Assembly: GCF_900100765.1 (NCBI RefSeq)
Contig: NZ_FNFO01000003.1
Location: 533,348 to 597,347, forward strand
Length of the DNA: 64,000 bases
Direction: 5' to 3'
DNA from: Catalinimonas alkaloidigena
GTDB taxonomy: Bacteria; Bacteroidota; Bacteroidia; Cytophagales; Flexibacteraceae
Under the pieces are notes generated by a model. That model did no database searches and had not been told where the DNA came from. It saw only the letters and a list, made by a program, of their open reading frames with translations. The first letter of the stretch is position 1, and each line of letters begins with the position of its first letter. The position numbers and the translations under genes are program-made. Below, piece by piece: positions 1-64,000 of the stretch.

Positions 1-718
1 CCGCCGGTCCTCCCCCGATAATCACCACGTCGTAGATTTTATCAGACGCGCGGGCGTTCAAGCCCACTTTTTCCGCCACCTGCACGGGCGATGGCGACGT
101 CAGCACGGAGCCGTCGTCGAAGAAAACCGCTGGGAGTGCTTTGCGCTCCACCTGGCCCAGCTTCAGCAACTCGTCGGCTTCCTGTTCGTTTCGCTCCACA
201 TCGACCCACCGGTACGGGATCAGGTTGCCGGCCAGAAAATCCTTCACGGCGTGCGATTTGGGCGAGTACTGATAGCCCACCACCTTGATCCCCTCAAAAT
301 CGGGGCGGTAGCCCGTTTGCCATTCGTCGAGCAGATCGTCGAGCACCGGATACATCTTCTCTTCCGGCGGGTCCCAGGGTTTCATCAGGTAATAGTCGAG
401 TTGCACGTCGTTGATGCCTTTGATGGCCGCTTCGATGTCCGAATAGGCCGTGAGCAACACGCGCTTGGCCTTGGGAAAAATGTCCCGCGCCTTTTCCAGA
501 AATTCCACGCCCAGCATCTCGGGCATGCGCTGGTCGGACAGAAACAGGGCGATTACTTCGTTTTTCAGCTTGAGCTCGCGCAACGAGTCGAGCGCTTCCT
601 GCACCGAGTTGGTATTTAGAATCCGGTATTTGCTCCGGTACTTCGACCGCAGATCGCGCGTAACAGCGCTCAAGACCTGCTCGTCGTCGTCGATCGCGAA
701 AATAATGGGCTTTTTCAT
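1..718 (-). CDS. Fused response regulator / glutaredoxin-like / thioredoxin-disulfide reductase, 3' end outside window
   Basis: The visible 239 codons begin at an ATG whose ATGA overlaps the stop of the upstream kinase gene, so the two are translationally coupled. Residues 1-125 are a complete receiver: acidic triad IDDDE, phospho-Asp in LFLSDQRMP, Thr in LLTAYSD and Lys in YLMKPWD. Residues of roughly 140-220 resemble a glutaredoxin/thioredoxin-like fold (VVGYQYSPKSH, then LPAVFFDDGSVLTSPS), but the usual CxxC position reads SPKSH and has no cysteine. At the window edge an FAD-binding Rossmann motif starts (VVIIGGGPAG), as in thioredoxin reductases. Fused regulator/thioredoxin reductase proteins are known from annotation, and their biology is poorly defined. 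I infer that phosphorylation by the kinase encoded next to it controls a flavin disulfide reductase, linking redox control to a two-component system. The reductase CxxC lies outside the window and cannot be checked. Confidence 0.9.
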   Translation of the reverse strand, partial: MKKPIIFAIDDDEQVLSAVTRDLRSKYRSKYRILNTNSVQEALDSLRELKLKNEVIALFLSDQRMPEMLGVEFLEKARDIFPKAKRVLLTAYSDIEAAIKGINDVQLDYYLMKPWDPPEEKMYPVLDDLLDEWQTGYRPDFEGIKVVGYQYSPKSHAVKDFLAGNLIPYRWVDVERNEQEADELLKLGQVERKALPAVFFDDGSVLTSPSPVQVAEKVGLNARASDKIYDVVIIGGGPA

Positions 719-2157
719 GCCGTTTTTTCCTTCTCCTGCGAAGGGGTAGAGGTTGAATTCGATTTAGCTGCGACGGGAAAGCACAGTTGAAAGGTAGTCT
801 GGCCGGGGGCTGAAGTGACCTGAATGGAAGCCTGGTGCTGCTTCAAAACGCGTTGCACGATGTCCAGCCCCAGTCCGGTGCCTTCTCCCATCTTTTTTGT
901 GGTGAAGAACGGCTCAAAAATACGACTCTGGATGTCTTCCGGAATACCGGTACCGTTGTCCGTCACTTCCACGCGCACAAACTCACCGGCGGGTTCGGCC
1001 GAGATCTGCAAAACGCCGCCGCGCTCCTCCATCGCATCGACCGCGTTGTCGATCAGGTTCGTCCAGACCTGGTTCAATTCGCCGACGGCCGCGTTCACCT
1101 GGGGCAGGTTTTTGTCTAACTCCGCTTTCAACTGAATGTTTTTGGATTTCAGCTTGTGCTTCATCATCACGAGCGTGCTACGCAGCCCTTCGCGCAGGTC
1201 GATCGGCTCTTTCTCGTTCGTGCGGTCCATGTGCGTGTAACTTTTGATCGAACCCACCAGTTGGGAAATGCGCGCTGAGGCTTCCTGCAACTCGCGGGTG
1301 AGCCGCGTGGTTGCCAGCACGCCTTCCAGCCAGGCCATGACGGCGGGAATCGCTTCCGACGGAAAATCGTCGAGCAGCGCCTCCAGATCGTCGGGCGCCA
1401 GGCCCGCCTGCACGAGCGGCTCGGCCAGGTCGCACCCCGCTTCCACACCGCGCTCTTCCAGCCAGTCGGTCAGTTCGTCTTCGCGGCTCGACCGCTCCAG
1501 CAAGGACAGCGACGCGGGCTCGGTCTCCAGCTTGTGCTTGATCAGCGTACAGATGTTGTGCATCTGGTCGGACGAGAGTGAATAGCGGCCGAGTTGGGCC
1601 ACGTAGTCGGGCAGGTGCAAAATTTTCTTTTCCAGCTCGGCGGCCGTCCGGCGCATGGCCGAGGCCGGGTTGTTCAGCTCGTGCGCCAGACCCGCCGAAA
1701 GTTTGCCGAGGGCCATCATTTTCTCGCGCTGTTGCTGCGTTTTGGTGCCCTCGCGTACCCGGGTTGTCATCACGGCGACCAGCCGCTGCGTCAGTTCCTG
1801 GCTTTTCTGTTCCATCTCCTGAAAATGATCCCGGTGCAGAGCCAGCACCTGAGAAGGAATCAGCGCCTGACCGTCGCCGGTGTAGTTTTTCATCCGGCTG
1901 TAGGGCAGCACGCCCAGAATGGAGCCGCGCTCGTACGTGCCGATAGGCATGGCTTGCCCGCCAATCTTCAGCACCAGGTGAATCTCGCCTTCCAACAGCA
2001 CGAACAGGTCGTCGGCCGGGTCGCCTTCCTGAAACAGGAACTCGCCTTTCGCCAATTCTATCAAGCGCGCTTCTGACAGAAACCACGTCAGAATATCGTC
2101 GGGAAGTTCTTCGAACACCGACACGGCACGCAACGCATCAGGGGTAATTTCAGCCAT
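715..2157 (-). CDS. Cyclic-nucleotide-binding-domain sensor histidine kinase
   Basis: This soluble kinase of 480 residues has no membrane segment. Residues of about 10-125 form a cNMP-binding/CRP-like domain ([20 protein letters not shown]). A DHp helix follows with the phosphoacceptor in [18 protein letters not shown] (His159). The C-terminal HATPase shows the N box ([10 protein letters not shown]), G1 (DNGTGIP), F box (FEPFFTTK) and G2 ([10 protein letters not shown]). The start is placed at the MAEITP methionine; a start 9 bases upstream (MCLM) is also open. The stop overlaps the start of the receiver-thioredoxin reductase gene by four bases, so the two are very probably a cognate pair. 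The ligand cannot be predicted: CRP-like domains may bind cAMP, c-di-GMP, haem or nothing. Confidence 0.92.
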
Positions 2158-2221
2158 AAGACACAAGGGAAAGGGTGGAAAAGTAAGTTCGCGATTCGCC
2201 CGGAAGCGGCCAAGTACTGTG

Positions 2222-2260
2222 GGGCAGCCCTCGCGTCTGTACGAGAGAGGGGCCCTGCCC
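2222..2260. other. Strong hairpin between divergent signalling genes
   Basis: GGGCAG at 2222-2227 pairs with CTGCCC at 2255-2260, and CCCTC at 2228-2232 pairs with GAGGG at 2247-2251, leaving a three-base bulge and a 14-base loop. The hairpin lies in the 201-bp divergent gap, 65 bases before the kinase start. No T-tract follows on either strand, so a simple terminator is unlikely. It could be a leader structure of the kinase mRNA or an operator. Confidence 0.5.
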
Positions 2261-2358
2261 GTTGACCTTCATCAGGTTTTTGTGTCGTCCTCCGGCGGTC
2301 GGGGTAACGCTCGTTTGCGTACCGCGTACATAGTGAGGAAGCTTAAACCCACAAAACC

Positions 2359-2754
2359 ATGGATATTTTTTTAACTGTTGACCACCCAATGCTGCTCGGC
2401 GGCCTGATTAGCCGCGTGGCTATGGCCGAAGGGCTCAAAGTGGTGGGCTCGGCCTCCACCGCCGAAGGTACGCTCGAATGGCTGCAGAAACATCCGGTCG
2501 ACCTGATCGTCATCGACGATAAAGTACCCGACCAGGAGTACCACCAGTTTCTGAAAGCCGCACAACGCCTTTGTCCGCACGTCAAGCTTCTGCTGATGGG
2601 GCAGGAAAAAGACCCGCTCGAAGTGGAAAAACTTCTGGCGCAAGGGTTGAGTGGCTACATGCTCCGGCAAGATGCCCACGACCGTCTGGTAGCGGCCATT
2701 TACGCCATCGGTCAGGGCGAACGTTACCTGAGCCCGCAACTGCAGTCCCGCTAG
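2359..2754 (+). CDS. Stand-alone degenerate receiver protein of NarL/LuxR type, no HTH
   Basis: The 131 residues align well with the receiver of NarL-type regulators (TVDHPMLLGGLISR at the start, SGYMLRQD and GQGERYLSPQL at the end), and the protein stops where the linker to the LuxR-type HTH would begin. The likely phospho-Asp is kept (LIVIDDKVP). Other key positions are altered: the N-terminal acidic pair reads VD instead of DD, the conserved Thr/Ser position falls in LLLMGQE, and the conserved Lys is Arg in YMLRQD. It may be poorly phosphorylatable and act as a phospho-independent adaptor or decoy for the kinase encoded divergently 200 bp away; that partnership is inference. It converges on the MFS gene with one base between the stop codons. 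Confidence 0.85.
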   Translation: MDIFLTVDHPMLLGGLISRVAMAEGLKVVGSASTAEGTLEWLQKHPVDLIVIDDKVPDQEYHQFLKAAQRLCPHVKLLLMGQEKDPLEVEKLLAQGLSGYMLRQDAHDRLVAAIYAIGQGERYLSPQLQSR

Positions 2755-2755
2755 G

Positions 2756-4036
2756 TTACGCCTGGTCGGAGACCGACGCCACGACCGCTCCTGATTCGGG
2801 CTCGCCGGTGGCTGCTATGCCTGCCGTTTCGGGACGGACTTCGTGATCCACTACGCGAAGCTGCCGCCCGGCAAAAATGGCCACCACAGTACAGGCCACC
2901 GCTAAGTAGCCCACCCAGTTGTAATGCGCCAGCGTGCCGTCGGCCCGTTCGACCACAATTACCCCCGCGATAAACGAAGAGAACCCGGCCGCTAGCTGTT
3001 GTACTGCCGAGTTGATGCTCATGAAGCTGCCCCGGTTCTGCGGCCGTACCGTGGAGGTAATCATCGACATGGCCGGAATCATGCGGCCGCCGCCACAGAC
3101 GAAAAAGAAGGTCGTGACGATCAGCACAGGCACGATGCTCATGGCAGGCATGTTGGTGATGAGCAGGAGCGGCAGCAGGTTCAAAAACATGAAGATCGTG
3201 AAGATCCGCTTTTGCCCGTAGCGATCCGCCCACCGCCCGATGACGGGCGACGTAAAGATGGTCAGCGCCCCGCCACACAGGTAAATGTAGGTCAGTTGCT
3301 GTTCCGTAAACCCGACGTTGCTCACCATGTAGGGCGAGATAAACGGGATGACGGTAAACTGCCCCAACATCAGCAACACCATAAACAACAGTGCCCGCAG
3401 CTGATTCGGGTTCTCCAAAACAAGCGAGAGGGCTTCCATCGGATGCGCCTTCGGGGCCGAGGCGTCCCGCAAATGCCCGCGCAACGTGGGTACGTAGAAG
3501 ACGATTCCCGCCGTCATCACTATGCCGAACCCTCCCAGGAAAAAGAACGGAGCATGCCACGTGAACAAGGTCGCCAGGTACAACCCAAACGGCACCCCGA
3601 AGACCGACGCCGCCGAGAAGGCCATCATCACGATGCTCATCGCGCTGGCCCGCCGCTCGACCGGAAACGCATCGCCGACAATGGCCAGCACCAAGGCCCC
3701 CAGCACGCCGCCGAACGCACCGGTCAGGCAGCGCGTCACCAACAGCAGCTCGTACGAAGGGGCCAGCGCACACAAAACCGTTCCGACCGTGAACCCGATG
3801 TTGAGCCACAGCAACGCCGCTTTCCGGTCGAACCGATCGAGGAAGAACGCCCCGGCAAAGCCGCAGATCCCCGCCGAGAACGTATAGGAAGACACCACAA
3901 GGCTGAACTGCCGCGGGTCGATGTCGAAGAGGCGCATCAATTGCGGCCCCAGCGGCATCATGATCATAAAATCGACAATATGGGTAAACTGGACGGCCGC
4001 AAGCACCGCCAGCAGAAAGTATTCTTTTCTGGTCAT
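2756..4036 (-). CDS. MFS transporter
   Basis: This is a 426-residue integral membrane protein with about 12 hydrophobic segments. The loop between TM2 and TM3 carries the MFS signature in the form FFLDRFDRKAALL, and a second copy in the middle reads IGRWADRYGQKRIF. The family exports or imports small molecules by proton-driven antiport or symport; it resembles the drug or arabinose efflux (YdhP/AraJ-like) branch. The substrate cannot be predicted. It is a single gene, convergent with the receiver gene downstream and divergent from the ABC operon. The overlapping long frames on both strands here are GC-driven shadows, since only this frame is continuously hydrophobic. Confidence 0.9.
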   Translation of the reverse strand: MTRKEYFLLAVLAAVQFTHIVDFMIMMPLGPQLMRLFDIDPRQFSLVVSSYTFSAGICGFAGAFFLDRFDRKAALLWLNIGFTVGTVLCALAPSYELLLVTRCLTGAFGGVLGALVLAIVGDAFPVERRASAMSIVMMAFSAASVFGVPFGLYLATLFTWHAPFFFLGGFGIVMTAGIVFYVPTLRGHLRDASAPKAHPMEALSLVLENPNQLRALLFMVLLMLGQFTVIPFISPYMVSNVGFTEQQLTYIYLCGGALTIFTSPVIGRWADRYGQKRIFTIFMFLNLLPLLLITNMPAMSIVPVLIVTTFFFVCGGGRMIPAMSMITSTVRPQNRGSFMSINSAVQQLAAGFSSFIAGVIVVERADGTLAHYNWVGYLAVACTVVAIFAGRQLRVVDHEVRPETAGIAATGEPESGAVVASVSDQA

Positions 4037-4277
4037 AGCAAGAGGGAAGTAGGAGTAAAGCGATGTATACGGGTGGGGCTATACAAAAGTAGAAGAAAGC
4101 CTGCACTTTCCTGCTTCCAGCACCGCGCACCGCCCCCGGCATCGTTTCCGTTCATCCTATAGGAATACCTCCAATCCCACAAATTGTTCGACCACGGACA
4201 ATCCGCGCTTGGTCATCCGGCCCGATTTCTTTTCTTTGGATCGTTCTGCCTTTTGATTGACACTCATAAACTACCGT

Positions 4278-5162
4278 ATGGAATTACGCATACAACACCT
4301 CTCCAAGACCTATCCGAATGGCGTCCAGGCGCTGAAAGACGTCACGCTCACCATTCCGCAGGGGATGTTCGGCCTGCTGGGGCCCAACGGTGCGGGCAAG
4401 TCGTCGCTGATGCGCACGTTGGCCACCTTGCAGGAAGCCGACACCGGTTCGGTCACAATGGGCGACATCGACGTGCTGCACGACAAAGACGCCGTGCGGC
4501 GCGTGCTGGGCTACCTGCCGCAGGAGTTCGGCGTTTACCCCAAAGTGACCGCCGAAACGATGCTCGACCACATCGCTACGCTCAAGGGCCTCACGCAGCG
4601 CAAAGAGCGCAAGGAAATTGTGGACGCTTTGCTGCAAAAGGTGAACCTCTGGGACGCCCGCCGCAAGAACCTCGGCACCTACTCGGGCGGGATGAAACAG
4701 CGCTTCGGCATCGCACAGGCGCTGCTGGGCAACCCCAGGCTCATCATTGTCGATGAACCCACCGCCGGGCTGGACCCCGCCGAACGCAACCGCTTCCACA
4801 ACCTGCTCAGCGAAATCGGGGAAAACACGATCGTGATTCTGTCGACTCACATCGTGGAGGACGTCAGTAACCTCTGCCGCGACATGGCGATCATCTGCCT
4901 GGGCGAAGTGCTGCTGACCGGCAACCCCGCCGAGCTGGTCGCCTCGTTCCAGGGCCAGATCTGGCAAAAGGCGGTCGACCGCAGCGAAGTGCCCCAGTAC
5001 CGCGAACGCTACCGCGTCATTTCCACGCGCATGTTCGCCGGCAAAACGGTGCTCCACGTGCAAAGTGACGTGCCACCCGAAGGCTTCGACCCCGTCCAGG
5101 CCGACCTGGAGGACGTCTACTTCGCCACCATCGCCCAGAAGATGGATGTGGTGACGGTTTGA
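4278..5162 (+). CDS. ABC transporter ATP-binding protein (ABC-2 type)
   Basis: This 294-residue ATPase shows Walker A GPNGAGKSS, the Q loop (LPQEFGVYP), signature YSGGMKQR, Walker B with D-loop (LIIVDEPTAGLDP) and the switch His (STHIVED), all in the first 200 residues. The C-terminal 80 residues form the extra domain typical of ABC-2 exporters. The start is placed at MELRIQHLSK; a start 21 bases upstream is open but adds residues foreign to the family. Its natural partner is the permease/M1 peptidase gene downstream, from which it is separated by about 360 bases holding a truncated four-helix-bundle ORF. It should energise that permease at the inner membrane. The substrate is unknown. Confidence 0.93.
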   Translation: MELRIQHLSKTYPNGVQALKDVTLTIPQGMFGLLGPNGAGKSSLMRTLATLQEADTGSVTMGDIDVLHDKDAVRRVLGYLPQEFGVYPKVTAETMLDHIATLKGLTQRKERKEIVDALLQKVNLWDARRKNLGTYSGGMKQRFGIAQALLGNPRLIIVDEPTAGLDPAERNRFHNLLSEIGENTIVILSTHIVEDVSNLCRDMAIICLGEVLLTGNPAELVASFQGQIWQKAVDRSEVPQYRERYRVISTRMFAGKTVLHVQSDVPPEGFDPVQADLEDVYFATIAQKMDVVTV

Positions 5163-5177
5163 GGGAGCGAAGCTCCC

Positions 5178-5193
5178 GCAGAGGGCAGAGCGC
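5178..5193 (+). repeat. Left arm of inverted repeat bounding the four-helix ORF
   Basis: GCAGAGGGCAGAGCGC matches the reverse complement of 5487-5502 at 14 of 16 positions. The arm follows a perfect GGGAGC-GAA-GCTCCC hairpin (5163-5177) that begins directly after the ABC stop codon; GGGAGC also recurs, inverted, at 5508-5513 beyond the right arm. Confidence 0.6.
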
Positions 5194-5249
5194 GAAGAGC
5201 AGAAAAGCTTTATCGTTTTGCGGAACAACTCCGTGGCTCCGCCCTTAGC

Positions 5250-5477
5250 GTGACGAACAACATCACGGAAGGGTCCGGCTCTACTTCGTCCAAAGAATTT
5301 ATCCACTTCCTCAACATCGCACGCCGCTCGGTCTTCGAAAACGCCAACGTCCTCATCATGATGCAACAGCGCCAGTTGCTCGCCGAAGAACAGGCCAACC
5401 AATTACTCGACGAACTAGATATGCTCTGTCGTAAGCTCACCAATTTTCAGAAATCACTTCAGAAACGAGAGGGTTAG
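5250..5477 (+). CDS. N-terminally truncated four-helix-bundle (S23/IVP-like) protein, probable remnant
   Basis: The frame is open from 5163, but its first usable start is a GTG, giving 75 residues. The sequence resembles the four-helix-bundle family first seen as the 23S rRNA intervening-sequence protein: TNNITEGSGSTSSKEFIHF matches the SIPANIAEG..KEFLRFLNIA hallmark, followed by helices 3 and 4 ending in LTNFQKSLQK. Family members usually have about 115-125 residues; here the first helix (around 35-40 residues, normally starting near LKVWQKA) is missing and replaced by repeat-derived sequence. It sits between two genes that belong together and is bounded by imperfect inverted repeats, suggesting that it arrived as a unit and later decayed. 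Whether it is still translated is unclear. The family's function is unknown. Confidence 0.6.
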   Translation: MTNNITEGSGSTSSKEFIHFLNIARRSVFENANVLIMMQQRQLLAEEQANQLLDELDMLCRKLTNFQKSLQKREG

Positions 5478-5486
5478 TGTCTCTAT

Positions 5487-5502
5487 GCACTCTGCCCTCC
5501 GC
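5487..5502 (-). repeat. Right arm of inverted repeat bounding the four-helix ORF
   Basis: GCACTCTGCCCTCCGC is the inverted partner of 5178-5193 with 14 of 16 matches. Beyond it, GCTCCC at 5508-5513 mirrors GGGAGC at 5163-5168. Together the arms bracket the ORF almost exactly, from its first possible codon to its stop. Confidence 0.6.
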
Positions 5503-5521
5503 TCTATGCTCCCACACGACT

Positions 5522-8500
5522 ATGCTCAGCGAAATCTTCTTATTTGAATTAAAATACCGGGCCAAACGGCCGGCGACGTACCTGTACTTCTTCATCTTCC
5601 TGCTGCTGTCGTTTCTGGCGACGGCGACGGACAACGTGCGAATCGGCATCAGTTCGGAGAAGGTGCTGAAGAATGCGCCCGTGTTTATTTACAACTTCAC
5701 CATCATCCTGAGTGTGTTCGGGGCGCTGGTGTCGTCGGCGGTGATGGGCGTCCCGACCTACCGTGACTTGGAGCACGGCACCGACCGCTACTTCTTCGCA
5801 CTGCCGATCAAAAAGAGCGCGTACCTGGGCGGGCGTTTTCTGGGTTCGTTCGTGACGCTGGTGTTCATTATGCTGGGCATTTATGTCGGGATTCTGCTGG
5901 GGGCGGCCGTAGCGCCGCTGTTCGGGTGGGTCGACGCTGACAAGTTCGGGCCGTTTCACGTGGTGCACTACCTGCAACCGATGCTGCTGTTTCTGCTGCC
6001 CAACCTGTTTTTCCTGGGAGCGGTGTTTTTCTCGGCCGTGACGCTGTCGCGCAACATCATGGCGGCCTACGCGGGCGGCATCGTGCTGCTGGTGGGGTAC
6101 CTCATCGCCGACTCGCTGATCAGCGACCTGGACAACGTGACGCTCTCGGCGCTGCTCGATCCGTTCGGGCTGAACGCTTACACCGACGTGAGCAAGTACT
6201 GGTCCATCGCTGAACAAAATAATAGCCTGGTGCCGTTGGCGGGGCTGGTGCTGTGGAACCGGCTGATCTGGGTAGGCGTGGGCGTCGTGCTGCTGGCGAT
6301 CACCTTTACGCGGTTCAGCTTCCAGGACTTTCTGCTGGGACGCACGAAGCGCAAGAAGAAGGGACGCAAGGCCAAGACGGCCGACGCGACACAAGCGCCC
6401 GTTTCGCTGGAAAGTCTACCCCGCGTCACGCCCGACTACTCGTTCGGAGTGCATTTCCGGCAGATGTTCCGGCTGGCGGGGATGGAGTTCCGCAGCGCGA
6501 CCAAAGACGTATATTTCATCGTCATCCTGCTGGCGGGCGTGCTGTTCATGTTCCTCGACGCTTGGTTCGGCAACACGCTGTACGGCACGCCTTCGCTGCC
6601 CACCACATCGACGATGATCGAGTTGAAAGAGGGCAGCTTCTTTTTCTTCGTGATGATCCTGATCATCTTTTACACAGGCGAGCTGGTCCACCGCGACCGC
6701 AGTTTGAAGTTCGCGCAGATCTCCGACACGTTCCCCGTTCCCAACTGGCTGGTCTACGGCTCTAAGTACCTGGCCCTGGCCTACATCTGCGTGCTGCTGG
6801 TCACCACCATCATGGTCGTTGGCATTCTCTTCCAGACCATCAAAGGGTATTTTCACTACGAACTGGACGTCTACTTCATCGACCTGTTCGTGCTGACGCT
6901 CCCGTTTTACCTCGTCATCGTCGGGCTGGCGTTCTTTGTCCACATCCTGGTCAACAACAAGTTCGTCGGGCACTTCGCGGTGATCGCCATCTGGGTGACG
7001 GTGCTGGGCTTCCGCATCGCCGAATTCCGGCACAACCTTTACCTTTTCGGGGGGCGGCCGGGTTATCTGTATTCGGAGATGAACGGGTTTGGGCACTTCT
7101 TTGCGCCGCTGCTTTCGTTCAATGCCTACTGGCTGCTGCTGGCGGGCGTCATGCTGCTGATCGGCAACGTGATGTGGTTTCGGGGCGTGGAAGAGAACTT
7201 CAAAAACCGCTTCCAGATAGCGCAACAGCGGTTCGATCGGCCCATTGCGCTGACGCTGGTGCTGCTGCTGGTCGGCTTCGTGGCGATGGGCGCGTGGATC
7301 TTCTACAACACCAACGTACAGAACGAGTACCGGACCATCGACGAAGGCAAGCAGATCGCGGCTGATTACGAAAAGCAGTACAAGCAGTATGAGGACGTGC
7401 CGCAACCAAAAATCACCGACGTGTATCTGGAAGTCGATCTGTTTCCGGCCGAACGCCGAGCCGACGTGCGTGGCCGTTTCCGACTGAAAAACAAGACCAA
7501 TCAGACCATCGACTCGCTGCACGTACAGGTCGGGAAAGAATACGGACTTTCGAACTTTCGCATCGGCGGCGCAGCGCCGGAAACGCTGCTCGACGACCCA
7601 CGCCTTACGTACGCCATCTACCGCCTGCCCCGTCCGCTCGCGCCGGGTGACACGACCACGATGCAGTTCACCATGCAGGCCCAAAACCGGGGCTTTACCA
7701 ACGAAGGCTACAACCGCGAGTTGATTTACAACGGAACGTTTTTCGACACCAGCGTACTGCCTTCGTTTGGGTACAGCGAAGACCGGGAAATGAGTTCGGA
7801 CGACGACCGGGAGGAGTACGACCTGCCCGAGAAAGACCAGCGCGCGCCCGAAATCGACGATCCGGTTGCCCGGAACAACTCGTTCGTGGGCGACGATGCC
7901 GACTACGTGAACTTCGAGGCGGTGCTCAGTACGGCGCCCGACCAGATCGCCATCGCACCCGGCTACCTGCAACGCGAGTGGGAAGCCGACGGCCGGAAAT
8001 ATTACCATTACCAATCGGAAGCGCCCGGTTTCTATTACTTCTCAATTGTGTCGGCACGTTACGAAGTGGTGCGCGATACGTGGACTAGTCCCGACGGGAA
8101 AACCGTCAACCTGGAAATTTATCACCATCCCGGTCACGAACGGAACCTTGACCGCGTGATGGACGGGATGAAACGGTCGCTGGCCTACTATTCCAAAAAT
8201 TTCGGGCCGTATCAGCACCGCCAGTTGCGCATCCTGGAGTTCCCGCGCTATTCCACCTTCGCGCAGTCGTTTGCCAACACCGTCCCGTTCTCGGAGGCGT
8301 TCGGGTGGCAGGCCGATTTTTCCGACCCGGAAGACACCGACTACATGTTCTACGTCACGGCCCACGAAGTGGCGCACCAGTGGTGGGGCCATCAGGTGAT
8401 GCCGCGGGCGACGAAGGGTGCCTCGACCGTGTCGGAAACGATGTCGCAATACTCAGCGCTGATGGTGATGAAAGAGAAGTACGGCGAGGCGCAGATGCAG

Positions 8501-9151
8501 AAGTTTCTGGAGTACGAACTGGACAGTTACCTGCGGGGACGGGCCGGGGAAGACAAGTACGAGCCCACCATCCTGGAAAACGACGGGCAGGCGTACGTGC
8601 ATTACCGGAAGGGCAGCGTGGCGATGTATGCCCTGCAGGATTTCATCGGTGAAGACAAACTGAACCGCGCCCTGCACCAGTACGTCAACTCGGTCAAGTT
8701 CGGCGAGGCGCCCTACACCAGCTCGCGCGAGTTGTACGCCGCCATTCAGTCCGTCACGCCCGATTCGCTCACCTACCTGCTGACAGACCTCTGGGAGCGC
8801 CGCGCTCTGTACGAAAACCGCATTACCGACGCGGAATACGAGAAGCTGTCGGACGACCGCTACAAGGTGACCCTGACGGTGCAGACCAAGAAATATTACG
8901 CCGACAGCCTGGGTGCGGAAGAGGAAACGCCGATGAACGACTGGGTCGACATCGGGATTCTGAAAGACGTGACCGAAGACGGCCAAACCGTGAAGAAGCC
9001 GCTCTATTTGCAGAAACATCGCCTGACGGGCGGCGAACACACCCTGGAATTTACCGTGCCGGAAAAGCCGGACCGCGCCGGCGTCGATCCGTTTAACATC
9101 CTGCTGGACCGCAATCCCGACGACAACGTGACTAAAGTTTCGGCAGGGTAA
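5522..9151 (+). CDS. ABC-2 permease fused to M1 family aminopeptidase
   Basis: This 1209-residue protein joins two parts. Residues 1 to about 600 hold two blocks of roughly six membrane segments each, separated by a Lys-rich cytoplasmic loop (GRTKRKKKGRKAKTAD), as in ABC-2 permeases. A last membrane segment (ALTLVLLLVGFVAMGAWIF) leads into a soluble M1 metallopeptidase of about 600 residues with zinc motif HEVAHQWWGH (His948, Glu949, His952) and the third ligand Glu 20 residues later (STVSETMSQY). The start chosen is MLSEIFLFELKYR; the frame is open 45 bases upstream only into the repeat. Topology predicts a periplasmic peptidase. With the ATPase upstream it should form one complex, perhaps coupling peptide trimming to transport. 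Such fusions are known from Bacteroidota annotation, but I know of no defined substrate. Confidence 0.92.
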   Translation: MLSEIFLFELKYRAKRPATYLYFFIFLLLSFLATATDNVRIGISSEKVLKNAPVFIYNFTIILSVFGALVSSAVMGVPTYRDLEHGTDRYFFALPIKKSAYLGGRFLGSFVTLVFIMLGIYVGILLGAAVAPLFGWVDADKFGPFHVVHYLQPMLLFLLPNLFFLGAVFFSAVTLSRNIMAAYAGGIVLLVGYLIADSLISDLDNVTLSALLDPFGLNAYTDVSKYWSIAEQNNSLVPLAGLVLWNRLIWVGVGVVLLAITFTRFSFQDFLLGRTKRKKKGRKAKTADATQAPVSLESLPRVTPDYSFGVHFRQMFRLAGMEFRSATKDVYFIVILLAGVLFMFLDAWFGNTLYGTPSLPTTSTMIELKEGSFFFFVMILIIFYTGELVHRDRSLKFAQISDTFPVPNWLVYGSKYLALAYICVLLVTTIMVVGILFQTIKGYFHYELDVYFIDLFVLTLPFYLVIVGLAFFVHILVNNKFVGHFAVIAIWVTVLGFRIAEFRHNLYLFGGRPGYLYSEMNGFGHFFAPLLSFNAYWLLLAGVMLLIGNVMWFRGVEENFKNRFQIAQQRFDRPIALTLVLLLVGFVAMGAWIFYNTNVQNEYRTIDEGKQIAADYEKQYKQYEDVPQPKITDVYLEVDLFPAERRADVRGRFRLKNKTNQTIDSLHVQVGKEYGLSNFRIGGAAPETLLDDPRLTYAIYRLPRPLAPGDTTTMQFTMQAQNRGFTNEGYNRELIYNGTFFDTSVLPSFGYSEDREMSSDDDREEYDLPEKDQRAPEIDDPVARNNSFVGDDADYVNFEAVLSTAPDQIAIAPGYLQREWEADGRKYYHYQSEAPGFYYFSIVSARYEVVRDTWTSPDGKTVNLEIYHHPGHERNLDRVMDGMKRSLAYYSKNFGPYQHRQLRILEFPRYSTFAQSFANTVPFSEAFGWQADFSDPEDTDYMFYVTAHEVAHQWWGHQVMPRATKGASTVSETMSQYSALMVMKEKYGEAQMQKFLEYELDSYLRGRAGEDKYEPTILENDGQAYVHYRKGSVAMYALQDFIGEDKLNRALHQYVNSVKFGEAPYTSSRELYAAIQSVTPDSLTYLLTDLWERRALYENRITDAEYEKLSDDRYKVTLTVQTKKYYADSLGAEEETPMNDWVDIGILKDVTEDGQTVKKPLYLQKHRLTGGEHTLEFTVPEKPDRAGVDPFNILLDRNPDDNVTKVSAG

Positions 9152-9161
9152 CGCCGCCGGG

Positions 9162-9287
9162 CGAGGCCGGAAATACAACGCAAACCACTTATTGAATTCA
9201 ATTACGATCTTTTTGGTTATGATTGGCAAGGAGCCCGTATTTTTAGGGCATCTCGCGCGACCACGCAGAACGGCCTTTCCGGCCTCG
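9162..9287. repeat. Long-range inverted repeat upstream of the DEAD-box gene
   Basis: CGAGGCCGGAAA at 9162-9173 is exactly reverse-complemented at 9276-9287, enclosing 102 bases. The 171-bp gap otherwise contains only a short GCCC/GGGC pairing. It could form the closing stem of a structured leader for the helicase mRNA, or be the ends of a small intergenic element. Confidence 0.4.
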
Positions 9288-9322
9288 GCGTTTCAACGCC
9301 TCACCCATCTTGACGCTATTGC

Positions 9323-10696
9323 ATGACATTTCACGATTTTAACCTTCATTCTTCCCTGACCGAGAGCATCGACATGATGCAGTACAACGAGCCGACGCCT
9401 GTTCAGGCCCAGGCCATTCCCGAAATTCTGTCGGGACGCGACCTGATCGGCTGCGCGCAAACGGGAACGGGAAAAACGGCAGCGTACCTGATTCCCACCA
9501 TCCAACACATTCTGGACCACCCCAAAGAAGCTTCGCAATGCCTGATTCTGGCACCGACGCGCGAGCTGGCCAAGCAGATCGATCAGCAGATCGATGGCTT
9601 CGGTTACCTGACGGGCGTCACCTCAATGGCCATTTACGGCGGCAGCACTGGCGGCGAAGTCTGGTCGCGCCAGCGTAACGCCATGGAAAACGGTGCGGAA
9701 ATTCTGGTTGCTACACCCGGGCGCCTCATTGCGCACATGCGGATGGGCTACGTACAGCTCGACCACATCCGTACCCTGATTCTGGACGAAGCCGACAAGA
9801 TGCTGGACATGGGCTTTTTCGAGGACATCATCCAGATCGTCAACGAGTTGCCCACCGATCGGCAGACGCTGCTGTTCTCGGCCACGATGCCGAAAAAAAT
9901 CCGCCTCCTGGCCGACCGCATCCTGCGCGACCCGGCCGAGGTAAACATCGCCATTTCGCGCCCCGCCGAAAAAATCGACCAGTCGGCCTACCTGGTGCAC
10001 GATCATCAGAAGATCGACCTGATGGAGCACATTCTCCGGCAGATGGACGTCCAGAGCATGATCGTCTTTACGTCGCGCCGCAGCGAGGTGAACAAGATTG
10101 TCCGCGCCATCAACAAGCTGGGATTTCAGTCGAAAGGCGTTAGTTCGGATCTGGATCAGAACGCGCGGGAAGAGGTGATGCGCGAATTCAAGAACGGGCA
10201 GTTGCCCATCGTGGTCGCGACCGACGTGCTGTCGCGGGGCATCGACGTGGACAACATCAGTCACGTAGTGAATTACGACATTCCGCAGGACGCCGAAGAC
10301 TACATCCACCGCATCGGGCGGACGGCGCGGGCCGAGCGCACCGGCGTGGCCATTACGTTCATTAATGGTGAAAAACAGCACCGCGTCCGCCGCATCGAGG
10401 AGCTGATGGAGATGGAATTGCCCAAGTTGCCCCTGCCCGAAGGCTTCGAACCCGGCCCGGCCTACAATCCGGAGAAGCGCTCGTCGGGTGCTGCGCCCAA
10501 CCAGCGCCGGAAGAAAAAACGGAAACCGAAGGGACCGCAGTCGGAGGCATCGGCCAGCGCCGCGACGCCTGCACCAACGGCCACACCGACCGCGGGTGCG
10601 GCCGAAGGCGAGGTCAAAAAGAAGAAAAAACGGAAGAAGCGCCGCAAGCCACGCCCGCAATCCAACCCTTCATCCAACGAACAGAGCCCTTCATAA
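9323..10696 (+). CDS. DEAD-box ATP-dependent RNA helicase (RhlE/CshA-like)
   Basis: All core helicase motifs are present in 457 residues: Q motif (YNEPTPVQAQAIP), Walker A AQTGTGKT (45-52), PTRELA, TPGR, DEAD (155-158), SAT (LLFSATMPKK), a domain-2 block with ATDVLSRGID and HRIGRTARAERTG. The last 90 residues are a disordered, strongly basic tail with clusters such as QRRKKKRKPKGPQ and KKKKKRKKRRKPRPQ, typical of RhlE-type helicases and expected to bind RNA. It probably unwinds mRNA or rRNA structures in ribosome assembly or cold response. It is a single gene with its own structured upstream region. Its tail resembles the basic repeats of the disordered protein encoded between dnaG and recA. 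Confidence 0.95.
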   Translation: MTFHDFNLHSSLTESIDMMQYNEPTPVQAQAIPEILSGRDLIGCAQTGTGKTAAYLIPTIQHILDHPKEASQCLILAPTRELAKQIDQQIDGFGYLTGVTSMAIYGGSTGGEVWSRQRNAMENGAEILVATPGRLIAHMRMGYVQLDHIRTLILDEADKMLDMGFFEDIIQIVNELPTDRQTLLFSATMPKKIRLLADRILRDPAEVNIAISRPAEKIDQSAYLVHDHQKIDLMEHILRQMDVQSMIVFTSRRSEVNKIVRAINKLGFQSKGVSSDLDQNAREEVMREFKNGQLPIVVATDVLSRGIDVDNISHVVNYDIPQDAEDYIHRIGRTARAERTGVAITFINGEKQHRVRRIEELMEMELPKLPLPEGFEPGPAYNPEKRSSGAAPNQRRKKKRKPKGPQSEASASAATPAPTATPTAGAAEGEVKKKKKRKKRRKPRPQSNPSSNEQSPS

Positions 10697-10763
10697 ACTT
10701 CTGTTTCGCATCTACGTATTGCGATAGTGAAATTGCATTCACCCTTGACCTTAAACCTTTTGT

Positions 10764-11342
10764 ATGAAACGTATATTCCTTCAGCTCCTGGGCCTCAGCC
10801 TGGTCCTGTCGCTCAGTTCGTGCGGCTACAACAGCATGGTGCAGAAACAAGAGACCGTCGACCAGGCCTGGTCGCAGGTTGAAAACGTGTACCAGCGCCG
10901 GGCCGACCTGATTCCCAACCTGGTGAGCACCGTAAAGGGAGCCGCTAACTTCGAACAGGAAACGCTGACGCAGGTGATCGAAGCCCGGGCCAGTGCCACG
11001 TCGATCAACCTCAGTGCCGACGACCTGACGCCCGAAAACATGGCGCGCTTCGAACAAGCCCAACAGCAACTGAGCGGTGCGCTCTCACGTCTGCTGGTGG
11101 TCTCCGAGAACTACCCCGACCTGAAAGCGAACCAGAACTTCCGCGATTTGCAGGTGCAACTGGAAGGGACCGAAAACCGCATTGCCGTGGAGCGGCGCAA
11201 CTTTAACCAGACCGTGCAGGAGTACAACACGTACATCCGGCAGTTCCCGCGCAACATTACGGCCAACATTTTCGGCTTCGATACCAAGGCGTACTTCCAG
11301 GCTACGCCGGGCTCGGACCGCCCGCCTACGGTCGAATTCTAG
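10764..11342 (+). CDS. lemA: LemA family lipoprotein
   Basis: The 192 residues begin with a lipoprotein signal peptide (lipobox LSLSSC, Cys20) followed by the LemA signature: VDQAWSQVENVYQRRADLIPNLVSTVKG is represented by VYQRRADLIPNLV, and later EGTENRIAVERRNFN and FAxxP-type C-terminal residues. LemA proteins form a long helical bundle; their role is not established. It is first in a tight group with two TPM-domain genes (31- and 9-bp gaps), the usual LemA neighbourhood in bacteria, suggesting an envelope-associated complex. Confidence 0.93.
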   Translation: MKRIFLQLLGLSLVLSLSSCGYNSMVQKQETVDQAWSQVENVYQRRADLIPNLVSTVKGAANFEQETLTQVIEARASATSINLSADDLTPENMARFEQAQQQLSGALSRLLVVSENYPDLKANQNFRDLQVQLEGTENRIAVERRNFNQTVQEYNTYIRQFPRNITANIFGFDTKAYFQATPGSDRPPTVEF

Positions 11343-11373
11343 TTTTATCCTTCGCATCACTTCCATCCCGCTC

Positions 11374-11811
11374 ATGGCGAAAGAGTTCTTCTCGTCTTCC
11401 CAACAGCAACAAATCATTGCGGCCATCAAAGACGCCGAACTGAATACTTCCGGCGAAATTCAGGTACACATCGAGCGCACGTGCAAAGGCGAAGTGCTGG
11501 ACCGCGCGGCCGATCTGTTCGCTACGCTGAAGATGCACAAAACGGCCCTGCGCAACGGGGTGCTGTTTTACCTCGCGTTCGAGTCGCATCAATTCGCGAT
11601 TCTGGGCGACAAGGGCATCAACCAGAAAGTGCCGCCGGGTTTTTGGGATGACATCAAAGAACACATGGCCGTGCTGTTTCGGCAGGGGAAGTTTACCGAA
11701 GGGCTGGAAGAAGGCATTCGCATGGCCGGACAGGAACTTAAAGTCCACTTTCCCCGCCAAAAGGACGACATCAACGAACTGCCCGACGACATCTCGTTCG
11801 GGAAGAACTAA
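11374..11811 (+). CDS. TPM domain protein, soluble form
   Basis: The product has 145 residues, starting at MAKEFFSSSQ; a longer frame upstream overlaps lemA and is not credible. It has no signal peptide or membrane segment. The fold is a TPM (TLP18.3/Psb32/MOLO-1) domain: SGEIQVHIERTC, then LRNGVLFYLAFESHQFAILGDKGI and a C-terminal GLEEGIRMAGQELK. It lies between lemA and the exported TPM gene and is probably co-transcribed with them. The paired short cytoplasmic and long membrane TPM proteins next to LemA are a common arrangement in Bacteroidota. Biochemical function unknown; some TPM domains have acid phosphatase activity. Confidence 0.88.
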   Translation: MAKEFFSSSQQQQIIAAIKDAELNTSGEIQVHIERTCKGEVLDRAADLFATLKMHKTALRNGVLFYLAFESHQFAILGDKGINQKVPPGFWDDIKEHMAVLFRQGKFTEGLEEGIRMAGQELKVHFPRQKDDINELPDDISFGKN

Positions 11812-11820
11812 GCTTTATCT

Positions 11821-12618
11821 GTGAAACACTTCCTACTTCTGGGGTTGGTTTGGCTCGCTTCATTCGCACTGCATGCGCAGGAAGTGGCCATTCCCGACCC
11901 GCCGAACCCACCCCGCCTGGTGAACGACTACGCCAATCTGCTGAGCGGCGAGGAGCGGAACCGCCTGGAGCGTAAGTTGGTGGCGTACGACGATACTACT
12001 TCGACGCAGATTGCAGTCATCATCGTTCCGACCACGGGCGATTACGAAATTGCCGATTATGCACAGCGGGTGGCGCAGAAATGGGGAATCGGGCAGCAGG
12101 GAAAAGACAACGGCGCGCTCATTGTTGCGGCCATCAATGACCGGAAAGTGAGCGTCCAGATCGGGTATGGGATGGAAGCCTACGCGCCCGATGTGGTGGC
12201 CGGTCGCATCATCGACAACGTCATCCGTCCGGCTTTTCGCAACGAGAACTATTACCAAGGCCTCGACCAAGCCACTACCGCGCTGATGCAGGCTGCTGCC
12301 GGGCAATTTGAGGCCGAACCCCGCGCACGCGATGGCGATGGCGGCAGTCCCGGCATGTCCATCGGCATGATCATCTTCTTCATCATCCTCGTCGTTTTCC
12401 TGATCAGTCGGGGCGGCGGCGGGCGGGGGGGCGGCCGGACGTATCGCAACCGAGGCATGTCGTCGATTCCGTGGTGGATGCTGGCGAACTCCGGACGCGG
12501 CGGCGGTTGGGGCAACTTCTCAGGGGGCGGTGGCAGCTTTGGCGGCGGCGGTGGAGGCGGCTTCGGTGGTTTCGGCGGCGGCTCGTTCGGCGGGGGCGGG
12601 GCCAGCGGAAGCTGGTAG
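11821..12618 (+). CDS. YgcG/TPM domain membrane protein with glycine-rich tail
   Basis: Translation starts at GTG, 9 bases after the preceding TPM gene; the leader that follows (HFLLLGLVWLASFALHAQ) is a clean signal peptide. Residues 20-160 form a TPM domain (LVNDYANLLSGEERNRLE, TSTQIAVIIVPT, KWGIGQQGKDNGALIV). One transmembrane segment (MSIGMIIFFIILVVFLIS) follows, then a low-complexity tail rich in Gly and Ser to residue 265. The TPM domain is expected in the periplasm and the tail in the cytoplasm. This is the standard YgcG-like partner of LemA. The glycine tail is typical of the family and not a sequencing artefact. Confidence 0.92.
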   Translation: MKHFLLLGLVWLASFALHAQEVAIPDPPNPPRLVNDYANLLSGEERNRLERKLVAYDDTTSTQIAVIIVPTTGDYEIADYAQRVAQKWGIGQQGKDNGALIVAAINDRKVSVQIGYGMEAYAPDVVAGRIIDNVIRPAFRNENYYQGLDQATTALMQAAAGQFEAEPRARDGDGGSPGMSIGMIIFFIILVVFLISRGGGGRGGGRTYRNRGMSSIPWWMLANSGRGGGWGNFSGGGGSFGGGGGGGFGGFGGGSFGGGGASGSW

Positions 12619-12643
12619 CCTGATCAGCTTGCTCGTTAGAAGT

Positions 12644-13132
12644 ATGTTCACGAAAATTTATTGGCTGGAGGAGTTTGCTACCGGGGCAAGGCTCGGCATC
12701 ATGCCTCGTCCACGAGGAGACGATTGGCTCGAAGGAGAAGTAGCCAATTGGGCGAATCGTGGTGTCCAGGTTGTAGTTTCTCTGCTGGAAAAGCCGGAGA
12801 TAGATGAGTTGGGCCTGAGAAACGAAGAAGTCCATTGTAAACGACACCAGCTGGACTTTATTCTTTTTCCGATCCGGGACCGGGGCTTACCCTCTGATCC
12901 ACAAGCGGTGAGTTACCTGATTCTAGACCTGAGAACAAAACTCGATCAGGGACGGAGCATCGTTATTCACTGCCGTATGGGCATCGGCCGGTCTTCCATC
13001 ATTGCGGGGGCCGTTTTGCTGGACAACGGCCTCACCGCCGAAGGAATGCTCTTCCACATCAGTACCATTCGGGCATTACCCGTACCCGATACCAACGCGC
13101 AAAAGCAATGGCTCAGGCAGTGGGAAAGGTAG
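12644..13132 (+). CDS. Dual-specificity protein phosphatase-like protein
   Basis: The product has 162 residues, starting at MFTKIYWLEE; the open frame upstream overlaps the glycine-rich gene and is a shadow. The phosphatase P loop HCRMGIGRSS fits Cx5R, with the Arg and following Ser residues in place, and the general-acid loop is probably FPIRDRGLPS. The overall order (RGVQVVVSLLEKPE, then the acid loop, then the P loop) matches small cysteine phosphatases of the Cdc14/DSP type. It lies 25 bp after the TPM gene in the same direction and may share its transcript. Substrate unknown; a phospho-protein or phospho-sugar is possible. Confidence 0.85.
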   Translation: MFTKIYWLEEFATGARLGIMPRPRGDDWLEGEVANWANRGVQVVVSLLEKPEIDELGLRNEEVHCKRHQLDFILFPIRDRGLPSDPQAVSYLILDLRTKLDQGRSIVIHCRMGIGRSSIIAGAVLLDNGLTAEGMLFHISTIRALPVPDTNAQKQWLRQWER

Positions 13133-13176
13133 CGTCTGTGCTTAAAACTCTGCACTAATCCATAAGCGCTCGAACC

Positions 13177-13252
13177 TGTCATAGCAAAGCCACTTTGCAG
13201 GATGACCTAACAACTCATTTGTCATTTCGACCAACCGTAGAAATCTGCTGAC
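13177..13252. repeat. Two-hairpin intergenic repeat-like element
   Basis: The first hairpin is GTCAT (13178-13182), GCAAAG (13184-13189), loop CCA, CTTTGC (13193-13198), ATGAC (13202-13206). The second has GTCATTTC (13221-13228) against GAAAT (13240-13244) and GAC (13250-13252). Wording of the type gtcatttcgacc...gtagaaatct recalls dispersed intergenic repeats seen in many Bacteroidota genomes (from memory). It lies between two convergent genes, where such elements usually sit. Confidence 0.5.
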
Positions 13253-13276
13253 ATGCGTCTGCGTGCACTGGCGGCT

Positions 13277-13759
13277 TCATACCTTCTTCGTGATCGGTAT
13301 CCACAGTTCTTCCTCCGAATCCGGGTCTTCGCCTTTGTATCGTTCACCCATCACCGCGAAATGCGGGCGATGGTCCACAACATAGGTCGATTGTGGTAAC
13401 CAGGTTCCGAGAATAAATTGATACGTCGTCGGGCCGGCGCTGGCGGGGCCGCGATGCACAAAAACGGCATACAGTCCTTCGGGAGTCGTCAGCGTTTCCC
13501 AACCTTCAGGCACGGTGGTCGTCGCCGGGACCTCTACTGCCGCCCACTTTTCGAAGCGAGCCTGAGGATCAAATCGCTCGAAATACGCTGGGCCGTACCG
13601 TTCGATGGAGTAGAGTTCACTACCGATCACCCGGGTGATTTCCCGGCGCCGAGGCATGAAGGTACGCCAGAGTACGTGAGTTTGGTTGTCGGCCAACGAC
13701 GTCGTCATGCGTACTCCTGCGAAATGCTTTTTCGGTAGGGTTTCGATTCGGGGTTGCAC
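13277..13759 (-). CDS. GyrI-like / AraC effector-binding domain protein
   Basis: This 160-residue protein has no HTH and consists of a single GyrI-like small-molecule-binding domain: MQPRIETLPKKHFAGVRM at the start is the typical first strand, followed by EVPATTTVPEGWETLTTPEG and LYAVFVHRGP, and it closes with EEELWIPITKKV. Stand-alone domains of this kind bind hydrophobic ligands or DNA gyrase, or hydrolyse small substrates. It lies 26 bp downstream of the 45-residue basic-protein gene on the same strand and converges on the phosphatase gene. Confidence 0.88.
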   Translation of the reverse strand: MQPRIETLPKKHFAGVRMTTSLADNQTHVLWRTFMPRRREITRVIGSELYSIERYGPAYFERFDPQARFEKWAAVEVPATTTVPEGWETLTTPEGLYAVFVHRGPASAGPTTYQFILGTWLPQSTYVVDHRPHFAVMGERYKGEDPDSEEELWIPITKKV

Positions 13760-13785
13760 GGTCGCAACTTAACGAATGTTATACG

Positions 13786-13923
13786 TTACGCGTGCCCATC
13801 AGAGGTCATCAGGCTTTTGGCAGCTTTGCGTTCTCCCTTCCAGAAGCGCCGCTTCAGGTACTTACGCAAATGCTTGCATCGCTCTGCGCACGTGGTGACG
13901 TGTCCTTTTTTCTTGTGCGACAT
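13786..13923 (-). CDS. Small basic conserved-looking protein, 45 residues
   Basis: This ORF begins at ATG (13923) and ends TAA. It encodes 45 residues starting MSHKKKGHVTTCAERCKHLR and continuing with KYLKRRFWKGERKAAK. It is rich in Lys and Arg (about a third of residues), has two cysteines four residues apart (C12 and C16), and contains the aromatic pair FW. From memory, similar short proteins with a KKKGHVT...KHLRKYGKR.FWKGERKAAK pattern occur across Bacteroidota without known function. It sits between DUF721 and the GyrI-like gene on the same strand. A nucleic-acid-binding role is a guess from charge. Confidence 0.65.
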   Translation of the reverse strand: MSHKKKGHVTTCAERCKHLRKYLKRRFWKGERKAAKSLMTSDGHA

Positions 13924-14003
13924 ACATCAGGTCTGCCATCTGAACTTGCGGCCTCTGCTCACCAACAGGCAACAGACTGGCGACTGCCGAAAAAGAAAGA
14001 ACC

Positions 14004-14330
14004 TTACAAAAACATCACGTCGTCGATGACCTGTTCACCGGCATCGCGGTTCAGCATCTCGACGATCTTGGTTTTCGCCATGTTGAGCTGATGCTTGAGC
14101 GGCGCTGAGGTAAGCGACACGTACAGGCGACGGTCTTTGATGTACAACCGGTGCGTGCGGCTGGCGATAGGAGCGCCCATCAGCCGTTCCCAGGCATTCA
14201 CCACATGGGTCTCTTTGAACTTGCCTCGCAGACGGTACACTTCAAGCAACTCGTTGATCGATTCCTTGAGCGTAGCTTCTCCGGAGCGACTGGTTTCTCT
14301 CTTCTCTTTCTTGGGGTAGGAGCGGTACAT
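14004..14330 (-). CDS. DUF721 (DciA-like) family protein
   Basis: The product has 108 residues with a basic N-terminus (YPKKEKRETSRSGE) and the DUF721 core: LKESINELLEVYRLRGKF, VVNAWERLMGAPIASRTH, then LYVSLTSAPLKHQLNMAK and a C-terminal VIDDVMFL. The family includes DciA, which helps load the replicative helicase in bacteria lacking DnaC or DnaI. It lies 15 bp downstream of recF on the same strand, a common pairing that supports a replication or repair role. The two genes probably form one operon. Confidence 0.9.
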   Translation of the reverse strand: MYRSYPKKEKRETSRSGEATLKESINELLEVYRLRGKFKETHVVNAWERLMGAPIASRTHRLYIKDRRLYVSLTSAPLKHQLNMAKTKIVEMLNRDAGEQVIDDVMFL

Positions 14331-14345
14331 GTGGGAGTGAACGGA

Positions 14346-15437
14346 TTACTCAGTAAAGGTTGTACGAAAAACCCGAACTTCCGCGCGAATGGTGTTAAAA
14401 ATTTTTTCGGTGCGTTCCGGGCGGGCGTCGGTCAGAAAAATCTGCCCAAAGTGCTGGTCGGCCACCAACTCCATCAGGTGCGCAATGCGGTGATCGTCGA
14501 GCTTGTCGAAGATGTCGTCGAGCAGCAGCATGGGCTTGCGCCCCGATACGTCTTTCATCTGATCGAACTGCGCCAGTTTCAGCGCAATCACGAACGATTT
14601 TTGCTGGCCCTGTGAGCCGTATTTGCGGAGCGGATGCCCTTCGATGCTGAAGGCGTAGTCGTCGCGGTGTATGCCCAGGTCGGTCCGCTGAATGTACAGA
14701 TCGCGGTTGATCGACTGCACAAACTCTTTCGCAAACGTGCCGCTTTGCCAGTGCGACTCGTACTGAAGCGCGACCTCCTCACGGCTGTCGGTCAGGTGCT
14801 GGTAATGGTGCAGAAACACGGGCAGGAAGTCGGTCACAAAGGCCTGCCGCCGCTCGAACACTTCTTTCCCCAGGGCCAGCAGAGGCTCGTTGTAAGTTTC
14901 CAGCAGCGTTCGGTCCACGTAATGCCGATCGGCAAACTGCTTCAAGAGGCTGTTGCGCTGGTTGAGCAGGTGGTTGTACTTCATCAGCGACTGAAGGTAG
15001 ACCGCGTCGATCTGCGAGATGATGCCGTCGAAAAAGCGCCGCCGGTCTTCGCTACCGCCCCGAATCAGGTCTGTATCGTCCGGTGCCATCATCACCAGCG
15101 GAAAGCGCCCGACGTGTTCGCTCAGCCGCTCGTAAGGCAGTTTGTTGACTTGCACCACCTTTTTGTCGCCTGCCTTGAGGCGGCACGAAACGTCCCACTT
15201 CTCGTCTTCTTTCAGAAACGTCCCGTCGATCCGAAAAAAATCTTCGCCGTGTTTAATGTTTTGAGTATCAATCTTGTTAAAGGCACTCTTGGTTAGCGAA
15301 AGGTAGTGCACCGCGTCCAGCAGGTTGGTCTTCCCAGTCCCGTTGTCGCCCACAATGGCGTTAATTTGGGGCGAAAAGTCGGCTTCGAGTGCGGCATAAT
15401 TTTTAAAATTGAGGAGACGAAGGTATTGCAGGTGCAT
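14346..15437 (-). CDS. recF: DNA replication and repair protein RecF
   Basis: This 363-residue SMC-like ATPase loads RecA at gaps together with RecO and RecR. Walker A is GDNGTGKTN (Lys36), the signature region reads KYGSQGQQKSFVIALKLA, and Walker B is PMLLLDDIFDKLD. N-terminal MHLQYLRLLNFKNY is typical, so the start is set at this Met rather than 12 bases upstream. It is followed by the DUF721 gene with a 15-bp gap. The 121 bp upstream are shared with the divergent pdhA. Confidence 0.96.
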   Translation of the reverse strand: MHLQYLRLLNFKNYAALEADFSPQINAIVGDNGTGKTNLLDAVHYLSLTKSAFNKIDTQNIKHGEDFFRIDGTFLKEDEKWDVSCRLKAGDKKVVQVNKLPYERLSEHVGRFPLVMMAPDDTDLIRGGSEDRRRFFDGIISQIDAVYLQSLMKYNHLLNQRNSLLKQFADRHYVDRTLLETYNEPLLALGKEVFERRQAFVTDFLPVFLHHYQHLTDSREEVALQYESHWQSGTFAKEFVQSINRDLYIQRTDLGIHRDDYAFSIEGHPLRKYGSQGQQKSFVIALKLAQFDQMKDVSGRKPMLLLDDIFDKLDDHRIAHLMELVADQHFGQIFLTDARPERTEKIFNTIRAEVRVFRTTFTE

Positions 15438-15529
15438 AACGATAAACAACGCAGAAAATCAGTGGTTGTTAAGAAGAACGGCGCAAGGGCCTTCCGCGTT
15501 TAACCCGTAAATTTCAGTCGATTTTACTT

Positions 15530-15543
15530 ATTTTCGCGAAAAT
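15530..15543. promoter_or_regulatory. Perfect 14-bp palindrome before pdhA
   Basis: ATTTTCGCGAAAAT is a perfect palindrome ending 15 bases before the pdhA start. It overlaps TATTTTCG (15529-15536), a one-mismatch version of the Bacteroidota -7 element. A repressor or activator site is possible; no clear -33 element lies upstream. Confidence 0.4.
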
Positions 15544-15558
15544 TCTAAGAACGAAAGC

Positions 15559-16626
15559 ATGGCAAGCGTTAAAGAAAAAGCAACCGCGGCCTCAAAGGCA
15601 GCTTCCAAATCCAAGGCAAACACCAAAAAGAAAGAAACGTTTCCCAAAGAAACTTATTTATACTGGTTTGAAAGTATGATGCTGATGCGGCGTTTCGAAG
15701 AGAAAGCCGGTCAGTTGTACGGACAACAGAAAATCCGTGGCTTCTGCCACCTGTACATCGGGCAGGAAGCCTGCGCCGCCGGTTCGGTAAGTGCGTTGGA
15801 ACCTGGCGATAAATACATTACGGCCTACCGCGACCACGCGCATCCACTGGCGCTGGGCACTTCGCCGAACGCCATCATGGCCGAACTGTTCGCCAAATCG
15901 ACCGGCTGCTCGAAAGGGAAAGGCGGCTCGATGCACATGTTCGACAAGGAAGTAGGTTTCGTGGGTGGTCATGGCATCGTAGGCGGTCAGATTCCGCTGG
16001 GCGCCGGGCTGGCTTTCGCCGAGATGTATAAAAAGACCGGAAAAGTCTGCATTTGTTACATGGGCGACGGGGCCGTCCGCCAGGGTGCGCTGAATGAAAC
16101 GTTCAACATGGCGATGCTGTGGAAAATTCCGGTGATTTTCGCCATTGAGAACAACGGTTACGCCATGGGAACGTCGGTGAAGCGTACCACCAACGTGCAG
16201 GAGCTTTACAAACTCGGACTGGCGTACGACATGCCTTCTGAGCCGGTCGATGCAATGGACGTCGAGAACGTACACCGGGCGGTAGCGGCAGCAGCAGAGC
16301 GCGCCCGCAAAGGCGAAGGCCCTACGTTGCTGGAACTGCGCACGTACCGTTACAAAGGCCACTCGATGTCCGATCCGGCCAAATACCGGACGAAAGAAGA
16401 ACTGGCCGAATACCGGGAACGCGACCCCATTGAAAAGGTGCGGAAGACGATCCTGGACAACAAGTTTGCGACCGAAGACGAACTGAAAGCCATCGAAGAG
16501 AAGATCAAGCAGCAGGTGAACGAATCGGTTCAATTCGCCGAAGAGTCGCCTTACCCCGATCCGGAAGAAGTTTACAAAGATGTGTACATGCAAGAGGATT
16601 ATCCGTTCATCGTCGATCATCCGTAA
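15559..16626 (+). CDS. pdhA: Pyruvate dehydrogenase E1 component, alpha subunit
   Basis: This 355-residue thiamine-diphosphate enzyme subunit decarboxylates pyruvate for the acetyl-CoA-forming complex. The TPP motif is GDGAVRQGALNETFNMA ending near IENN, and the phosphorylation-loop-like YRYKGHSMSDPAKYRT is present. The first 33 residues are an unusual Ala/Lys-rich extension (VKEKATAASKAASKSKAN) before the conserved KETYLYWFESMMLMRRFEEK. The E1 beta subunit gene is not adjacent: the next gene encodes a TPR protein and a terminator follows, so pdhA is transcribed alone here. Confidence 0.95.
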   Translation: MASVKEKATAASKAASKSKANTKKKETFPKETYLYWFESMMLMRRFEEKAGQLYGQQKIRGFCHLYIGQEACAAGSVSALEPGDKYITAYRDHAHPLALGTSPNAIMAELFAKSTGCSKGKGGSMHMFDKEVGFVGGHGIVGGQIPLGAGLAFAEMYKKTGKVCICYMGDGAVRQGALNETFNMAMLWKIPVIFAIENNGYAMGTSVKRTTNVQELYKLGLAYDMPSEPVDAMDVENVHRAVAAAAERARKGEGPTLLELRTYRYKGHSMSDPAKYRTKEELAEYRERDPIEKVRKTILDNKFATEDELKAIEEKIKQQVNESVQFAEESPYPDPEEVYKDVYMQEDYPFIVDHP

Positions 16627-16680
16627 GCTACGCTTGGCCGGTCTTTCGATCTTACATGCACTAACTCATTAATAGTCAGA

Positions 16681-16713
16681 GCCTTTGTCCTTTCGGTACA
16701 AAGGCTTTTGTTT
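16681..16713 (+). terminator. Rho-independent terminator of pdhA
   Basis: GCCTTTGT (16681-16688) pairs with ACAAAGGC (16698-16705) around a nine-base loop, followed by TTTTGTTTT. Confidence 0.8.
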
Positions 16714-16737
16714 TACTACATCGATTCAGGGTTGCTG

Positions 16738-16766
16738 TTTGAAATGAAATATTTACGTTAAATTTG
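16738..16766 (+). promoter_or_regulatory. Bacteroidota-type promoter of the TPR gene
   Basis: TTTG at 16738-16741 and TAAATTTG at 16759-16766 are separated by 17 bases, close to the TTTG/TAnnTTTG consensus of the Bacteroidota primary sigma factor. Initiation would be near 16773, 38 bases before the start codon. Confidence 0.65.
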
Positions 16767-16810
16767 CGGCCCTGCGTTCAAATTCGCATAGCACTATACC
16801 TACGACTAGC

Positions 16811-17545
16811 ATGGCTAAAACCAAAGTGGCTCCGCAGAACAGGCAACAAGAGGCTCCCGTCCCGGCCTCTGACAAGGTGTTGGAAAGCCCGGATGCATTA
16901 CGCGGTCAACTGGACCGCACCGAAGATTTTTTCCGCAAGAACCGTGCGATCGTGCTGGGCGTGGCCCTGGTCGTGGGTTTGGCAATTGCGGGCATTGCGT
17001 TCTGGCGCTACGCACAGCGTCAGAATGAGGTGGAAGCACAGCAGTACATGTTCCCGGCCGTTTACTATTACGAAGCCGACTCGCTGAACAAAGCGCTGAA
17101 CGGCGACGACATCAACTACGGGCTGCTCTACATTGCCGACGAATACGGCTCGACCGACGCGGGTAACCTCGCGAAATTCTACATCGGTTCCATTTACCTG
17201 AAGCAAGGTCAATACCAGCAAGCCATCGACGCACTACAGGATTTTCAGTCGGACGACCTGCTGCTGCCAGCGCGCGCTGATGCGCTGATTGGCGACGCTT
17301 ACATGGAGCTAGAGAATTACGCGCAAGCGATTTCGGCTTACAAAGAGGCCGCTAACTACAAGCCTAACGATCAGTTTACGCCGCGCTATCTGATGAAACT
17401 TGCCCTGGCTTACGAGAAAAATAACCAGATGGGCGAGGCGGCTACTACCTACGCGCGGATCATTAACGAATACCCGCAGGCCGCAGAAGTAACCGAAGCC
17501 AAAAAGTACAAAGAACTGGCCGAGCTTTCGCAGGCGAGTAACTAG
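16811..17545 (+). CDS. Membrane-anchored tetratricopeptide repeat protein
   Basis: This 244-residue protein has a short cytoplasmic N-terminus, one transmembrane helix (AIVLGVALVVGLAIAGIAFW, residues around 45-64) and a periplasmic TPR domain: GNLAKFYIGSIYLKQGQYQQ, then ADALIGDAYMELENYAQAIS and LMKLALAYEKNNQMGEAATT. The architecture resembles YfgM-like periplasmic chaperone helpers of the Sec translocon and is common in Bacteroidota. Partner unknown. It has its own promoter and ends at a bidirectional terminator. Confidence 0.88.
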   Translation: MAKTKVAPQNRQQEAPVPASDKVLESPDALRGQLDRTEDFFRKNRAIVLGVALVVGLAIAGIAFWRYAQRQNEVEAQQYMFPAVYYYEADSLNKALNGDDINYGLLYIADEYGSTDAGNLAKFYIGSIYLKQGQYQQAIDALQDFQSDDLLLPARADALIGDAYMELENYAQAISAYKEAANYKPNDQFTPRYLMKLALAYEKNNQMGEAATTYARIINEYPQAAEVTEAKKYKELAELSQASN

Positions 17546-17572
17546 GCAGCATATTTTATTTCCTTCAGAAAT

Positions 17573-17603
17573 AAAAAAGACGACCCGGCGGTCGTCTTTT
17601 TTT
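17573..17603. terminator. Bidirectional terminator
   Basis: GACGACC (17579-17585) and GGTCGTC (17590-17596) form a stem with a CGGC loop, preceded by an A run and followed by seven T. It serves the converging TPR and OmpA-type genes. Confidence 0.9.
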
Positions 17604-17621
17604 GTGTTCTTTGCTGCGAGA

Positions 17622-20336
17622 TTAGTTGGTATACAGATGGATCTCGACGCGGCGTCCGTACGAGTATTGCTGCGGTCCGAGGCTGCGGTCGGCACCGTGG
17701 TGTTCTACCGTAATCTTTTCGGCCGTAACGCCAGCGTTGACCAGCGCCGTGCGCACCGCTTCGGCACGCTTTCGCGACAAAATCTGGTTTTGCTGTGCAT
17801 TGCCCGTTTGATCGGTGTAGCCACGCAACACTACTTTCAGTTCCGGATACTCCTGCGTCAGTTGTGCAATCTGCCGGATATTACGGGCGTCGGTGGAATC
17901 GATGGAGGAGGAACCGGTCGCGAAGAAAACCTCCGTTTTCTGAAAATTCCGAGCCAGTTCGGCCCGGGTCTGTGCCGTTGCCTGCTCCTGCCGCAATCGG
18001 TTCAGTTCCAGGGTAGTATTGTTCATCAACTCCCGCAAGCGGTCTACTTCGGCCTGGACATCGGTAGTGGCGTTCGCACCCTGATTGGCTTGCATCTGTT
18101 GCAGGCGGCTGTTCAGGTCTGCAATGCTCTGCTCCGTCTGGCGGATTTGGGCGTCGCGAAGCGAATCTTCGGCCGTGCGCTCCAACCGCATGGACGTATT
18201 GTCGCCCGAGGTAGCCGGTACCGGCACAGGGGCCGCGACTACCGTATTGGACGTAGCGTTACTGTTCACGCGACGACGAAGCGTTTCTAGTTCAGTGCGC
18301 AGTGCTTGCAGTTCCTGGTCGTTTGCGGGGGCCGCAGTAACGGGGGACGTGGGCCGGCTAGCCTGTTGGGCCATCTGGCTGCGCAGTTGTTGCATCTCTT
18401 GTCGCAACGCTTGGATTTCCTGATTGGTGGTGGAGGCGGGTGCCGGTGTTGCAGGCGACGTAGCTACCGGGGGCTGATTCATCATCTGCCGCTGTAGTGC
18501 ACGCAGTTCTTCCCGTAACACCTGATTTTCGACCGAAAGTTGCTGCACCTGCGGATCGTAGGCGGTTATCGTATCCGTCCGGGTCGGCATCACCCGCCCC
18601 TGGGTGGTGGCCAAGGGACGTCCTTCCAGGCTTTCCAGCCGGTTGGACAGCAGCGCAACCTGGCGACGCAATTGCTCCACTTCCGCATTGCTTTGATCGG
18701 GGGCGGTGATGTAGGTCGTATCAGCCTTCGTACGGGCAGTGGGCCTGGCAACCCCCACTTGCGGGGTATCGATAGGCGTGGGCAATGGGTTGAACGACAA
18801 GAACGTCGGCACTTGTCGGACAGAATCCATCGGCTCGCCGATCTGAGGAGCCGGACCGCCCCGAGCCACGGTATCCCGAGTGACGCCCGAAGGCTTCGGA
18901 GACACCCGCGACGGCGCCTTCAACGCAACGTTTTGGCTGTCGGCCGCCGTCGGGACCGGGCTAAACAGCAGAGGCATCGAGACTTCCGGCAAATCACCCG
19001 CTAGCGTTTCGGGCCGCAGCTGCAGCGAAGCGGCAGAATCGCTCGCCAAGTGATCAGGAAGGGTGCCACTCGTGGCAGTAGTATCCATTTCCTGCCTTAC
19101 CGCCTGAAGTTGGTTCAGCACCGAATCGCTGACCAACGCTGAGTCGGAGGGAGGGGGCAAGGCCGTGTCGGGCATCGCGGCCATCGCTTCTTCGGCCGCT
19201 GTCGAGTCGACGGGCGAAAAACGGGTCGCTAGGCTATCAGGAACCATCGCTCTTCGGCGACCGGCGTCCAGGAGACCGGCATCCCGGCGGCCAGCCTCTC
19301 CGCGTGTAACGCGTGTAAACCGTCGGGTACGCATGCTCATGCGTTGTTCGGAGGGTGCGGGCGGTGCCAGCAGGGTTTGCGAGGCGGTGCTGGGATTTGT
19401 GTAGATCACCGGTACTTTGTAGGGCTGCGGCTTTGCCCCGAAGTTGTAATGCACTGACAAAGAGACGAATGTGTACCAGTCGTTGTTGCCGCCGGGATCG
19501 CCCCGGTACTCGGCCAGGCGTCCCGAAGGATTCGCGGCGTAATTGACCTGGGGGTTGTCGGTTTCGGTGGGATATACCCCCGCTACATCGTCAAGATAGT
19601 CCGTGAAGGTATAGCGCGTCAGCACCTCCAGATTGGCGTTGATCCGGCTACTGAACCGCATTTTCACCCCAATGCCCATCGGCACGCTGATGGTCTGGTT
19701 GGCATAATCTTCCTCGACATCCAGTTCACTTAGGTTCGTCTCGAACGTACCGTCTTGCGATACGACGGGCGCTTGCTCGGGGGCTGTACTCCCCTGTGGC
19801 ACCGTCCGAATCGTCTGATCGTCCCAGTAGTAATAACGCTGCCCGTTGCGGTACAAATCACCCCAAACGTCGAACTGCGTAAAACCCAGACCAGCTGTCA
19901 GGTAGGGGGTGATCCAGGCGTTGCGGCTCAAAAACGTTTCGTTGTCGAAGTAATAGTTCAGCAGTAGGCTCAGGTCGTTGAGTTGGGTGCGGGCGTTCAG
20001 CGCGCGGTCAAAGTTTTCTTCGCCCAGTCGCAGGTTGCCCTGCCAATCAAGCGCGCGGTCGTTGGCTTCAAACTGCCCCCGCGAGTACAGCAGACGCATG
20101 CCCCAGGCTTGCGAAAGCGACAGTTCCAGATCGGCCCCGTAGCTCAGGTAGCCCAAATCGAATTTGCGCAGCGGCGTGGTATTGGAAAACAGCCGGGTAT
20201 TCAGGTCTCCGTAGTACGTCATCACCCCTGTGTACAGCCCCACCCGCCAACGATAGTCGTTCTGTTGGGCGCGGACGGAAAGGCTGGCGATCAGGAACGA
20301 TGCGCACAGAATCATACGTAAAAACAAGTTCATCAT
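17622..20336 (-). CDS. Large OmpA-family protein with beta-barrel, disordered and coiled-coil regions
   Basis: The 904 residues carry a signal peptide (LRMILCASFLIASLSVRAQ). Residues of about 24-310 look like an outer-membrane beta-barrel, with alternating hydrophobic strands and many Tyr residues. A long Pro/Ser/Thr/Ala-rich linker follows to about residue 560, then heptad-type coiled coil (for example NQEIQALRQEMQQLRSQMAQ) to about 780. The C-terminal OmpA domain (VFFATGSSSIDSTDARNIRQ, GYTDQTGNAQQNQILSRKRA) should bind peptidoglycan. It probably ties the outer membrane to the wall; the helical segment is long enough to cross the periplasm. It lies 10 bp after the preceding gene on the same strand, so the two probably function together. 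Confidence 0.9.
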   Translation of the reverse strand: MMNLFLRMILCASFLIASLSVRAQQNDYRWRVGLYTGVMTYYGDLNTRLFSNTTPLRKFDLGYLSYGADLELSLSQAWGMRLLYSRGQFEANDRALDWQGNLRLGEENFDRALNARTQLNDLSLLLNYYFDNETFLSRNAWITPYLTAGLGFTQFDVWGDLYRNGQRYYYWDDQTIRTVPQGSTAPEQAPVVSQDGTFETNLSELDVEEDYANQTISVPMGIGVKMRFSSRINANLEVLTRYTFTDYLDDVAGVYPTETDNPQVNYAANPSGRLAEYRGDPGGNNDWYTFVSLSVHYNFGAKPQPYKVPVIYTNPSTASQTLLAPPAPSEQRMSMRTRRFTRVTRGEAGRRDAGLLDAGRRRAMVPDSLATRFSPVDSTAAEEAMAAMPDTALPPPSDSALVSDSVLNQLQAVRQEMDTTATSGTLPDHLASDSAASLQLRPETLAGDLPEVSMPLLFSPVPTAADSQNVALKAPSRVSPKPSGVTRDTVARGGPAPQIGEPMDSVRQVPTFLSFNPLPTPIDTPQVGVARPTARTKADTTYITAPDQSNAEVEQLRRQVALLSNRLESLEGRPLATTQGRVMPTRTDTITAYDPQVQQLSVENQVLREELRALQRQMMNQPPVATSPATPAPASTTNQEIQALRQEMQQLRSQMAQQASRPTSPVTAAPANDQELQALRTELETLRRRVNSNATSNTVVAAPVPVPATSGDNTSMRLERTAEDSLRDAQIRQTEQSIADLNSRLQQMQANQGANATTDVQAEVDRLRELMNNTTLELNRLRQEQATAQTRAELARNFQKTEVFFATGSSSIDSTDARNIRQIAQLTQEYPELKVVLRGYTDQTGNAQQNQILSRKRAEAVRTALVNAGVTAEKITVEHHGADRSLGPQQYSYGRRVEIHLYTN

Positions 20337-20346
20337 AATCAGTCAA

Positions 20347-21480
20347 TTAGCGGGCGAGGTCTAGCCAGAGGTTGAGGTTGACGTTAACCCCCAGAAAGGG
20401 ACGGACGTACACACGATTGGCCAAGTCGTCGAAACCACCGGCCGTAGAGGCATCTTCCAGGAACGTGACGCCCCCAGTCAGGCTGACAAACTCGAAGATG
20501 TTGTAACCCAGCCCGATATACGTCGGCCGTTTGAAAATGGGCCCGCTCACGGTGCGATCGTCCGACACCTTAAAGTCTTTGAAGTAAAATCCCACCACAA
20601 TTTCGGAGCGACTCCAGAATTTGCTGGCGTATACTTTTTGCCCTAACGGCAACGTGAGCCCGGCATTAAAGCCCGACCCGTACGAAAGATCCTGCAGATC
20701 GCCATCCAGGTACACCCCGCCGTAACCGGCGTGCAGGGTCAAGATGTTACGCGTCTTTTCAACCGGATAATTATCCACGTGTTTGCTGTCGGCGATGACC
20801 GACAGGCCCGAGTTCAGCATGGCTTGCACTTCGGTGTGCAACAGCATTTTCACTTCGCGGGTAATGTCGTCGAACTGAGGGGCATTGTCTTTGTCCAGGC
20901 GCATGCCCTTCAATGTCCGAAAGCGGTCGCGCGTCAGGTCCGAGAAGCCCGCAAACCGCAGGTTCGGTCCGTTCTGGTACATGGCAAGAGACGAATTGAC
21001 CACCGAATTGAGGTCGTTGACCATTTCGTTGGGGCCTTTCTCCAGTTTGACACGTTTGCCGTTCGAAGTAATGCTCTGATCTACATACGCATCCAGATAC
21101 GTGTACAACTGCCGCTGCACTTCCCGCAACTCCTGGTTGGTGATCCGCCGGTAATAGTTGATGACAAAATCGTAGGGGGTGTTGTCCCGCAACTTGTAAT
21201 TCACCGGCAGGTAGAACGTCTGCGCTTCGCCACTGAACGCACCTTTCCACAGATTGCGGTACAGGGGCGCTTTGCTGAGATTGGCGTCTTTCGGGTAGAT
21301 CTTCACTTCCACCATGCTGACCTGACCGTTCACTTCGCCGGTCAGCGTAAAATTTTCGCCCGCAGGCAGGGGCTGGTTATCGTTGAATTGAGATCGCTCG
21401 TAATTGAAAACCACCGTAGCAGTTTGGGCCGTCGCAGCAGTACATAGCAAGCAAAAGAGAGAGAATAGTATTTTTTTCAT
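20347..21480 (-). CDS. Exported protein of unknown function, probable envelope partner of the OmpA-type protein
   Basis: This 377-residue protein has a signal peptide (KKILFSLFCLLCTAATAQ). The longer open frame upstream is not used, because the signal peptide begins at this Met. Residues 20-130 look like a beta-sandwich (NFTLTGEVNGQVSMVEVKIY). A helical middle part follows, then the last 140 residues have the alternating pattern of outer-membrane barrel strands (THAGYGGVYLDGD-like start, PTYIGLGYNIFEFVSLTGG) and end LNLWLDLAR. I do not recognise a family. It is the first gene of a two-gene unit with the OmpA-type gene. Confidence 0.85.
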   Translation of the reverse strand: MKKILFSLFCLLCTAATAQTATVVFNYERSQFNDNQPLPAGENFTLTGEVNGQVSMVEVKIYPKDANLSKAPLYRNLWKGAFSGEAQTFYLPVNYKLRDNTPYDFVINYYRRITNQELREVQRQLYTYLDAYVDQSITSNGKRVKLEKGPNEMVNDLNSVVNSSLAMYQNGPNLRFAGFSDLTRDRFRTLKGMRLDKDNAPQFDDITREVKMLLHTEVQAMLNSGLSVIADSKHVDNYPVEKTRNILTLHAGYGGVYLDGDLQDLSYGSGFNAGLTLPLGQKVYASKFWSRSEIVVGFYFKDFKVSDDRTVSGPIFKRPTYIGLGYNIFEFVSLTGGVTFLEDASTAGGFDDLANRVYVRPFLGVNVNLNLWLDLAR

Positions 21481-21606
21481 AAAATCGTTCACGAAATTTT
21501 TATTTAAGTACGGAACTGGGGCGGCTAAGTTTACTAATTCCCTGATCACCAAGTCCTTTTCGCACGGAACAGGCGCCTCAAACGCTTTCAGGCGTGGCCT
21601 ATACAT

Positions 21607-21637
21607 AAAAAGCGCGCTCGGTCGGAGCGCGCTTTTC
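21607..21637 (-). terminator. Terminator of the PRC-barrel gene
   Basis: GCGCGCTC (21612-21619) and GAGCGCGC (21625-21632) form a perfect 8-bp stem with a five-base loop. Read on the minus strand it is followed by a T run (21607-21611). It separates the PRC-barrel gene from the envelope gene pair. Confidence 0.85.
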
Positions 21638-21691
21638 ATCGGCGTGTCATGCGGATTCCGGGCGACTAAACCGCCCGCTGGTGTTGTCTTT

Positions 21692-22327
21692 TTATAAGTC
21701 CGTTCCGCCCGTATACGGGTCGCGGCCGGTACGCGAGCGTCGTTCCGGATCGTTCGCTCCCCGCTGCTCTTCAATACGGCCCGAGCGCAATTCGGAGCGA
21801 TTCTGCTCCATACGCCCTTCTTCCATATTCTGGCGGTTGAGGTCTTCGTTGGCACGTCCTGTACCGCCGATGTTGCTTCCACCACTGCGGTTCAGGTTCG
21901 ACATGGCACTGTCGGCGGTGGTTCGGTTCATGTTGCTGCTCATCGACGACTCGCTTTGCAGATTCCGGTCGTCGTTGTTGTAGAACGAGTTGTAGCCGTA
22001 GTGCGAATACACGCGGTTCACAAAGTCGTTCTGAGGCTCGTTCGGCCAGTTGTCCTTGTCGAAGCCCGGAGCATTTTCCAGTTGTTCTTTGCTAACGTCG
22101 AGGACCACGTGCTCGTCGACGGTATCGAACTTGATCATCGGCCACGGAATGGCAAACAGCTTGTCGCCCATGCCCAGAAAGCCGCCGAAAGAAAGCACCG
22201 CGTAGGCAATGCGCCCCCGGTTGGTGTCGATCATCAGGTCTTTGATGTCGCCCAGGTTTTCGTTTTGATTGTTGACCACTTTGGTCCCCACAATGGAAGT
22301 AGCGGATAAGGTGAGGTTGTTGTTCAT
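21692..22327 (-). CDS. PRC-barrel domain protein
   Basis: Residues 5-85 of 211 form a PRC barrel (SIVGTKVVNNQNENLGDIKD, GRIAYAVLSFGGFLGMGDKLF, then AIPWPMIKFD). The rest is hydrophilic and disordered: a Tyr/Asn-rich stretch (RVYSHYGYNSFYNNDDRN), then Ser/Asn/Arg-rich sequence ending RDPYTGGTDL. There is no signal peptide. PRC barrels occur in RimM and photosynthetic reaction centres; in stand-alone form they are often stress-induced and of unknown function. It is monocistronic with a strong terminator. Confidence 0.92.
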   Translation of the reverse strand: MNNNLTLSATSIVGTKVVNNQNENLGDIKDLMIDTNRGRIAYAVLSFGGFLGMGDKLFAIPWPMIKFDTVDEHVVLDVSKEQLENAPGFDKDNWPNEPQNDFVNRVYSHYGYNSFYNNDDRNLQSESSMSSNMNRTTADSAMSNLNRSGGSNIGGTGRANEDLNRQNMEEGRMEQNRSELRSGRIEEQRGANDPERRSRTGRDPYTGGTDL

Positions 22328-22547
22328 GATGAGTTTTGATTTAAGGTGGACTAAAACTGACTGTGCCCGAGGCGACGCTCGGGAGGATGAGAAGAAGGAA
22401 TGTAAAAAGTCTCGGAATCAGGTTCCGCATCGCCCGCCTTCGTGGCATTTGAGACACGATAAAAATTGGCGGGAAGAACATCGCTAGCCCGGGGGCTTCC
22501 TCTACAGCATACTGATTTTTGGCCCTTTGGGTTGTTCTACGAAGCCA

Positions 22548-23213
22548 TTAATTTTCAGTAAAGTCTTCCGTTGTTTCGCGACTGAACGATTCCTTAAAAA
22601 AGTAGGCTTTTTTCGCGTCCAGATCGTCGTAGCTGTAGTCGGGGCGGTGGCGCATCAGGTAACTGACGATGCCGAAATCGCCTCCGCAGAAAGACGTGTG
22701 GATGACGAACACGGCCAGGAAAAACCAGCGCCCCGGCCCCGGCACCAGCATCGCCCCCAGGAGCGTCACGAGGGTGATCACCAGAAAAGGCGTGAGGGCC
22801 ACGACCACCAACTCCCGTCGGGTTACCACAAAACGGTCGGCGGCCGCATAAAACACAAACTGCCGCCATTGCGCCCCGAAGCTGATGCGCGGCGCACCTG
22901 CGAGCTTGTACGCGGCAGCGTGTAACAGTTCGTGGATCGGGATCAGGAGGGTAAACGAAAACAGCGCCGCCCACCCCCCGGCCTGCCACAGTCCGTCCCA
23001 GGGAATTTCCTGGTGAGTTGCCAGCCGGGTGCCCACCACCAGAAGCCCGACGAGGATTGGCCCCAAAGCCACAGCAAAATAAGCCACCGATGCCCAGGTC
23101 CGGTCGCGCAGTGCCTCCCGCACAAAAGGCACCATGTCGTCGAAGGGCAACGTCCGGTGCAGGGGAACGTTCGCCAGGTCGGTGGGCGTAGGACGCGGGT
23201 GCGGAGCTTTCAC
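22548..23213 (-). CDS. DUF3267 membrane metalloprotease-like protein
   Basis: The 221 residues start at GTG; the next in-frame Met lies about 27 codons downstream. Four hydrophobic segments are visible. The zinc motif is HELLHAAAYKLAG within the second segment region, the mark of DUF3267 and of site-2-protease-like intramembrane zincins. A third ligand may be Asp in FCGGDFGIVSYL. It may cleave membrane proteins; the substrate is unknown. It is followed by a 220-bp gap before the PRC-barrel gene, so co-transcription is uncertain. Confidence 0.85.
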   Translation of the reverse strand: MKAPHPRPTPTDLANVPLHRTLPFDDMVPFVREALRDRTWASVAYFAVALGPILVGLLVVGTRLATHQEIPWDGLWQAGGWAALFSFTLLIPIHELLHAAAYKLAGAPRISFGAQWRQFVFYAAADRFVVTRRELVVVALTPFLVITLVTLLGAMLVPGPGRWFFLAVFVIHTSFCGGDFGIVSYLMRHRPDYSYDDLDAKKAYFFKESFSRETTEDFTEN

Positions 23214-23350
23214 GTTCCTAAGTTAACGAACGCACCGGAGCCGGGTTGACACGGTTTGGGAGGAACGGTATCCGCACCATTTGCGATTGGCCGTTGATTT
23301 TCAGACCTTTCGTTCCCACCCCACCGCTCTTCCCTTTTCCACACTTTACT

Positions 23351-25279
23351 ATGAAACGCTCTTTTTCACTTCTGCTGCTTCCGCTCGCCCTGCTGGCGTG
23401 CGTCGATACGTCGCAACGTACCAGTTCGGCCCCTGCCCGGGCCGTCAAACAGTACACCATTGAACAGTTCATGGACAATGAAAAGATTGCCGGTAGTTCG
23501 TTTTCGCCCGATCAGACCAAAATCCTTTATTCGAGCAACCGTTCGGGTATTTGGAATGCGTACAGCCTGCCGGTCGCGGGCGGCGAACCGACGGCCCTTA
23601 CGCAATCGGACAGTAATTCGATTTATGCCATCGCTTATTTTCCCGAGGACGAACGGTTGTTGTTTTCGTCCGATCAGGGCGGTAACGAAATCAACCACAT
23701 CTACCTGCTCGACACCAACGGCACCGCCCGTGACCTGACGCCCGGCGAACAGGCCAAAGCGTCGTTTTACGGGTGGAGTCACGATCGTCAGAGTTTCTTC
23801 TTCGGCTCCAACCGACGCGATCCACAGTTTTTCGACGTGTACGAAGTGCCCGTCGCGACGCTGGAGCCCAGCCTGTTTTACGAAAACAAAGACGGACTGG
23901 ACCTGGCCGACATTTCGCCGGACAAGCGTTACATCGTATTGACGAAGTCGATCACCACTAGCAACAACGAAATGTACCTGGTGGACCGACAGACGGGTCA
24001 GCAGACGCACCTTTCGCCCCACGAAGGCAACGCCACCTACAGCCCCGCCTACTTCAGCCTCGACAGCCAGACCCTCTATTACCTGACTGACGAGAAGGGC
24101 GAGTTCAGTACGCTGCGCCGGTACGATCTGGCCAGCGGCGAGCACCGCGACGAACTGGCTTACGATTGGGACATCATGTACGCGTATTTGTCGCACGGGG
24201 GTAAGTACCGCGTAGTCGGCGTGAACGACGATGCCCGTAACGTCATTCATGTTTTCGACCAGGAAAATGACGGAAAAGAGATTGATTTTCCGGATGTGGA
24301 AGGCGGCGACGTTACGTCCGTCAACATCGCGCCGAACGAAGACCTGATGACGTTTTACGTAGGCAGCTCCAAGTCGCCCAGCGATCTGTATGTCTACAAC
24401 TTTGCGACCGGCGAACACCGGCAGCTAACCCACACCTTGAATGCGGCCATCGACCCTGACGACCTGGTGGAGGGCGAAGTGGTGCGGTATGCCTCGTTCG
24501 ACGGCACCAAAATTCCGGCATTGCTCTACAAACCCCATCAGGCCTCGGCCGACAGCCTGTCGCCGGCGCTGGTCTGGGTGCACGGCGGCCCCGGCGGGCA
24601 GTCGCGGCTGGGATATTCGCCACTGTTGCAGTACCTGACCAACCAGGGCTATACCGTGCTGGCCGTCAACAACCGGGGCAGCAGCGGCTACGGCAAAACG
24701 TTTTTCCAGATGGACGATCAGAAACACGGCACCGAAGACCTACAGGATTGCATCTGGGGAAAGAAGTACCTGGCCGAAACCCAGTATGTCGATTCCAGCA
24801 AGATTGGCATCATTGGCGGTTCGTACGGCGGTTACATGGTGCTGGCGGCGCTGGCGTTTCAGCCCCAGGCATTCGACGTGGGCGTCGACATTTTCGGTGT
24901 GGCCAACTGGCTCCGTACGCTGAAGAGCATTCCGCCGTGGTGGGGCTCGTTCCGCGATGCGCTGTACGCCGAAATGGGTAACCCGGAAACCGATTCGGTG
25001 GCGCTGTACAACAAATCGCCGCTGTTCCACGCGCAGAACATCGAGAAACCGCTGATGGTGTTGCAGGGGGCCAACGACCCACGCGTCCTGAAAGTAGAAT
25101 CGGATGAGATTGTGGCGGCCGCCAAGTCCAACGGAGTCCCGGTCGATTACGTTGTGTTCGACGACGAGGGACACGGCTTCGCAAAGAAAGAGAACGAGAT
25201 TAAGGGCTATACCGCGATTGTAGCGTTTCTGGATCAATACCTCAAAAACGCACCGGAGGCAGAAGTCAATCTTCCATGA
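23351..25279 (+). CDS. S9 family (prolyl oligopeptidase-type) peptidase lipoprotein
   Basis: This 642-residue protein has a lipoprotein signal with lipobox LALLAC (Cys17), so it is probably membrane-anchored in the periplasm or outer membrane. The start is set where the signal peptide begins (MKRSFSLLLL). Residues 60-390 form a beta-propeller of WD40/TolB type (FSPDQTKILYSSNRSGIWNA). The alpha/beta-hydrolase part carries the nucleophile in GGSYGGYM (Ser491), Asp in GANDPRV and His in DEGHGF. It should remove dipeptides or cut short peptides. It is monocistronic, with a terminator behind. Confidence 0.95.
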   Translation: MKRSFSLLLLPLALLACVDTSQRTSSAPARAVKQYTIEQFMDNEKIAGSSFSPDQTKILYSSNRSGIWNAYSLPVAGGEPTALTQSDSNSIYAIAYFPEDERLLFSSDQGGNEINHIYLLDTNGTARDLTPGEQAKASFYGWSHDRQSFFFGSNRRDPQFFDVYEVPVATLEPSLFYENKDGLDLADISPDKRYIVLTKSITTSNNEMYLVDRQTGQQTHLSPHEGNATYSPAYFSLDSQTLYYLTDEKGEFSTLRRYDLASGEHRDELAYDWDIMYAYLSHGGKYRVVGVNDDARNVIHVFDQENDGKEIDFPDVEGGDVTSVNIAPNEDLMTFYVGSSKSPSDLYVYNFATGEHRQLTHTLNAAIDPDDLVEGEVVRYASFDGTKIPALLYKPHQASADSLSPALVWVHGGPGGQSRLGYSPLLQYLTNQGYTVLAVNNRGSSGYGKTFFQMDDQKHGTEDLQDCIWGKKYLAETQYVDSSKIGIIGGSYGGYMVLAALAFQPQAFDVGVDIFGVANWLRTLKSIPPWWGSFRDALYAEMGNPETDSVALYNKSPLFHAQNIEKPLMVLQGANDPRVLKVESDEIVAAAKSNGVPVDYVVFDDEGHGFAKKENEIKGYTAIVAFLDQYLKNAPEAEVNLP

Positions 25280-25290
25280 AGACAGGCACG

Positions 25291-25329
25291 AAAAAACCCG
25301 AACGGCACACGCACCGTTCGGGTCTCTCT
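25291..25329. terminator. Bidirectional terminator
   Basis: CCCGAACGG (25297-25305) and CCGTTCGGG (25314-25322) form a perfect 9-bp stem with an eight-base loop, with six A before it and a T-rich stretch after. It serves the converging S9 peptidase and ferritin-like genes. Confidence 0.9.
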
Positions 25330-25370
25330 TCATAAACCACTTAACCTATAAACTGAAGAAAACTGCGTAG

Positions 25371-26171
25371 TTAGGCTTTTAAAAACAGTGAAGCAATGGT
25401 CGTTACTTCGTCTTTCGTAAGCGGCTCGTCGTAGGCTTCGGTAACCGCATCCGCCCCGACGGAGGTGATCGAAACGGCATCAACCCCGCCCTGCATTACG
25501 TTGTCTTCGCCGTTGTAAACAGCCTGCGTTTCGGCGGGCATCCCGGTGCCGCGTTGGTCTTGCGTAATCCAGCCCATTAACCCGCGAATGCGACGGACCT
25601 CTGATGCATGGCGCGCCTCGACCGAGTGAATCTGGAGCGCTGCTTTCAACACGTCGCTCGCACCGAGCAGGTTGCCTGCCTGCCCTTTGTAAGCCCGCAC
25701 GCCTGTGTCCTCAAATGCCTGTGAGAGCGCCAGGAACTGATCGTAACTCCCGAATGGGTCAAACGTACCGCTCACGGTGAAATCGAAGGTAGGCTTGTCG
25801 ATGGGCGTTCCGCCTGCGCCGCTGATGGCCGTTTTTAGAAATTCGACGTGAGCGGCTTCGTGTTTACTAATCTGGGCGAAGACCATCTCAGCATCCGATC
25901 CGGCGGGAATCACGCCGGCGTCCAGTCCCATCAGGTAGTACTCGTTTTCCAGGTATTCGAGCAAGAGGGCAAAATTCAGGACCTCAACAGGATTGGCCAT
26001 CGACTGTGCCCGGGCCGGGCTGGAAGCCAGCGCAGCCAATCCGAAGGGAACCGCCGCCAGCAGCGATTTGGCGCCTAAGTCGCCAAACATCCGAAAAGCA
26101 TCGCGCCGTGAAGTCGCTTTTTTAGGATCGATGTCCAGTTGAAACTGGTCGATGATATGGAAGATATTCAT
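25371..26171 (-). CDS. Exported ferritin-like domain protein (second of tandem pair)
   Basis: The 266 residues have a Tat-like leader (SRRDAFRMFGDLGAKSLLAA, then a processing site near SPARAQS) and a Ferritin_2-type four-helix domain. Likely diiron ligands sit in LLEYLENEYY, SKHEAAHVEFL, QAFEDTGVRAY and HSVEARHASEV, matching the ExxH pattern. A C-terminal region ends in EPLTKDEVTTIASLFLKA. The gene lies 23 bp after a paralogue with the same layout. Related exported proteins are linked to desiccation or oxidative stress in some bacteria (family knowledge, not specific). Iron binding and peroxide removal are plausible. Confidence 0.92.
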   Translation of the reverse strand: MNIFHIIDQFQLDIDPKKATSRRDAFRMFGDLGAKSLLAAVPFGLAALASSPARAQSMANPVEVLNFALLLEYLENEYYLMGLDAGVIPAGSDAEMVFAQISKHEAAHVEFLKTAISGAGGTPIDKPTFDFTVSGTFDPFGSYDQFLALSQAFEDTGVRAYKGQAGNLLGASDVLKAALQIHSVEARHASEVRRIRGLMGWITQDQRGTGMPAETQAVYNGEDNVMQGGVDAVSITSVGADAVTEAYDEPLTKDEVTTIASLFLKA

Positions 26172-26194
26172 ATGATTCGTGTTAAAGGTTAAGG

Positions 26195-26893
26195 TTACGA
26201 AGGCAGGTTGCTGCCGCTGACGGGGGTTGTTAGATAAGCCGCAGCCGCCATCAGCACATCGGTCGGCGCCGTAGCCCGGTCCAGCCCGTTGCTGTCCACC
26301 ACGTCGTCGCCCGCAAACGCCTTGGCATTTGTGCCGATCAGTTGGCGAATGGCGGCAGCATGACGCGCCTCTACTGAAACGATTTTACCCGCCAGCAGCA
26401 GATAATCGACGTTCTGGATCAGGTTTCCGGCTCCGTTGTAAGCCGCCACACCCAGGTCTTCAAAGGTCTGCGCCGCCATCAATACGCTGGCGCGATCGCT
26501 GAAATCGATGCTACTGAAGTCGACCTCCAGCGCCTGGATGGCATCCGATCCCAAGGCCGCTTTGAAAAAGTCGCGGTGCGCCACTTCGTGCTTCTGCAGC
26601 GCCTCCATAATTTTGCCTTCTTCACTCGAAATGCCTCCGTACGGAGAAGCCATTACGGCGGTGTAGAAAGCCGCTTCGAGTTGTTCCAGGGCATACGCGT
26701 AATTCAAGATTCCCACGTCGCCGCTGCCCAGGTCTACCGCATCGGCCGGAGGGGTCGGCATAGGATCGTCGTTTTTGTCACAACCCGCCAGGATCAGGCC
26801 GGTCGTAGCCAGGGCGATGCCGCTGGTGGCCAGAAAATTTCGACGGGACGTACTTTTCCCGAAGCCTTGTGCAGGCTTTATCAACTTTGACAT
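26195..26893 (-). CDS. Exported ferritin-like domain lipoprotein (first of tandem pair)
   Basis: The 232 residues start at MSKLIKPAQGF. Upstream codons are open but add no family sequence. The leader combines a twin-arginine motif (SRRNFLATSG) and a lipobox (LILAGC), so it appears to be a Tat-exported lipoprotein. The four-helix domain keeps the diiron ligands: ALEQLEAAFYTAV, QKHEVAHRDFFKA, QTFEDLGVAAYN and SVEARHAAAIRQL. It is paralogous to the following gene, and the two are probably co-transcribed. A folded, cofactor-loaded protein would explain the use of Tat. Confidence 0.92.
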   Translation of the reverse strand: MSKLIKPAQGFGKSTSRRNFLATSGIALATTGLILAGCDKNDDPMPTPPADAVDLGSGDVGILNYAYALEQLEAAFYTAVMASPYGGISSEEGKIMEALQKHEVAHRDFFKAALGSDAIQALEVDFSSIDFSDRASVLMAAQTFEDLGVAAYNGAGNLIQNVDYLLLAGKIVSVEARHAAAIRQLIGTNAKAFAGDDVVDSNGLDRATAPTDVLMAAAAYLTTPVSGSNLPS

Positions 26894-27124
26894 ACGTTTT
26901 TCGTTTTTGAGAAAAAAATCTACCCGTGTGTGTTGTATTTTTTGCTTCGGTGCGGGGTAGTACTTCACCCGTAAGCTGGCATACCTACGGCAGGGAAGGG
27001 TAGTCCGGATTTTTTGCGGGATATTTTCTTACTTTAAGCAACTCCGATGCCCAGCCTCGCGTCCAGAAATCTGACAGAAAAGGCGGCCATCCCCCTGAAT
27101 GATCGTCTTTAGCGCCTCCCTGTC

Positions 27125-27442
27125 ATGAAAGGAATTCAAGTACACATGCCCCACATGCGCGTGGCGGGAATGGCCCTCTGGCCGTTTATTCTGCTCCGCC
27201 CGGCCCGCCCAACGGCCCGCCTGATTAACCACGAGCGCATCCACTTGCGGCAGCAGTTGGAGTTGCTGGTCATTCCTTTTTACGTGTGGTATGTCGCCGA
27301 ATACGGGTGGTACCGGTGGAAGGGGCTGCCGCACGGCGCGGCGTACCGGCGGATTAGTTTCGAGCGCGAAGCGTATGCCCACGAGTCGGATCTGCACTTC
27401 CTAAAAAAACGCCCCCTCTGGCATTTCAGGCGGTATTTGTAA
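27125..27442 (+). CDS. Small protein with HExxH zinc motif
   Basis: This 105-residue protein carries HERIHLRQQLELLVIPFYVW near its middle. HERIH fits HExxH, and a possible third ligand Glu lies downstream in SFEREAYAHESD. A hydrophobic stretch before the motif (VAGMALWPFILL) and the segment LLVIPFYVWYVAEY suggest membrane association. It looks like a minimal zincin core rather than a fragment: it begins at ATG, ends at TAA and is compact. I recall similar unnamed proteins in Bacteroidota. Activity unproven. It converges on recO. Confidence 0.75.
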   Translation: MKGIQVHMPHMRVAGMALWPFILLRPARPTARLINHERIHLRQQLELLVIPFYVWYVAEYGWYRWKGLPHGAAYRRISFEREAYAHESDLHFLKKRPLWHFRRYL

Positions 27443-27492
27443 TCCGCAGAGAAGCTAAGTAGTGATATTCAGGATATACGATCAGTGGGGTT

Positions 27493-28194
27493 TTACCGCA
27501 TGGTTTCCTGGAGAACCGTCAGCGACCGGATTTCGCCAAAATTGGCGACGTGCAAGTCGTAAAATTTCATGACGTGCTCGAGGAGGCTGCGCCGGATCGT
27601 ATTGGAAACCGGGATGTGAGTTTCGTAAGATCGGCTCTGCAAAAGCGCGTTCAGCGCGGTTTCTTCGGCGGGGTCGATGATCTGCCGCCACCCGGCGGTA
27701 TCGAACAGTTGACTGTAGAGATCGCCGGCCGACGACGGCATAAATCCCAGAAAACGGCTCAGCCCGAGCAGAAACTGCAGGTGAAAGTTGCCGTAGTGGT
27801 CGGGCATGACATCGAACTGATAGAGACTTTCGAGCAGAAAGCGAAACAAGTCCGGATTGGGGGTTTCTTCGCGCACCGATTTGCTCAGTACCTCGGCCAG
27901 AAAAAGTGCGATGCCCGACTTACGGAAATCGTAGGGAATGGACGTATAGGGCTGGAGACAGCGCACCTCCGAAATGCGGTGCAGGTCAGCACCGGGCCGA
28001 TAGTAAATGACCAGATTGACGATGGTGAGCGGCTGGAACAACGCAGTGCGCGGCCCTGCACTGCGGCTACTTTTCCGCACGCCGTTCATCAAGAACGATT
28101 GTAGCCCGAAGTCTTCCGTATAGATGCGGCTGATTACCGACGATTCCCGGTAGTTCAGGTAGTTGAAGACGATGCCCTGTGTTTTTTCCAGCAT
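27493..28194 (-). CDS. recO: DNA repair protein RecO
   Basis: The 233 residues open with the OB-fold hallmark KTQGIVFNYLNYRESSVISR and IYTEDFGLQSFLMNGVRKS, followed by the helical domain (LFQPLTIVNLVIYYRPG, ALFLAEVLSKSVREE). RecO anneals SSB-coated DNA and with RecR loads RecA. The zinc-finger cysteines found in some RecO proteins are absent. Its start overlaps the porZ-like stop by one base (TAATG), so it is translationally coupled to that gene. Confidence 0.93.
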   Translation of the reverse strand: MLEKTQGIVFNYLNYRESSVISRIYTEDFGLQSFLMNGVRKSSRSAGPRTALFQPLTIVNLVIYYRPGADLHRISEVRCLQPYTSIPYDFRKSGIALFLAEVLSKSVREETPNPDLFRFLLESLYQFDVMPDHYGNFHLQFLLGLSRFLGFMPSSAGDLYSQLFDTAGWRQIIDPAEETALNALLQSRSYETHIPVSNTIRRSLLEHVMKFYDLHVANFGEIRSLTVLQETMR

Positions 28195-30470
28195 TATTCG
28201 ACCAACGCGATTTTTGTCACCAGACCGTCCATTCCGTCTTCGGAAGCACTGAATACCAGATAGATTCCCGGACTGGCCCGGCGCCCGTTGTAGTCGAAGC
28301 CGTTCCAGGCCGCGGCCCCACCGATGGCCTGGGTCTCGTAAACGAGTTTGCCAGAAATGTCGGTAATTTTTACAGAGGCATTGCGGGCTAATCCCGAAAT
28401 GGTGATCTGCCCGCTGTAGTTGGGTGGCACCGGGTTCGGAAACACCAACGCATTGCTGTGCGTGGCTTCGGCTGCGGTACCCACGGCGCGGTAAGAAATT
28501 ACACCTTCCTCTTGAGCGATGAACACTTCGCCCGTTACGTCGTTGATGGTCAGGTCCAGGATTTCGTTAGAAGCCAGCGGACTGTTTGCCGTAGTAAAAT
28601 GCGCCACTTCTTCGTTTTCGCTACCGGCAATGAGAAAAAGTCCACTACGGGTCCCAATCCACTTTCGGTTGCCGCCATCAATGGCCAGCGCCGTGATCTC
28701 CGCGTCTCTCAACAGATACTCGGCCTCTGTTGCGCTGACTCGCACGCGCGGACGCTCCGCCTGAATGTCGGTATCGAAAGCTTCGTACGTATTGTAAAAT
28801 ACACCCAAGCCTGCGCTGGTACCCACCCAGATCAAGCCATCCTGATCTTTTGCCATCGCGAGCACTTCGTTGCTCGGCAGTCCGTTCCGATCCATCGTCA
28901 GGACACGGCTGCGGTTTTGTTGATCGTCGAACACGACCACACTACCACCCCACAGGCGCACCCACTTGAACCCATTATCGTCGATAAGTAGGTTGCGTGG
29001 CCCACGCGGCCCTAACTCCTGAGAAGTCAGTCGCATATCAAAGGCTTCCCATGTCCCGTCCTGTCGTTTTACGTGCAGCGGCCGGTTGGGCGCAAAGGCA
29101 TTGGTAAGCCACACGTCGCCCTGCGGATCGACGGCTACCCCTACTACTCGTGGCCACACATTGCGCGTCAGCGTACTGTTCTGATCCGTCCACAATTGCA
29201 TGTTGCTGTCGGGCGCAATGTCGAGCAGACCGTTGGTATAAGAGGCGACGTAATAATGTCCATCTACAGGATTATAGGCAGCATCCACCGCATTGACAAA
29301 GGTGTAGGGGATGCTACCGTTCCGGTTAGAATACGACTGCCAACGGCCATTCTCGAAAATTGAGAAGCCCGCATTCTGGTTAGCAGGTTGCGAAGAGGGG
29401 GTGTAGCCTCCGTGCAGTATGGTTACTTGGTTGTTATAGCTGTACAGCTTGAAAGCTGTCATAGCAATTGGGCCTGCGGGCAGATAGCTAACCGCCTCGC
29501 CCGGCGCACACGAAGCAAACAATCCCTGATTAGCATCGGCTGTCCAGAGGCAACCCTGATCGTCAAGAACGGCATCTTGCACGAACGTCCCCACTGAACG
29601 CCGCTGAACACTACGCTGAACAGGGTTGAACACCATGGCCTCCCCTAAACTTGAGAACACGACCTGATCGTCACTAACGCTGACATCCGTGTTGTAATTC
29701 TGGTCTACATACGGTGAAACCACCTGCCACCTGTCGCCTGTGAATTGGTAGACATAGCTGTAGAAAAAGTACGTTTTGCCTTCAAGGGTTGCTAAATGCA
29801 CCACTTTGTCGGTCGTGATGTGAGGCGCGCCACTATCGGCAGCGAACCAGTTCTCGCTGTTTAACAGGTTGTCCTGAAGGCGACCAGCCTGGAACCCCTC
29901 CCGTGTAAAAACGAGCAACAGTTCGTCGTTGTACACTGCACAGCTGAACACCTCGGCGCTTACACCGTTGGACATCCGAAACGTATAGTTTTCGCGAATT
30001 TCAGCCCGTTCCAGATCAACAACGGCTACGCCGAATCCGCCGGAGACGTAGGCGAACTTACCGTAAAGGTGGATCTGATTGATGGCTCGCCCCCCGACGA
30101 CCGATTCCGATCTGGCAATGGCGTTAATGTTGATGATTTCGTTCCCTCCTTTGATCAGGTCGATGTTGCCACTGGCGTAGGCCACCACCACCACATCAAG
30201 GTCTTTGTGGTATTTTAGGTCGGTAATGTCCACCCCGGTGAATCCGTCGATTCGCGAAAGCGGGTGAAAACTGTTGTCCTCCAGATCGACGTAGAAGAAG
30301 GCCCCGCGTGCAGCCGCGTAGATACGCGACCCCGCACTGACCACATCGGTCAGGGATTGGTAAGATTGGTGCGTACGCCACGTTCCGACCGGAATGTTAC
30401 CGGTCGATTGCGCCTGTGCCAGGAACGGAAAACTGCAAAAAAGCGAGAAGAAGAGAAAGAATGATCGCAT
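28194..30470 (-). CDS. porZ: PorZ-like two-propeller protein with T9SS C-terminal domain
   Basis: This 758-residue protein has a signal peptide (LFFSLFCSFPFLAQAQ). The N-terminal part matches the PorZ propeller: GTWRTHQSYQSLTDVV, LSRIDGFTGVDITDLKYH, VVAYASGNIDLI and a GKFAYVSGGFGVAVVDLE block. A second propeller resembles two-component-regulator repeats (GLIWVGTSAGLGVFYN). The last 85 residues are a type IX C-terminal domain (VFPNPVPPNYSGQITISG, ITDISGKLVYET, ASPGIYLVF). In Porphyromonas, PorZ belongs to the cell-surface attachment complex that delivers anionic LPS to the sortase PorU. The gene sits between tdk and recO, with 22 bp to tdk and an overlap with recO. Confidence 0.85.
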   Translation of the reverse strand: MRSFFLFFSLFCSFPFLAQAQSTGNIPVGTWRTHQSYQSLTDVVSAGSRIYAAARGAFFYVDLEDNSFHPLSRIDGFTGVDITDLKYHKDLDVVVVAYASGNIDLIKGGNEIININAIARSESVVGGRAINQIHLYGKFAYVSGGFGVAVVDLERAEIRENYTFRMSNGVSAEVFSCAVYNDELLLVFTREGFQAGRLQDNLLNSENWFAADSGAPHITTDKVVHLATLEGKTYFFYSYVYQFTGDRWQVVSPYVDQNYNTDVSVSDDQVVFSSLGEAMVFNPVQRSVQRRSVGTFVQDAVLDDQGCLWTADANQGLFASCAPGEAVSYLPAGPIAMTAFKLYSYNNQVTILHGGYTPSSQPANQNAGFSIFENGRWQSYSNRNGSIPYTFVNAVDAAYNPVDGHYYVASYTNGLLDIAPDSNMQLWTDQNSTLTRNVWPRVVGVAVDPQGDVWLTNAFAPNRPLHVKRQDGTWEAFDMRLTSQELGPRGPRNLLIDDNGFKWVRLWGGSVVVFDDQQNRSRVLTMDRNGLPSNEVLAMAKDQDGLIWVGTSAGLGVFYNTYEAFDTDIQAERPRVRVSATEAEYLLRDAEITALAIDGGNRKWIGTRSGLFLIAGSENEEVAHFTTANSPLASNEILDLTINDVTGEVFIAQEEGVISYRAVGTAAEATHSNALVFPNPVPPNYSGQITISGLARNASVKITDISGKLVYETQAIGGAAAWNGFDYNGRRASPGIYLVFSASEDGMDGLVTKIALVE

Positions 30471-30492
30471 GGCGGATGAAGAGCCCAGAACG

Positions 30493-31128
30493 TTAACGTC
30501 GATTTTCGCGAATTCGTGCTTCCTCGGTATGATGCCGGTAACGCATTCCTTCTAAAAAACAACGCCGACAGCGCGCTTCGTACAACTCTTTTTCGCCCAA
30601 CAACAACTGCTCGTTGGTGTCGACCAGCCGAAAAGAGTAGGAGGCCACCGCGCCGCACACCATGCAGATGGCATGCACCTTGGTCACAAACTCGGCCACG
30701 GCCATCAGGGCCGGCATGGCCCCAAACGGATGGCCCTCAAAGTCCATGTCAAGCCCCGCCACAATGACCCGTTTGTTCTGGTTAGCCAGCTGCACACACA
30801 CGTCAACAAGGTCGTCTTCAAAAAATTGCGCCTCGTCGATGCCCACCACTTCGGCGCTTTCGGCCAGTGCCAGGATATCCGAGGCGTGCCCCACGGTGAT
30901 GGATTGCAGCGCATTTTCGTTGTGCGACACAATCTGCTCTTCGTGGTAGCGCGTGTCGATGGCCGGCTTAAAAATCTGCAGGGGCTGCCGGGCCAAGGCC
31001 GCACGCTTCATCCGCCGGATCAGCTCTTCGGTCTTACCGGAAAACATAGACCCACAGATGACCTCAATCCACCCGACTTTCAGGCTTCCTTCATGATCAC
31101 GTTCGGAGAAATGAGGCTCTATAAACAT
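30493..31128 (-). CDS. tdk: Thymidine kinase
   Basis: This 211-residue type II thymidine kinase phosphorylates thymidine for salvage. The P loop is GSMFSGKTEELIRR, the Walker B-like motif VVGIDEAQFF, and the lasso holds the structural zinc site (CMVCGAVASYSFR and CRRCF). The start at MFIEPHFSERD gives an N-terminal extension of about 18 residues before the usual VGWIEVICG. It is first of a tdk-porZ-recO unit. Confidence 0.95.
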   Translation of the reverse strand: MFIEPHFSERDHEGSLKVGWIEVICGSMFSGKTEELIRRMKRAALARQPLQIFKPAIDTRYHEEQIVSHNENALQSITVGHASDILALAESAEVVGIDEAQFFEDDLVDVCVQLANQNKRVIVAGLDMDFEGHPFGAMPALMAVAEFVTKVHAICMVCGAVASYSFRLVDTNEQLLLGEKELYEARCRRCFLEGMRYRHHTEEARIRENRR

Positions 31129-31242
31129 CGGCGTCAGCTGCTAAAATGAAATGCGTTTTTCTTCGTTATGTACAAAGGAGGAACTGTGGCAAATTACACA
31201 AATCCGTGGTGTTTCTGGACGTTTAGTTGATTCTGCAATTCC

Positions 31243-31274
31243 GTTGTGGTTCAGCGTACAGATCACTAACTTTG
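31243..31274 (+). promoter_or_regulatory. Probable promoter of the unknown gene at 31311
   Basis: TAACTTTG at 31267-31274 matches the Bacteroidota -7 element, with GTTG (31243-31246) 20 bases upstream as an imperfect -33 element. Confidence 0.5.
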
Positions 31275-31310
31275 AATAAATTTTAGCCTACAAAAGAACT
31301 AAATCTCGGC

Positions 31311-32429
31311 ATGGAGACCAAACTTAATCCGCAGGCGCTTGAGGCTTATGCGCAGTCGTTTCTGGAACGGCTGTCTCCGCCTTTTTTCCAATTCCGTGAC
31401 CGTATTTCAGGCGACCAGATTTTGGAGTTTACTCCCATCCGACAGGTCAACCTTTTTGTCCTGAAAACCCTTTTTGCCCGCTGGAAGGAAGAGGCCGAGC
31501 GTCTCCGGAGCCCTTTTTTCGACTACCAGCATCCTGAAGTCCAGCAAGCCCTGAACGACTTTATGGATCAGCTTTCGCAACATATTTCTGTAGCGCAGGG
31601 CGATTTCGAGCCTTTGTTACGCCAGTCCATCATCGACGCGCTGCGGTTAGGCCTTACACCCCTCGATTACTTCAAGGACGAAGTGACGCAGCAAAACGTC
31701 AGATTTGTGCACGCCGATTCGCTCAAACAGCTACGCCGTTACATCGATTACAACCGCGTGGTTTTGCAGGAGGTGATCAGCGAACTGGAGTCGGGTTACA
31801 CCAAACAGGCCCCGGCAGGCGAAATCAAACTTTATTTTCACAAAGCTGGCATTCGGCACGATCGCCAGTTGACCAGTATGCAACAGGTACTGAGCGAGTT
31901 CAGCGCTGTGCTGCCGTTGCGCGAAGACGACATCGTGATCACTTCCGAGGTACGCGAAGCAGTTCGCCCAGGAGGTCGGCGCGAGCCTGCCGCTCCATCG
32001 TTCGCAAGCCATCAGCCCAATCCGCAATTAAAACCCCTGTCTGCCGACGTAGGACTGGCCACGGAGCCGGATCAGGCGCCAGACAAAGTCCCGCTGAACG
32101 CACGGTTTGTGCGCGAACCGCAGCCGACGCTGAACGATCGCCTGCGCAAAGAAGCGCCAGCGCGCACGCTCCTCGACGAACATCAGCAGAAAAAAGTAGA
32201 TAACATTCGCAACGCCATTCCGCTCAACCAGCGCTATGCCTTCATTAACGAACTGTTCAAGGGCGATAATGTTAAATGGAGCATGGCACTGCAGGAGCTG
32301 GAAGGAAGTCAGTCGTACGACGAGGCGCTTTCGATGCTGGACCAGAAGTGGGCACTTGAATACGGCTGGCAAAACGACAACGAGCACGTGATGGCGCTTC
32401 GGGAAATTGTCCGCCGAAAATTTGCATAG
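31311..32429 (+). CDS. Conserved-looking cytoplasmic protein of unknown function
   Basis: The 372 residues have no signal peptide or membrane segment. Residues 1-200 are helical and charged (PPFFQFRDRISGDQILEFTP, RQVNLFVLKTLFARWKEEAE). A variable Pro-rich middle runs from about 210 to 280. The last 70 residues (NIRNAIPLNQRYAFINELFK through EALSMLDQKW) resemble a segment I recall at the C-termini of uncharacterised Bacteroidota proteins, with the core pattern INDRYRFINELF. It stops one base before the UbiA start, so the two are co-translated. A role in regulating or assisting the prenyltransferase is possible but unproven. Confidence 0.8.
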   Translation: METKLNPQALEAYAQSFLERLSPPFFQFRDRISGDQILEFTPIRQVNLFVLKTLFARWKEEAERLRSPFFDYQHPEVQQALNDFMDQLSQHISVAQGDFEPLLRQSIIDALRLGLTPLDYFKDEVTQQNVRFVHADSLKQLRRYIDYNRVVLQEVISELESGYTKQAPAGEIKLYFHKAGIRHDRQLTSMQQVLSEFSAVLPLREDDIVITSEVREAVRPGGRREPAAPSFASHQPNPQLKPLSADVGLATEPDQAPDKVPLNARFVREPQPTLNDRLRKEAPARTLLDEHQQKKVDNIRNAIPLNQRYAFINELFKGDNVKWSMALQELEGSQSYDEALSMLDQKWALEYGWQNDNEHVMALREIVRRKFA

Positions 32430-32430
32430 T

Positions 32431-33306
32431 ATGGCACAGGCAACCGTCGCCGGGCCGCGTAATTTTTCCCTCATCGGGTTTATCCGCCTGGTGCGGGTGG
32501 GTAATCTTTTTATTGTGGTGGCGACTCAGTACCTCGCCGGAATTTTTTTAATCGGCCAGGAGGACTCGTGGTGGTCGCGTCTCACGGATCGGCACCTCTT
32601 CCTGCTGACGCTCTCCACCATCATGATTGCCGCCGCGGGCTATATCATCAACGACTATTATGACGTCAAAATCGATGTCATCAACAAACCGCAACGGGTC
32701 GTCATCGACCGGCTGTTGAAGCGCCGGGTTGCGATGGGTGCTCACTTGGTGCTCAGTACGTTGGGGATTGTGATCGGTACGGCACTGCACTGGAAGGTCG
32801 GTTTGATCAACATCGGAGCGGCGGGGCTGTTGTGGCTGTACTCCAGTTTCCTGAAACGGCTGCCTTTGCTGGGGAACCTGACCATCGCATTGCTGACGTC
32901 TTCGACGCTGGCCGTGTTGGCCGTCTATTATCGGCAGAACGAAGCGATGCTGTTCACTTTCGCGATTTATGCCTTTTTTATGACCCTCGTGCGCGAGATC
33001 GTGAAAGACCTGGAAGACATGCGCGGCGACGCCTCGCACGGTTGCAAAACGCTTCCCATCTTATGGGGGGTTAGCAAAACCAAGAAGCTGATCTATGGAC
33101 TGATTGCCGCGTTTATTGCCGTGTTATTTCCTTTGTCGGCTCTGCTGTCCGACCGCGTCGGGTACTTTTTTCTGTTGTTATTGTTGCCGCTGTCCTGGTT
33201 GACGGTGCTGCTGGTCCGAGCCGATACGGTGCAGGATTTTACGTTTCTGAGCCGCCTCTGCAAGTGGATTATGATTGCCGGGATGCTCAGCATGCTGCTG
33301 CTTTAA
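32431..33306 (+). CDS. UbiA family prenyltransferase
   Basis: The 291 residues have about eight membrane helices. The two Asp-rich motifs are IINDYYDVKIDVINKPQR (first, near residue 75) and REIVKDLEDMRGD (second), which bind the Mg-diphosphate of the prenyl donor. In Bacteroidota this subgroup is usually annotated as geranylgeranylglycerol-phosphate geranylgeranyltransferase-like; the acceptor cannot be told from sequence. It begins directly after the preceding gene and converges on the GH15 gene with two bases between the stops and no terminator. Confidence 0.9.
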   Translation: MAQATVAGPRNFSLIGFIRLVRVGNLFIVVATQYLAGIFLIGQEDSWWSRLTDRHLFLLTLSTIMIAAAGYIINDYYDVKIDVINKPQRVVIDRLLKRRVAMGAHLVLSTLGIVIGTALHWKVGLINIGAAGLLWLYSSFLKRLPLLGNLTIALLTSSTLAVLAVYYRQNEAMLFTFAIYAFFMTLVREIVKDLEDMRGDASHGCKTLPILWGVSKTKKLIYGLIAAFIAVLFPLSALLSDRVGYFFLLLLLPLSWLTVLLVRADTVQDFTFLSRLCKWIMIAGMLSMLLL

Positions 33307-33308
33307 AC

Positions 33309-35144
33309 CTACGCGGGCGTTGCGCCCGGCCGGTTTTCGACTTGCCGGTTCAATTCCAGGGCGGCACTGATAAGCCCCAGGTGCGTAAACGCCTGCGGAT
33401 AGTTGCCCAATTGGCGGCCGCGGGTGTCGAGTTGCTCAGCGTAGAGTCCCAGGTGATTGGCGTAGCCCAGCATCTTCTCAAAATACAGACGCGCTTTTTC
33501 GAATTCTCCGGTTTTGGAGAGGCACTCAACCAGCCAGAACGAACACATGGAGAAGGTCCCTTCTTCGCCATCCAGCCCATCGGTTGCGCCATCGTCCAAA
33601 CGGTACCGGTACACCAACGATTCAGAAGAAAGGCGCTGTTCTACGGCCTTTAGCGTGGTATGCCAGCGCGGCTCGGCGGGCGTTACAAACCGCACAATGG
33701 GCATGAGCAGCACGGAGGCATCGAGTACATCGCTGTTTTTCGATTGCACGTATGCTTCCTGTTCCGGATCGTAAAAGTCCTCGAAGATCTCAAGATAAAT
33801 CGCATCGCGTGTGGTACGCCACTTGTCGAGGGGTGCCGGAAACGAGCGGTCTTCGACCAATTTGATGGCCCGGTCGAGCGCCACCCAGGCCATGAGGCGC
33901 GAATACAAAAACTTCTTTTTCTTGTGACGCACTTCCCAGATGCCGTGGTCAGGCTCCTGCCAGTGTTCACACACAAAATCGATCTGCTTCTCCATCTTTT
34001 TCCAGAAGTCGTAGGTGATCGGACCGCCGTATTTGTTGTAGAGGTAGAGGCAGTCCATCAATTCTCCGTAGATGTCGAGCTGGAGTTGCTTGTAGGCGGC
34101 GTTGCCAATCCGTACCGGAGCCGACTGGCGATAGCCCTCCAGGTGATTCAGTTCCTCTTCTTTCAGGTTGGTGTGTCCATCGACACCGTACATCAGTTGA
34201 AGTTCTCCTCCTTCTGTAATGTCGTTGAAGCGTTCTTTAATCCAGTCGATGAAGCGGTGTGCTTCGTCCATAAACCCTAGCTGGATGAAAATGTACATGG
34301 TAAAGGCCGAGTCGCGAATCCAGGTGTAGCGGTAGTCCCAGTTGCGCTCGCCCCCCAACGTTTCCGGCAACGCAAACGTAGCCGCTGCCACCATAGAACC
34401 GTGTTGAAACGAAGTGAGCAGTTTCAACGTCATGGCCGAGCGGTTCACCATCTCTTGCCAACGCCCTTTGTAACGAGAGCCGCTAATCCAGTTTTTCCAG
34501 TACTCGTTTGTGGCCACAAACGCCTTGTCGACAAAGTGATCCAGCTCCAGTTTCGGTACGTCCGCTTTCGAAATGGCCTCCATCACAAAATCGGCCTTCT
34601 CCATCTCGTGCAACGTAAACTCGGCGTAGCCGTCACCTTCGTCAATCTTGATGGGAACGCTGCTGGTCAACCGCACCATAATGCCGTCGTCCCCCTCACT
34701 TTTCAGAACCAGCACACGACCGTCGCATTCGGCCTTGTGTGACGAACGGGCGTAGTTGAACCGGGGGCAGCAGCGCATCCGCAACTTCAGCTTGCCCCGA
34801 ACCGACGTCACGCGACGGATCAGCACGCAGCGGCTTTCCTGTTCTTTGACCGGCATGAAATCGAGGACTTCGACCACGCCCGCATCGGCCATGAATCGTG
34901 TCATGAGGATAGCCGTGTCTGGCAGGTACATCTGCTTCACGTCCACATCGCGCTCCACAGGCGCTATCTCAAAGAAGCCGCCCTTTTTTCTGTCCAGCAA
35001 AGCCCCAAAAACCGAAGGGGAGTCGAAGCGCGGGAAACACATGAAATCGACAGAACCATTGAGGCCTACCAGCGCAACGGTATGAAGATTGCCAATAACA
35101 CCGTAGTCTCCGATAGGAAGGTAGGTCCGTTCTGAATGCTGCAT
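33309..35144 (-). CDS. Glycoside hydrolase family 15 protein (glucoamylase/trehalase-like)
   Basis: This 611-residue cytoplasmic protein has the GH15-like N-terminal domain (YLPIGDYGVIGNLHTVALVG, GSVDFMCFPRFDSPSVFG) and an (alpha/alpha)6 catalytic domain with LGGERNWDYRYTWIRDSAF. Catalytic Glu residues are likely in VCEHWQEPDHGIWEVRH and in the C-terminal part near HLGLYAEQ. Proteins of this length in Bacteroidota are annotated as glycosyl hydrolases acting on trehalose or short alpha-glucans. The upstream gap of about 550 bp is the longest in the window. Confidence 0.93.
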   Translation of the reverse strand: MQHSERTYLPIGDYGVIGNLHTVALVGLNGSVDFMCFPRFDSPSVFGALLDRKKGGFFEIAPVERDVDVKQMYLPDTAILMTRFMADAGVVEVLDFMPVKEQESRCVLIRRVTSVRGKLKLRMRCCPRFNYARSSHKAECDGRVLVLKSEGDDGIMVRLTSSVPIKIDEGDGYAEFTLHEMEKADFVMEAISKADVPKLELDHFVDKAFVATNEYWKNWISGSRYKGRWQEMVNRSAMTLKLLTSFQHGSMVAAATFALPETLGGERNWDYRYTWIRDSAFTMYIFIQLGFMDEAHRFIDWIKERFNDITEGGELQLMYGVDGHTNLKEEELNHLEGYRQSAPVRIGNAAYKQLQLDIYGELMDCLYLYNKYGGPITYDFWKKMEKQIDFVCEHWQEPDHGIWEVRHKKKKFLYSRLMAWVALDRAIKLVEDRSFPAPLDKWRTTRDAIYLEIFEDFYDPEQEAYVQSKNSDVLDASVLLMPIVRFVTPAEPRWHTTLKAVEQRLSSESLVYRYRLDDGATDGLDGEEGTFSMCSFWLVECLSKTGEFEKARLYFEKMLGYANHLGLYAEQLDTRGRQLGNYPQAFTHLGLISAALELNRQVENRPGATPA

Positions 35145-35691
35145 TTACTGTGGGTAAAAAACTAAAAATTGTAGAGCCGCTTGAGGCGTGGTAAAGTACC
35201 TACCTTAATAAAGGGTAACTGCCCGAAGGCGAGCATTGTTTTTGTTTTGGTAGAGAAAGGTAGGAAGGTTTTCGTGGAAGAGGGGATGTAGACCGGCGTT
35301 GATAGATCATTATAAAGGTTTCATCGATGTGAAAAGGAGGATGTAAGACTCACTAAGAAAATTTTAAGTTTTTCTATCCATAATAATATAAAATACGATT
35401 CGGCCTGCGATTCCTTTTCCCACTTACCTACCGGAATTCCCCCAAATTCTAGCAAACTTCCAAAAGTAAGTGGGTGACGGTGTGGCTTTTCGCCTGGCTT
35501 ACTTTTCCCTTCGCCCCCTCTTTTCCAGCATATTAGCGATGATGTAATCTATGTTAGATATTAAGAGACTATCAAAAAATTATATACGTACAGAATTATA
35601 GATTTGTAAATAACATTTTATTGACTAGACGCGTGCAGGTGTATGGATGGTCAATAATGGCTGTTTTGGCTTCATCTGAGGCATACCTTTT
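35145..35691. other. AT-rich 547-bp intergenic region
   Basis: No credible ORF, RNA gene or strong hairpin was seen. Base composition becomes AT-rich from about 35340. TAGATTTG at 35599-35606 fits the Bacteroidota -7 element for the kinase gene, without a clear TTTG upstream. The region separates divergent GH15 and kinase genes and should hold both promoters. Confidence 0.5.
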
Positions 35692-37923
35692 ATGCTCGAC
35701 ACGAAAATATTCCGTTTTGCTTTTACTGGTCCTGGGGTACGCAGGAAAAGTGTAGGCAATGCTAAAGGGATGCTTTCGCGCATAATGCTTCTGGTTCTTC
35801 TGCTAAGTGGATCTCCTTCTGTGCACGCAGCGACAGAGATACCAATCCTTACCAAGCAACCCGATGCCCCCCACCCGGAGATAGAGATCTCGTATTTTGA
35901 AGATAAGAAGAAGGTCTTCGATTTTGAAGAACTACTTGCGGTTCAAGACTCATTACCGTTTGAGCAAGCCGAGCGTGGCAAATTCAACTTTGGCTTTTCC
36001 AAGTCGGTCTTCTGGCTCCACCTGCGCGTGAAGCGTACCGCCGACGAGCCCATTCCCTGGCTGTTGGAAGTTGAGCACCCTTCGCTCGACATTGTCGACT
36101 TTTTCTATCACGATACGGATAGCACCTGGAAAGAGATCAACTCCGGCGAGCTGTATTCGCCCATTTACAATCAACCTCAGTTTTACCATAACTACCTTTT
36201 TCCGGTCGACCTGTCGGATACTACCGCGCAAGATTATTTCCTACGCATTCACAACAAAGGGAGCGTCCGGGTGAGCATGAGTTTCGTCGAGGCCTCTTAC
36301 CACCAGGAAGTAGCCATGCGGCAGGAAATCATTTTCGGGATTTTCTACGGTGCCCTCATCGGCCTTCTGCTCTACAACCTGCTGCTCTTCTTTTCGCTAC
36401 TGGAGTGGTCTTACCTGTATTATTGCTGTTTTGTAGGGTTCAACATTTGCCTACAGCTTGTCATCAATGGCCATGCGCCACAGTACCTGGAATTTGTCGG
36501 TGGCTTCTGCAACGAACTTTCGGTGATTTCGGCCTACGGTACCCTGTTCTTCTCGACCATTTTTGCCATCACTTTTCTTAAAACACACCGCCACCTGCAA
36601 GGCATTCACGTGCTGTTGCAATTCTTGGCCATTGCCAGTGGGCTGGGCATGGTGTTCGCCTGGCGTGCCGACCACCGGGTGGCCTCGGAGGTCATCGCAT
36701 TTTTGTTTGTCGCTACGTCCGCTTCGATCCTGACGGCCGGTGTACACGCGCTTTACCAGGGCAATAAATCGGCCCGCTACTTTGTTCTGGCGTGGGCGAT
36801 TCTGCTGATCGGCACCTTTCTGTTAGGCCTCCATTACCTGGGTTGGATCTCGCTTAGCATCGCGCCCGACACCATTGTGCAGGTAGGCTCTTTTATCGAA
36901 GCCCTGTTGTTCGCTATCTCGCTGGCGGATAGAATTCGGATGTATCGCTCTGAAAAAGAGATAGCCCAAACCGAAGCCTTGGCCGCCGCCGCCGAACAGG
37001 AGCGCATCATCACGGAATACAACCAGCAGTTGGAAGAGACCATCCAGTTGCGTACCGACGAGATCATCCAGAAAAGCGAAGAGATTCAGCAGCAAAACGA
37101 AACGCTTCACGAGCAGCAAGCCATCATTGAAGAGAAAAACAGAGAGTTACAACAGTACAACTACTCGCTCGAGAAGCAGGTTGAAGACCGAACACAACAG
37201 TTGATGCGCTCGCATCAGGTCCTGGTACGACGCAACTCCCAGCTGGAGCAATTTGCGTTTATGGTGTCTCATAAAATCCGTAAACCCGTGGCGCACATCC
37301 TCGGGCTGATGGGCATTATCGGGATGGAGCAGAGTCCGTTGAGTGTGCTGCAGAAGTACTTACCCCACCTGGAAAAAGCTACCCACAACCTGGACGCGGT
37401 CATCAAAGACCTGGCGCAACTTCTGGAAATCGAGGAAGCGGCAACGACCGACAAACTTCAGGAAAGCGAGTTTGCTCAGGTATTCGCTACCGGCATCAAG
37501 CCCCTGGCGGGATTGATTGGGGCGTTACAGGCCGAAATTCATACGGATTTCTCGCAGGTCGCCGGCATGAAGATGATTCCTGAGTACATGGAAAACATTT
37601 TCTACCACCTGATCAGCAATGCGTTACAATACCATACGCCCGGCCGACGCCCGGTGATCTACATCCAAAGCTATGTCGAAGAAAGCGGCATCACCCTCAC
37701 GTGCAAGGATAATGGTGTAGGCATTGACCTGAACACATACGGCGAGAAAATATTTGGTATTTACCAGCAGCTTCACGAAAACCCCGAAGGCAAAGGGCTT
37801 GGGCTCTACCTGGTGAAAATGCAGACCGAGGCTATGAACGGACGCATCAACATCGAGAGCTGTCCTGGTCAGGGCACCACTTTTACCCTCCATTTTGAAG
37901 TAGCGGTACACCAACCTGCCTGA
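35692..37923 (+). CDS. 7TM-DISM sensor histidine kinase
   Basis: The frame gives 743 residues. The better start may be the Met at 35770, which begins a signal peptide (MLSRIMLLVLLLSGSPSVHA). A periplasmic 7TMR-DISMED2 domain follows (FWLHLRVKRTADEPIPWLLE), then seven membrane helices (residues about 210-400), a long coiled coil (EEIQQQNETLHEQQAIIEEK) and the kinase. The phosphoacceptor is in FMVSHKIRKPVAHILGL; the residue after His is Lys rather than the usual Glu, Asp or Asn. The HATPase shows NALQYH, DNGVGID and GKGLGLYLVKM. It lacks an adjacent response regulator. The periplasmic domain may bind carbohydrate-like ligands. Confidence 0.9.
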   Translation: MLDTKIFRFAFTGPGVRRKSVGNAKGMLSRIMLLVLLLSGSPSVHAATEIPILTKQPDAPHPEIEISYFEDKKKVFDFEELLAVQDSLPFEQAERGKFNFGFSKSVFWLHLRVKRTADEPIPWLLEVEHPSLDIVDFFYHDTDSTWKEINSGELYSPIYNQPQFYHNYLFPVDLSDTTAQDYFLRIHNKGSVRVSMSFVEASYHQEVAMRQEIIFGIFYGALIGLLLYNLLLFFSLLEWSYLYYCCFVGFNICLQLVINGHAPQYLEFVGGFCNELSVISAYGTLFFSTIFAITFLKTHRHLQGIHVLLQFLAIASGLGMVFAWRADHRVASEVIAFLFVATSASILTAGVHALYQGNKSARYFVLAWAILLIGTFLLGLHYLGWISLSIAPDTIVQVGSFIEALLFAISLADRIRMYRSEKEIAQTEALAAAAEQERIITEYNQQLEETIQLRTDEIIQKSEEIQQQNETLHEQQAIIEEKNRELQQYNYSLEKQVEDRTQQLMRSHQVLVRRNSQLEQFAFMVSHKIRKPVAHILGLMGIIGMEQSPLSVLQKYLPHLEKATHNLDAVIKDLAQLLEIEEAATTDKLQESEFAQVFATGIKPLAGLIGALQAEIHTDFSQVAGMKMIPEYMENIFYHLISNALQYHTPGRRPVIYIQSYVEESGITLTCKDNGVGIDLNTYGEKIFGIYQQLHENPEGKGLGLYLVKMQTEAMNGRINIESCPGQGTTFTLHFEVAVHQPA

Positions 37924-37972
37924 CGCCGCCAAAATGGCGCAACTCCTTCGCTTCTGAATGAAAATTGATCGC

Positions 37973-38007
37973 AAAATGCGTCATTATGACCGCATTTTTG
38001 GGTTTTA
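37973..38007 (+). terminator. Probable terminator after the histidine kinase
   Basis: AAAATGCGTCAT (37973-37984) and ATGACCGCATTTT (37986-37998) pair with one bulged base around a single central T; TTGGGTTTT follows. It could instead be an operator-like palindrome for clpB, since it lies 112 bases before that start. Confidence 0.5.
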
Positions 38008-38109
38008 TCAAGCTGGACTTTGATTTGTTACTACACGGAAGCAACTCACATCGAGAGGTGGAAAGTTGCCGTACAACCCATTGAAGAACCTCAACGCAAT
38101 CGATAAATC

Positions 38110-40749
38110 ATGAACCTGAATAATTTCACAATCAAGGCACAGGAAGCCATTCAAAAGGCTACGGAAATAGCCGGAGGCAACCAGCAGCAGGCCATTGATA
38201 CCGGCCATTTGCTGAGAGCCATCCTTCAGGCCGATGAAAATATGATTTCGTTTCTGACCAAGAAGCTGAACATCAACCGTCAGTACCTGGATCAGAAACT
38301 CGACGAGATCATTGCCAGTTACCCGAAAGTAAGCGGCGGAAGTCCTTATTTGGCGAACGATGCCGCAGCGGCCGTTCAGAAGGCCCAGACTTTCCTGAAA
38401 GAATTCGGCGACGAGTATGTCGCTGTTGAGCATTTGATGCTGGCGATTCTGGCCGGAAAAGACCGCGTTGCGCAGTTGATGAAAGACGTGGGCTTCGCGG
38501 AGAAGTCCCTGAAGCAAGCGATTCAAGAGCTGCGTGGCGGGCAAAAAGTCACGGACCAAAACGCCGAAAACAAATATCGTTCGTTAGAGCGCTACTCACA
38601 AAACCTCACGGCGCTGGCACGGCGCGGGAAGATTGATCCCGTGATCGGGCGCGACGAAGAGATCCGGCGTGTGCTGCAGATCTTATCGCGGCGCACTAAA
38701 AATAACCCTATGCTGGTCGGGGAGCCCGGCGTCGGGAAAACCGCCATTGTCGAAGGGTTGGCAAAACGCATTGTCGATGGTGATGTACCCGAGAACCTGA
38801 AAACCAAGCAGATCGTATCGCTTGACCTGGGTTTGCTCATCGCCGGTGCCAAATACAAAGGAGAATTTGAAGAGCGTCTAAAAGCCGTGATCAAAGAGGT
38901 GACGGATTCCGAAGGCGAAATCATCCTCTTTATTGACGAAATCCACACGCTGATCGGAGCCGGCGCGGGCGGCGACGGTGCCATGGATGCTGCCAACCTA
39001 TTAAAGCCCGCACTGGCACGTGGCGAACTGCATGCCATCGGCGCGACTACGCTTAAAGAATACCAGAAGTACATCGAGAAAGACAAAGCGCTGGAACGTC
39101 GTTTTCAGACCGTTACGGTCGATGAACCCAGCGTAGCCGATTCCATTTCCATCCTGCGAGGCATCAAAGAAAAGTATGAGCTGCACCACGGTGTGCGGAT
39201 TAAAGACGATGCCATTATCGCGTCGGTCGAATTGTCCAACCGCTACATCACCGAGCGGCAATTGCCCGACAAGGCCATTGACTTGATGGACGAGGCGGCA
39301 TCCCGCCTGCGGATCGAGATTGATTCGTTGCCGGAGGAGTTGGACGAAGTGCAGCGGAAAATCATGCAACTGGAAATCGAGCGCGAAGCCATCCGCCGAG
39401 AGGTCGATCACAACAAGGAAGCCATCCTCAACAAGGAAATCGCCGATCTGAACGAGACGCGCAATAGCCTGAAGGCGCGCTGGGAGAGCGAGAAACAAGT
39501 GCTGGAGGGCATCCAGAAGGCGAAAGAGGAAATTGATCGCTACAAATTGGAGGCCGAGCAAGCAGAGCGCTCCGGCGATTACGGACGTGTGGCCGAGTTG
39601 CGCTACGGACGCATTCGCGAGGCTGAGCAGAAGCTGGAAGATTACCAGAAGCAAGTCCAGGAAATGCATCAGGATGGAAAATCGATGCTGAAAGAAGAGG
39701 TGACTTCGGAGGACATCGCAGAAGTAGTCGCTAAATGGACGGGCATTCCGGTTACCAAAATGCTGCAAAGCGACCGGGAAAAGTTACTGAACCTGGAACG
39801 AGAGTTGGGCAAACGCGTCGCCGGACAAGAGGAGGCCATTAGTGTCGTGTCTGATGCCGTACGCCGGAGTCGCGCGGGATTGCATGACCCGAAACGGCCG
39901 ATTGGTTCGTTCATCTTTCTGGGTACGACCGGGGTAGGAAAAACCGAACTCGCCAAGGCCTTGGCTGAGTTTCTGTTCGATGACGAAAACGCGATGGTGC
40001 GCATCGATATGTCGGAGTATCAGGAACGCCACGCCGTTTCGCGGCTCGTAGGAGCGCCCCCCGGCTATGTGGGTTATGACGAAGGCGGGCAGTTGACAGA
40101 AGCCGTACGCCGGAAACCGTATTCGGTGATTCTGCTCGACGAGATCGAAAAGGCGCACCCCGATGTCTTCAACATTTTGTTGCAGGTCCTCGACGATGGT
40201 CGCCTGACCGATAACAAAGGTCGTGTGGCGAATTTTAAAAACACGATCATCATCATGACCTCTAACATCGGTTCGCATCTTATCCAGGAAGGATTTGAGC
40301 GGATGCGGGACATCTTACCGGATGGCGATGACATGGGCAGCGTGGACCACATTTTGGACGAAACACGCGAGCAGGTTATGGAGATGCTGCGCAAGAGCCT
40401 GCGTCCTGAGTTCCTGAACCGGATCGATGAGATCGTCATGTTCAAACCGCTGTCGCGCAAAGAGATCCGCCAGATTGTGGAGATCCAGTTCCACCAAATT
40501 CAGCAACGTCTGGAAGAAAGTGGTATTCGCCTGGAAGCGACCGACGACGTGTTCGACAAACTCGGTGAGCTTGGGTTCGATCCGCAGTTCGGAGCCCGCC
40601 CTCTGAAAAGGGTCATGCAACGCGTTTTGCTGAACGAACTCTCGAAAGAGATCCTAGCAGGACACATCAGCAAAGACTCGGTTGTGGGCATTACGCTTGA
40701 TGGCAATCAAAACATCCACTTCATGAACGTGGATCGTGTGGAGATCTAA
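38110..40749 (+). CDS. clpB: ATP-dependent disaggregase ClpB
   Basis: This 879-residue Hsp100 chaperone extracts proteins from aggregates with DnaK. The N-terminal Clp repeats (residues 5-145) begin [20 protein letters not shown]1 has Walker [10 protein letters not shown] (near residue 205), followed by the long coiled-coil middle domain ([20 protein letters not shown]) that marks ClpB rather than ClpA or ClpC. NBD2 has Walker [10 protein letters not shown] (near residue 605) and GYVGYDEGG as pore loop. No CIRCE-type element was seen upstream. It ends at a strong terminator. Confidence 0.97.
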
Positions 40750-40765
40750 GTAAAAAATAGTCTAT

Positions 40766-40798
40766 AAAAAAAGCCTCTCTTTCCAGAGAGGCTTTTTT
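40766..40798. terminator. Bidirectional terminator
   Basis: GCCTCTCT (40773-40780) and AGAGAGGC (40785-40792) pair around TTCC, with seven A before and six T after. It serves clpB and the converging TerB-like gene. Confidence 0.92.
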
Positions 40799-40817
40799 AT
40801 TATATCATGTCTTACTT

Positions 40818-41624
40818 TTATCGACGGCGATCATCGTGCTGGTAAGGCCCTGCCGCTACGGCACCTATCACGCTTTCCAACAATCCACGTGTGCTACGGT
40901 AACCGCGGTTCCCGCTCAATACCGACGCCATGGAACCCAAGCCACCGGCGGTATTGTGCGTACTCCTACCGCCACCGAAGCCGCCCAGTAATTGATCAAG
41001 TAAACCACCCCCTGTGCTAGTGGGTTCAGCTGCCGGAGCGGTCCCATGCGACTGCGTAGCAATGGGTTGCTTCTTATCTTTAAAAATTTCCCGCAACACC
41101 ATAGGAGCAGCCACCAGCAAAAGCGCCTTCATGGCACTTTTAGGAATGCCCAGCTGTTCGAAACGATCACCGAAGCCGCTGGCTGCCAGCGAATTGGCTT
41201 CAGGCGAAGCGGTTGCTGCGGCTGGCTGATCTGCATATTCCACCAAGGCCCGGTACTGAGCTTCGGTCAACGCTAGATAACTCGCCATCTGCCGAATGCT
41301 TTCGTCTTCTTCTTTCGTAAACTGTCCATCGGCTTTAGCGAAGGCAATGACGTCAGTCAGGAATGCATATTTCAACTCGCTCGCTTTCAGCACGTCGAGA
41401 CACTGCTTCAGATTGAGGGAGTTGGGGCTTTGTGCAACTGCCACCACCCGGTCGGCCTCGGTCGACGGCAAATTAGCTGCGTCGCTTAAGGTGTGCAAAA
41501 ACTGTATTTCCTCGGGCGTCACCCGGCTGTCGGCCATTGCAATAGTCGCAATAGCGCCCAAGTAGGCCGATTTTTCGCGCTCGGAGTAACCTGATAAAAG
41601 AGTCTTTTTATGTGTATCTATCAT
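40818..41624 (-). CDS. TerB-like domain protein
   Basis: The 268 residues start at MIDTHKKTLLSG; the upstream extension is not family-like. Residues 12-135 are a helical TerB/DUF533-like domain with the repeated acidic pattern (IAMADSRVTPEEIQFLHTL and IAFAKADGQFTKEEDESIRQ) that resembles metal-binding loops in tellurite-resistance TerB. The C-terminal half is low complexity with Gly-rich stretches (GGGLLDQLLGGFGGGR) and ends in HDDRRR. There is a short hydrophobic segment near KALLLVAAPMVLREIF. The function of this stand-alone form is unknown; no other ter genes are present. Confidence 0.8.
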   Translation of the reverse strand: MIDTHKKTLLSGYSEREKSAYLGAIATIAMADSRVTPEEIQFLHTLSDAANLPSTEADRVVAVAQSPNSLNLKQCLDVLKASELKYAFLTDVIAFAKADGQFTKEEDESIRQMASYLALTEAQYRALVEYADQPAAATASPEANSLAASGFGDRFEQLGIPKSAMKALLLVAAPMVLREIFKDKKQPIATQSHGTAPAAEPTSTGGGLLDQLLGGFGGGRSTHNTAGGLGSMASVLSGNRGYRSTRGLLESVIGAVAAGPYQHDDRRR

Positions 41625-41708
41625 GATAAATCCATTTCTGTTTGCTTTATCATGCGAAATTTCGCCCAAAAAGGTTACAACTTATCTGGATTATCGAGCG
41701 CATACGAA

Positions 41709-41744
41709 AAAAGCCGACGAGAAGGATTCCCATCGGCTTTTCTT
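41709..41744 (-). terminator. Terminator of the 59-residue lipoprotein gene
   Basis: AAAAGCCGA (41709-41717) and TCGGCTTTT (41733-41741) form a 9-bp stem with a 15-base loop; on the minus strand T residues follow. Confidence 0.7.
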
Positions 41745-41759
41745 TGCTTTTAAAGCGTA

Positions 41760-41939
41760 TCAGTTATTGTTATACGTGGTATCTACAACTTGTAGCGAAT
41801 CGCCGGCACTGGTTACTTCGCTGGGAGGCACGTTGTCTAAATCATCGTGCACATACTTATTACCTTCACAGGCCGTTAATGTAGCAAAGCCCATTCCGAG
41901 TACCAGGAGCGTATAACTGAGTTTTTTGAGAGTTATCAT
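41760..41939 (-). CDS. Small lipoprotein, 59 residues
   Basis: The ATG at 41939 opens a 59-residue frame ending TGA. The leader (TLKKLSYTLLVLGMGFATL) leads into a lipobox LTAC (Cys24), followed by an acidic, hydrophilic mature part of 36 residues (GNKYVHDDLDNVPPSEVTS) ending DTTYNNN. It has its own terminator downstream. The signal peptide, lipobox and terminator together make it very likely real. It resembles the other short lipoproteins of this window in layout only. Function unknown. Confidence 0.8.
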   Translation of the reverse strand: MITLKKLSYTLLVLGMGFATLTACEGNKYVHDDLDNVPPSEVTSAGDSLQVVDTTYNNN

Positions 41940-42000
41940 AACATAAGGAGCGGTTTATACCTAGTGTATACGTATCGCTCTTTATGCCGTTACACGTCTC

Positions 42001-42594
42001 TTACTTGCTCGAGAAAACAGCTTCCGAGTTGTTAGCCACCACTTTAAAGGTGACATCTTTCGTAGCTAACTTCGACAAGTCATAGACACGGCTGAAGCTG
42101 GCATCCGATACAATGTAGTCGTCTTGGATCAGGTTGTTGTACCGATCATAGATGTACACACGTACCGGAGGCACGTTCTCGCTCCGCACCACCAAGCGAT
42201 ACCGCTGGTCGGCCGCTGGCTTAAGTGCCATCTGCACGTCTTCTTTCGGAAGCGAGTACATTACCAGATGCTCGCGGCTGCTCTGATCGTCCTCTACCTT
42301 GAACAGGTATTCGCCTTCGGGCAAAGAAGAGAAATCGTAGTTACGGCTGAAGGCATTCAAACCTGAAATGCGATCGGTGATCAACTTCCGGCCTTCGGCA
42401 TCATAGATGCTAACCTTGACAGTTCCTTTTTGCTCAGTAGCGTAAGTAAGCCGATACGTATTCTGATCGGTTGCTTTTACCTTCAGCATTGGCTCCTGGC
42501 CAGACTTACCACCTGCAAAAGCTCCACCTACGTTTAGAAGAATGAGGCCTACAATCCCCGACATCATTCCCCACATCTTTACTGCGTTTTTCAT
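42001..42594 (-). CDS. Exported protein with two repeated T9SS-CTD-like beta domains
   Basis: The 197 residues start at MKNAVKMWGMM, where the signal peptide begins (cleavage near GGAFAGG). The mature part holds two tandem beta-sandwich repeats of about 85 residues: TVKVSIYDAEGRKLITDRIS with LPEGEYLFKVED, and PVRVYIYDRYNNLIQDDYIV with LATKDVTFKVV. Each recalls the fold of type IX C-terminal domains, but there is no extra passenger domain. A near-consensus Bacteroidota promoter lies upstream. It is probably a secreted or surface protein; function unknown. Confidence 0.85.
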   Translation of the reverse strand: MKNAVKMWGMMSGIVGLILLNVGGAFAGGKSGQEPMLKVKATDQNTYRLTYATEQKGTVKVSIYDAEGRKLITDRISGLNAFSRNYDFSSLPEGEYLFKVEDDQSSREHLVMYSLPKEDVQMALKPAADQRYRLVVRSENVPPVRVYIYDRYNNLIQDDYIVSDASFSRVYDLSKLATKDVTFKVVANNSEAVFSSK

Positions 42595-42633
42595 AACGAT
42601 TAAAATATTAAACAAACCATCTATTTGTTGATG

Positions 42634-42666
42634 CAAATGTAGCGGCGGATGCTTGATAAAAACAAA
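42634..42666 (-). promoter_or_regulatory. Bacteroidota-type promoter for the repeat-domain exported protein
   Basis: On the minus strand TTTG (42663-42666) is followed after 21 bases by TACATTTG (42634-42641). Initiation would be near 42627, giving a leader of about 33 bases and supporting the start at 42594. Confidence 0.7.
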
Positions 42667-43073
42667 ATGACACAATAACTTTTTTGTTAATTTAATATTA
42701 AAGGAGGTTATTTTTTAAAATTAGTAAAAATTAGCACTAAAATCACACGCACTTTATCAATCCTGAATCATATTTTGGCCTTCATTACCATCCGAGTGAA
42801 TTCGCCTACACAAATCCAATGTAACTTTTGGTCAGCAAAGTGGTGCTTTGTGCAAAAGAGATGTACCAAATTGATGGCGCTTCAATCTCAAAAAGCCGTT
42901 TTTTGGACAATAGGCTCACATTAGCAAATACAAGCGTTTGTATTTGCTAAAGCAAGTATGCAATTTTCAGGGTCGATCCCTTCAGGTTTTTCTGCGCTCA
43001 GGGCTCATACAGAACTTTCTTCGGTCAGAAAAGTGCCTCACTGAAGATCACACAGGTTTCTGCATCTTTGCTT
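42667..43073. other. Intergenic region with a perfect 13-bp inverted repeat
   Basis: This AT-rich stretch separates the exported protein from the MpaA-like gene. TTAGCAAATACAA (42921-42933) and TTGTATTTGCTAA (42938-42950) form a perfect 13-bp stem around GCGT. No T-tract follows, so it is not a typical terminator. No ORF is credible here. Confidence 0.6.
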
Positions 43074-43787
43074 ATGGATTCTACTCAACCTTTACGCCCT
43101 CAATCTGAGCGAGGTACGTTCGACCTAATCCCCGAGACGTATGGACGTAGTGTAGCGGGCACCGCATTAGAAGTTTTTCTACCGCCCCAGAAGCCTATTC
43201 AGTACCTGTTGCTGGCGGCCCACCACGGGGACGAGCCCGAAACCACCGTTTTGTTGTCTACTGCGCTCCGGTCCATTCTGCCAGCGCAACTGGCCAGTGC
43301 GGTTGTGCTGGCGGTCAACCCTGATGCCTTAGCCCGGGGCACGCGTGGTAACCTGAACGGCGTTGATCTGAACCGCAACTTCCCTACGAAAGACTGGTCG
43401 CCGGCACCAGTACACCATCGCTGGCACCAGGACAGCGATCCGCGGGCAGTGGCCCTTAGCCCGGGGTCGGCGCCTCTGTCCGAACCAGAAAACCAAGCGT
43501 TAGTAGCGCTGGTGAAGCGCCTTCAACCGAAAATGATCGTTACGTTTCATGCTCCACTGGCCTGCGTCGACGATCCGGCCGATACGCCTCTCGGGCGATT
43601 GCTGTCGGACATGACCGGGCTACCGCACGTAGCCGATGTGGGCTATGCCACGCCAGGCTCGTTTGGCACGTGGGCACAGGAACAAGGCCAGCCCCTTATT
43701 ACGTTTGAACTGGGCCATGAGTCGATTCGCGACCAACGCACTCGGCTGGAGCCTGCGGTGTTGGCGTTGTTGCGCGGTGAAATCTGA
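43074..43787 (+). CDS. MpaA-like murein peptide amidase / M14 carboxypeptidase
   Basis: The 237 residues start at MDSTQPLRPQ (a start 6 bases upstream is open). M14 zinc ligands are His and Glu of AAHHGDEPE and a downstream His in VTFHAPL; LNGVDLNRNFP is the substrate-binding Asn-Arg motif, and ITFELGHE holds the catalytic Glu. The compact size and GSFGTWAQE segment resemble MpaA, which removes meso-diaminopimelate from murein tripeptide during cell-wall recycling. No signal peptide is visible, so it acts in the cytoplasm. It is followed at 39 bp by rarA. Confidence 0.85.
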   Translation: MDSTQPLRPQSERGTFDLIPETYGRSVAGTALEVFLPPQKPIQYLLLAAHHGDEPETTVLLSTALRSILPAQLASAVVLAVNPDALARGTRGNLNGVDLNRNFPTKDWSPAPVHHRWHQDSDPRAVALSPGSAPLSEPENQALVALVKRLQPKMIVTFHAPLACVDDPADTPLGRLLSDMTGLPHVADVGYATPGSFGTWAQEQGQPLITFELGHESIRDQRTRLEPAVLALLRGEI

Positions 43788-43826
43788 CGCTTACGCTTCG
43801 CTGCATTTTCCTTACTTCTTACCGCT

Positions 43827-45101
43827 ATGTTTGATATTCCCGTTCCTCCGCTGGCCGAGCGAATGCGTCCCCATTCGCTCGCCGATTACTTAGGCCAACA
43901 GCACCTGCTCAGTCCCACCGCCCCCTTGCGACGGATGATTGAAGCGGGCAGCCCGCCTTCTATGATTTTGTGGGGACCGCCTGGCGTGGGAAAAACTACG
44001 CTGGCGAACGTCATTGCCCATTCGGCCAAAATGCCGTTCCAAACCCTGAGTGCCATCAGCGCGGGTGTGAAAGAAGTCCGAGAAGTGATTGCGCAGGCAC
44101 GAGGGCGAAAAATCATGTTGTTCATTGACGAGATTCACCGCTTCAATAAAGCGCAGCAAGATGCACTGTTGGGTGCCGTGGAGAAGGGTGCGATTACCCT
44201 AATCGGCGCTACGACCGAAAACCCTTCGTTCGAAGTAAATTCAGCGTTGCTCTCTCGCTGTCAGGTCTTTACCCTCAAGCCGCTTTCGTCTGAGGATCTT
44301 ACCGCGCTGGTGACCCGTGCGCTGCAAGAAGACGAAGTGCTGAAGGAAAAATCGGTTGAGTTGCGCGAGACCGAAGCCCTGTTCCGCTTGTCGGGTGGCG
44401 ACGCACGCAAGCTGTTGAACTTGCTGGAACAATCGGTCGAGGCGGCCGACTTGCAAGGGGAGAAGTACATTATCGACGATGCACTGGTGATGCAGGTCGG
44501 TCAGCGCAAAACGGTGATGTACGACAAAACCGGAGAACAGCACTACGACATCGTTTCCGCGTTCATCAAATCGATTCGGGGGAGCGATCCCAACGCCGCG
44601 CTGTACTATATGGCACGGATGATCGAAGGCGGCGAAGACGTCAAGTTCATCGCCCGCCGTCTGCTCATTCTGGCGTCGGAAGACATCGGTAACGCCAATC
44701 CTACCGCCATGATTCTGGCGAACAACTGTTTTCAGGCGGTTAACGTCATTGGCTACCCGGAAGCGGAAATCATTTTGTCACAAACAGCCATCTATCTCGC
44801 CACCTCTCCCAAGAGCAACGCTTCGTACGTGGCCATCAAACAGGCGCGGCAGTTGGTGCAGCAAACGGGCGATGCTCCGGTGCCGCTGGCGCTTCGCAAC
44901 GCGCAAACCAAACTGATGAAAAAAGAGGGCTATGGCGTCGGCTACAAGTACTCGCACGACTACAACGGAAATTTTGCTGAGCAAGAGTTTCTGCCCGACA
45001 CGCTGGTGGGCACTAAACTGTATGACCCCGGAAACAATCCACGCGAGAACGAAATGCGCACGCGCCTGAGAGCGATGTGGAAAGAGAAATACGGCTACTG
45101 A
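43827..45101 (+). CDS. rarA: Replication-associated recombination protein A (RarA/MgsA)
   Basis: This 424-residue AAA+ ATPase of clamp-loader type has Walker [10 protein letters not shown] (near residues 50-58), Walker [12 protein letters not shown], sensor 1 [19 protein letters not shown] and the C-terminal tetramerisation domain ([11 protein letters not shown]-type segment here reads [20 protein letters not shown]). It acts at stalled forks. N-terminal [20 protein letters not shown] is typical. It probably shares a transcript with the MpaA-like gene and ends at a terminator. Confidence 0.95.
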
Positions 45102-45132
45102 TACGCGACGCCTGCGTACGGAATGATAAAAC

Positions 45133-45166
45133 AAAACGCCCTTCCGACAAGCGAAAGGGCGTTTTT
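45133..45166. terminator. Bidirectional terminator
   Basis: CGCCCTT (45137-45143) and AAGGGCG (45155-45161) pair, flanked by A and T runs. It lies between rarA and a converging lipoprotein gene. Confidence 0.85.
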
Positions 45167-45188
45167 AGTTTCGTACTGATTGCTCAGT

Positions 45189-45515
45189 TTATTTCGTAGC
45201 GGCTTGCGTCGAATCCATGCCGGCTCCGGCTTCATCGACAGGCACGCCTGACTCGTAATATTCGTATTGATCGGCGAAAAGCTTATGACGTGCCGCATCG
45301 GCATTTTCGGCCAAATTCGGATCGGCCTCGTACGAAAGCTTCGCCTGGCGTGGCGGTCCATCGGGTTCCCCGTAGACACGCGGCCGACTGGCCATTTCTT
45401 CTTGGGTGAGGTCTTTAGGATGATTGTAGCGATCGCACGAACCCAACAGAAGCGGTGCACTCAACAGCATCGCAAAGAAAAGACGTCCGCGAAAAGAAAA
45501 ATCAGATAACTTCAT
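45189..45515 (-). CDS. Small lipoprotein, 108 residues
   Basis: The start is at MKLSDFSFRG, where the lipoprotein leader begins (LFFAMLLSAPLLLGSC, Cys near residue 28). The mature part is hydrophilic and rich in Pro, Asp, Glu and Tyr (KDLTQEEMASRPRVYGEP, ADQYEYYESGVP) and ends DSTQAATK. No domain is recognised. A textbook promoter lies 22 bases upstream, and the longer open frame upstream runs through it, which confirms the start. Function unknown. Confidence 0.82.
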   Translation of the reverse strand: MKLSDFSFRGRLFFAMLLSAPLLLGSCDRYNHPKDLTQEEMASRPRVYGEPDGPPRQAKLSYEADPNLAENADAARHKLFADQYEYYESGVPVDEAGAGMDSTQAATK

Positions 45516-45536
45516 GTGCCTTTGTTTACAGCCCCG

Positions 45537-45567
45537 CAAATATAAAGCTGGCCCGGGCTTTTCCAAA
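45537..45567 (-). promoter_or_regulatory. Consensus Bacteroidota promoter of the lipoprotein gene
   Basis: On the minus strand TTTG (45564-45567), 19 bases, then TATATTTG (45537-45544): a perfect match to TTTG-N19-TAnnTTTG. Initiation would be near 45530, giving a leader of about 15 bases. Confidence 0.8.
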
Positions 45568-45611
45568 GCAAATTTCCGATCCCTTCTGTAAGGATCTGCG
45601 TAAATTTCTCC

Positions 45612-46652
45612 ATGAGTCAGGTAACTTCTATTGCTACACGGAAACGCCGGTTGATGATTTTGTCGTTCGGAATCAGTCTCCTGCTCATGGGCATCAAGTT
45701 TCTGGCGTATCATCTGACGCAATCGCAAGCGGTACTGACCGATGCGCTCGAATCAATCATCAACGTTATGGCCAGCGGTTTTGCGTTCTATAGCGTTTCG
45801 CTGGCAGCGCAGCCCAAAGACCAGAATCACCCCTACGGACACGGCAAAATCGAGTTCTTTTCGGCCGGATTTGAAGGCGCGCTCATCATTGCTGCCGGAA
45901 TTTTTATGTTGGTGCAGGGCATCCAGCACCTGCAAGCGCCCCCGGAGTTACAGGCGTTGCCCGTAGGCTCCGGCCTGTTGGCGTTTGCTACCCTGGCCAA
46001 CGCGGTGCTAGGCTACTGGCTGGTGCGTGAAGGAAAGCAAATGGGATCGCCGACCGTTTCGGCCGACGGACGTCACTTGCTGGTCGACAGCCTGAGCAGC
46101 GTGGTGCTGTTGGTAGGGCTGGGCGCCATTCTGTGGACAGGCTGGTACTGGCTCGATCAGGTCTTTACTTTTCTGTTGTTGGGTGTAATTTTCTACAACG
46201 GTTACCGCCTGGTGCGCGAATCGGTCGCCGGGCTGATGGACGAGGCCGACGATACTACGCTGCAACAACTACGAGACGCCTTACAGGCCGCACGACGTTC
46301 GACCTGGATTGATGTTCATAACATGCGCGTTCAGAAATACGGTGCTGATTTGCACATCGACTGCCACCTGACACTGCCGTATTACCTCGATTTAAAAACG
46401 GCCCACGACGAAGGGAAACGGTTTGAGGAAGTATTGATTGGGGCCTCTTCCCACCGCGTGGAAGTTTTTGTCCATTCCGATCCTTGTGTCTACCAATGCT
46501 GCCCTTACTGTCACGTAAAAAACTGCGCCGTCAGGAAACATCCCCAAACGGTAGACATTCCCTGGACCATCGAGAATCTTTATCGCAATGAGAAACATTT
46601 TTCGGAGATGGATGCTCCGGTTGCTTACGTCCGCGACGATGTAACCCGCTGA
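45612..46652 (+). CDS. Cation diffusion facilitator transporter with C-terminal cysteine cluster
   Basis: The 346 residues have six membrane helices followed by a cytoplasmic domain. The metal site motifs read LTDALESIINV in TM2 (the second Asp of the usual DxxxD is replaced by Ser) and GRHLLVDSLSSVV in TM5 (HxxxD). HPYGHGKIEFFSA is the conserved loop. The C-terminal domain continues into PCVYQCCPYCHVKNCAVRK, with five Cys in about 15 residues, a possible extra metal site. It should export Zn, Fe, Co or similar ions by proton antiport. The altered first-site residue may change selectivity. Confidence 0.92.
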   Translation: MSQVTSIATRKRRLMILSFGISLLLMGIKFLAYHLTQSQAVLTDALESIINVMASGFAFYSVSLAAQPKDQNHPYGHGKIEFFSAGFEGALIIAAGIFMLVQGIQHLQAPPELQALPVGSGLLAFATLANAVLGYWLVREGKQMGSPTVSADGRHLLVDSLSSVVLLVGLGAILWTGWYWLDQVFTFLLLGVIFYNGYRLVRESVAGLMDEADDTTLQQLRDALQAARRSTWIDVHNMRVQKYGADLHIDCHLTLPYYLDLKTAHDEGKRFEEVLIGASSHRVEVFVHSDPCVYQCCPYCHVKNCAVRKHPQTVDIPWTIENLYRNEKHFSEMDAPVAYVRDDVTR

Positions 46653-46708
46653 CAGCTCCTTCCCGTTTATAGTGGAGACAAACCAATGAGCCATATAAAC
46701 AGGAACCC

Positions 46709-46966
46709 ATGTTTAAACACTTTATAGCGGCAGGAGCACTGGCCCTTGTGGTGTGCAGTTGCAACCCCGAAAAGACCCAGGGCGGTAATGTCCCCGCCGG
46801 CGAAAACCCCGATCAGATTGTAGGCGATCAGACCGATGACCGCATGACCGGCCCCGATCCGGCCACGGTAGAGGTGGATGTAGACAGTGGTGACGTCACC
46901 GGGCCGAACGCGGGCATCAACGTGACCCCCGCCGACACCACCCCGGATACAACAGGAGGGATGTAA
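46709..46966 (+). CDS. Small lipoprotein, 85 residues
   Basis: The leader (FKHFIAAGALALVVCSC) contains a lipobox-like VVCSC, with Cys16 or Cys18 as the lipidated residue. The mature part is acidic and rich in Asp, Thr, Pro and Gly (VEVDVDSGDVTGPNAGINVT) and probably disordered. It lies 56 bp after the CDF gene on the same strand, and a strong terminator follows. Function unknown. Confidence 0.8.
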   Translation: MFKHFIAAGALALVVCSCNPEKTQGGNVPAGENPDQIVGDQTDDRMTGPDPATVEVDVDSGDVTGPNAGINVTPADTTPDTTGGM

Positions 46967-46970
46967 AACC

Positions 46971-47003
46971 AAAAGAGCCCACGGAAATCCGTGGGCTCTT
47001 TTT
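46971..47003. terminator. Bidirectional terminator
   Basis: GAGCCCACGGA (46975-46985) and TCCGTGGGCTC (46988-46998) form a perfect stem with A and T runs on the two sides. It serves the lipoprotein gene and recA. Confidence 0.93.
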
Positions 47004-47024
47004 ATTGTGTTATGAAGAAGAGGC

Positions 47025-48089
47025 TTACTCCTCCTCTACGTCGTTGATCGAAGCCAGTACATCGTCTTCAGGCTCCAAGAAGCCATCGCCCGTCAACTCG
47101 CTCACTTTGTTACGAATTTTCGTTTCGATTTCTTCCATCAGTTCCGGATTGTCGAGCAACGTGCGTTTGGCCGCATCACGTCCTTGCGCCAGTTTGCTGT
47201 CGCCATACGAGAACCAGGAGCCGGACTTTTTGATGATTTCCATCTCTACGCCCAGGTCAATGATTTCCCCGACTTTCGAGATGCCTTCACCATACATGAT
47301 GTCGAACTCAACCACTTTGAAAGGAGGTGCTACTTTGTTTTTCACCACCTTCACGCGCGTCCGGTTTCCCGTAATGTTGTCGGCGCTTTCTTTGATCGCA
47401 CCGATGCGACGGATGTCCAGACGGACAGAAGCGTAGAATTTAAGGGCGTTACCACCGGTCGTTGTTTCCGGATTGCCAAACATCACGCCGATCTTTTCAC
47501 GCAGCTGGTTGATGAACACACAAGAACAACCCGTTTTGTTGATCGCACCGGTCAGCTTCCGCAGCGCCTGCGACATCAGACGGGCCTGCAAACCCATTTT
47601 GCTTTCGCCCATCTCGCCTTCCAGTTCACCTTTTGGCACCAGTGCCGCTACGGAGTCAACGACCACGATGTCGATCGCACCGGAACGGATCAGGTGTTCC
47701 GTGATTTCCAGCGCCTGTTCACCGTTGTCGGGTTGCGAGATCAACAGGTTTTCGGTATCGATTCCCAGTTTGCGGGCATAGGTTTTGTCAAAAGCATGTT
47801 CGGCGTCGACAAATGCCGCGATGCCGCCTTTCTTTTGAGCTTCGGCAATGCAGTGCATTGTCAAAGTGGTTTTACCCGACGATTCCGGGCCATAAATTTC
47901 GGTGATCCTGCCGCGGGGAATACCACCAATGCCCAGTGCGATATCCAACCCCAGCGAACCAGTCGAAATAGCGGGCACATCGACGACGCGCTCGTCGCTG
48001 AGTTTCATGATGGTACCCTTCCCGTAAATCTTGTCTATTCTCTCCATGGTGAGTTGGAGAGCCTTCATTTTTTCAGGATCATTTGCCAT
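47025..48089 (-). CDS. recA: Recombinase RecA
   Basis: This 354-residue recombinase has Walker [10 protein letters not shown] (67-75), Walker [15 protein letters not shown], loop L1 near [20 protein letters not shown], loop L2 near [20 protein letters not shown], and an acidic C-terminal tail ([16 protein letters not shown]). It catalyses strand exchange and LexA-type self-cleavage. No clear SOS box was recognised upstream. Upstream on the same strand lies the basic disordered protein and dnaG. Confidence 0.98.
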
Positions 48090-48226
48090 GCTGTAAGCTT
48101 TGATTTTTGTTTAAAATTACGAAAAAGCTGACAGGTATTCAACAGGAAAAAACGGCTTCTAGTGCCGTTCTTTCGCATAAAAAACAGGTTTTTTTGGGCT
48201 TTTTTCGCAACCGCTTCCAGGCAGGT

Positions 48227-49132
48227 TTATTCGGCCGGAGCGGGGGGCGCTGGCGGGGGAGGAGTCTCGCTTTTGGGCGGGGCGGGTGCCTCTTTTGTCT
48301 CCTTGTTATCAGGCTGTTTGGGAGCGGGCGCAGGTTTTGGATTGGCATCTTCGCCCACACTCGGCTTCGGAGCGTCAGTAGCTTTTTTCTCTGCACTACT
48401 TACGTCGCTTTGCTCAGGGGCAGCCGCATTGCCCTCGCCCGCAGGCTTGTTGCGGTTGGCCGGTTTGCGCCGCCGCCGGGGCTTGGGTTTGGGAGCTGCG
48501 TCCGCATCGGCACCGGGGGCAGCCTGAGCCGCCGGGTTGGCCGGTTTGTCTTCCAGGTTTTCCTGAACGGTTTTAGCCTGCGTTTCGGGTTTGCTCCGTA
48601 CGGCAGGTTCCGCAGTATCGTGCGTTTTCTTGGGTCGACGACGGCGACGCGAATTCGACTTGGGCTTGCTTTCGCCGGGGGTATCGGTATCGGTAGTGCC
48701 TTGTGTCGGTGCCGTCGTAGCGCCGGCGTTGGGGTTCGGCTTTTTCTTGCGGCGTGGTTTACGAGGTTTGGTCGAAGGTCCTTTGTCGTCGCCGGTTGCG
48801 GCGGTCGCCTCTACGTTCTTATTAGGGTTAGGGCGCTTCCGTCGTTTCTTTTTGGGGCGCGGTGCCTCCGCACTATCGGTACCCGAAGCGCTCACCTCGT
48901 GCCGCGGCTTCTGCTTTTTAGACTTAGGAGTTGCTTCTTCCGCCTTTTTTTCGTTTTTCTCTTTTTTCGTAAAAAGGCCCGCCAGCTTGTCGGCCAGCTT
49001 ACTAATCATGGATTGACTGCGTTTCTTCACTTTCTTGTCAGGAATGAGATGGGTTTCGTCCACCAGCTGCCCGATTTTCGCCGAGAGGTCTTTGCTGATT
49101 TTCTTTTTATACTTTTTATCGCTTTTTGCCAT
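48227..49132 (-). CDS. Lys/Arg/Pro-rich disordered protein between dnaG and recA
   Basis: The 301 residues start at MAKSDKKYKKKISKD; a start 45 bases upstream is open. Only residues 1-65 look foldable (LSAKIGQLVDETHLIPDKKV, MISKLADKLAGLFTKKEK). The rest is disordered with four similar basic blocks: RPKKKRRKRPNPNK, KPRKPRRKKKPNPNAG, SNSRRRRRPKKT and KPRRRRKPANRNKP, separated by Ala/Thr/Glu/Pro-rich spacers; it ends in PPPPAPPAPAE. It is probably nucleic-acid binding. Opposite-strand frames across it are shadows, as this frame has the regular block pattern. Location beside dnaG and recA suggests, but does not prove, a role in DNA or RNA metabolism. Confidence 0.75.
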   Translation of the reverse strand: MAKSDKKYKKKISKDLSAKIGQLVDETHLIPDKKVKKRSQSMISKLADKLAGLFTKKEKNEKKAEEATPKSKKQKPRHEVSASGTDSAEAPRPKKKRRKRPNPNKNVEATAATGDDKGPSTKPRKPRRKKKPNPNAGATTAPTQGTTDTDTPGESKPKSNSRRRRRPKKTHDTAEPAVRSKPETQAKTVQENLEDKPANPAAQAAPGADADAAPKPKPRRRRKPANRNKPAGEGNAAAPEQSDVSSAEKKATDAPKPSVGEDANPKPAPAPKQPDNKETKEAPAPPKSETPPPPAPPAPAE

Positions 49133-49227
49133 CGTATCGGGTGGATTTCGCGGTGATTTACTGACAAACCTACTCATTTTCAGACAATCTCCCGATTGGA
49201 TTACTCCACGACCGAGGCCCCGTCTGC

Positions 49228-51204
49228 TTAGCGGATCACCACGTTTCCACGTGAAGTCGCCAGCGCGCGTTCTACTTTTTTAAGTTCGATGTGCATGCTC
49301 ATCAGTTGGAGCTCCGTGTCTACATCACCACTTTTCTGAGCTTCCAGGATTTTTTCGTTGACGTCGTGGGTCATAAACCGAATCACCGACGTTTTGTAAC
49401 GCAACACGCTCGTTTCCATCAGGTGCAGCAGCGTTTTGGGTTCTGTCTCGGACGGAATCGCAATTTTGAAGCGTTCCCACCAGCCGTCGCTGAGTTCTTC
49501 TTTCCGCACCAACAGATGAATGGCCAGTTTCTGAATCTCGCCGTCGCTGTGCTGCGTGTAGAAAGCAGCGTCGGGCACTTGCGTCTGGTTACGCAACTCG
49601 GCGTATTCCTGCCGGATTTTCTGGTGCACCGGATGGGTAAAATCGGCATCGGCCAGCATTTCGAGTAGGTGATCGCCCGCCGGGTAGCCGTCTTCGAAAA
49701 GCACGTTGCCCCACCCCATCAACAACCGCAACAGCTCGCGCTCGCCACTCTCGACTTCGTATTGCAGGGTGTTGTGCGGCGTGGATGCCTCGCGCGTTTC
49801 CGTGGGCAGAAACGACTCGGGCAGGCCACCTTCTGCCGAAGTAAATTCAGGCTGACTTTCGGCACGGTCCGATTCCTTCCGTGCCTGCTGCAAACGAATG
49901 CGGTTGCTTTCGGCCAACAGGGCGTCTTCTTCCACCTCCAGCATGTTGCTGACCTGCCGGAACAATACCGAACGTTTGATCGGATCGTGGATACGCGTAA
50001 TGCTTTCTACCATTTCCCGGATCACCTCCGCCTTCCGGAACGGGTCATGCGTGTCGGCCGCCAGCAAGGAGGCTTTGAAGGTGATGAAGTCGACGGTACT
50101 CTTCTGAAGGTACTCCTTGAACGCCGCATTTCCCACGCGGCGCAGGTAACTGTCGGGGTCGTCGCCATTGGGGAAGTTGACCACCCGCACGTTCAGACCC
50201 GCTTCCAGAATCATGTCGATCCCGCGCAGCGAAGCTTTGATCCCGGCCGGATCGCCGTCGTACAACACCGTGATATTCTGCGTGTAGCGGGAAATCAGGC
50301 GGATTTGCTCTTCGGTCAGCGACGTTCCCGACGAGGCTACCGCATTGGATACGCCCGCCTGGTGCATGGAAATGACGTCGGTATAGCCTTCCACCAGATA
50401 GCAAACGTCGTGCTGCCGGATGGCCTGCTTGGCCTGGTAGAGCCCGTACAGCACTTTGCTTTTGTTGTAAACCTCGGTTTCCGGCGAGTTCAGGTACTTG
50501 GGCTGTGCGCCGCCAGGTTTAGAAGGATCGGTACGGAGAATGCGCGCGCCGAAGGCAATGACTTTGCCCGAGACGTTATGGATCGGGAAGATGACCCGCC
50601 CGCGAAAACGGTCGTAACGCTTGTTTTCATCTTTGCGGATGGTCAGGCCAGCCTTTTCGAGCAATTCTAGCTGGTAACCTTTCTTCAGGGCCGCATCTGT
50701 AAACGCGCTCCAGGCCTCCAGACTGTAGCCGAGGTCGAATGCTTCCAGGGTCGCTTCGGTAAAACCACGCTCCCGGAAATAACTCAGCCCGATGGACCGC
50801 CCTTCCTCGTGGTTTTTCAGTGTTTCCTGGTAATAGCGCGCAGCGAATCCCAGCACGATCATCAGGCTCTCGCGTTCGTTTTGGGCCTGACGCGCCTCGT
50901 CGGTCTGCTCTTCTTCTTCGGGAATGTCGATGTGGTACTTCTTCGCCAGAAAGCGAATGGCCTCGGGGTAGGTGAGGCTCTCGATTTCCATCACGAAGCT
51001 GATGGGGTCGCCGGCTTTGCCGCATCCGAAGCACTTGTAGATGCCTTTGGCGGGCGAAACTGCGAACGAGGGCGTCTTCTCCTGATGGAAAGGACAGCAG
51101 GCAATCCAGTTGCTGCCGCGTTTCTTAAGCGAAACGAAGTCGGAAACAACTTCCAGCACGTCGGCAGTTTGCCGAACCTGTTCAATAATCGCGGGAGAAA
51201 TCAT
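49228..51204 (-). CDS. dnaG: DNA primase
   Basis: The 658 residues start at MISPAIIEQVRQ (a start 9 bases upstream is open). The CHC2 zinc-binding domain has CPFH and CFGC ligands (C37, H40, C58, C61 in this numbering). The catalytic core with Toprim motif is VCYLVEGYTDVISMHQAGV, with DGDPAGIKASLRGID. The C-terminal helicase-interacting region is helical. It makes RNA primers for replication. A 15-bp imperfect inverted repeat encloses its likely promoter. Confidence 0.97.
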   Translation of the reverse strand: MISPAIIEQVRQTADVLEVVSDFVSLKKRGSNWIACCPFHQEKTPSFAVSPAKGIYKCFGCGKAGDPISFVMEIESLTYPEAIRFLAKKYHIDIPEEEEQTDEARQAQNERESLMIVLGFAARYYQETLKNHEEGRSIGLSYFRERGFTEATLEAFDLGYSLEAWSAFTDAALKKGYQLELLEKAGLTIRKDENKRYDRFRGRVIFPIHNVSGKVIAFGARILRTDPSKPGGAQPKYLNSPETEVYNKSKVLYGLYQAKQAIRQHDVCYLVEGYTDVISMHQAGVSNAVASSGTSLTEEQIRLISRYTQNITVLYDGDPAGIKASLRGIDMILEAGLNVRVVNFPNGDDPDSYLRRVGNAAFKEYLQKSTVDFITFKASLLAADTHDPFRKAEVIREMVESITRIHDPIKRSVLFRQVSNMLEVEEDALLAESNRIRLQQARKESDRAESQPEFTSAEGGLPESFLPTETREASTPHNTLQYEVESGERELLRLLMGWGNVLFEDGYPAGDHLLEMLADADFTHPVHQKIRQEYAELRNQTQVPDAAFYTQHSDGEIQKLAIHLLVRKEELSDGWWERFKIAIPSETEPKTLLHLMETSVLRYKTSVIRFMTHDVNEKILEAQKSGDVDTELQLMSMHIELKKVERALATSRGNVVIR

Positions 51205-51206
51205 AA

Positions 51207-51262
51207 CTGCCAAAAGCCTCGAACGAAAGCAAAGATACGCGATCGCCCGAAGCTTTTGGCAG
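51207..51262 (-). promoter_or_regulatory. Inverted repeat enclosing the dnaG -7 element
   Basis: CTGCCAAAAGC plus TCG (51207-51217, 51219-51221) is mirrored by CGA plus GCTTTTGGCAG (51248-51250, 51252-51262); each arm of 15 bases has one mismatch. The 26-base spacer contains, on the minus strand, TATCTTTG (51230-51237), a consensus -7 element. The left arm ends two bases before the dnaG start codon. The layout suits a dimeric repressor or an RNA hairpin of a read-through transcript. Confidence 0.6.
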
Positions 51263-51274
51263 AGAATATCAGGA

Positions 51275-51589
51275 TCAGGCTCCGATGGCCATCGGTTCGA
51301 GAAGTGTCAGGTCGTAGCTGGTCACTTTCCCGGTTTTGCTGTCAGTTTTCAAGTGGACGCGGAACCCGTGGTACTCGCACCAGCGCCGGAAACGACGTTG
51401 AATAAAGTCGAGATCACTCATGGTTAGTGCACCCTTCTTTAAGCCGAAAATTCCATTGATTACGTCGGCACCCACGGAAGCATACCCCAGGGTTACGATA
51501 TCGTCCATCAGGTAGTGCTTGAAATCCAAGCTCGTCACGATATTGATGATGGCTGTAGGCTGTGCGGTCATGTATACGTGCTCTCTCAT
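51275..51589 (-). CDS. Small protein of unknown function
   Basis: The 104 residues contain no signal peptide or membrane segment. Notable segments are IVTSLDFKHYLMDDIVTLGY, VINGIFGLKKGALTMSDLDF, then FIQRRFRRWCEYHGFRVHLK. The pattern of alternating helix and strand suggests a small folded alpha/beta domain. The ATG at 51589 is used; a later Met (MTAQPT) is also possible. It sits 70 bp upstream of dnaG on the same strand and has its own promoter candidate. I do not recognise the family. Confidence 0.75.
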   Translation of the reverse strand: MREHVYMTAQPTAIINIVTSLDFKHYLMDDIVTLGYASVGADVINGIFGLKKGALTMSDLDFIQRRFRRWCEYHGFRVHLKTDSKTGKVTSYDLTLLEPMAIGA

Positions 51590-51625
51590 GGCATTTTCAT
51601 TTATACGTGAAAAAGTTTTGTGATG

Positions 51626-51657
51626 TAAAGATAGATTCTCGTAACAATAAATACAAG
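51626..51657 (-). promoter_or_regulatory. Probable promoter of the 104-residue protein gene
   Basis: On the minus strand CTTG (51654-51657), 20 bases, then TATCTTTA (51626-51633) approximate the Bacteroidota promoter. Initiation would be near 51618. Confidence 0.5.
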
Positions 51658-51935
51658 AAAAATATTGAAAAGTTTGTTATTTGTTACCAGCTAAGGTTTA
51701 CGGCGTAGATGAAGCTTTTTTACATGTTATCGCTCTATAGCCACACAATGCCCTTATTTCTACGAACCAAAGCTAAAGAGATTCGCATTAATAATAATTA
51801 TTTCAATAAAAATTATTATTAACATTACACACATGACGTAAGAACGAAGGAAAAGGTTGCCCCCTTGGGAGAAAAAGTTGAGGGCACGAGTCCGCATAGC
51901 CTCAGGCAGGCCAGGAGAGGTAGAAAGAGGTAGAA
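51658..51935. other. AT-rich intergenic region with 12-bp inverted repeat
   Basis: TTAATAATAATT (51788-51799) and AATTATTATTAA (51811-51822) form a perfect AT-only stem with an 11-base loop. No clear gene is visible. It lies between the ROK kinase stop and the small gene, both on the minus strand, so the hairpin may mark the end of the ROK transcript. Confidence 0.5.
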
Positions 51936-52844
51936 TTAGAAACAGAGCGCGGCGGCTCCTAGCAACCCCGCATCGTTCCCGAGGCGCGCCCGCCGAATGA
52001 CCAAAGGTTCCAGGTAGTAGGGCGTCAAATAGTGGCGCATGATTTTCATGATGCCCGGCAGGATAAACTCGAACGTAGCCGACAACCCACCGCCAACTAA
52101 GATGGTCTTGATATCCAGGAGCCGGATGGCACTGACCAACCCTTCGCCCAAAATCTCGCCGACCTCCTGCAACACATGCAGCGCCAATACATCGCCTTGC
52201 TCGGCCGCCGTGATCAGTTTGCGTCCCGTAATGGGTTCGTCTTTGTGGGCCACAATCCGGGTTTTTCCCCAGTAATCGTTAAGCATGGCCTCGGCCATGT
52301 TGACAATGCCGCGCTTCCCAATGTTGCTTTCCAGGCGCCGCTCGAAACGCGATACCACATGCCCAATCTCCATACTGTTGCCATCGCCACCGATAAAGAT
52401 CTTGCGGTCGATGATGGCCGCACCGCCCACACCGGTGCCTAACGTGACGAACAGGTAATCTTCAGGCATCGCTTCTCCCGAGAAATAATACTCTCCCAAG
52501 GCCGCCGCATTGGCATCGTTTTCCAGCCAGAACGAAAGGGTCGGGAATTGCTGCTCCAGGTAAGCGGCAAGTGCCACGCCATTCAGCTCCGGAATGTTAG
52601 GAAACTCCAGTCCTGTCCGCCGGTCTTTTGTCAACGTTCCCGGAATACCGATGCCCACTCCGGCTACCGGTGGGACCTGCTGTAGGTAAGCGGCAATGGC
52701 TTCGGCTAATCGTGCTTCAAAAGGACCATCCGTACGCCAAGTGAGGGTGGTGTAAGTCAGGCGGTGTTTTATGTTTCCCTGGGGGTCGATCAACCCCATT
52801 TTAACGTTGGTGCCACCGATGTCGATGCCGAGGTAAATGCTCAT
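51936..52844 (-). CDS. ROK family sugar kinase without the zinc motif
   Basis: The 302 residues start at MSIYLGIDIGGTNVKMGLID; upstream codons are not family-like. ATP-binding and ROK elements present are GIDIGGTN, GVGIGIPGTL, WLENDANAAALGEYY and FVTLGTGVGGAAII. Catalytic Asp lies in ENDANAAALGE and the EIGHVV motif is present, but the usual CxCGxxGC zinc cluster that follows is absent: the sequence runs SRFERRLESNIGKRGIVNMA. It is likely a glucokinase or related hexokinase. The missing zinc motif is seen in polyphosphate glucokinase-type members, which may fit. Confidence 0.92.
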   Translation of the reverse strand: MSIYLGIDIGGTNVKMGLIDPQGNIKHRLTYTTLTWRTDGPFEARLAEAIAAYLQQVPPVAGVGIGIPGTLTKDRRTGLEFPNIPELNGVALAAYLEQQFPTLSFWLENDANAAALGEYYFSGEAMPEDYLFVTLGTGVGGAAIIDRKIFIGGDGNSMEIGHVVSRFERRLESNIGKRGIVNMAEAMLNDYWGKTRIVAHKDEPITGRKLITAAEQGDVLALHVLQEVGEILGEGLVSAIRLLDIKTILVGGGLSATFEFILPGIMKIMRHYLTPYYLEPLVIRRARLGNDAGLLGAAALCF

Positions 52845-53022
52845 TATCAGGTTGTTCTCGTTGTGAGAGGCTAAAATAAAGCACCTCTTGCGTACACCCC
52901 AAGCGTTTGCTGCTTTCTCTGTGAAATAGGTACGTGGGAAAGATCGGCGCATGGGCTGCGAACGGCAAGTGCAGCACTTCGAGTAGTTTCGTTTTTCAAT
53001 TGATTAACCATCCAATTTCTTC

Positions 53023-53376
53023 ATGCAGTTCGAAAAGTTTCGCGCGTATTGCCTGGACAAACCGGGAGCACACGAAGAGCAGCCGTTGGGCAACGACTCG
53101 TTTTATTACAAGCTTGGTGATATGGTTTTTGCCATTGCCGACAAAGGAGAGGAATACCGCCTCACGCTGAAGTGTGATCCACAGCAGGCCATCGATCTAC
53201 GCAACACGCACGCGTGCGTCAAACCCGGCTACCACATCAACAAAGAACACTGGAACACGTTTTTGATGGAAGCCGTCGAGGAATTACCCCTATCTCCCTG
53301 GATCGACCAAGCGTACGACCTGACACTCAGCAAACTAAGCAAGAAGAAAAGAGAGCGTTTGGGCCTTAGTGCCTGA
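53023..53376 (+). CDS. MmcQ/YjbR family protein
   Basis: This 117-residue protein has the typical order: MQFEKFRAYCLDKPGAHEEQ, then DMVFAIADKGEEYRLTLKCD and HINKEHWNTFLMEAVEELPL, ending with a helical TLSKLSKKKRERL tail. The double-wing fold of the family is predicted to bind DNA or a small ligand; no activity is established. A partial -7 element (TAGTTTCG) lies upstream. It may be read together with murB, which follows at 57 bp. Confidence 0.9.
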   Translation: MQFEKFRAYCLDKPGAHEEQPLGNDSFYYKLGDMVFAIADKGEEYRLTLKCDPQQAIDLRNTHACVKPGYHINKEHWNTFLMEAVEELPLSPWIDQAYDLTLSKLSKKKRERLGLSA

Positions 53377-53433
53377 CGGGTCCACGCTTTTGCCATTACC
53401 TTTGTCTGAATATTGATGGTCTCTACTCCTCCC

Positions 53434-54453
53434 ATGCAACTCCATAAACATTACCCGCTCAAAGCACTGAATACCTTCGGGATCGAAGCCTACGCTGCCT
53501 ATTTCGCGGTGGTGCGCGACGTGCCGACGTTGCAAGAATTGCTGCGCGATGAAACGTTACGCAACCTGCCTCTACTGATTTTAGGAGGCGGCAGCAACCT
53601 TCTCTTTACCCAGGAAGTGTTCGAGGGGCTGGTCCTTAAAATGGAGATTGGGGGCATTACGGAAGTAAAACAGGACGAAGAGCACGTCTGGCTGAAAGCC
53701 GGTGCCGGAGAACGGTGGCACGAAGTGGTGATGCGCACCATCGAACTAGGGCTATCGGGCATCGAAAATCTATCCCTAATCCCCGGTACGGTGGGGGCGG
53801 CGCCCATGCAAAACATCGGGGCGTATGGAGTGGAAATCAAAGAAGTATTCGAAAGCCTGGAAGCGGTACGCATTGCCGACGGTAGCCTGCATCAGTTCGA
53901 TGCAGAAGCTTGTCGTTTTGGGTACCGGGAAAGCATCTTTAAAAACGAGGCGAAGGGTCAGTACATCATCACCTCGGTGACCATGCGCTTGAATCGACAG
54001 CCCGTTTACAATGTGTCGTACGGCGCTATCAAAGATACGCTCTCCGAAATGGGAGTCGATGCCTTATCGGTACGCGCTGTTTCTGAGGCCGTCATCCAGA
54101 TTCGTCAGAGTAAACTTCCCGACCCGGTTCAGATCGGGAATGCGGGCAGTTTCTTCAAAAACCCGGAAATTGACGAAGCAGATTTTTTGCGTTTGCAGCA
54201 GCAATATCCCCAAGTGCCGCACTACCCCACCACACCCGGGCGCGTAAAAGTGCCGGCCGGGTGGCTCATCGATCAGTGCGGTTGGAAGGGACGCCGTCTC
54301 GGTAACGTAGGCGTTCACGACAAACAAGCGCTGGTACTGGTCAACCTGGGTGGGGCGAAAGGTTCGGAGGTCAAAGCCTTAGCCGAACAGATCCAGCAAT
54401 CGGTCCAGGAACGGTTTGGCATCGCCCTGACCCCCGAAGTCAACTTTATATAA
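53434..54453 (+). CDS. murB: UDP-N-acetylenolpyruvoylglucosamine reductase
   Basis: The 339 residues catalyse the NADPH-dependent reduction that completes UDP-MurNAc. FAD-binding elements are LILGGGSNLLF, LSLIPGTVGAAPMQNIGAYG and FGYRESIFKN; the catalytic Ser is in GNAGSFFKNP and the last-strand Glu in TPEVNF. The length and NTFGI start match type I MurB. Starts at 53413 (TTG) and 53416 (ATG) are open. A TACCTTTG -7 element (53397-53404) would place initiation near 53411, so the ATG at 53434 is preferred. Confidence 0.95.
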   Translation: MQLHKHYPLKALNTFGIEAYAAYFAVVRDVPTLQELLRDETLRNLPLLILGGGSNLLFTQEVFEGLVLKMEIGGITEVKQDEEHVWLKAGAGERWHEVVMRTIELGLSGIENLSLIPGTVGAAPMQNIGAYGVEIKEVFESLEAVRIADGSLHQFDAEACRFGYRESIFKNEAKGQYIITSVTMRLNRQPVYNVSYGAIKDTLSEMGVDALSVRAVSEAVIQIRQSKLPDPVQIGNAGSFFKNPEIDEADFLRLQQQYPQVPHYPTTPGRVKVPAGWLIDQCGWKGRRLGNVGVHDKQALVLVNLGGAKGSEVKALAEQIQQSVQERFGIALTPEVNFI

Positions 54454-54464
54454 GGGCGCGACGA

Positions 54465-55538
54465 CTAGTTAGAAACGCTAGCGGCCGATTGCGCACGCGC
54501 CTGCTGCGTAACAAACTGCCTGTACGTGTTGGTTTCTTCCAGGAATCTTTCTTCCACCAGCTGATCGATCTTTTCCAGTTGCCGGGAGCCGGGCCGCTTC
54601 AGGTCACGCGCTTCGCCACTCTCCAAAGCCTGTAAGTACGCTTTGTACTCGGTCGAACCACCCGCATAGTTTCCCCGCTCTACCGCACGAAGGCATTTTT
54701 CGTGAAACTTCCGATCGAACTTGTAGTGCAGCAACACCGTGCTGACATCGGCGACACGTGCATTGGCACAGAAGTGGGAAGAGTAAAGCACCGGCGACAC
54801 GCCCTTGGCAGGATAAATCAGCGGATGCTTAGTCAGGTTGGGATGCACGCCAAAAATGGTCTCGCGTACCCCACCCCAATGGTACCTGATGGCTTCGTTC
54901 GAAGGCGTACAGTTAAAATACGGAACGTAGGGCTCTTGCGTCAGGTCCGTATTGTTATACCAATTGCTCTTGCGCGCAAATTCAGATCCATCTTTCGGCC
55001 ACGTATCCGGGTCGCCCTCCGGAAACATGTCGAGCATGTGGCTCACGACCGCTGTATACTGATGCTGGTTGAGATACGCTAAAAATTGCGAAAGGCTGAT
55101 CTGGTCGGAACCGGGAAAGTCGAATCGCTCGTCGATGTCCAGCACCAGACACCAGCCCTTCTGGCAAAAACGATCGATCAGATACTGACGAAATGCGTAC
55201 TTATAGTCTTTGTACGACATTTTGGTCTGCAAAAGCGTTACCTGTGGATGCGCGGAGGCCAGCTCGACCGTACGGTCGACAGAGCCGTTATCCAGCAACA
55301 CGATGTGACGCACGCCCAACCGGAAATGGTGCTCCAAGAAAGAAGGAATGTGCTCTTCGCTGTCGCGCATCAGCCCGATGACAATCGCATCGGTAGGTGT
55401 TGCCTGAAGTTGGAGAGGGCCACTGAGGTGCTGAATATGACGATGTATTTTGGGTCGGTCAATAAAGCGATAGCGAACTTGTTCCCAACCACGTTTCACC
55501 TTGCGTCCAGCCGATACTACAAAACCGGGAAGCGCCAT
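54465..55538 (-). CDS. Glycosyltransferase family 2-like protein
   Basis: The 357 residues start at MALPGFVVSAG (an upstream TTG is open). The GT-A fold is shown by AIVIGLMRDSEEHIPSFLEH, VLLDNGSVDRTVELASAHP and the DxD-type motif LVLDIDERFDFPG. The C-terminal part with CLRAVERGNYAGGSTEYKAY matches the DUF/Glyco_tranf_2_4 group. It probably transfers a sugar to a surface polysaccharide or lipid. A TACTTTTG -7 element lies at 55582-55589. It converges on murB with an 11-bp gap. No other surface polysaccharide gene is nearby. Confidence 0.88.
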   Translation of the reverse strand: MALPGFVVSAGRKVKRGWEQVRYRFIDRPKIHRHIQHLSGPLQLQATPTDAIVIGLMRDSEEHIPSFLEHHFRLGVRHIVLLDNGSVDRTVELASAHPQVTLLQTKMSYKDYKYAFRQYLIDRFCQKGWCLVLDIDERFDFPGSDQISLSQFLAYLNQHQYTAVVSHMLDMFPEGDPDTWPKDGSEFARKSNWYNNTDLTQEPYVPYFNCTPSNEAIRYHWGGVRETIFGVHPNLTKHPLIYPAKGVSPVLYSSHFCANARVADVSTVLLHYKFDRKFHEKCLRAVERGNYAGGSTEYKAYLQALESGEARDLKRPGSRQLEKIDQLVEERFLEETNTYRQFVTQQARAQSAASVSN

Positions 55539-55676
55539 AACCAATTATAGTTAAATTTTTATTTGAAATTATTCAATAAAACAAAAGTAGGCGTTTCGGG
55601 AGGATTTGTGCTCATCATTCGATGAATACCGGAAAATGGACGGCTGTTTATAACAACAAAAAGACGTACGACTACG

Positions 55677-55973
55677 CTAGTTTGATTTCATCAGCAGATC
55701 TCGGACCATCAATTCCCACTCGGTGCGCAACGGACCCGAGGCGGTGGGCTGTGCAGCACGGCGATACCAGTAGGCAGCGTTACCCAGGTCGCCTTCTTTG
55801 CGGTGAAGGTAGGCATGCACCCACGAACCCGCCGCACTTTCGTCATCCTGGGCGATCTGATGCGCCTTTTCCCAATCGTCTTTTCCTTCGTACCACAGGG
55901 CTCGAAGGGCGGCCGTTAGTCCTGTAGGGGGAGTAGGCGACTGCAAGGAATGCTGAAATTCTTCGAAATTCAT
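55677..55973 (-). CDS. Small conserved-looking protein, TPR-like
   Basis: The 98 residues start at MNFEEFQHSLQ. The core ALRALWYEGKDDWEKAHQIA with SAAGSWVHAYLHRKEGDLGN and AAYWYRRAAQ has a helix-turn-helix layout similar to a TPR or Sel1-type pair, and I recall unnamed Bacteroidota proteins with the phrase EGDLGNAAYWYRRA. There is no signal peptide. It lies 21 bp after the FtsX-type permease gene on the same strand. Function unknown. Confidence 0.82.
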   Translation of the reverse strand: MNFEEFQHSLQSPTPPTGLTAALRALWYEGKDDWEKAHQIAQDDESAAGSWVHAYLHRKEGDLGNAAYWYRRAAQPTASGPLRTEWELMVRDLLMKSN

Positions 55974-55994
55974 CCTGGTCAAAGATAGCAAAGC

Positions 55995-58565
55995 TTACTG
56001 AACCCGAAGCACTTCCAGCGGAGGCCGTCGCAAGATTCCCCGGTTGCCACTCAGCCCGATTGCGATGGTGAGCAAGGTGATGACCGCACTGGTCGCCAGC
56101 ACTGGCCAGAAATCAGGCACGAACGGCACTTCGAAAACAAAATACGCAAGGCCCCAACTGGCCAGCAGCGAAAGGCCAACGCCCGACAGCGAAGCCAGCA
56201 ACCCCAGCATCAGGTATTCGACAACCGTAATGCGGAGGATTTGCCGACGATTAGCCCCGAGGGTGCGCAACAAAACACTTTCGCCCAGTCGCTGAAACCG
56301 GCTGACCAACACCGAGCCGGTCAACACAATCAGGCCGGTCAGGATGCTGAACCCTGCCATAAAGCGGATCACAAACGCTATTTTGTCAAGTACATCGCTG
56401 AGCGTATCCAAAATTAGCGTCAGGTCTACGACCGAAACGTTCGGAAACTGTTGCACCAGGGCTCGTTGAAACGCAGCGGCCTTCTCTACCGCTGGTGCTG
56501 CCACGGCCGCTGCGGGCGAATTCCCAGCCTGCGGCAGGCGGGTCAACAGCACAAAAAACTGCGGAGCGGCTTCCAACACGCCCGTCGGAAAGACCACCAG
56601 AAAATTAGTTTGCACCCGATTCCAGTCGATCTCGCGGAAGCTTCCTACCTGCGTCTCGACCCGTCGGCCCTGTACGTCGAACGTCACGGTATCGCCCAGT
56701 TCGACACCCATCCGTCGGGCAAATCCTTCTTCGATCGAAATGGCCGGCAGCACGCCCGCCGGGGCAGTTCCTTGCCAAACGCCATCCGTCAGGGTTTCCG
56801 AACTGATCAACGAATCGCGGTAGGTAACCCGGTATTCGCGATTGAGCGAACCTTCCGAAACGTCGGCGGTGGTATCGGCCAGAAGCGCTTCCCGCGAACG
56901 CCCGTTAATTTCCGCCAGCCGCATGGTCACGATGGGCACTTCTTGCAATACGGGCAGTCCATTGGCGCGCGTCAGTGCGGCAACGGCCTCTCGCTGCGTC
57001 GGTTGGATGTCGAACAAGACCATATTAGGCCGTCCGGCTTTCCCCGTAAAGGCCACCTGGCTCAGCAGCAGTTGCTGTGTGAAGTAGAGTGTGGTGATCA
57101 GGGCAGTTCCCAATCCTACCGCAATCAGCAACGTCATGGTCTGGTTATTTGGGCGAAACAAACTGGCGAGCCCCTGCCGCCAGACAAAACTCCACCCGAC
57201 CGGAAAGAACCGACGTGTTAGCCAGATGGTAGCGTACGCCACGCCCGCCAACAGTAGAAAAGCCAGCAAAATTGCTCCTGAAAAGCTAAGTGCTTCCTGC
57301 CAGGAGCGCAACTGCCACCACGTGAAGCCAAAGATAAAGAGCCCGATCAGCACATAAACGCCATAGAGCCAGGGGTCGCGCCCGTTTTGAGCAGGTTCGT
57401 AGGAAGCACGCAGGGCCAGGAGTGGCGAAACGCGCCGGATGGAGAGGAGAGGAGGCAACGCAAACAGCACCGACACCAGCAATCCGGTCAAGACACCTTC
57501 TGCAAAGGCACGACCCGAAACGTCGCTCGTGACCTCGAACATCAAAAAATCCTGCAGTAATTTGGGCAATAGGCTTTGCACACTACTACCGATCGCACTG
57601 CCGACCACCGCTCCGAGTAAGCCAATCCCGGCGATCTGAATCAGGTAGATCAGAAAGGCTTGGTTACCAGGCGTGCCCAGGCAGCGCATCACCGCTACGG
57701 AAGGCAATTTTTCGCGCACGTACACAAACACAGCGCTCCCCACGCCTACACATCCCAGCAGCAACGCCACGAACGCGACCAGATTCAGGAAACGCGTCAG
57801 ATCACGAAACCCACGCCCCAGGCTGGCTTTTCGGTCGTCAACGGTTTCAACGTCGACGCGCGCCACTTTCAACTGCGCTTCCAGCGAATCGGCCAATACG
57901 GGAATGTCGAGCTGCGTCGCATTGAGTTTGAAAAAATAGCGGTATTTCACGCGGCTGCCCCGCTGCACTAGCCCCGCTTCCTCTAGTTCTGCGCCGGGAA
58001 TGTAAACCACGGGCGCTACGGTGGCAGTAATTCCCGACTGATCGGGCGCTTTCTGCAAACGTGCCACGATGGGCAACGTCACGGTACCGACGCGCACGCT
58101 ATCGCCCACCGCCACGCCAAACTGCGACATAACGGTCTGATCGACCAGGGCACCTCGCTGGGCCGCAAAGTCGATTTGGGGCAGGGTTTCAAAATCGCCG
58201 TAGAACGGATACTCGCCCGAGAGCGCTCGCACCTGCACCAGCCGGGTACCTTCGGTTTTCGGGAAGTAGACCATCGAAGCAAAGCTGACTTCTTGGGCCA
58301 CCTTTTGTTCCGGAGCCAGCGCGACGATGGAGTCGACCACATGTTGAAGGGCAGAATCTGGCGCCAGGTTGCGGTCCAGCATCAGGTCGGCACCCAGCAA
58401 TTCGCGGGCCTGTCGGTCGATATCGCGGCGCAAGTTGTACCCGAACGAGTTGATGGCGACCAGGGCCGCAATGCCCAACACAATCGCCGCCATAAACAAA
58501 GCCAACCGCCCGCGATTTTTTCGGCTGTCGCGCCAGGCCATTCGAAAAAGCCAGGAAATCCGCAT
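55995..58565 (-). CDS. FtsX/YbbP-type ABC transporter permease, no ATPase nearby
   Basis: The 856 residues start at MRISWLFRMAWRDSRKNRGR, the family's usual N-terminus. It has two FtsX-type modules of four membrane helices each, separated by a membrane hairpin (residues about 440-510), and large periplasmic MacB-type domains. The layout is that of YbbP (DUF214), which works with the YbbA ATPase, possibly in lipoprotein or ester-lipid handling. No ATPase gene lies next to it here, so its partner must be encoded elsewhere. It is divergent from the 72-residue coiled protein. Confidence 0.9.
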   Translation of the reverse strand: MRISWLFRMAWRDSRKNRGRLALFMAAIVLGIAALVAINSFGYNLRRDIDRQARELLGADLMLDRNLAPDSALQHVVDSIVALAPEQKVAQEVSFASMVYFPKTEGTRLVQVRALSGEYPFYGDFETLPQIDFAAQRGALVDQTVMSQFGVAVGDSVRVGTVTLPIVARLQKAPDQSGITATVAPVVYIPGAELEEAGLVQRGSRVKYRYFFKLNATQLDIPVLADSLEAQLKVARVDVETVDDRKASLGRGFRDLTRFLNLVAFVALLLGCVGVGSAVFVYVREKLPSVAVMRCLGTPGNQAFLIYLIQIAGIGLLGAVVGSAIGSSVQSLLPKLLQDFLMFEVTSDVSGRAFAEGVLTGLLVSVLFALPPLLSIRRVSPLLALRASYEPAQNGRDPWLYGVYVLIGLFIFGFTWWQLRSWQEALSFSGAILLAFLLLAGVAYATIWLTRRFFPVGWSFVWRQGLASLFRPNNQTMTLLIAVGLGTALITTLYFTQQLLLSQVAFTGKAGRPNMVLFDIQPTQREAVAALTRANGLPVLQEVPIVTMRLAEINGRSREALLADTTADVSEGSLNREYRVTYRDSLISSETLTDGVWQGTAPAGVLPAISIEEGFARRMGVELGDTVTFDVQGRRVETQVGSFREIDWNRVQTNFLVVFPTGVLEAAPQFFVLLTRLPQAGNSPAAAVAAPAVEKAAAFQRALVQQFPNVSVVDLTLILDTLSDVLDKIAFVIRFMAGFSILTGLIVLTGSVLVSRFQRLGESVLLRTLGANRRQILRITVVEYLMLGLLASLSGVGLSLLASWGLAYFVFEVPFVPDFWPVLATSAVITLLTIAIGLSGNRGILRRPPLEVLRVQ

Positions 58566-58668
58566 AGAATATAAGTTTCTGATCTGCCTCAAGGGTCGTT
58601 GTGGCCCAAAGCCGGTATCGTTTCGACAGGTATTTCCGTATGAACAAGAAAGTAAAACGAACAAGCTT

Positions 58669-58887
58669 ATGTACGCAAGACCTCTGAATTTAAATAAAGA
58701 GCGAATCGATGATTCTGATAGCCAGGAAGTGAAGGAGATCAAAGAGAAGATTAACGAACTGGTAGAAGAATATAACTCGCTCGGTGAAAATTACACAGAA
58801 GACGAATTCTTTATGACCGAAGCCAACTTACTAAGCGACCAGATAGGGTTGCACCAGCAAAAGCTGAAAGAGATGGGCGCGAGATAA
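58669..58887 (+). CDS. Small coiled-coil protein, 72 residues
   Basis: The start is at MYARPLNLNKERI; the longer frame upstream lies across the opposite-strand permease gene and is a shadow. The product is highly charged and helical (VKEIKEKINELVEEYNSLGE, then LLSDQIGLHQQKLKEMGA), with no signal or membrane segment. A clear terminator sits directly behind it. Codon use and the terminator support a real gene. Function unknown. Confidence 0.72.
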   Translation: MYARPLNLNKERIDDSDSQEVKEIKEKINELVEEYNSLGENYTEDEFFMTEANLLSDQIGLHQQKLKEMGAR

Positions 58888-58924
58888 AAAAAGCCTGGTT
58901 CTGAAAAGAGCCAGGCTTTTTTTT
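58886..58924. terminator. Bidirectional terminator
   Basis: GCCTGGTTCT (58893-58902) and AGAGCCAGGC (58907-58916) pair with one G-U around GAAA; A run before, eight T after. It serves the small coiled gene and msrA. Confidence 0.92.
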
Positions 58925-58940
58925 AGAAGTCCTTCGTCGG

Positions 58941-59588
58941 CTATTGCACCTCTTTTTTCAACTTATCCTTAAACACCTTCCGAAATTTTTCCACCTTCGG
59001 TTTGATCACAAACTGGCAATAAGGTTGCGATCCATTCAGGTTGAAGTAATTCTGGTGATAATCTTCGGCTTCGTAAAATTCTTTGAACGGCACTATCTCC
59101 GTCACGATGGGTTGATCGAACGCGCCTACGTTGTCCAACTCTTTCTTGTAATGCTCTGCCAGCTCTTGCTGCCGGGCGGTATGGTAAAAAATTGCGGAGC
59201 GATACTGTGGTCCTACGTCGTTCCCCTGGCGGTTCAGCGTTGTTGGATCGTGGGTTTTGAAGAAGACTTCCAACAGTTCGTCGTACGTGATTTTCGAAGG
59301 ATCGTAATAGATCTGCGTAACCTCAGCGTGGCCCGTAGTACCGGTGCACACCTGTTTATAGGTAGGATTGGGCACATGCCCGCCCGAATATCCTGATACT
59401 ACTTTTTCGACCCCGTTGAGGTCCTGAAAGACGGCCTCGGTACACCAGAAACACCCCGACCCAAAGGTGGCGGTATCGACCTGAGCACTCAGAGGTTCGT
59501 TTTCTTCGTATAGCGGTTTGGAGTCGACCTTACCCAGGCAGCTGGCCAGAAAGCCCGCGAGTAACGTCAGCAAAGCCCATTTCGTCAT
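58941..59588 (-). CDS. msrA: Peptide methionine sulfoxide reductase A, lipoprotein form
   Basis: The 215 residues begin with a lipoprotein leader (TKWALLTLLAGFLASC, Cys17), so it acts outside the cytoplasm. The catalytic motif GSGCFWCTEAVF, substrate residues in VSGYSGGHVPNPTYKQVC and the GNDVGPQYRSAIFY block are all intact. It repairs oxidised methionine (S form). Longer frames upstream are not used. A rhodanese gene lies 124 bp upstream on the same strand. Confidence 0.95.
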   Translation of the reverse strand: MTKWALLTLLAGFLASCLGKVDSKPLYEENEPLSAQVDTATFGSGCFWCTEAVFQDLNGVEKVVSGYSGGHVPNPTYKQVCTGTTGHAEVTQIYYDPSKITYDELLEVFFKTHDPTTLNRQGNDVGPQYRSAIFYHTARQQELAEHYKKELDNVGAFDQPIVTEIVPFKEFYEAEDYHQNYFNLNGSQPYCQFVIKPKVEKFRKVFKDKLKKEVQ

Positions 59589-59712
59589 CTTCTTTTCGGT
59601 TGTATGTGTTACCTGAAAAGTGAAATGCGACTCGGAAGGTTCCCGGAAAAAGAGCAAGTGTCGGCGGCACGACCTAGGATGGCCGCCGCGCGGAGGGCAG
59701 GAGGTGCGCTCC

Positions 59713-60048
59713 CTAATACGTAGCCATGCTGTGATCGACCTGCTTGGCCCAGGCGTCGATGCCCCCCACCAGCGTGTAGAGATTGTCCACCCCGAGGGCA
59801 TCTTCCATAAAGCGGATGATGTTGGCGCTGCGCAATCCCTGATGGCAATAGAGTACGACGGGTTTGTCGGTGGCTACCCGTTCCAGGTTTACAGGAATGC
59901 GGCGCATCGGGATAAGTTCCGCTTCTTCAAGATGGCAAATTTCCCATTCGAAAGGCTCGCGCACATCGATAATTTGCATTGCTTCCCGGCGCTCCAGCCT
60001 TTCCTTCAATTGGGAAGCAGTGATTGATTTGGTTCGGGAAACGTACAT
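59713..60048 (-). CDS. Single-domain rhodanese
   Basis: The 111 residues form one rhodanese domain: MQIIDVREPFEWEICHLEEA, then LIPMRRIPVNL and the active-site loop CHQGLRSANI with the catalytic Cys. It closes with LYTLVGGIDAWAKQVD. It could transfer sulfane sulfur or act in sulfur signalling. It lies upstream of msrA, and a redox link is plausible but not shown. Confidence 0.93.
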   Translation of the reverse strand: MYVSRTKSITASQLKERLERREAMQIIDVREPFEWEICHLEEAELIPMRRIPVNLERVATDKPVVLYCHQGLRSANIIRFMEDALGVDNLYTLVGGIDAWAKQVDHSMATY

Positions 60049-60177
60049 AATCGTAGTATTCTGGGTGAACTGTGCCGCCGTAAGTAACGAGGTAATGAGG
60101 GTATTTGCAAGGGCTCCTATTTTTGTTGTACTGAGTTGAGACGAATAAGTTTAGAAAAATCTGAAAAGATTAGGAAG

Positions 60178-60984
60178 ATGCCTCTTTTTGTTGCCGAACC
60201 TTACATTCCCGCCGCGGCGGTGCCTTACTGTCGCGCTTTGTGGAACGAGGGCGCTTTTGCCTTGCGAATTGCCCGATCGCGCCGCTCTAAACTGGGTGAT
60301 TATCGGTATGATCCCGCTAAAAATCAACACTTTATCTCCGTAAACGGGAATTTAAATCCGTATCAGTTCCTAATAACTTACATCCATGAAATTGCCCACT
60401 TTCATGTGCAAAATCGCCACACCCACCGACCGGTAGCGCCCCACGGCCGCGAATGGCAGCACTGTTTTGCGCAACTCATGCAGCCCCTCCTGGAATTGGA
60501 TATTTTCCCGTCGGACCTACGCGACGTCGTGGTAACAAGCCTGCGCAAACCGCGTGCTTCGTCGTGCACAGACCGAGCGCTTTACAAAGCGCTACAGGCG
60601 TATGATGCCAACGTTGCACCCAACGAGGTATTGCTCGAAAGCCTGCCGCCCGGTAGCTTTTTTACATTTCGTAAGCGGGAGTTTCGGTGGCTCGAACGCC
60701 GCCGGACGCGCATTCTGGTGCAGGATGTGCACAAAAAACGCAACTACGTGATCAGCGGTCTTGCCCGGGTCGCGCGTCTCGATCAGCAACAACCCGCACC
60801 GCTCATGCTGCCCGTTTCGCGCACGGCACCCGGCGACTGGTTCTTACTGGGCACGCGGCGTTTTCAGCACGAACAACAAAAACGGACCCGGTTTGTGTGC
60901 AAAGAGGCGGGCTCGGGCCAGCGGTACTCGATCCATGGCGACACGTGGGTAACGCCCCTCAGTACCCCAACCGACGCACCATGA
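60178..60984 (+). CDS. SprT-like zinc metalloprotease domain protein
   Basis: The 268 residues start at MPLFVAEPYIPAAAV. Residues 30-130 form the SprT domain with HExxH in TYIHEIAHFHVQN and a third His in APHGREWQHCFAQLM. The C-terminal 130 residues form an additional region with strand-rich repeats (SFFTFRKREFRWLERRRTRI, KRNYVISGLARVARL), perhaps SH3-like. SprT-type proteases process DNA-protein crosslinks in eukaryotes (Spartan); bacterial members are little known. Its 3' end overlaps the convergent gene by 26 bp. Confidence 0.85.
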   Translation: MPLFVAEPYIPAAAVPYCRALWNEGAFALRIARSRRSKLGDYRYDPAKNQHFISVNGNLNPYQFLITYIHEIAHFHVQNRHTHRPVAPHGREWQHCFAQLMQPLLELDIFPSDLRDVVVTSLRKPRASSCTDRALYKALQAYDANVAPNEVLLESLPPGSFFTFRKREFRWLERRRTRILVQDVHKKRNYVISGLARVARLDQQQPAPLMLPVSRTAPGDWFLLGTRRFQHEQQKRTRFVCKEAGSGQRYSIHGDTWVTPLSTPTDAP

Positions 60985-61528
60985 GTTTTTGCACCAGTTG
61001 GTAGAAGTGGAGTGGCTTCATGGTACGCCAGTTGTCGATTTCGAGCGTACCACCAAAGTTGACGTAATAGTCGAGGTGGTACTTCTTCCATTCGGTCTGG
61101 ACAAAATCGCGGAAGTTGACGGCGGCAATCCAACCGTCTTCCACATCGTCGAACCACTCTTCGTAGTAGTCCTCGTCGCCACCATGGAAGTTGAGGATGT
61201 TCTCTCCGATCAGAATGTACTGGTTAATGCCCCGCCGAACCATGTAGTCGATCACGTTTCGCTTCAGGTGCATGATGTCGTTGTGCAGGCAGTCGTTCCA
61301 CTCCCCGAACATCTCGATGATGGCGAACCGGTGATTGTAATCCGCAAAAAGTATTTTTATGTAGAGGGTTTCTGACCCAATGAAATCCCACAGCGGGTGA
61401 ATGTAGTACCCGTAGATATCATTTTCGTAGGCCAGCATGTTGTAAGTCCGCCCGTAGAAAGGCGAGCGCTCGTCGTCTACCGACGAGTAGTACTTTTCCC
61501 AATTGTAATAAGGCTCAATTTCCTGCAT
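60959..61528 (-). CDS. Protein of unknown function, 189 residues
   Basis: This soluble, acidic and aromatic-rich protein (Tyr and Trp frequent) has the segments MQEIEPYYNWEKYYSSVDDE, SPFYGRTYNMLAYENDIYGY and IGENILNFHGGDEDYYEEWF. It ends LHFYQLVQKLMVRRLGY. No domain is recognised, but I recall Cytophagales proteins of this kind annotated as hypothetical. Its start lies 14 bp inside the 3' end of murQ, so it is translationally coupled to it. It overlaps the convergent SprT-like gene at its 3' end. Confidence 0.85.
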   Translation of the reverse strand: MQEIEPYYNWEKYYSSVDDERSPFYGRTYNMLAYENDIYGYYIHPLWDFIGSETLYIKILFADYNHRFAIIEMFGEWNDCLHNDIMHLKRNVIDYMVRRGINQYILIGENILNFHGGDEDYYEEWFDDVEDGWIAAVNFRDFVQTEWKKYHLDYYVNFGGTLEIDNWRTMKPLHFYQLVQKLMVRRLGY

Positions 61529-62324
61529 AGTTTTCCACTGCTTGCTTCACGCTTCCCCATTTTTCCAAGAGCGCACGGGCTTCCGCTTCCGGTATGTGTA
61601 ACGCTTCCATCACCATGCGAGTGCCCCGCTCCACCAGTTTCTGATTGCTCAACTGCATGTGCACCATGCGGTTCCCTTCTACGCGTCCCAACCGGATCAT
61701 CGTAGTAGTGGTCAGCATGTTGAGCACCAATTTTTGGGCCGTGCCGGCCTTCATGCGTGTGCTGCCGGTCACAAACTCCGGCCCCACGATCACCTCTACG
61801 GGAAAATCCGCCTGTGCGGCCACCCCACTCCCCGGATTGCACACAATACACCCCGTCGTGATGCCGTGCTGACGCGCATTGCGCAAACCTCCGATCACGT
61901 AGGGCGTGCGCCCCGAAGCGGCAATGCCCACCACCACGTCGGCGGCGGTGATGTCATACGCCTGCAGATCTTTCCAGGCCTGCTGCTCATCGTCCTCCGC
62001 AAACTCGACAGCTTTACGAATAGCGCTATCGCCTCCGGCAATCAACCCGATGACCAACCCGTGTGGTACGCCATACGTCGGGGGGCACTCCGAAGCGTCC
62101 ACAATGCCGAGGCGGCCACTGGTCCCGGCTCCGATGTAAAAAAGTCGCCCACCGGCTTCCATCTTCGCCACCGTAGCTTCCACCAGTTTTTCAAGCTGCG
62201 GAATGGCCTTGGCGACGGCTTCCGGCACGGTACGATCCTCTTCGTTGATGTGGTTCAACAGATCGCGTACCGACATTTGTTCCAGTTGGTTATAGCGCGA
62301 AGAAGATTCAGTAATGCTTGTCAT
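61515..62324 (-). CDS. murQ: N-acetylmuramic acid 6-phosphate etherase
   Basis: The 269 residues start at MTSITESSSRYNQLEQM. The SIS domain is shown by LFYIGAGTSGRLGIVDASEC, with the catalytic Glu in DASECPPT, and by GPEFVTGSTRMKAGTAQK. It cleaves the lactyl ether of MurNAc-6-phosphate to GlcNAc-6-phosphate in cell-wall recycling. The longer open frame upstream is not used. No murK, nagZ or transporter gene is adjacent. It is coupled to the 189-residue gene downstream. Confidence 0.95.
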   Translation of the reverse strand: MTSITESSSRYNQLEQMSVRDLLNHINEEDRTVPEAVAKAIPQLEKLVEATVAKMEAGGRLFYIGAGTSGRLGIVDASECPPTYGVPHGLVIGLIAGGDSAIRKAVEFAEDDEQQAWKDLQAYDITAADVVVGIAASGRTPYVIGGLRNARQHGITTGCIVCNPGSGVAAQADFPVEVIVGPEFVTGSTRMKAGTAQKLVLNMLTTTTMIRLGRVEGNRMVHMQLSNQKLVERGTRMVMEALHIPEAEARALLEKWGSVKQAVENYAGN

Positions 62325-62502
62325 CGGATTGGGGTAAAGCGTAAGGATGTATGAAAGGTAAAGTTCGGATTTTTTCGGCCTTTGACGAAGCGTCTCAGCC
62401 GATTTAGCGGAGCGTTTACGATCGGTTGATGCTATCGTAACGCGAGAGGACAGCACCGGTGCCTCGACGGAGCGGCGGTCCGCATCCTACCACTAAGCCT
62501 AT

Positions 62503-62533
62503 AAAAAAAGCGCCGACTACTGCCGACGCTTTT
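62503..62533 (-). terminator. Terminator of the T9SS cargo gene
   Basis: AAAAGCG (62506-62512) and CGCTTTT (62527-62533) pair; on the minus strand seven T follow the stem. The stem is short but the T run is clear. Confidence 0.7.
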
Positions 62534-62554
62534 CTCGCACATAAACGTGCTATT

Positions 62555-64000
62555 TTATTGTTTCGTCACTTTCAGGAAGTAAACCTGGTCGGGAGTGTCC
62601 ACTTCAACGCGCAGGAAGTATACGCCTGCTGAGCGGTTGCTCAAATCGAACATCACTTCCGGCGACTTCAGGTTATCGAATTTCCACTCGCCAATCTGCT
62701 GCCCCCGTACGGTGTAAGCCTTCACGTAGGTGTAGCGCGGCGACCGGGTAGTCGGATCGAAGCGCAGGGCAAACTGACCTGAGCTGGGGTTCGGATAGAG
62801 AATGAAAGGATTGGAGCGCACCAGATTGGAATCGTATACGGCGCTCACCACACCGCAACCGCCTTCCTGCGGACCTTTGCCCGACGGCGCTACGTTTTCG
62901 TTGTTCACGTAGAGGCGATCCAGGTAAAAGCCAGGGTCCCGGTACGCAATTTCGATCGAGTTGTAACCGCTGGTTAAGATGAACGAGCGGTCGCGCATCC
63001 AGTTCCATTGGAACGTAGAGGCCGTTTTCAGGCCGTTCCACAGGAACCATGCACCACCGTTAATGCGCACCCAGCAGGCATTTTTGTTGGTAGCCGGTGC
63101 CAGGGCTCGCGCGTAAATGTAGTACGCCCCCGTGGTGCTGATGTGGAAGTTGAAACGAACAATGTCAATGTTGGTAAGCGAGTCGGGATTGGGCTCAAAC
63201 ACGTTTTGTGCGATGAGCGATACCCCACCCGATGGGTCGGCCTCGGTATTGTTCTGCTTCCACTTGGAGCCCACTTGAGCACACTCGGCCTCCAGCCAAT
63301 AGGTCGTAAACGTAGTAGTGTCGTCGATGTTCGAGGCCAGCGGCCCCAGCACCGATGCGGCAGGATCGAGCGTAGCGACGTCGGTAGCAATCATGATCTT
63401 GTCCAGTTGCGTCCCACTCTCGCGGCAGGCAAAATCAATCGTGTTCAGACCTTCGGTGAAACTGAACGTCCCATCGGCAAGTTTACCTTTGCTCCACTGA
63501 AAATTAGGCGATTGGTTTACGTCAAAGAGTTTCCAGTCGCCACCGTTCAGGCGTACCCAGAATGAGTTCGAGGCGGCCGTTGTGGCACGTACGCGTGCGT
63601 ACAACAGATAAGCCCCAGGTGTTTCGATCGTAGTTTCGAAGCGAACAAAACTACTGATGGTATCATCGGCGGCCTGAAGTGCGCTGACTTGTGCGCCCGC
63701 ATAACGTGCTCCCGAAGCTAGAATGTCTTCCGTAATCAGCCAGCGACCTCCCACTTGGGCGTGCTCGGCTTCCAGCCAAATGTTGGCGTCTTGCGCGGCC
63801 GATACGGTAACGTATGTTTTACGTGCGGCCGTAGCGCCGTTGGCATTGATCACAGTCAGCGTGATGGGATGCGTTCCCAGCGGTAAGTTAACCGTCGGAG
63901 AAACGCCCGTGGCGCGGGGTTGCCCTTCGATGTCCCAGAGGTAATCGATGATGCTGCTTCCGGCGGCGGGTATCGACGTGCTGGCATCCAGCATAACCGC
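62555..64000 (-). CDS. Secreted PKD / CBM-like / T9SS C-terminal domain protein, N-terminus outside window
   Basis: The frame continues beyond the window edge (AVMLDAS at the edge), so only the last 481 codons are seen. A PKD domain comes first (AVMLDASTSIPAAGSSIIDY, then YLWDIEGQPRATG). Two related beta-sandwich repeats of about 150 residues follow, each opening with an LEAE-A-VG pattern (IWLEAEHAQVGGRWLI and YWLEAECAQVGSKWK) and containing a YARV/YARAL-type strand; they resemble carbohydrate-binding modules of CBM6/35 type. The last 80 residues are a type IX C-terminal domain (FILYPNPSSGQFALRF, AGVYFLRVEVD). It is expected to be a surface or secreted polysaccharide-binding or degrading protein; any catalytic domain would lie upstream. 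Confidence 0.9.
   Translation of the reverse strand, partial: AVMLDASTSIPAAGSSIIDYLWDIEGQPRATGVSPTVNLPLGTHPITLTVINANGATAARKTYVTVSAAQDANIWLEAEHAQVGGRWLITEDILASGARYAGAQVSALQAADDTISSFVRFETTIETPGAYLLYARVRATTAASNSFWVRLNGGDWKLFDVNQSPNFQWSKGKLADGTFSFTEGLNTIDFACRESGTQLDKIMIATDVATLDPAASVLGPLASNIDDTTTFTTYWLEAECAQVGSKWKQNNTEADPSGGVSLIAQNVFEPNPDSLTNIDIVRFNFHISTTGAYYIYARALAPATNKNACWVRINGGAWFLWNGLKTASTFQWNWMRDRSFILTSGYNSIEIAYRDPGFYLDRLYVNNENVAPSGKGPQEGGCGVVSAVYDSNLVRSNPFILYPNPSSGQFALRFDPTTRSPRYTYVKAYTVRGQQIGEWKFDNLKSPEVMFDLSNRSAGVYFLRVEVDTPDQVYFLKVTKQ

Follow-up and report, generated by a model that had tools for sequence, protein, structure and literature searches.

Response regulators that carry a receiver (REC) domain and a pyridine-nucleotide oxidoreductase domain have been grouped as a "TrxB" class in Streptomyces coelicolor, where kinase and regulator are listed together as SCO7297-SCO7298 (PMC9739842). 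The same class has been applied to cyanobacteria (PMC9953108), and a REC-thioredoxin reductase has been termed "Mycobacterium-like" (PMC5847659). In the portions available, these three sources classify, and make no mention of a missing CxxC, a glutaredoxin-like (Grx-like) spacer, a CRP-like kinase or a UBP zinc finger (zf-UBP); the available portion of PMC8945050 mentions neither a receiver nor a cyclic-nucleotide domain. A literature search, with most subscription papers outside its coverage, returned no experimental study of the REC-thioredoxin reductase (TrxR) architecture and no paper joining zf-UBP, bacteria and thioredoxin reductase.

Several other proteins resemble parts of the regulator analyzed here. 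Low-Mr TrxB has the same two-domain FAD/NAD(P) fold, with 26-37% identity across the TrxR structures listed, but the regulator lacks the CxxC and has a receiver and a Grx-like domain added. AhpF, which passes electrons via cysteines, likewise joins a thioredoxin-fold N-terminal part to a TrxR core (4o5q had the top Foldseek E-value), whereas the regulator lacks both cysteine pairs and its N-terminus is occupied by the receiver. The protein annotated on plasmid records as "Cyclic nucleotide-binding domain-containing thioredoxin-disulfide reductase" shares the Grx-like and TrxR-fold core; its CRP-like domain is fused directly, with no receiver, so that one-component control there stands against two-component control here.

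The window, the whole stretch of 64,000 nucleotides of Catalinimonas alkaloidigena DNA that was analyzed, encodes the kinase and the regulator on the minus strand within bases 1-2157. The kinase starts with ATG at 2157 and stops at 715 (an in-frame TTG at 2166 is an alternative start that would add three amino acids). The regulator starts with ATG at 718, is open through base 2 and thus runs off the window edge; the whole protein of 554 aa is encoded at G000:C3:532404-534065 (G000 being the window's genome), with the remainder left of the window, which itself spans G000:C3:533348-597347. The features of the locus are:

715-2157, minus strand: soluble histidine kinase, 480 aa (ORF translation, Pfam; predicted model with mean pLDDT 88.3)
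1804-2133, minus strand: CRP-like (cNMP_binding fold) N-terminal sensor, kinase residues 9-118 (Pfam cNMP_binding, 1.1e-13)
1894-1908, minus strand: LPYSR motif, kinase residues 84-88, in the phosphate-binding-cassette stretch (kinase alignment)
1681-1683, minus strand: predicted phospho-donor His159 in HELNNP (His in 36/36 aligned kinases)
1372-1572, minus strand: helical insertion that separates the two long dimerisation helices, kinase residues 196-262 (predicted secondary structure)
769-1080, minus strand: HATPase_c domain, kinase residues 360-463 (Pfam, 8.6e-26)
715-718, minus strand: ATGA shared by the end of the kinase gene and the beginning of the regulator gene (sequence)
2-718, minus strand: regulator (receiver, Grx-like and TrxR-fold parts), N-terminal 239 aa of 554 (translation and genome sequence left of the window)
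365-703, minus strand: REC domain, regulator residues 6-118, with D11, D12, D62, T90 and K113 (Pfam Response_reg, 1.1e-12)
533-535, minus strand: predicted phospho-acceptor Asp62 (regulator alignment, 98 members)
65-289, minus strand: Grx-like domain without cysteine, regulator residues 144-218 (Pfam Glutaredoxin; predicted model)
2-34, minus strand: start of the FAD-binding part (YDVVIIGGGPA), regulator residues 229-239, continuing outside the window (translation, Pfam)

A scan of the locus for sigma-70 promoters and terminators gave nothing above the shuffled background, Rfam gave zero matches in window positions 1-5000 at E up to 0.1, and a stem-rich stretch at 2200-2345 folded no better than its shuffles (z -0.33 and -0.64).

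The completed regulator matched three Pfam families: Response_reg (residues 6-118), Glutaredoxin (153-202) and Pyr_redox_2 (229-540), and its AlphaFold model had a mean pLDDT of 88.5. It was aligned with relatives into a set of 98 members, consisting of the window's sequence, 19 sequences from a sample of the phylum and 80 from a genome collection, minus two duplicates; the collection sequences are the best 80 of at least 584 stretches that encode a relative, and the set is therefore biased toward close relatives. The receiver has the acidic pocket, phospho-accepting aspartate, threonine and lysine of a response regulator, and D62, T90 and K113 are each present in 97 of the 98 regulators, with a gap in the remaining one (one row of the alignment is a fragment). 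With a receiver and a pyridine-nucleotide oxidoreductase domain in one chain the protein falls into the TrxB class, whose S. coelicolor example, the listed pair SCO7297-SCO7298, to judge from the available descriptions, likewise combines these domains with a histidine-kinase partner. The Glutaredoxin match is weak (26.2 bits against a cut-off of 22.9), and the predicted model has a thioredoxin-like order of strands and helices in this domain. Neither the cysteine pair nor the single N-terminal cysteine of a glutaredoxin or mycoredoxin is present: the would-be CPxC reads SPKS, a CxxC occurs within the domain in 0/98 regulators, and position 152 is S, N or A. The initial annotation of this DNA had been right about the ATGA overlap (718-715), the intact receiver (all five residues are kept) and the cysteine-free Grx-like domain, as well as about the start of an FAD reductase: the GGGPA motif is interrupted by the window edge, and the reductase domain continues beyond it.

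Extension to the left completed the FAD motif in the genome sequence. Both Rossmann motifs are kept and near-invariant among the 98 regulators (GGGPAG at 235, GGGNSA at 378 and GDVR at 523), so that the expected NAD(P) site was found; the redox-active CxxC that had been anticipated along with it was absent. The regulator reads AATT at residues 361-364, directly before a glutamate that is invariant (E365, 98/98), and a cysteine occupies position 361 or 364 in 0/98 regulators. A phmmer alignment sets the cysteine pair of a Methanosarcina TrxR against the GAATT residues, and, as a positive control, a separate 312-aa TrxB of the same genome keeps its CAVC. The idea of the regulator as the sole TrxR of the cell was also rejected. 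With no cysteine at the CxxC positions, the description of the output as a disulfide reductase is not supported. Among the NCBIfam models, TIGR01292 (thioredoxin-disulfide reductase) scored 239 bits, below its cut-off of 343.45, and TIGR04018 (YpdA / bacillithiol disulfide reductase) scored 62.8 bits, below 339.9. Over residues 225-554, which the fold comparison spanned, the predicted model best matched 5mh4, a Lactococcus TrxR in the flavin-reducing conformation (Z 36.0, 1.7 Å over 302 residues), and more poorly 5mjk, the same TrxR in its flavin-oxidising form (Z 31.1, 7.3 Å over 301); this preference is a hint about conformation from a prediction that drew on the family alignment. Lacking the defining cysteines of a TrxR, the enzyme probably serves another redox function.

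The kinase combines a phospho-histidine box (HELNNP) with a HATPase_c domain (residues 360-463), which identifies it as a histidine kinase. The HisKA match stayed below the Pfam cut-off (17.4 versus 26.9) and covered the first half only, which may be due to the helical insertion between the dimerisation helices. The fold comparison of the kinase spanned mainly residues 141-464, with the CRP-like part outside it. The sensor is a cNMP_binding match at residues 34-117 (51.3 bits, cut-off 27.5), and the top solved structure by sequence was DNR (2z69). Its fold is that of a cyclic-nucleotide-binding domain, whereas the glutamate and arginine of the cassette are replaced: in alignments to the second domain of PKA RII-beta and to 2pqq, Val83 occupies the position of the cassette glutamate and Tyr92 that of the arginine. 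Among 36 aligned kinases a glutamate is found at position 83 in seven and an arginine at position 92 in none, with an uncertain exact register owing to a gap column, and none of the 36 combines Glu83 with an arginine anywhere at 90-94. Sensing of cAMP was rejected, and of the label "cyclic-nucleotide-domain kinase" the CRP-like fold stands while literal nucleotide binding is not supported. The pattern [LI]P[FY]SR occurs in 26/36 kinases (P85 in 29, S87 in 26 and R88 in 26); this looser form is quoted because the strict motif G.[IVL][TS]G.[LI]P[FY]SR fits 17/36 and misses the window's own kinase.

The distribution of the two genes was analyzed across genomes. The full-length fusion was found in 20 of 148 genomes sampled from the phylum, and in three more the Grx-TrxR core occurs with no receiver, joined in G103 to a CRP-like domain. 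Of the 148 genomes, 19 have a close kinase (E up to 1e-70), and every one of these carries the fusion too; in the twentieth fusion genome (G086) the adjoining kinase has PAS domains in place of the CRP-like one. Overall, a kinase adjoins the fusion gene at 19/20 loci of the phylum. For the 98 aligned regulators, 84 loci have a related kinase no more than 1.3 kb away, on the same strand at 80, and 13 loci show no kinase; three of the 13 (L106, L130 and L133) are bordered on one side by under 1.6 kb of sequence. The kinase gene is located upstream in the Bacteroidota and their allies (54/59) and downstream in other phyla (21/39). The short spacing seen in the window is not family-wide, with a kinase-regulator gap of five bases or less at 20/98 loci. 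In one genome (G133) the kinase is on another contig, and at one locus (L061) it is divergent from the fusion gene. The hosts include members of the Bacteroidota, Cyanobacteria, Chloroflexota, Acidobacteriota, Actinomycetota and Deinococcota, plus Caballeronia. The kinase/flavin-enzyme pair is a real, widespread bacterial signalling pair: the search of other genomes that had been proposed as a check found it conserved (84/98 loci, 19/19 co-occurrence), and the domains together with the conserved pairing uphold the idea of a kinase-regulator pair in which an enzymatic output replaces the DNA-binding domain. Its rarity had been overstated, since a named response-regulator class exists and the genome collection has at least 584 stretches coding for a relative, not all of them necessarily receiver fusions.

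A second type of wiring was identified in the window's own genome, where a 543-aa CRP-Grx-TrxR fusion (G000:C9, L063) also has no CxxC at the TrxR site. Its CRP-like part shares 25% identity over 99 aa with that of the kinase (E 2e-5 in a single comparison). Two such CRP-type reductases occur in the 148-genome sample. One kind of sensor is thus connected to one kind of enzyme in two ways, directly and, seemingly, by a phosphorelay, which supports the notion of regulation of the enzyme by the receiver. The link between a CRP-like input and a reductase output, singled out in the initial annotation, is therefore retained through both the kinase and the direct fusion of the paralogue, with the word "disulfide" removed.

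The genes surrounding 24 loci (20 fusions and four others) were compared. Of the neighbors that recurred, a TrkA_N antiporter was present at 11 loci, a UBP zinc finger and an Abhydrolase_2 esterase at eight each, and a DsbA-like and a glyoxalase-fold protein at seven each. The top NCBIfam matches of the antiporter (KefC, YbaL and KefB) were all below cut-off (KefC 131 versus 752), as was catechol 2,3-dioxygenase, the top match of the glyoxalase-fold protein (31.8 versus 320.2), so that the labels Kef-like, esterase and dioxygenase are putative and stand for Pfam and sub-cut-off NCBIfam matches. The antiporter is present in 15 of the 148 phylum genomes, all within a single family (f22); in 11 of them the fusion lies no more than 4 kb away, and four have no fusion; the link is almost confined to this family and may reflect one ancestral event. 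One genome (G042) keeps the gene set and lacks the kinase pair. A UBP zinc finger above cut-off was found in 16/148 phylum genomes, and in 11 of the 16 it lies within 1 kb of the pair (in G138, of the bare Grx-TrxR), nine of these 11 belonging to the antiporter's family f22; in G000, G042, G085, G099 and G122 it lies elsewhere in the genome. Among the 98 aligned loci the zinc finger occurs at 33, within 300 bases of the regulator at 18 of them, and the antiporter at 13. In Streptomyces fungicidicus fusion, kinase and UBP zinc finger follow one another as overlapping genes, and at an Acidobacteriota locus (L147) an antiporter-TrkA_N-zf-UBP fusion protein adjoins the regulator. The Deinococcus and Caballeronia records examined contain fusion and kinase, with no UBP gene annotated nearby. 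In the window, no antiporter, esterase, dioxygenase or UBP gene was recognised beside the pair; a search of its genome for a close homologue of the antiporter found none (best E 1.7e-9), and its zf-UBP gene sits on another contig.

Taken together, the locus is probably a two-component system whose output is enzymatic, with a CRP-fold kinase acting through a receiver on a cysteine-independent NAD(P)H flavoenzyme with a non-dithiol acceptor. The CRP-fold domain of the soluble kinase would sense a signal that is probably neither cAMP nor cGMP, and the conserved residues and the gene pairing suggest that the kinase autophosphorylates on His159 and that the phosphate then moves to Asp62 of the partner protein, whose receiver is joined through the cysteine-free Grx-like spacer to the low-Mr TrxR-fold flavoprotein. 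The phosphorylated aspartate might then alter where the Grx-like domain sits or how the two reductase domains are rotated, and NAD(P)H would reduce the FAD, from which electrons could flow to a non-dithiol acceptor such as a quinone or other electrophile, or an electron carrier. The absence of CxxC in all aligned members, together with the kept FAD and NAD(P)H sites, makes phospho-control of hydride flow to such an acceptor the most likely function. The kinase probably turns the flavin enzyme on or off.

The loss of the CxxC also fits a flavoprotein that only signals. The protein would then chiefly sense redox state or NAD(P)H, or serve as a scaffold, without real catalysis, and receiver and flavin state would together set a conformation that is read by a partner, candidates being the UBP zinc-finger protein or the antiporter. 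We regard this as unlikely. The missing catalytic cysteines agree with it, as do the recurrence of zf-UBP as a neighbor (11 of the 16 phylum genomes that have it, and the fusion-kinase-UBP order of S. fungicidicus), its fusion to TrkA_N antiporters and the precedent of KefF, described as both an enzyme and an antiporter activator (PMC10224563); however, the near-invariant FAD and NAD(P) positions suggest turnover, and no such partner adjoins the window's locus.

Phosphorylation could instead gate a thiol-disulfide reductase that uses Cys369 or the cysteines of a partner protein in place of the CxxC, a relaxed version of the disulfide-reductase output in the initial annotation. Cys369 is the commonest cysteine (73/98 regulators) and could be a source of some thiol chemistry, the fold is that of TrxR and TrxR proteins were the top database matches, and a DsbA-like gene lies beside 7 of the 24 loci. 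This is improbable all the same, since no cysteine is invariant among the 98 regulators, the CxxC positions are never cysteine, position 369 is phenylalanine at all seven loci with the DsbA-like neighbor and the same genome encodes a bona fide TrxB. A CxxC at other places in the reductase part was observed in 4/98 regulators.

A receiver-controlled, TrxR-type ferredoxin/flavodoxin-NADP oxidoreductase (FNR) that feeds an electron-carrier pathway might share the fold, and one such FNR is described as reducing quinones in vitro (PMC9137726). The predicted model matched the FNR 8c16 with Z 29.5 (3.0 Å over 303 residues), below most TrxR structures, TrxR and AhpF outscore FNRs by sequence, and no ferredoxin family was found among the subset of neighbors scanned with Pfam; this explanation is very improbable. 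Chance adjacency of two unrelated genes, to which the 13/98 kinase-free loci, the split pair of G133 and the divergent pair of L061 might point, is refuted as a general explanation by the 84/98 adjoining loci and the 19/19 co-occurrence across several phyla and is next to impossible.

For the preferred reading, a flavoenzyme controlled by the kinase, the neighborhoods of the relatives offer a lead on the substrate. KefF is described as the quinone-reducing flavoprotein partner of KefC (PMC10224563), and MhqE and MhqD as a quinone-induced dioxygenase and phospholipase/carboxylesterase (PMC6798810). By analogy with these, and from the neighborhoods, the window's system perhaps has a role in electrophile or quinone stress. 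The loci of family f22 resemble KefC-KefF in placing a TrkA_N antiporter beside an NAD(P)H flavoprotein, together with a zinc-finger protein, but KefF is described as an FMN protein of another, quinone-reductase-like fold (PMC10224563) and the window's genome has no antiporter neighbor. A broader proposal would be that a wide branch of annotated "thioredoxin-disulfide reductases" consists of cysteine-independent NAD(P)H flavoenzymes with activity set by N-terminal switches that can be swapped (a receiver, a CRP-like domain or no switch at all), the receiver being phosphorylated by a CRP-fold kinase in the two-component form, and that these act with a UBP zinc finger in many bacteria and a Kef-like K+/H+ antiporter in some as a phosphorylation-gated counterpart of KefFC in quinone and electrophile defence; in this full form it is doubtful.

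The architecture itself was already known; the correction of its presumed chemistry made here applies to each of the 98 aligned members. The class is named for thioredoxin reductase, yet its chemistry cannot match that of TrxR. The recurrent UBP zinc finger, which is also found fused to TrkA_N antiporters, provides a concrete candidate partner. If phosphorylation gates hydride flow, the pair would give bacteria a direct two-component route to redox or electrophile metabolism that bypasses transcription.

Besides the histidine kinase and the receiver-reductase regulator, together the pair, the analysis recorded the following features (L, locus; G, genome of the phylum sample, G000 being that of the window; C, contig).

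Window 1372-1572: roughly 67-residue helical insert inside the kinase dimerisation domain
Window 2359-2754: receiver-only protein of the NarL/GacA type, divergent from the kinase
L006:6817-8436, just left of the window: hybrid-kinase-like gene, assigned by eye
L007:5795-7189 (G000:C1): a further member of the family to which the window's kinase belongs
L063:6110-7738 (G000:C9): CRP-Grx-TrxR fusion paralogue
L147:3637-5772: antiporter, TrkA_N and UBP zinc finger in a single protein
L182:3971-6097 (G085): antiporter, TrkA_N and UBP zinc finger in a single protein
L183:5874-9965 (G042): UBP zinc finger, 174-aa protein, 223-aa protein, antiporter and glyoxalase-fold protein, consecutive

A profile scan recognised no DNA-binding domain in the receiver-only protein, and the hybrid-kinase-like gene is convergent with the regulator, their 3' ends overlapping by 35 bases. 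The kinase insert is also found in aligned relatives. The second kinase shares 45% identity with the window's kinase and no match to the regulator was found on its stretch of the contig; its two large neighbours resemble membrane permeases, as judged by eye.

The CRP-Grx-TrxR paralogue is followed after approximately 200 bases by a ferritin-like gene and preceded, at approximately 2 kb, by a LytTR response regulator; both families occur again in G138 (L066), 5-6 kb from a Grx-TrxR core that carries neither receiver nor CRP-like domain.

The L147 antiporter fusion adjoins a receiver-reductase, and the L182 fusion adjoins zinc-protease and RimK-like genes; a homology search of G085 found no receiver-reductase fusion at E <= 1e-60. 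The G042 row lacks the kinase-regulator pair, and its 174-aa and 223-aa proteins match the DsbA-like and esterase genes of the relatives in size. The pair may therefore be an add-on to a pre-existing gene set.
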